Source of the DNA: Thermococcaceae archaeon
Lineage (GTDB): Archaea; Methanobacteriota_B; Thermococci; Thermococcales; Thermococcaceae
DNA length: 10,582 nucleotides
Reading direction: 5' to 3'
Assembly: GCA_026986455.1 (NCBI GenBank)
Contig: JALSON010000210.1
Location: 1 to 10,582, forward strand
Shown here: positions 1 through 10,582 of the stretch, in pieces
Layout: the number at the start of each line of letters is the position of its first letter
How positions within the stretch are numbered: the first letter of the stretch is position 1
The notes under the pieces: model-generated
The model's database searches: none
What the model was told of the DNA's origin: nothing
The model's input: only the letters and a program-made list of their open reading frames with translations
Translations under genes and position numbers: made by a program

Positions 1-1198
1 GCCTTCCAGTCAGAAGCTCGTAGAGAACCGCCCCTATCTGCCAGACATCGGTCCTCTCATCTGTTCCGCCAAAGCGGGAGCTTATCTGTTCCGGAGCGGC
101 GTAGAGCGGCGTGAAGCTCACAGCCTGGGTCGTCCTGCTCTCCTTGAGCAGCTTGCTGAGCCCCCAGTCGCTCACCTTGGCCCTCCCGCCCTTGAGCAGG
201 ATGTTGCTCGGCTTGAGGTCGCGGTGGACTATCCCCTTTGAGTGGGCGTACTTGATGCCCTCCGCAACGTCGAAGATTATTCTCGCCGCCTTTTCGGGGC
301 TGAGGGGCTTGTCGACCCTTGCCAGACTCGTCTCGCAGTACTCCATCTCAAGGTACGGAACCGGGAAGATGTTGTAGTCATAGAGCTCGACTATGTTCGG
401 GTGGCTGAGGAGCGACCAGTTCCTTACCTCCCTGAGGAATGTCTTGCCCCCCTCTTCAGTCAGGCTGATTGGGACTTTTAGGGCAACGACGCTCCCGTCG
501 TGCTTTTCCGCACGGTAGACCCTTGCAAAGCCGCCCTCACCGATGGGCTCGACCTTCCGGTATCTGGCAAAGAGTTCTTCAAGCGGCGTGCGGGGAGAGG
601 TGGAAGCCGGGCTCTCAGCCGGAACAGGAACACCCTTCGCCCTATCCTCCACTCTTTCGAGAACCTCGGCTTTTACCTTAACCTTCGCACTCACCGCCCC
701 TGAGCGGACGGCTACCCTGGCGCTTACCTTTCCGGGGCTCCTGGGGACTGCCCTCAGCGTCTGCGAGACGTACTCCCCGGGCCTGACAGCCCTGAAGTAG
801 GCCCTCGTTGAGCTGAGCTCGAAGTACCTCGCCAGGTCGCCCAGGTCGACCTCAACGTTTATCGTCCCCCGTAGGAGATTCCTGAAGCCCACGGTAACCG
901 GAACTTCCTCCCCCACGTGAAGCTTCGGCGGAATATCAACTATGAGGGACTTCCGGAGGAGCTCCTTCATGTCCTCCCTCGGGACAGGAGGTTTAGGATA
1001 GCGGTACTTGTATCTTCTCTTTGACTTGGAAACGTCCTTAAGCAGGTGTTTTATCAGGTGTCCAAACCACATGACCATCACGATGAATATTATGAAGCTC
1101 GCCGCCCTTCCAAATATGAGCGAGATGAAAAGGATGACTATGAAAAGCTTAACAGCACCCTCCACCAGATCATCATCGAATATATGCCCCATGTGCAT
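1..1198 (-). CDS. Membrane-anchored Hanks-type Ser/Thr protein kinase (3' end outside the window)
   Basis: An open frame of 399 codons runs off the left edge. It predicts a eukaryotic-type protein kinase that phosphorylates Ser/Thr on unknown targets. Residues 12-50 are strongly hydrophobic with a break at GRA (30-32), consistent with a membrane hairpin that leaves both flanks in the cytoplasm. Residues about 85-180 are beta-rich and look like an Ig/CARDB-type domain, followed by a Pro/Ser linker. The kinase domain starts near 210: glycine loop GEGGFARVY (220-228), ATP-anchoring Lys241, probable helix-C Glu257, catalytic HRDLKPSN (325-332), DWG in place of DFG (344-346), and APE (368-370). 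All catalytic residues seen are present, so it should be active. The ATG at 1198 follows GGAGGG at 6 nt; a second ATG at 1192 is possible. The window ends around subdomain IX (TDVWQIGAVLYELLTG), so the rest of the C lobe is missing only because of the cut. Confidence 0.93.
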   Translation of the reverse strand, partial: MHMGHIFDDDLVEGAVKLFIVILFISLIFGRAASFIIFIVMVMWFGHLIKHLLKDVSKSKRRYKYRYPKPPVPREDMKELLRKSLIVDIPPKLHVGEEVPVTVGFRNLLRGTINVEVDLGDLARYFELSSTRAYFRAVRPGEYVSQTLRAVPRSPGKVSARVAVRSGAVSAKVKVKAEVLERVEDRAKGVPVPAESPASTSPRTPLEELFARYRKVEPIGEGGFARVYRAEKHDGSVVALKVPISLTEEGGKTFLREVRNWSLLSHPNIVELYDYNIFPVPYLEMEYCETSLARVDKPLSPEKAARIIFDVAEGIKYAHSKGIVHRDLKPSNILLKGGRAKVSDWGLSKLLKESRTTQAVSFTPLYAAPEQISSRFGGTDERTDVWQIGAVLYELLTGR

Positions 1199-1360
1199 TT
1201 CAATCCCTCCACCTCTTCCGGCTTTAATTTTAACATCTGATGTGCCTGTTAATGTTTTCGGTGCAATTCTGCAGATTTTCCGGGTTCAGCATTTCCACTA
1301 TGCAAAGCTGAACTCCGTGATGTTTGACCGACCGCAAACCCTGTATTAACTGGGACTGGG

Positions 1361-1374
1361 GCTATATAACGTTT
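1361..1374 (-). promoter_or_regulatory. Putative BRE/TATA promoter upstream of the kinase gene
   Basis: On the minus strand the sequence reads TGAAACGTTATATAGC, which fits an archaeal BRE plus TATA box. Transcription would begin near 1338 and leave a leader of about 140 nt before the kinase ATG, unusually long for Thermococcales. The same 13-nt core recurs at 10172-10184, where the distance to its gene is normal. Of the 214 bases between the DUF302 stop and the kinase start, I see only this element and the T-rich tract beside it. A 20-codon ORF in the leader (ATG GAA-preceded, ending before 1240) is not convincing. Confidence 0.45.
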
Positions 1375-1386
1375 CAGGCGGATAAC

Positions 1387-1410
1387 AAAAACTTCAAGAA
1401 AAGAAAAGGA
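1387..1410 (-). terminator. T-rich tract downstream of the DUF302 gene
   Basis: Immediately after the DUF302 stop the minus strand carries CCTTTTCTTTTCTTGAAGTTTTTG. Runs of T after a stop are typical intrinsic terminators in Thermococcales, with no hairpin needed. It separates the DUF302 gene from the kinase promoter. Confidence 0.45.
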
Positions 1411-1412
1411 GC

Positions 1413-1910
1413 TCAAACCCTGTCAACGACACCCTTAAGTATCTCTTCAACCTTCGCCGCGACCTCAAGCAGCTCGTCGTTCCCGGTTATGCTCATGGCC
1501 TTCGTCGGGAGCAGCAGGCTCACGTAGGTCTTCCCTTCCTTCACGTACACCACGAGGTTGCACGGCAGGAATGTGCCGCTGTCCATGTCTATACCAATGA
1601 GCTCGCTTGAGAACTTCGGGTTGCAGGCGCCGAGGATGACGTAGGGCTCCATATCAAGGTCGAGCTTCTCCTTGAAGAGCTCATCCACCTTTATCTCGCT
1701 GAGAACCCCGAAGCCTTCCTTCTTGAGCTCCTCCTTGACCCGCTTAACGGTCTCGTCAAATCCGAGCTCGACCTCCCGCACGTATGCATACTCCTCATTC
1801 TCCATGGCATGGCCTCTGTGCATGCCCTTTCCGTGGCCTTTGCAGCCACCTTTCATCCCGTGGCGGCCCTTCATACCGCCTTTTCCCATTTCATTCATTT
1901 CACCTTTCAT
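1413..1910 (-). CDS. DUF302-family protein with a Met/His/Gly-rich N-terminal tail
   Basis: This 165-residue protein has a DUF302 domain at about 40-165. It shows the family's C-N-P motif (Cys96-Asn97-Pro98, after VILGA) and a second conserved Pro-Cys (LPC, Cys117). DUF302 proteins have no firmly established biochemical activity. The first 36 residues are an unusual low-complexity tail of MKG/GHG-type units with seven Met, four His (17, 26, 31, 34) and one Cys (23), resembling soft-metal-binding tails. No signal peptide is visible, so it is probably cytosolic. The ATG at 1910 is supported by GGTGAT at 5 nt. Met36 could serve as an internal start and would remove the tail, but the ribosome site favours the long form. 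It follows the HgcA-HgcB fusion gene after 132 nt and appears to have its own promoter. Metal binding is inferred from composition and neighbours only. Confidence 0.92.
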   Translation of the reverse strand: MKGEMNEMGKGGMKGRHGMKGGCKGHGKGMHRGHAMENEEYAYVREVELGFDETVKRVKEELKKEGFGVLSEIKVDELFKEKLDLDMEPYVILGACNPKFSSELIGIDMDSGTFLPCNLVVYVKEGKTYVSLLLPTKAMSITGNDELLEVAAKVEEILKGVVDRV

Positions 1911-1950
1911 TTCAAATCACCTTTTTTCTTTAGTCAATATTTACTATACT

Positions 1951-1970
1951 GCAAGGCTTAATAAGGTTGC
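1951..1970 (-). promoter_or_regulatory. Putative TATA box and small dyad upstream of the DUF302 gene
   Basis: The minus strand reads CCTTATTAAG at 1957-1966, about 25 nt above a start point near 1935 and about 50 nt above the ATG. The element is a near-palindrome (CTTA-A-TAAG) flanked by GCAA and TTGC, offset by one base. It could therefore be a TATA box overlapping an operator. The call is weak: the box is not a canonical TTTATATA. Confidence 0.3.
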
Positions 1971-2042
1971 TCTTGACAGAGAGGAAAATGAAAAGCGGTT
2001 AATTTTTTAACATGAAGAAGTCAGAAGTAGCCAGTCTCATGC

Positions 2043-3185
2043 TCACACCCTCACAAGCCTCCTTCCCATGAGGTTCAGCTTGAACTTCCTAATCGTCTCC
2101 GGAGGGATTATCCTCCCATCGGGGCTCTCAAAGAAGAGGGCATCAAAGGGACACTGGACGATGCACGCACCGCACTGAACGCATTTCCCCGCGCGGGGCA
2201 TCCGGGCGATTCCATCAATCTCATAGCAGTTTCTCGGGCACACCTGCACGCATACCCCGCAGCCCGTGCATTTTTCCTCATCCAGAACCACCCTTAAGAG
2301 GCGCTCCTCATGGAGGCCGCTCTTGTAAACAGGGGTGCTGCCCATTAAATCGATGCTCACGAGAAGGACCATGACGAAGGACACGAAACCCCAGCGGAGG
2401 AGGAAGTCAAAGCTCAAATTTCCCGTGAAGAGGCCATACATCACAAGGAGAAGGAGGAAAGAAACCTCCATTAGTAGGGGCACCCTGCTGAAGTCGAAGA
2501 TAACGGTGTATCTGCTCAATCTGGATTTTTTCTTCCCACGGGCCAGCAATCCGGAATACACGGGAAATGAGATGAAGATCAAAAAGGGTAACAGCCAGCT
2601 GAGAATGAAAAGGGGGAGCACAGCACTGCGCCAGAGGAAGAACGCAAGGAGAGCGACGATTATGGAAAAGGGAAACGCCCACATAACCGCCATCTCAACC
2701 CGCTGCACCGCCGGAAACTCAACCTCCCGCATTTTCGGGGACTTTTTATAGCCATTTTCAACGAATTTGGGAATATCTTTTGCATAAACGGGGCCCCATA
2801 TCACGCTCCACCCCGTCCTCTCCCCTATTACTTTCGCCTCGATGCCCGCCGCGGCAAGCTGGGGGAGCACCACGCGCCTGTGGTCCACGAGCCTTTCAAT
2901 TCCGCTCGTCTTTAACGCCGAAATGACGTCATGGTTTGTGAAATGCCCGCCGGCCGCGGAGCACCACACGTTTATGCCCCTGCTGTTGGCGATGAGGAGG
3001 TAGCAGTCAATACCGCTCTTTTCAAGAACCCTCTTCACGCGCTCAACCGTTACGCAGTAGTTGCCCGTGAGGAAAACGGGCGAATTCCTGCCGGGGTTGC
3101 CTATCCTGACGAGCCCCGTTTTGCAGGGGAGGGGAAAACCCCTCAAAAGCGTTCCCACAATGTTGATGAGCATATAGCGGAGCAT
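2043..3185 (-). CDS. hgcAB: HgcA-HgcB fusion: membrane corrinoid protein joined to a 2x[4Fe-4S] ferredoxin
   Basis: Numbering is from the ATG at 3185 (380 residues). Residues 20-160 match the corrinoid-binding domain of HgcA: GNPGRNSPVFLTGNY, then GINVWC with Cys75 at the position of the HgcA cap-helix cysteine that binds cobalt, then HRRVVLPQLAAAGIEA, GWSVIWGPVYAKDIPKF and a KSPKMREVEFP block. Four to five membrane segments follow (about 164-184, 189-212, 234-253, 261-280), as in HgcA. Residues 300-350 form an HgcB-like ferredoxin with Cys306/309/312/316 and Cys335/338/341/345. HgcA methylates Hg(II) from methylcobalamin, and HgcB is its reductant. Differences from canonical forms: NVWC is followed by SAAGGH instead of A-[A/G]-G-K, and the HgcB C-terminal cysteine pair is absent. 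From memory, fused forms are known from a few Thermococcales, and mercury methylation by them has not been shown. The start 4 nt after the methyltransferase stop implies coupling. An in-frame TTG at 3212 is less likely. Confidence 0.9.
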   Translation of the reverse strand: MLRYMLINIVGTLLRGFPLPCKTGLVRIGNPGRNSPVFLTGNYCVTVERVKRVLEKSGIDCYLLIANSRGINVWCSAAGGHFTNHDVISALKTSGIERLVDHRRVVLPQLAAAGIEAKVIGERTGWSVIWGPVYAKDIPKFVENGYKKSPKMREVEFPAVQRVEMAVMWAFPFSIIVALLAFFLWRSAVLPLFILSWLLPFLIFISFPVYSGLLARGKKKSRLSRYTVIFDFSRVPLLMEVSFLLLLVMYGLFTGNLSFDFLLRWGFVSFVMVLLVSIDLMGSTPVYKSGLHEERLLRVVLDEEKCTGCGVCVQVCPRNCYEIDGIARMPRAGKCVQCGACIVQCPFDALFFESPDGRIIPPETIRKFKLNLMGRRLVRV

Positions 3186-3189
3186 ATCC

Positions 3190-3849
3190 TCATCCCCCGG
3201 GCTTCCTCGCAACTATCTCCACAAAGTCCTCCATCCGGCTCAGCCTCATGGACTCCATGATAAAGCCTGCCCCCTCCACCTTCTCGGGAAGATTCTTTAT
3301 CGCCCTCGTCGTGGTCTGAGTGAGGAGGTAGGCGATTAAAAGGAGCGGAAGCCTGATTAGGAGTGTTATAACCCTCTTCAACGGATTGCGGGGCACGACC
3401 TCATCCGCAATCAACAGGAGGCCTCCGGGTTTCAGTATTCTCATTATCTCCCTCAGGGCATAGCATAATTCGTCCTCGCTCAGCTCGGAGAAGCAGAGAC
3501 CCGCCATCACGGCATCATAGCTCTCCGCGGCCTCGGTGTCAAGCTCCGCAACACCCATCTCACAGAGCTCAACCCTATGCGTGAGTGCCACCTCCTCTAT
3601 CTTTTTCCCCGCAATTTCAAGCATCCGCGGGTTGATGTCGATGGCCTTGACCCGTGCGCCCCGCATAGCGGCACGTATCGTTAGCGCTCCCGTCCCGCAA
3701 CCTATGTCAAGAACCCTCTGCCCCGGCTTTATGCGGGATGCAAGTCTCTCATAGACCCCCTCGAGCCTTCCCAGAGTGAGTATTCTAACCCCCCTGTCGT
3801 ATCTGTCGGGGGAGGACTCAAGTATCCTCATGAGGACATACGATGGCAT
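3190..3849 (-). CDS. Class I SAM-dependent methyltransferase coupled to the HgcA-HgcB fusion gene
   Basis: This 219-residue Rossmann-fold methyltransferase transfers a methyl group from S-adenosylmethionine to an unknown acceptor. Motif I is VLDIGCGTG (46-54), the acidic end of strand 2 is in AIDINP (Asp71), and a LKPGG post-motif lies at 139-143. A hydrophobic stretch at about 160-176 (ITLLIRLPLLLIAYLL) is not usual in soluble UbiE-type enzymes and suggests membrane contact or a lipid-like substrate. The frame is open further upstream to 3975, but that part overlaps the end of another coding frame. The ATG at 3849 has GGGAG at 5 nt and starts at the natural N-terminus of the domain, so I chose it. 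The stop precedes the fusion gene's ATG by 4 nt, so the two are surely cotranscribed. A role in supplying or using a methyl group with the corrinoid protein is inferred from position. The cysteine arrangement does not look like arsenite methyltransferase. Confidence 0.88.
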   Translation of the reverse strand: MPSYVLMRILESSPDRYDRGVRILTLGRLEGVYERLASRIKPGQRVLDIGCGTGALTIRAAMRGARVKAIDINPRMLEIAGKKIEEVALTHRVELCEMGVAELDTEAAESYDAVMAGLCFSELSEDELCYALREIMRILKPGGLLLIADEVVPRNPLKRVITLLIRLPLLLIAYLLTQTTTRAIKNLPEKVEGAGFIMESMRLSRMEDFVEIVARKPGG

Positions 3850-3886
3850 CCGAACTCCCTGTATGAAAATCCGCTCATCCTGTATT

Positions 3887-4045
3887 TTAAACTTCCTCCG
3901 GCTTTTTTGGAAGCCCAAGATACCTCGGGGTTCTCTCCTTATACCTCCTGTACTCCTCCCCAAACACGCGCTCAAGGATGCAAATTCTTGCGATGGACAC
4001 CATGGCAGAAGCGTGAGAGATGGATGTCCGGTATAATTCTAGGAG
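3887..4045 (-). pseudogene. 3' remnant of an isoprenylcysteine carboxyl methyltransferase (ICMT/PEMT)-like gene
   Basis: The minus-strand frame ends in about 40 residues with the C-terminal signature of ICMT/PEMT-like membrane methyltransferases: a short hydrophobic helix, then ILERVFGEEYRRYKERTPRYLG. In that family the helix carries E-E/E-R, followed by FGeeYxxYxxRtPRfiP. Complete members have four to five membrane helices and about 150-200 residues. Here everything upstream is gone, and by about 4063 the frame becomes a shadow of the next gene. The longest ATG with in-family sequence (4003) gives only 38 residues. The simplest reading is truncation of an intact gene by the AT-rich block to its right. 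Survival as a small peptide gene cannot be excluded. The remnant ends 37 nt before the methyltransferase ATG. Confidence 0.6.
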
Positions 4046-4062
4046 CATTAAAAACCAAAAGC

Positions 4063-4875
4063 TCACTTCATCCTCGCCTTCCGGTACACTATCACGAATA
4101 TTAAAATAATTCCAATGAGAAGAATCCCACCGGGATATGAATTTAAAAACTCTCCCTGACACGTCGGCAGTTTGCTCCCGAGTGCCCTCGTGAAGTTCAG
4201 CATATGAAGAGAGTTTCCATCGTAGTAGAGCACCGTAACATTTTCCCAGCCAAAGGGAACAAAGGAATTCTCTGGACGAAGAAAAAGCAGAACACCACCG
4301 TGCAGAAATACGGAACGGAGGGTTACGTTATCAGGAATGTTTATGCTCAGGTTGCTTGGAATTTTAATGACATAGGAAACACTTCCGTTCGATGTGTAGA
4401 TTTTGGAGTCATTAATTCGGGCAGGATAATCCTCACTGGATATCAAATATTTCCTAGAACGCATCGAACGTGTTACCCCGAGGGGAAGCATCAACACTCT
4501 CCTTATGCACAGCTTTTTAGGATTGATAGCCCTTCCATCGCTGATGTACCATAAATTGTCATGGAGGACATAACGAAGCTCTTCTAATCCGGTGGTACTT
4601 CCGAGGTAGTAGAGCATTCCGTCCTTGAAGTAGAAGTAGTACTCCCCGACCATGCTTGGAGTGGGTATCCCCTGCATCCCTGGCCCGAGGGCATCCCATG
4701 AGAGCATTATTATCGCGTCATCCTCCCCGGCTTTGATAAAGGGGTAAAATGTGCAGTATTCTGTGGGGGCAAGAACTGGATTGGGGCCGCAGAGGGCTTC
4801 GGTGGCGTATGTAGGTGTAACAGAGAGGAATAATAAAAAAAGAAGTACAAACCCTAAAGCTGCTTTTTTATACAT
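4063..4875 (-). CDS. Cell-surface protein: signal peptide, glycosylation-rich ectodomain, C-terminal membrane anchor
   Basis: I do not recognise a family. From the ATG at 4875 the protein has 270 residues. It begins MYKK followed by a hydrophobic core (about 5-20) and a likely cleavage site after TYA (24), and ends in a single membrane helix (about 249-264) with a positive tail RKARMK. This is a type I topology with the bulk outside the cell. The ectodomain has six N-x-S/T sequons (NDS, NGS, NLS, NVT twice, NFT) and four cysteines that could form two disulfides. The start overlaps the upstream gene's stop by 8 nt (ATGTATAA), with GGGGG just upstream, so the two genes are translationally coupled and probably act together at the surface. 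A longer in-frame start at 4929 would bury the signal peptide and is rejected. AT content is higher than in the flanking metal genes. Confidence 0.82.
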   Translation of the reverse strand: MYKKAALGFVLLFLLFLSVTPTYATEALCGPNPVLAPTEYCTFYPFIKAGEDDAIIMLSWDALGPGMQGIPTPSMVGEYYFYFKDGMLYYLGSTTGLEELRYVLHDNLWYISDGRAINPKKLCIRRVLMLPLGVTRSMRSRKYLISSEDYPARINDSKIYTSNGSVSYVIKIPSNLSINIPDNVTLRSVFLHGGVLLFLRPENSFVPFGWENVTVLYYDGNSLHMLNFTRALGSKLPTCQGEFLNSYPGGILLIGIILIFVIVYRKARMK

Positions 4876-5767
4876 ACGGAACCCCCAAATTGCCTCTACA
4901 ATATGAATCAACATGTCTAACAACATCAAAGGTTACCCCAAAGTAATAAGCCCTTTGGAAATACCTCCTGCCGATAGTGTTGATCTGGGCCTGTATATAG
5001 TTACCCGCCAATCTCATACAATTTTCCGAGTCGTTACATGTTTTGCAGTTTCCTCCGCCCCCAATGATACATTCGTCAGCTTCCATCTCCATGAACACAT
5101 TCCAGCAATTGTACTTAAGTTTTAATCCCTCAAGATTGAGCGTCCATCCATCTATATCATTTATTCGTCCCATGTAATAATTTGGCTGGGCAAAAACATA
5201 ATCAAAATATTCACATGCCCCCGGGTAGTTGGGAGACTTATACCACCATGGAAATATATTTGTCCCCTCGATGTTCATCGTAGGTGTACTGGGCATCCAG
5301 ATGAATTCAAATCCCGCTTGATGTATTTTTTGAGACATTGCCTCGATTAGTTCGTGAGATATCCCTTTCTCTATGTTTAATTGATCCTGTTTGAACATCC
5401 AAGCATTTTCAAGGCTCCAATAGAATCCTCGTAAATTGGGATCCGAGGAATGTGTAAATATAAACGTGTCAATCCATTTCTCCCAGTAGGATCTTTCAAA
5501 GTTTCCGGTTATATTACCGCGCGGAGTTTTTGACGGTGTAAAAAAAGGTACCGTAACATAGTATGGCATATCCATATGGACACTTAAGTACTCGGAGAGA
5601 TTGTATGCATCAGTTTCGGCATCTCCAGTATACTGGATGTGAGCTGGCTGTCCAAGCACCACGGCATAATCAAAACCAAGCTCCCTAAACTGTTCCAGAC
5701 TCCCACTCATCCTCGATTCATAACCCGAGCCGTTCCATCTAACCCACCATAGTCCAAAGTTTGCCAT
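4868..5767 (-). CDS. DUF4855-like TIM-barrel (glycosidase-like) protein
   Basis: From the ATG at 5767 the protein has 299 residues. It resembles DUF4855, a glycoside-hydrolase-like barrel family of unknown activity. Visible family-like blocks are LRGFYWSLEN (112-121), FEFIWMPS at the end of a strand (153-160), FDYVFAQPNYYMGR (188-201) and WNVFMEMEADE (222-232). The acidic residues at strand ends, Glu120, Glu227 and Glu229, are candidate catalytic residues by analogy with retaining glycosidases. This is inference. Five Cys lie between 221 and 290, including a CxxC pair (241/244). No signal peptide is seen, although the partner gene encodes a secreted anchored protein. The start is uncertain: GGTGAT lies only 4 nt from this ATG, and GTG codons at 5779 and 5776 sit about where transcription should begin, which would allow a leaderless start. 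Confidence 0.78.
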   Translation of the reverse strand: MANFGLWWVRWNGSGYESRMSGSLEQFRELGFDYAVVLGQPAHIQYTGDAETDAYNLSEYLSVHMDMPYYVTVPFFTPSKTPRGNITGNFERSYWEKWIDTFIFTHSSDPNLRGFYWSLENAWMFKQDQLNIEKGISHELIEAMSQKIHQAGFEFIWMPSTPTMNIEGTNIFPWWYKSPNYPGACEYFDYVFAQPNYYMGRINDIDGWTLNLEGLKLKYNCWNVFMEMEADECIIGGGGNCKTCNDSENCMRLAGNYIQAQINTIGRRYFQRAYYFGVTFDVVRHVDSYCRGNLGVPYV

Positions 5768-5798
5768 TGGAATCACCACTATTTAATACTTTTAACAG

Positions 5799-5808
5799 TA
5801 TAAAAATA
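5799..5808 (-). promoter_or_regulatory. Putative TATA box for the DUF4855 / surface-protein operon
   Basis: The minus strand reads ATTTTTATA, about 25 nt above positions 5776-5779, which are GTG codons of the downstream frame. The mRNA may therefore have almost no leader. Confidence 0.5.
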
Positions 5809-5825
5809 TTTTTGTACAAAAATAT
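5806..5825. promoter_or_regulatory. Perfect 20-bp palindrome at the promoter (candidate operator)
   Basis: ATATTTTTGTACAAAAATAT is identical to its reverse complement. It abuts and slightly overlaps the upstream edge of the TATA box, where the BRE and TFB would bind, a placement expected of a repressor or of an activator assisting TFB. The intergenic stretch from 5768 to 6023 also holds a shorter palindrome CAAGTTACTTG (5868-5878) and a 5-bp-stem dyad (5927-5940). I see no gene in it. Confidence 0.45.
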
Positions 5826-6002
5826 GGCAAAAATTTAATGAAATTGATTAAGAATACCTCAGTAGAACAAGTTACTTGAGATACGCTGGTTCCCATCGAA
5901 TATTGAGAGGGTTTTTGAGGGAATTTACTCTTAGGAGAGTGCCCACATAGGGACATTCAAGCAAACAACATGCACAACTCAAAATGGGAACTGGGGTTTG
6001 GG

Positions 6003-6020
6003 CTCAAAAATAGAAAAATG
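6003..6020 (-). terminator. T-rich tract after the metal ATPase
   Basis: Within about 20 nt of the ATPase stop the minus strand reads CATTTTTCTATTTTTGAG. Two T5 runs directly after a stop codon are consistent with archaeal intrinsic termination of the ArsR-ATPase operon. Confidence 0.45.
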
Positions 6021-6023
6021 TAT

Positions 6024-8099
6024 TCACCTCAGAATCCTCATCGCGTTGAAGACCGCTATGAGGGCGACGCCGACGTCCGCAAAGACAGCCTCCCACATCG
6101 TAGCCTCTCCGAGGACTCCGAGGCTTATGAAGGCAAACTTAACGCCGAGGGCGAAGATTATGTTCTGCCACACTATACGCTGGGTCTTTCTCGCTATCCT
6201 GATGCCTCTTGGCAGTTTGGAGGGTTTGTCATCCATTATGACAACGTCTGCCGTCTCTATCGCCGCATCACTGCCCAATGCCCCCATCGCAACGCCCACA
6301 TCTGCCCTGGCCAAGACAGGCGCATCGTTTATGCCGTCGCCGACGAAGACGACCTTTCCATCGCCTTTCTCCGCCTCAAGCTCCTCAATGACCCTGACCT
6401 TGTCCTCAGGTAAAAGCTCCGCGTAGAACCCGTCCAGTCCAATCTGCCTCGCTATCTCAGCAGCGACGTCCTTGTTGTCACCGGTAACCATCACGACCTT
6501 CTTAACGCCGAGGCGCTTGAGCTCTTTTACTGCCAGGGGAGCGTCTTCCTTTATTTCGTCCGAGATTATTATGTAGCCGGCGTACTTTCCGTTGATGACA
6601 ACGTGAGCCACCGTCCCCTTGACGCGGCATGTGTCGTGTTCGATGTTGAACCTGTGGAGGAGCCTGTCGTTGCCAACCATGACCTCGACGCCGTCTATCT
6701 CTGCCCTGACGCCGTGTCCCGCTATCTCCTCGTACTCCATGAGGTTTTCTTTGATATCCCCTCCATAAGCATCTTTTATCGCCCTCGCTATCGGATGGCT
6801 TGAATTGGCCTCCGCTAAAGCCGCGAACCTTATTATCTCCTCCTCGCTGAAGCCGTTCCTCGTCTCTATTTTCGTGACCTTGAAGACTCCCTTTGTCAGC
6901 GTTCCGGTCTTGTCAAAGGCGACAACGGTAGCCCCGTGAAGGGCATCGAGGTAGTTGGAGCCCTTGACGAGTATTCCATCCCTTGCGGCCCTTCCGATGC
7001 CGCCGAAGTAGCCGAGGGGTATTGAGAGGACGAGGGCACAGGGGCACGATATGACGAGGAGCACCAGAGCCCTGTACAGCCAGATTGAGAACGGGTCGCC
7101 ATAGACGAGCGGGGGAATGATGGCAACGAGCGCTGCAAGTCCGACGACTGCGGGGGTGTAGTAGTGAGCAAATCGCGTGATGAACTTCTCGGTCTTGGCC
7201 TTCCTCGCGCTCGCGTTCTCGACGAGCTCAAGGATGCGCGAGATGGTTGATTCCCTCAGCTCCTTGGTGACCTTCACTTTGAGGACGCCGCTGAGGTTGA
7301 GCATGCCGGATAGGATTTCCTCCCCCTCCTTCACCGTCCTCGGGACGCTTTCACCGGTTAGGGCGGAGGTATCAACTGTCGAGGTTCCCTCTATGACCAC
7401 TCCATCAACGGGAACCTTTTCACCGGGCTTTATCAGAATTATATCGCCCACCTTCAGCTCTTCCGGCTTCACCTGGACTACCCCATCTCCCTGCAGGAGG
7501 TTCGCATACTCAGCCTTGAGCGCGAGCAGGGCCTTTATCGAGCGCCTCGACCTGTCAACGGCCATGTCCTGGAAGAACTCGCCTACGACGTAGAACAGCA
7601 TGACGGCAACTCCTTCCGGGTACTCCCTGATGAGGAACGCACCCACTGTGGCCACCGCGATGAGAAAGTTCTCATCGAAGAGGTTGCCGTGTATGGAATT
7701 AACAACGGCGCTCCTTAGAACCTTCCACCCAACGAGAAGGTAGCTGGCGGTGAAGATTCCGAACACAAAGGCGTTGTCCATGTTATAGTAGTAGCGGAGC
7801 ACCACCCCGATGCCAAAGAGCATGAGCGACGGGATTATGAAGTAGAGCGCCCTTCTGGGGCCCCCTTCACCGTGCTCGTGTCCGTGATCGTGGTCATGCT
7901 CCCCCTTCTCAATGACCTTAACTCCGGGCTCGACCCTTTCTATTATCTCTTTAGCCTTCTCAACGTCGCCTTCTATCACGGCCTCCTTGGTGGCAAAGTT
8001 CACCAGCGCGAACTCAAAGCCCTCTTTTTTTAGGGCTTCCTCTATCTCGTAGGCGCAGCTCGCACAGTCGAGTCCCTCAAGCTTGAGCTTCTTCGGCAT
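6024..8099 (-). CDS. P1B-type heavy-metal ATPase, Zn/Cd/Pb (ZntA/CadA) class
   Basis: This 691-residue inner-membrane pump uses ATP to export soft divalent cations. An N-terminal HMA domain carries the metal-binding CASC (Cys12, Cys15). A His-rich linker with HDHDHGHEH (68-76) follows. Then come membrane helices, the actuator TGES (248-251), the CPC metal site in the membrane (352-354), the phosphorylated Asp396 in DKTGT, the HP motif (435-436), TGDN (539-542) and the hinge GDGINDAP (587-594). Lys654 (FALGVK) and Asp675 (FADVG) in the last two helices are the hallmark of the Zn/Cd/Pb subgroup. Copper pumps have YN and MSSS motifs there. Hg(II) is also carried by some members. The ATG at 8099 has GGAGG at an ideal distance inside the end of the ArsR gene; the GTG at 8105 lies too close to that site. 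Expression is presumably controlled by the upstream ArsR. Confidence 0.95.
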   Translation of the reverse strand: MPKKLKLEGLDCASCAYEIEEALKKEGFEFALVNFATKEAVIEGDVEKAKEIIERVEPGVKVIEKGEHDHDHGHEHGEGGPRRALYFIIPSLMLFGIGVVLRYYYNMDNAFVFGIFTASYLLVGWKVLRSAVVNSIHGNLFDENFLIAVATVGAFLIREYPEGVAVMLFYVVGEFFQDMAVDRSRRSIKALLALKAEYANLLQGDGVVQVKPEELKVGDIILIKPGEKVPVDGVVIEGTSTVDTSALTGESVPRTVKEGEEILSGMLNLSGVLKVKVTKELRESTISRILELVENASARKAKTEKFITRFAHYYTPAVVGLAALVAIIPPLVYGDPFSIWLYRALVLLVISCPCALVLSIPLGYFGGIGRAARDGILVKGSNYLDALHGATVVAFDKTGTLTKGVFKVTKIETRNGFSEEEIIRFAALAEANSSHPIARAIKDAYGGDIKENLMEYEEIAGHGVRAEIDGVEVMVGNDRLLHRFNIEHDTCRVKGTVAHVVINGKYAGYIIISDEIKEDAPLAVKELKRLGVKKVVMVTGDNKDVAAEIARQIGLDGFYAELLPEDKVRVIEELEAEKGDGKVVFVGDGINDAPVLARADVGVAMGALGSDAAIETADVVIMDDKPSKLPRGIRIARKTQRIVWQNIIFALGVKFAFISLGVLGEATMWEAVFADVGVALIAVFNAMRILR

Positions 8100-8101
8100 C
8101 T

Positions 8102-8452
8102 TCACTCCTCCATGTGCTTTAACGCAACCTTCAGGATTTCGGTTATATGCTCGTCATCGAGACGGTAGAAGACGTTCTTCCCGTCCTTGCGGTAGGTGAC
8201 GATTTTTCTGTCCTTGAGGATGCGGAGCTGGTGGGATATTGCCGAAACTGAAAGCTTGGTTATCGCCGAGAGGTCGCAGGTGCAGAGCTCTCCCGCCTCC
8301 ATGAGTGCGAGCAGGATTTTAAGCCTCGTCGGGTTGCCGAGGGCGTTGAAAAAGTCCGCCACTTCCAATACGGTCTCCTCCTCCGGAATTTTTGCCTGTG
8401 CCTCTAGTATTTTATCCAGATGTTCCTCATACACTTTACACACTTCCGTCAT
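8102..8452 (-). CDS. ArsR/SmtB-family metal-sensing repressor
   Basis: This 116-residue winged-helix repressor of the ArsR/SmtB/CadC family releases DNA when it binds metal. The helix-turn-helix is around 58-80 (LSVSAISHQLRILKD) and the wing is VTYRKDGKNVFYRL. Two metal-site signatures are visible. In helix 3, ELCTCD (Cys57, Cys59, Asp60) matches the CadC ELCVCD soft-metal site, with Cys5 as a possible N-terminal ligand. In the last helix, Asp100, His102, His113 and Glu116 have exactly the spacing of the SmtB/CzrA zinc site. The stop lies 3 nt below the pump's ATG, so the two are coupled. The ATG at 8452 has a strong GAGGTGAT ribosome site. Autoregulation and control of the pump are inferred from the inverted repeat at its own promoter. 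Cd, Pb, Zn or Hg are plausible inducers. Confidence 0.93.
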   Translation of the reverse strand: MTEVCKVYEEHLDKILEAQAKIPEEETVLEVADFFNALGNPTRLKILLALMEAGELCTCDLSAITKLSVSAISHQLRILKDRKIVTYRKDGKNVFYRLDDEHITEILKVALKHMEE

Positions 8453-8467
8453 TTTTCATCACCTCTA

Positions 8468-8489
8468 CATTTGAGCAGTTGTGCAAATG
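8468..8489. promoter_or_regulatory. Inverted-repeat operator for the ArsR repressor
   Basis: The arms CATTTGAGCA and TGTGCAAATG, separated by 2 bases, match at 8 of 10 positions. This resembles the TGAnCA..TGnTCA-type operators of the SmtB/ArsR family. The site lies between the TATA box and the ATG, over the expected transcription start, so bound repressor would block RNA polymerase. Confidence 0.65.
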
Positions 8490-8498
8490 TTTTATAAA
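8490..8498 (-). promoter_or_regulatory. TATA box of the ArsR-ATPase operon
   Basis: The minus strand reads GGTTTATAAAAC, a good archaeal TATA box, about 40 nt upstream of the ArsR ATG. Transcription would start near 8468-8472, giving a leader of about 18 nt that carries the ribosome site. Confidence 0.65.
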
Positions 8499-8521
8499 CC
8501 TTACGATGGTACAGGCGGGGA

Positions 8522-9637
8522 TCACATCACGAAGAAAAGCAGTGTAACCACCAATGCAGCAAGAAAATAGGGGAGCGAGTATCTGTGGAATTCCCTCATT
8601 CCGGTCCCGGAAATCCGGAGGGCAATAAAATTCGCCAGAGAACCGATTATTACCCCATTGCCCCCAAGGTTTACCCCGAGCGTCAGCGGAATCCACGGAG
8701 GCCTCGCAGGAAGGAGCATGACCGTGGCAGGAACATTGCTGGTCGCCTGACTCAAGCCCGCCCCCACCAGAAGAACCACCAGAGAGTTCCCCCGGATCAA
8801 TGCGTGGCTCAGAGAAGCTACAAGGATCGAAATTTCCCCAAAGTCTATAAATATCAGGGCAAAAATGGCTATCAATGCAATATCAATGGACAGTATCGCT
8901 TCCCTCCCTATGAGGCTCAGGACGGCCAGGGTTAATGCGAGACCCACGAACGCATGACCCAGCTGGATGGAAGCCACATCCACCATGAGAAGCCCCACGG
9001 ATGCTGCCAGCAGCAGCCTGTTGATTCTTATTCTGGGCACTGCAAAAACCCGAACATGCTTTCCGCTGTCCGTTAAACGCACAAATAAAAGCAGAATCCC
9101 CATCCAGACGATTATATAAGGGAGCATGCTAAGGACAAACGTATGGATCGAAATTTTATATGTCCTCCAGATGATTATGTTCTGGGGGTTGCCTATAGGG
9201 GTTAAAGCGGAGCCGGCATTGGCCGCTATGGCGGTGAGCGTTACAGCTCTGCCCATGCGGATGCCCGTAATTCTCGATATCATGACCACGAGGGGCACAA
9301 AAATAAACATCGCGGTGTCGTTCATTATGAACGCCGATGAAACAGCCGTGGTGAGAGTTAGCAGGGCAACAAGCCTCCACTCGGAACCTTTTGACAGATT
9401 AATCAGCCTCAGAGCAGCTCTGCTGAATATCCCCGAAAGCTCGATTCCTCTGGATACCACAAGGAGTGAGATTATCGCCGCGAGGCTCTCATAATCCACA
9501 AGCCTGAGGCTTCTTCCGGGTAGAGATGGGTCTACAAGCGAGAGAACCACATAGAGCAGCAGGAGGAGGCTAAGAAACCACTCCCTCCGGAGGTAAAGTT
9601 TTACCAGCTCAAAGAGCCCTCTGGGATTAAATGACGT
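8522..9637 (-). CDS. ArsB/SLC13-type ion permease (IT superfamily), start codon unclear
   Basis: This multi-pass membrane permease of the ArsB/CitM/SLC13 group has two hairpin-type repeats. The first half has IMNDTAMFIFVPLV and AGSALTPIGNPQNIII, and the second has SNVPATVMLLPA, typical of this superfamily. The substrate cannot be read from sequence: arsenite, divalent anions and Na+ are all possible. The first normal start is a GTG at 9550 (342 residues), but that would cut the first membrane helix in two. The frame is open upstream, reading SFNPRGLFELVKLYLRREWFL, a natural N-terminus that leads into the helix. It contains no ATG, GTG or TTG up to the stop codon near 9668. An ACG at 9637, 8 nt after GGAGG, sits exactly where a start should be. 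I give the coordinates to that codon (371 residues). It overlaps no other gene and lies 14 nt below the previous stop, so it is cotranscribed with it. Confidence 0.85.
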   Translation of the reverse strand, partial: TSFNPRGLFELVKLYLRREWFLSLLLLLYVVLSLVDPSLPGRSLRLVDYESLAAIISLLVVSRGIELSGIFSRAALRLINLSKGSEWRLVALLTLTTAVSSAFIMNDTAMFIFVPLVVMISRITGIRMGRAVTLTAIAANAGSALTPIGNPQNIIIWRTYKISIHTFVLSMLPYIIVWMGILLLFVRLTDSGKHVRVFAVPRIRINRLLLAASVGLLMVDVASIQLGHAFVGLALTLAVLSLIGREAILSIDIALIAIFALIFIDFGEISILVASLSHALIRGNSLVVLLVGAGLSQATSNVPATVMLLPARPPWIPLTLGVNLGGNGVIIGSLANFIALRISGTGMREFHRYSLPYFLAALVVTLLFFVM

Positions 9638-9650
9638 ATCCTCTGCCTCC

Positions 9651-10139
9651 TTACATGATGTATCTCCTTATCTCCTCTGTGAGACCGTAGTCCGGGATTA
9701 TCTCCTCCCCGTTATAGGAAACCTTGACGTGCATTATTATGATGCCCTTCCATGCTACCGGGACAGCCCACGCATCCTCGGGTTCCCTGTATTCGGCAGC
9801 CTCTATAACGTGTGCCTCCTTTAACGCATTTTCCACGACATGCTGGACGTCCTGTGGATTAACCTCAACCCCCCATGCCCTTACGGGTCTCCCCTTTGGG
9901 GAAGGAGCCCCCGAATATGGGTCGTAGTGGATTCTGTCTATGGCAAAGTTCATGTACATGACGGGCACGTCAACGTGCAGCTCCCCTGCCGGCCCCCTTC
10001 TAATTAAAGGTGTCCCCGCGGCGAAGAGGGGCATCGCAGCTTTAACAGTTTCAACGGCTTTTACGACAAGACTAGGGTCAAAAGAAGACCTGCCTTCCCT
10101 CCAAACTCCCCTTACAGGGGGAGGACTCGGCGCCACCAT
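9651..10139 (-). CDS. Conserved-looking hypothetical protein
   Basis: I do not recognise this 162-residue protein. It appears soluble, with no signal peptide or membrane helix. It is mixed alpha/beta, with a Pro-rich N-terminus, a DPSLVVKAVETVKAAMPLF helix, a strand-rich middle (ELHVDVPVMYMNFAIDRIHYD) and a C-terminal strand-helix end. The ATG at 10139 follows GAGGTG at 6 nt and is preferred over the in-frame GTG at 10148. A TATA box lies about 35 nt upstream. The stop is 14 nt before the permease frame, so the two form an operon and may act together, but nothing in the sequence says how. Confidence 0.8.
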   Translation of the reverse strand: MVAPSPPPVRGVWREGRSSFDPSLVVKAVETVKAAMPLFAAGTPLIRRGPAGELHVDVPVMYMNFAIDRIHYDPYSGAPSPKGRPVRAWGVEVNPQDVQHVVENALKEAHVIEAAEYREPEDAWAVPVAWKGIIIMHVKVSYNGEEIIPDYGLTEEIRRYIM

Positions 10140-10171
10140 TTCCAACACCTCAGAGCATGATGAACTGCATT

Positions 10172-10184
10172 CTATATAACGTTT
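10172..10184 (-). promoter_or_regulatory. TATA promoter for the hypothetical protein / permease operon
   Basis: The minus strand reads AAACGTTATATAG, with an A-rich BRE side. Transcription would start near 10150, just above the ribosome site at about 10145-10150. It is identical over 13 nt to the element at 1362-1374. Confidence 0.6.
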
Positions 10185-10202
10185 TTGTGGTGGAAAGGCA
10201 AC

Positions 10203-10582
10203 CTAAGGGTGTCCATGACCCTCAAAGAATCTCCAGATTATCTTATTCGCATCGATGTCCCGGCTCGTCTTTCCAATGATCCTTTCGGGGAGGTACTGAT
10301 ACCCTCTAGGCCATGTATGACCCCCTCCCTCGATGCCGTAAAGGACGACCTCAGCTTCATCGGTGCAGTTCGAGTACCTCTCAACCCAGACCCGCGTTCC
10401 GTCTTCGGGGTCTGCATCCGGAAGGTATTCCCGCCCGTGCATTATGGTACAACCGTTCCTGACCGCCCAGTACCCAACCGTCTTTTCGATGGAAACCACC
10501 CGTCCAAGCTTGACCGGCCCGAAGTGGAGCTCGCCGCCGTTCCAGGGAACTAATGGATCGTCCGTTCCGAGGATTATCATGA
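10203..10582 (-). CDS. PHB-depolymerase/LpqC-like esterase, C-terminal part (5' end outside the window)
   Basis: The frame is open to the right edge and shows the C-terminal third of an alpha/beta-hydrolase of the PHB depolymerase/feruloyl esterase (LpqC) type. With residues counted from the first visible Met, GTDDPLVPWNGG (5-16) holds the loop with the likely catalytic Asp, and GGGHTWP (85-91) holds the catalytic His88. Cys44 and Cys72 are in positions that often pair in this family. The end, DIDANKIIWRFFEGH, is the usual C-terminal helix. The nucleophile Ser and any signal peptide must lie outside the window. The visible ATG at 10580 is internal, not the start. Substrate is unknown; members hydrolyse short polyester or feruloyl esters and are usually secreted. 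Confidence 0.88.
   Translation of the reverse strand, partial: MIILGTDDPLVPWNGGELHFGPVKLGRVVSIEKTVGYWAVRNGCTIMHGREYLPDADPEDGTRVWVERYSNCTDEAEVVLYGIEGGGHTWPRGYQYLPERIIGKTSRDIDANKIIWRFFEGHGHP

Follow-up and report, generated by a model that had tools for sequence, protein, structure and literature searches.

Does a protein that joins an HgcA-like front to an HgcB-like tail methylate mercury, and if its chemistry lies elsewhere, where does its methyl group come from and where does it go? The question is raised by a gene in a 10,582-nucleotide stretch of archaeal DNA (hereafter the window), which is contig C210 of a 1.68 Mb draft genome in 376 contigs, 74% complete. The first-pass annotation of the window had read this gene as HgcA and HgcB, the mercury-methylation proteins, joined in one gene of a hyperthermophilic archaeon, and had left both the substrate and the methyl source open.

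Architecture and family of the fusion protein

The gene is real, with its strand corrected to minus: it runs from an ATG at 3185 to a stop at 2043 and encodes 380 residues (Table 1). The closest named relative of its product is a Thermococcus atlanticus protein (97% identity), in agreement with a Thermococcus-like, hyperthermophilic host. The layout, with an N-terminal corrinoid domain, four predicted membrane helices and a C-terminal two-cluster ferredoxin, agrees with the HgcA-type half and ferredoxin tail first proposed, and is supported by profile matches (PF03599 at 5.6e-19, and Fer4), by the sequence motifs and by a structure model built from 94 rows (pLDDT 88.3), which replaced a 25-row model with a pLDDT of 61.9. 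The corrinoid fold, the cap-helix cysteine, the membrane helices and the ferredoxin are all present by sequence or structure prediction. Cys75 of the cap helix is conserved throughout the 80 fusion loci compared, the best 80 out of 140 related ones, and the ferredoxin has both CxxCxxCxxxCP cluster motifs (Cys306/309/312/316 and Cys335/338/341/345, plus Cys320), with no cysteine past C345. A promoter scan with the bacterial consensus and an Rfam search of the window returned nothing usable.

Table 1 Features of the window, and the CpaM-HgcA chain of a second genome, with the basis of each call
Feature	Position	Strand	Basis
DUF302 protein, Met/His/Gly-rich N-terminus	1413..1910	-	context; near the pair in 4/4 phylum carriers
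HgcAB-like fusion protein, 380 aa	2043..3185	-	NF043039, PF03599, Fer4; model pLDDT 88.3
Ferredoxin domain, residues 298-353	2127..2294	-	
Membrane region, four predicted helices, residues 159-283	2337..2711	-	hydropathy and model
Segment within N-terminal half of fusion gene	2751..3116	-	
Cap-helix motif NVWCSAAG, residues 72-79, with Cys75	2949..2972	-	
CpaM, corrinoid protein-associated SAM methyltransferase, class I, 219 aa	3190..3849	-	NF043040
ZntA-like heavy-metal P1B-ATPase	6024..8105	-	context; 4/4 carriers
ArsR/SmtB metalloregulator with CxC stretch (ELCTCDLS)	8102..8452	-	NF033788, 96.5 bits, cut-off 55; 4/4 carriers
CpaM-HgcA chain L184 (G137:C19)	3638-5221	+	curated profiles

The window protein matches NF043039, the 'HgcAB-like fusion protein' model, with 456.8 bits (cut-off 285) over model positions 2-349 of 350, and the gene upstream of it matches the CpaM model NF043040 with 295.4 bits (cut-off 180). 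Since both are over their curated cut-offs, both belong to curated families, and the fusion protein is a further member of one already known, that of the fused HgcAB of Pyrococcus furiosus, Methanococcoides methylutens and Kosmotoga pacifica. Fused HgcAB proteins have already been described, as the accessible parts of two papers indicate (PMC5038027, PMC5893877). The window protein falls under the cut-offs of the HgcA model NF040863 (159 bits, cut-off 275) and of the HgcB model NF040864 (46.8 bits, cut-off 99), and the HgcA cut-off is missed by all 50 fusions scored (of 80 fetched). Such fusions had been thought rare and known from some Thermococcales, which is correct for the window's phylum, where 4 of 115 genomes carry one, but not overall, as the best 80 of 140 related loci retained by our genome scan come from many bacterial and archaeal phyla.

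The N-terminal half falls in the CdhD/HgcA superfamily and not in an unrelated family. Its corrinoid domain superposes on that of the CFeSP large subunit (CdhE/AcsC, PF03599) at 1.5 Å over 131 residues. Against the PF03599 profile, the match of the window protein is confined to the C-terminal third (positions 265-386 of 387). Unlike CFeSP, the window protein is membrane-bound. Cys75 lies in the cap helix, so that the buried position which would have spoken against a corrinoid role is not seen, and it aligns without gaps to Thr374 of CFeSP, which we take to sit at the cobalt.

The HgcA and HgcB pair likewise has a corrinoid domain with an NVWC cap helix, a membrane domain and a two-cluster ferredoxin. 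It consists of two proteins, whereas the window protein is one chain, paired with CpaM. Five membrane helices are expected of an HgcA, and the window protein has four predicted ones, found by hydropathy at both thresholds and likewise in the model; the helix count of other fusions and of HgcA varies with the hydropathy threshold. The window protein also has GG where the majority of examined HgcAs show GK.

Within its own family, the window protein differs from most members in retaining the second cysteine of ferredoxin motif I (residue 309), as do 8 of the 79 alignable fusions; this residue is substituted in the other 71, by Ala in 46. One cluster may thereby have an iron site left open, and Cys320, present in 67 of the 79, might stand in for the missing cysteine. 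In another locus, L022, a TGA at position 7195 falls exactly at the expected first cluster cysteine and the frame continues beyond it; this codon could encode selenocysteine, a hairpin being possible immediately after it, or it could be an error in the sequence.

Mercury and the metal context

That the fusion is itself a mercury methylase, with its front working as HgcA and its tail as HgcB on Hg(II), would fit the NVWC cap helix, corrinoid domain, membrane helices and ferredoxin that it has in common with that pair, and also the metalloregulator and Zn/Cd/Hg/Pb-type ATPase that it adjoins in its phylum. The details of the tail speak against it. HgcB has an extra cysteine (Cys73, in GVGC) 13 residues past the last cluster cysteine, and the accessible parts of PMC7305189 and PMC11588087 indicate that this residue and the tail cysteines matter for Hg methylation. 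We recognised an HgcB next to 21 of 32 HgcA genes, and all 21 have both the GVGC cysteine and a tail Cys. Both features are absent from the window protein, and a cysteine at +12 to +14 after the last cluster cysteine is found in 0 of the 79 alignable fusions; 63 of the 79 have no later cysteine whatever, a count from which L022 was omitted, its frame stopping early. The window protein also misses the cut-offs of both HgcA and HgcB, and the reading of this gene as HgcA and HgcB proper, joined in one chain, is not upheld.

The remark that mercury methylation had not been demonstrated for such fusions has stood up: P. furiosus and M. methylutens, both carriers of fused hgcAB, gave no methylmercury above controls, according to the sections of PMC5038027 and PMC5893877 that we could consult. 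Taken with the sequence features, this makes a fused mercury methylase highly improbable in our view, and the pairing with CpaM further argues against mercury as the main target of the fusion. A separate HgcA over the cut-off is found in 4 of the 50 fusion genomes searched (of 80 fetched), namely G123, G130, G132 and G157, and a fifth, G137, has a CpaM-HgcA chain that is under the HgcA cut-off. In PMC7438021, as far as its accessible text goes, four fused proteins served as paralogs for rooting the tree. Because the window protein and all 50 scored fusions fail the HgcA cut-off, and 79 of 79 are without the GVGC cysteine, fused hgcAB genes in surveys should not be counted as evidence of mercury methylation.

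Four Heimdallarchaeota fusions (L076, L077, L079 and L084) have, unlike most other fusions, a CC-containing, cysteine-rich tail (e.g. DCCLAC), and these proteins might handle thiophilic metals.

The gene order arsR, ZntA-like ATPase, CpaM, fusion and DUF302 is common to the window and to G042, G096 and G100, with intervening genes that differ among the four loci, and from this shared order the pair can be said to sit in a metal-handling island in the window's phylum. The adjacency of the ATPase is weak evidence, because this gene is common in the phylum without the pair: 55 genomes out of 115 have homologues at E ≤ 1e-100, and 4 have the fusion. A family-wide linkage to metal resistance was rejected, since ArsR, ATPase and DUF302 were seen around the pair only in the four phylum carriers. 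Besides the pair, no neighbour family occurs in more than 9 of 81 loci (window included), those 9 all being from Heimdallarchaeota, in a BLAST grouping with half-length coverage that could miss looser relatives. In a Pfam tally of 121 near neighbours, no metal-resistance family ranks among the 25 most frequent. There are 272 near neighbours in total, 239 of them no longer than 650 aa, and the 121 tallied were drawn from these 239, mostly the longer ones, with some Heimdallarchaeota repeats omitted by hand.

Two overlapping ORFs of 288 and 303 aa lie between the ATPase and CpaM in the window (4063-5779, minus strand), the 303-aa one weakly DUF4855-like, and neither has a counterpart in the other three carrier loci. 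In the nearest relative of the locus, L185 (G042), an ORF between fusion and DUF302 (6156-7400, minus strand) is NRAMP-like by eye.

CpaM as partner and candidate methyl source

The gap between the stop codon of CpaM and the ATG of the fusion is four bases. Of the 80 fusion loci, 75 have a CpaM gene upstream in the same orientation, with gaps of -7 to 49 nt in 72 of these 75, and in four of the five loci without it (L016, L052, L055 and L056) the match starts within 184 nt of a contig end. The fifth, L087 from a Chromatiales MAG, is the sole locus of the 80 that has 8 kb of upstream sequence yet no CpaM.

Locus L034 comes from G130, a genome titled Desulfobacterales MAG. Of 247 genomes sampled from the bacterial phylum to which G130 belongs, eight have a fusion that passes its cut-off, and CpaM is found at E ≤ 1e-35 in the identical eight, passing its own cut-off in seven when the best 11 candidates per genome were scored. 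The two are adjacent or in one frame in seven of the eight genomes and on separate contigs in G165. HgcA is over its cut-off in 67 of the 247, and only two of these, the fusion carriers G130 and G157, have CpaM; the 65 with a true HgcA and without the fusion have none. In one more fusion carrier, G240, there are pieces of HgcA that score under the cut-off. In the window's genus, 2 of 61 genomes have a fusion that passes its cut-off, and the same two have a CpaM that does. The distances of CpaM and fusion correlate with r 0.80 (n 72; maximum 0.30 in 2000 permutations), which partly reflects shared inheritance.

The upstream gene shows no difference from the NF043040 CpaM family, whose entry states no reaction. 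Its SAM motif (D48, G50, G52, T53, G54) is conserved in at least 95% of 74 rows. An ArsM-like arsenic site was considered and rejected, as the only common cysteines of CpaM are Cys51, which belongs to the SAM motif (70 of 74), and Cys119 (61 of 74). In the literature searched, outside which most subscription papers lie, we found neither a description of a CpaM and corrinoid protein pairing nor a CpaM assay.

Natural fusions of the two partners also occur. A 527-aa frame of G137 (L184, Table 1) holds CpaM (216.9 bits, over cut-off) and an HgcA-like protein (213.3 bits, under cut-off), and with this protein as query, 62 of the 120 relatives listed (of 130) combine on a single chain an NVWC corrinoid domain and a CpaM-type domain, the latter called at > 40 bits on a profile that we built ourselves. 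These 62 form six multi-member clusters at 50% identity and three singletons (P0143 is incomplete), and four of them also have ferredoxin motifs. Seven of the nine single chains scored pass the curated CpaM cut-off, the exceptions being P0185 and the truncated L183; none is over the HgcA cut-off, and P0174, P0176 and L183 pass that of the HgcAB-like family. By sequence or structure prediction, the pairing of CpaM and fusion is near-obligate and sometimes covalent.

Some of these chains deserve separate mention. P0174, P0176, P0177 and P0179 have CpaM, corrinoid, membrane and ferredoxin parts on a single chain of ~590 aa. L183 (G221) has CpaM and fusion in one frame with the first 57 CpaM positions missing, and was rejected as an intact triple chain, given an in-frame stop upstream and a contig end 50 nt away. 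L063 and L083 were rejected as single-ORF CpaM fusions, as their CpaM terminates in its own ORF.

We propose that CpaM and the fusion form a two-gene enzyme, a SAM-fed membrane corrinoid methyltransferase, an explanation that we regard, taken whole, as probable by a modest measure. CpaM would transfer the methyl group of SAM to the Co(I) corrinoid in the N-terminal domain of the fusion, and the covalently attached ferredoxin, on the same membrane side, would give the low-potential electrons that make or restore Co(I). Cys75 would act as the lower cobalt ligand and weaken the Co-C bond, from which an electrophilic acceptor at the membrane could then take the methyl group. We infer the direction of transfer, from CpaM to the corrinoid, and, by analogy with HgcA, the ligand role of Cys75. 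The methyl partner of CFeSP is MeTr/AcsE, whereas that of the fusion would be CpaM. The fusion gene is the only PF03599 match in its own genome (74% complete), so no CFeSP was found there to feed it; CobS, for corrinoid assembly, is present. Our analysis suggests CpaM as a strong candidate for the methyl source, which the first-pass annotation had left open. The accessible part of PMC11588087 shows SAM to be the methyl donor of true HgcAB, with the cobalt ligated by Cys, and this use of SAM makes a charging step by CpaM chemically credible.

CpaM could instead work downstream or in parallel, methylating an organic acceptor with SAM while the fusion carries out a separate redox or methyl step towards the same product. 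The UbiE/MenG-like similarity of CpaM is in line with such a role, as the usual acceptors of these class I methyltransferases are small organic molecules. Purified true HgcAB, moreover, takes SAM without a separate methyltransferase (PMC11588087, accessible part), and CpaM might therefore do another step. We nevertheless consider this division of labour unlikely, as several sequence groups have CpaM and the corrinoid domain directly fused, and as CpaM occurs where the corrinoid protein does and has no second recurrent partner.

The system might also run in reverse or serve repair, the corrinoid demethylating organometals or CpaM helping to reactivate Co(II) with SAM in the manner of methionine synthase. 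SAM-driven reactivation is known from MetH and provides a precedent, and the fused ferredoxin would deliver the electron. Reactivation alone, however, would leave the main cycle without a methyl donor, no CFeSP having been found in the own, incomplete genome, and SAM-dependent methylation of HgcA is termed irreversible in the portion of PMC11588087 at hand; we give this reading very little credence.

For the SAM-fed methyltransferase charged by CpaM, we think that the acceptor is not Hg(II) handled in the fashion of HgcB. Our favoured guess, possible rather than likely, is another soft metal or metalloid, a guess drawn from the context in one phylum, as no metal-resistance family ranks among the 25 most frequent Pfam families of the wider neighbourhoods.

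Relationship to HgcA

A tree of 105 chosen rows (49 of 84 fusions, 19 HgcA, 26 CpaM-fused and 11 CFeSP, with CFeSP as root) places HgcA in a single clade (100/99) with the window protein outside it, and the fusions in a single clade of their own (97/66). The nearest neighbours of the fusions are the CpaM-corrinoid-ferredoxin chains, followed by a single CpaM-corrinoid group (98/87 and 99/97), and other groups with a fused CpaM are placed next to HgcA or fall outside every one of these clades; the basal order is unresolved in this tree, which is built on a short domain of 155 columns and drew a tool warning of long branches meeting at the root. The separation of fusions and HgcA belongs to this better-sampled tree. 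In the first tree (131 rows), which included three misplaced CFeSP fragments (L155, L158 and L165) dropped before the second, HgcA was also one clade without the window protein, but nested among the fusions, and the same nesting is found in a published survey, in the part accessible to us (PMC7573106). Because the two trees differ and the base is unresolved, a CpaM-linked ancestor is only plausible.

The ORF that follows L184, ending at 5478, encodes a ferredoxin of HgcB type that has both the GVGC cysteine and a cysteine tail; at 72.8 bits it is under the HgcB cut-off of 99. Judged from sequence, L184 and this ORF may together methylate mercury, the SAM methyltransferase domain being part of the L184 chain.

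HgcA may be a branch of an older membrane corrinoid family that is charged from SAM by CpaM, as operon partner or fused domain, with mercury methylation as a CpaM-less offshoot, a reading to which we give somewhat less than an even chance. Included in that same estimate is that the offshoot would have retained SAM as its methyl donor, with its ferredoxin acquiring cysteines that bind Hg. If this is true, the CpaM-HgcA chain of G137, with its GVGC- and Cys-tailed ferredoxin, would be a living intermediate. A sister family that is almost always tied, and in some cases fused, to a SAM methyltransferase offers a concrete, testable methyl donor, and the CpaM-linked family would provide a route to the ancestral reaction, with a bearing on the native function and the origin of the mercury-methylating proteins.
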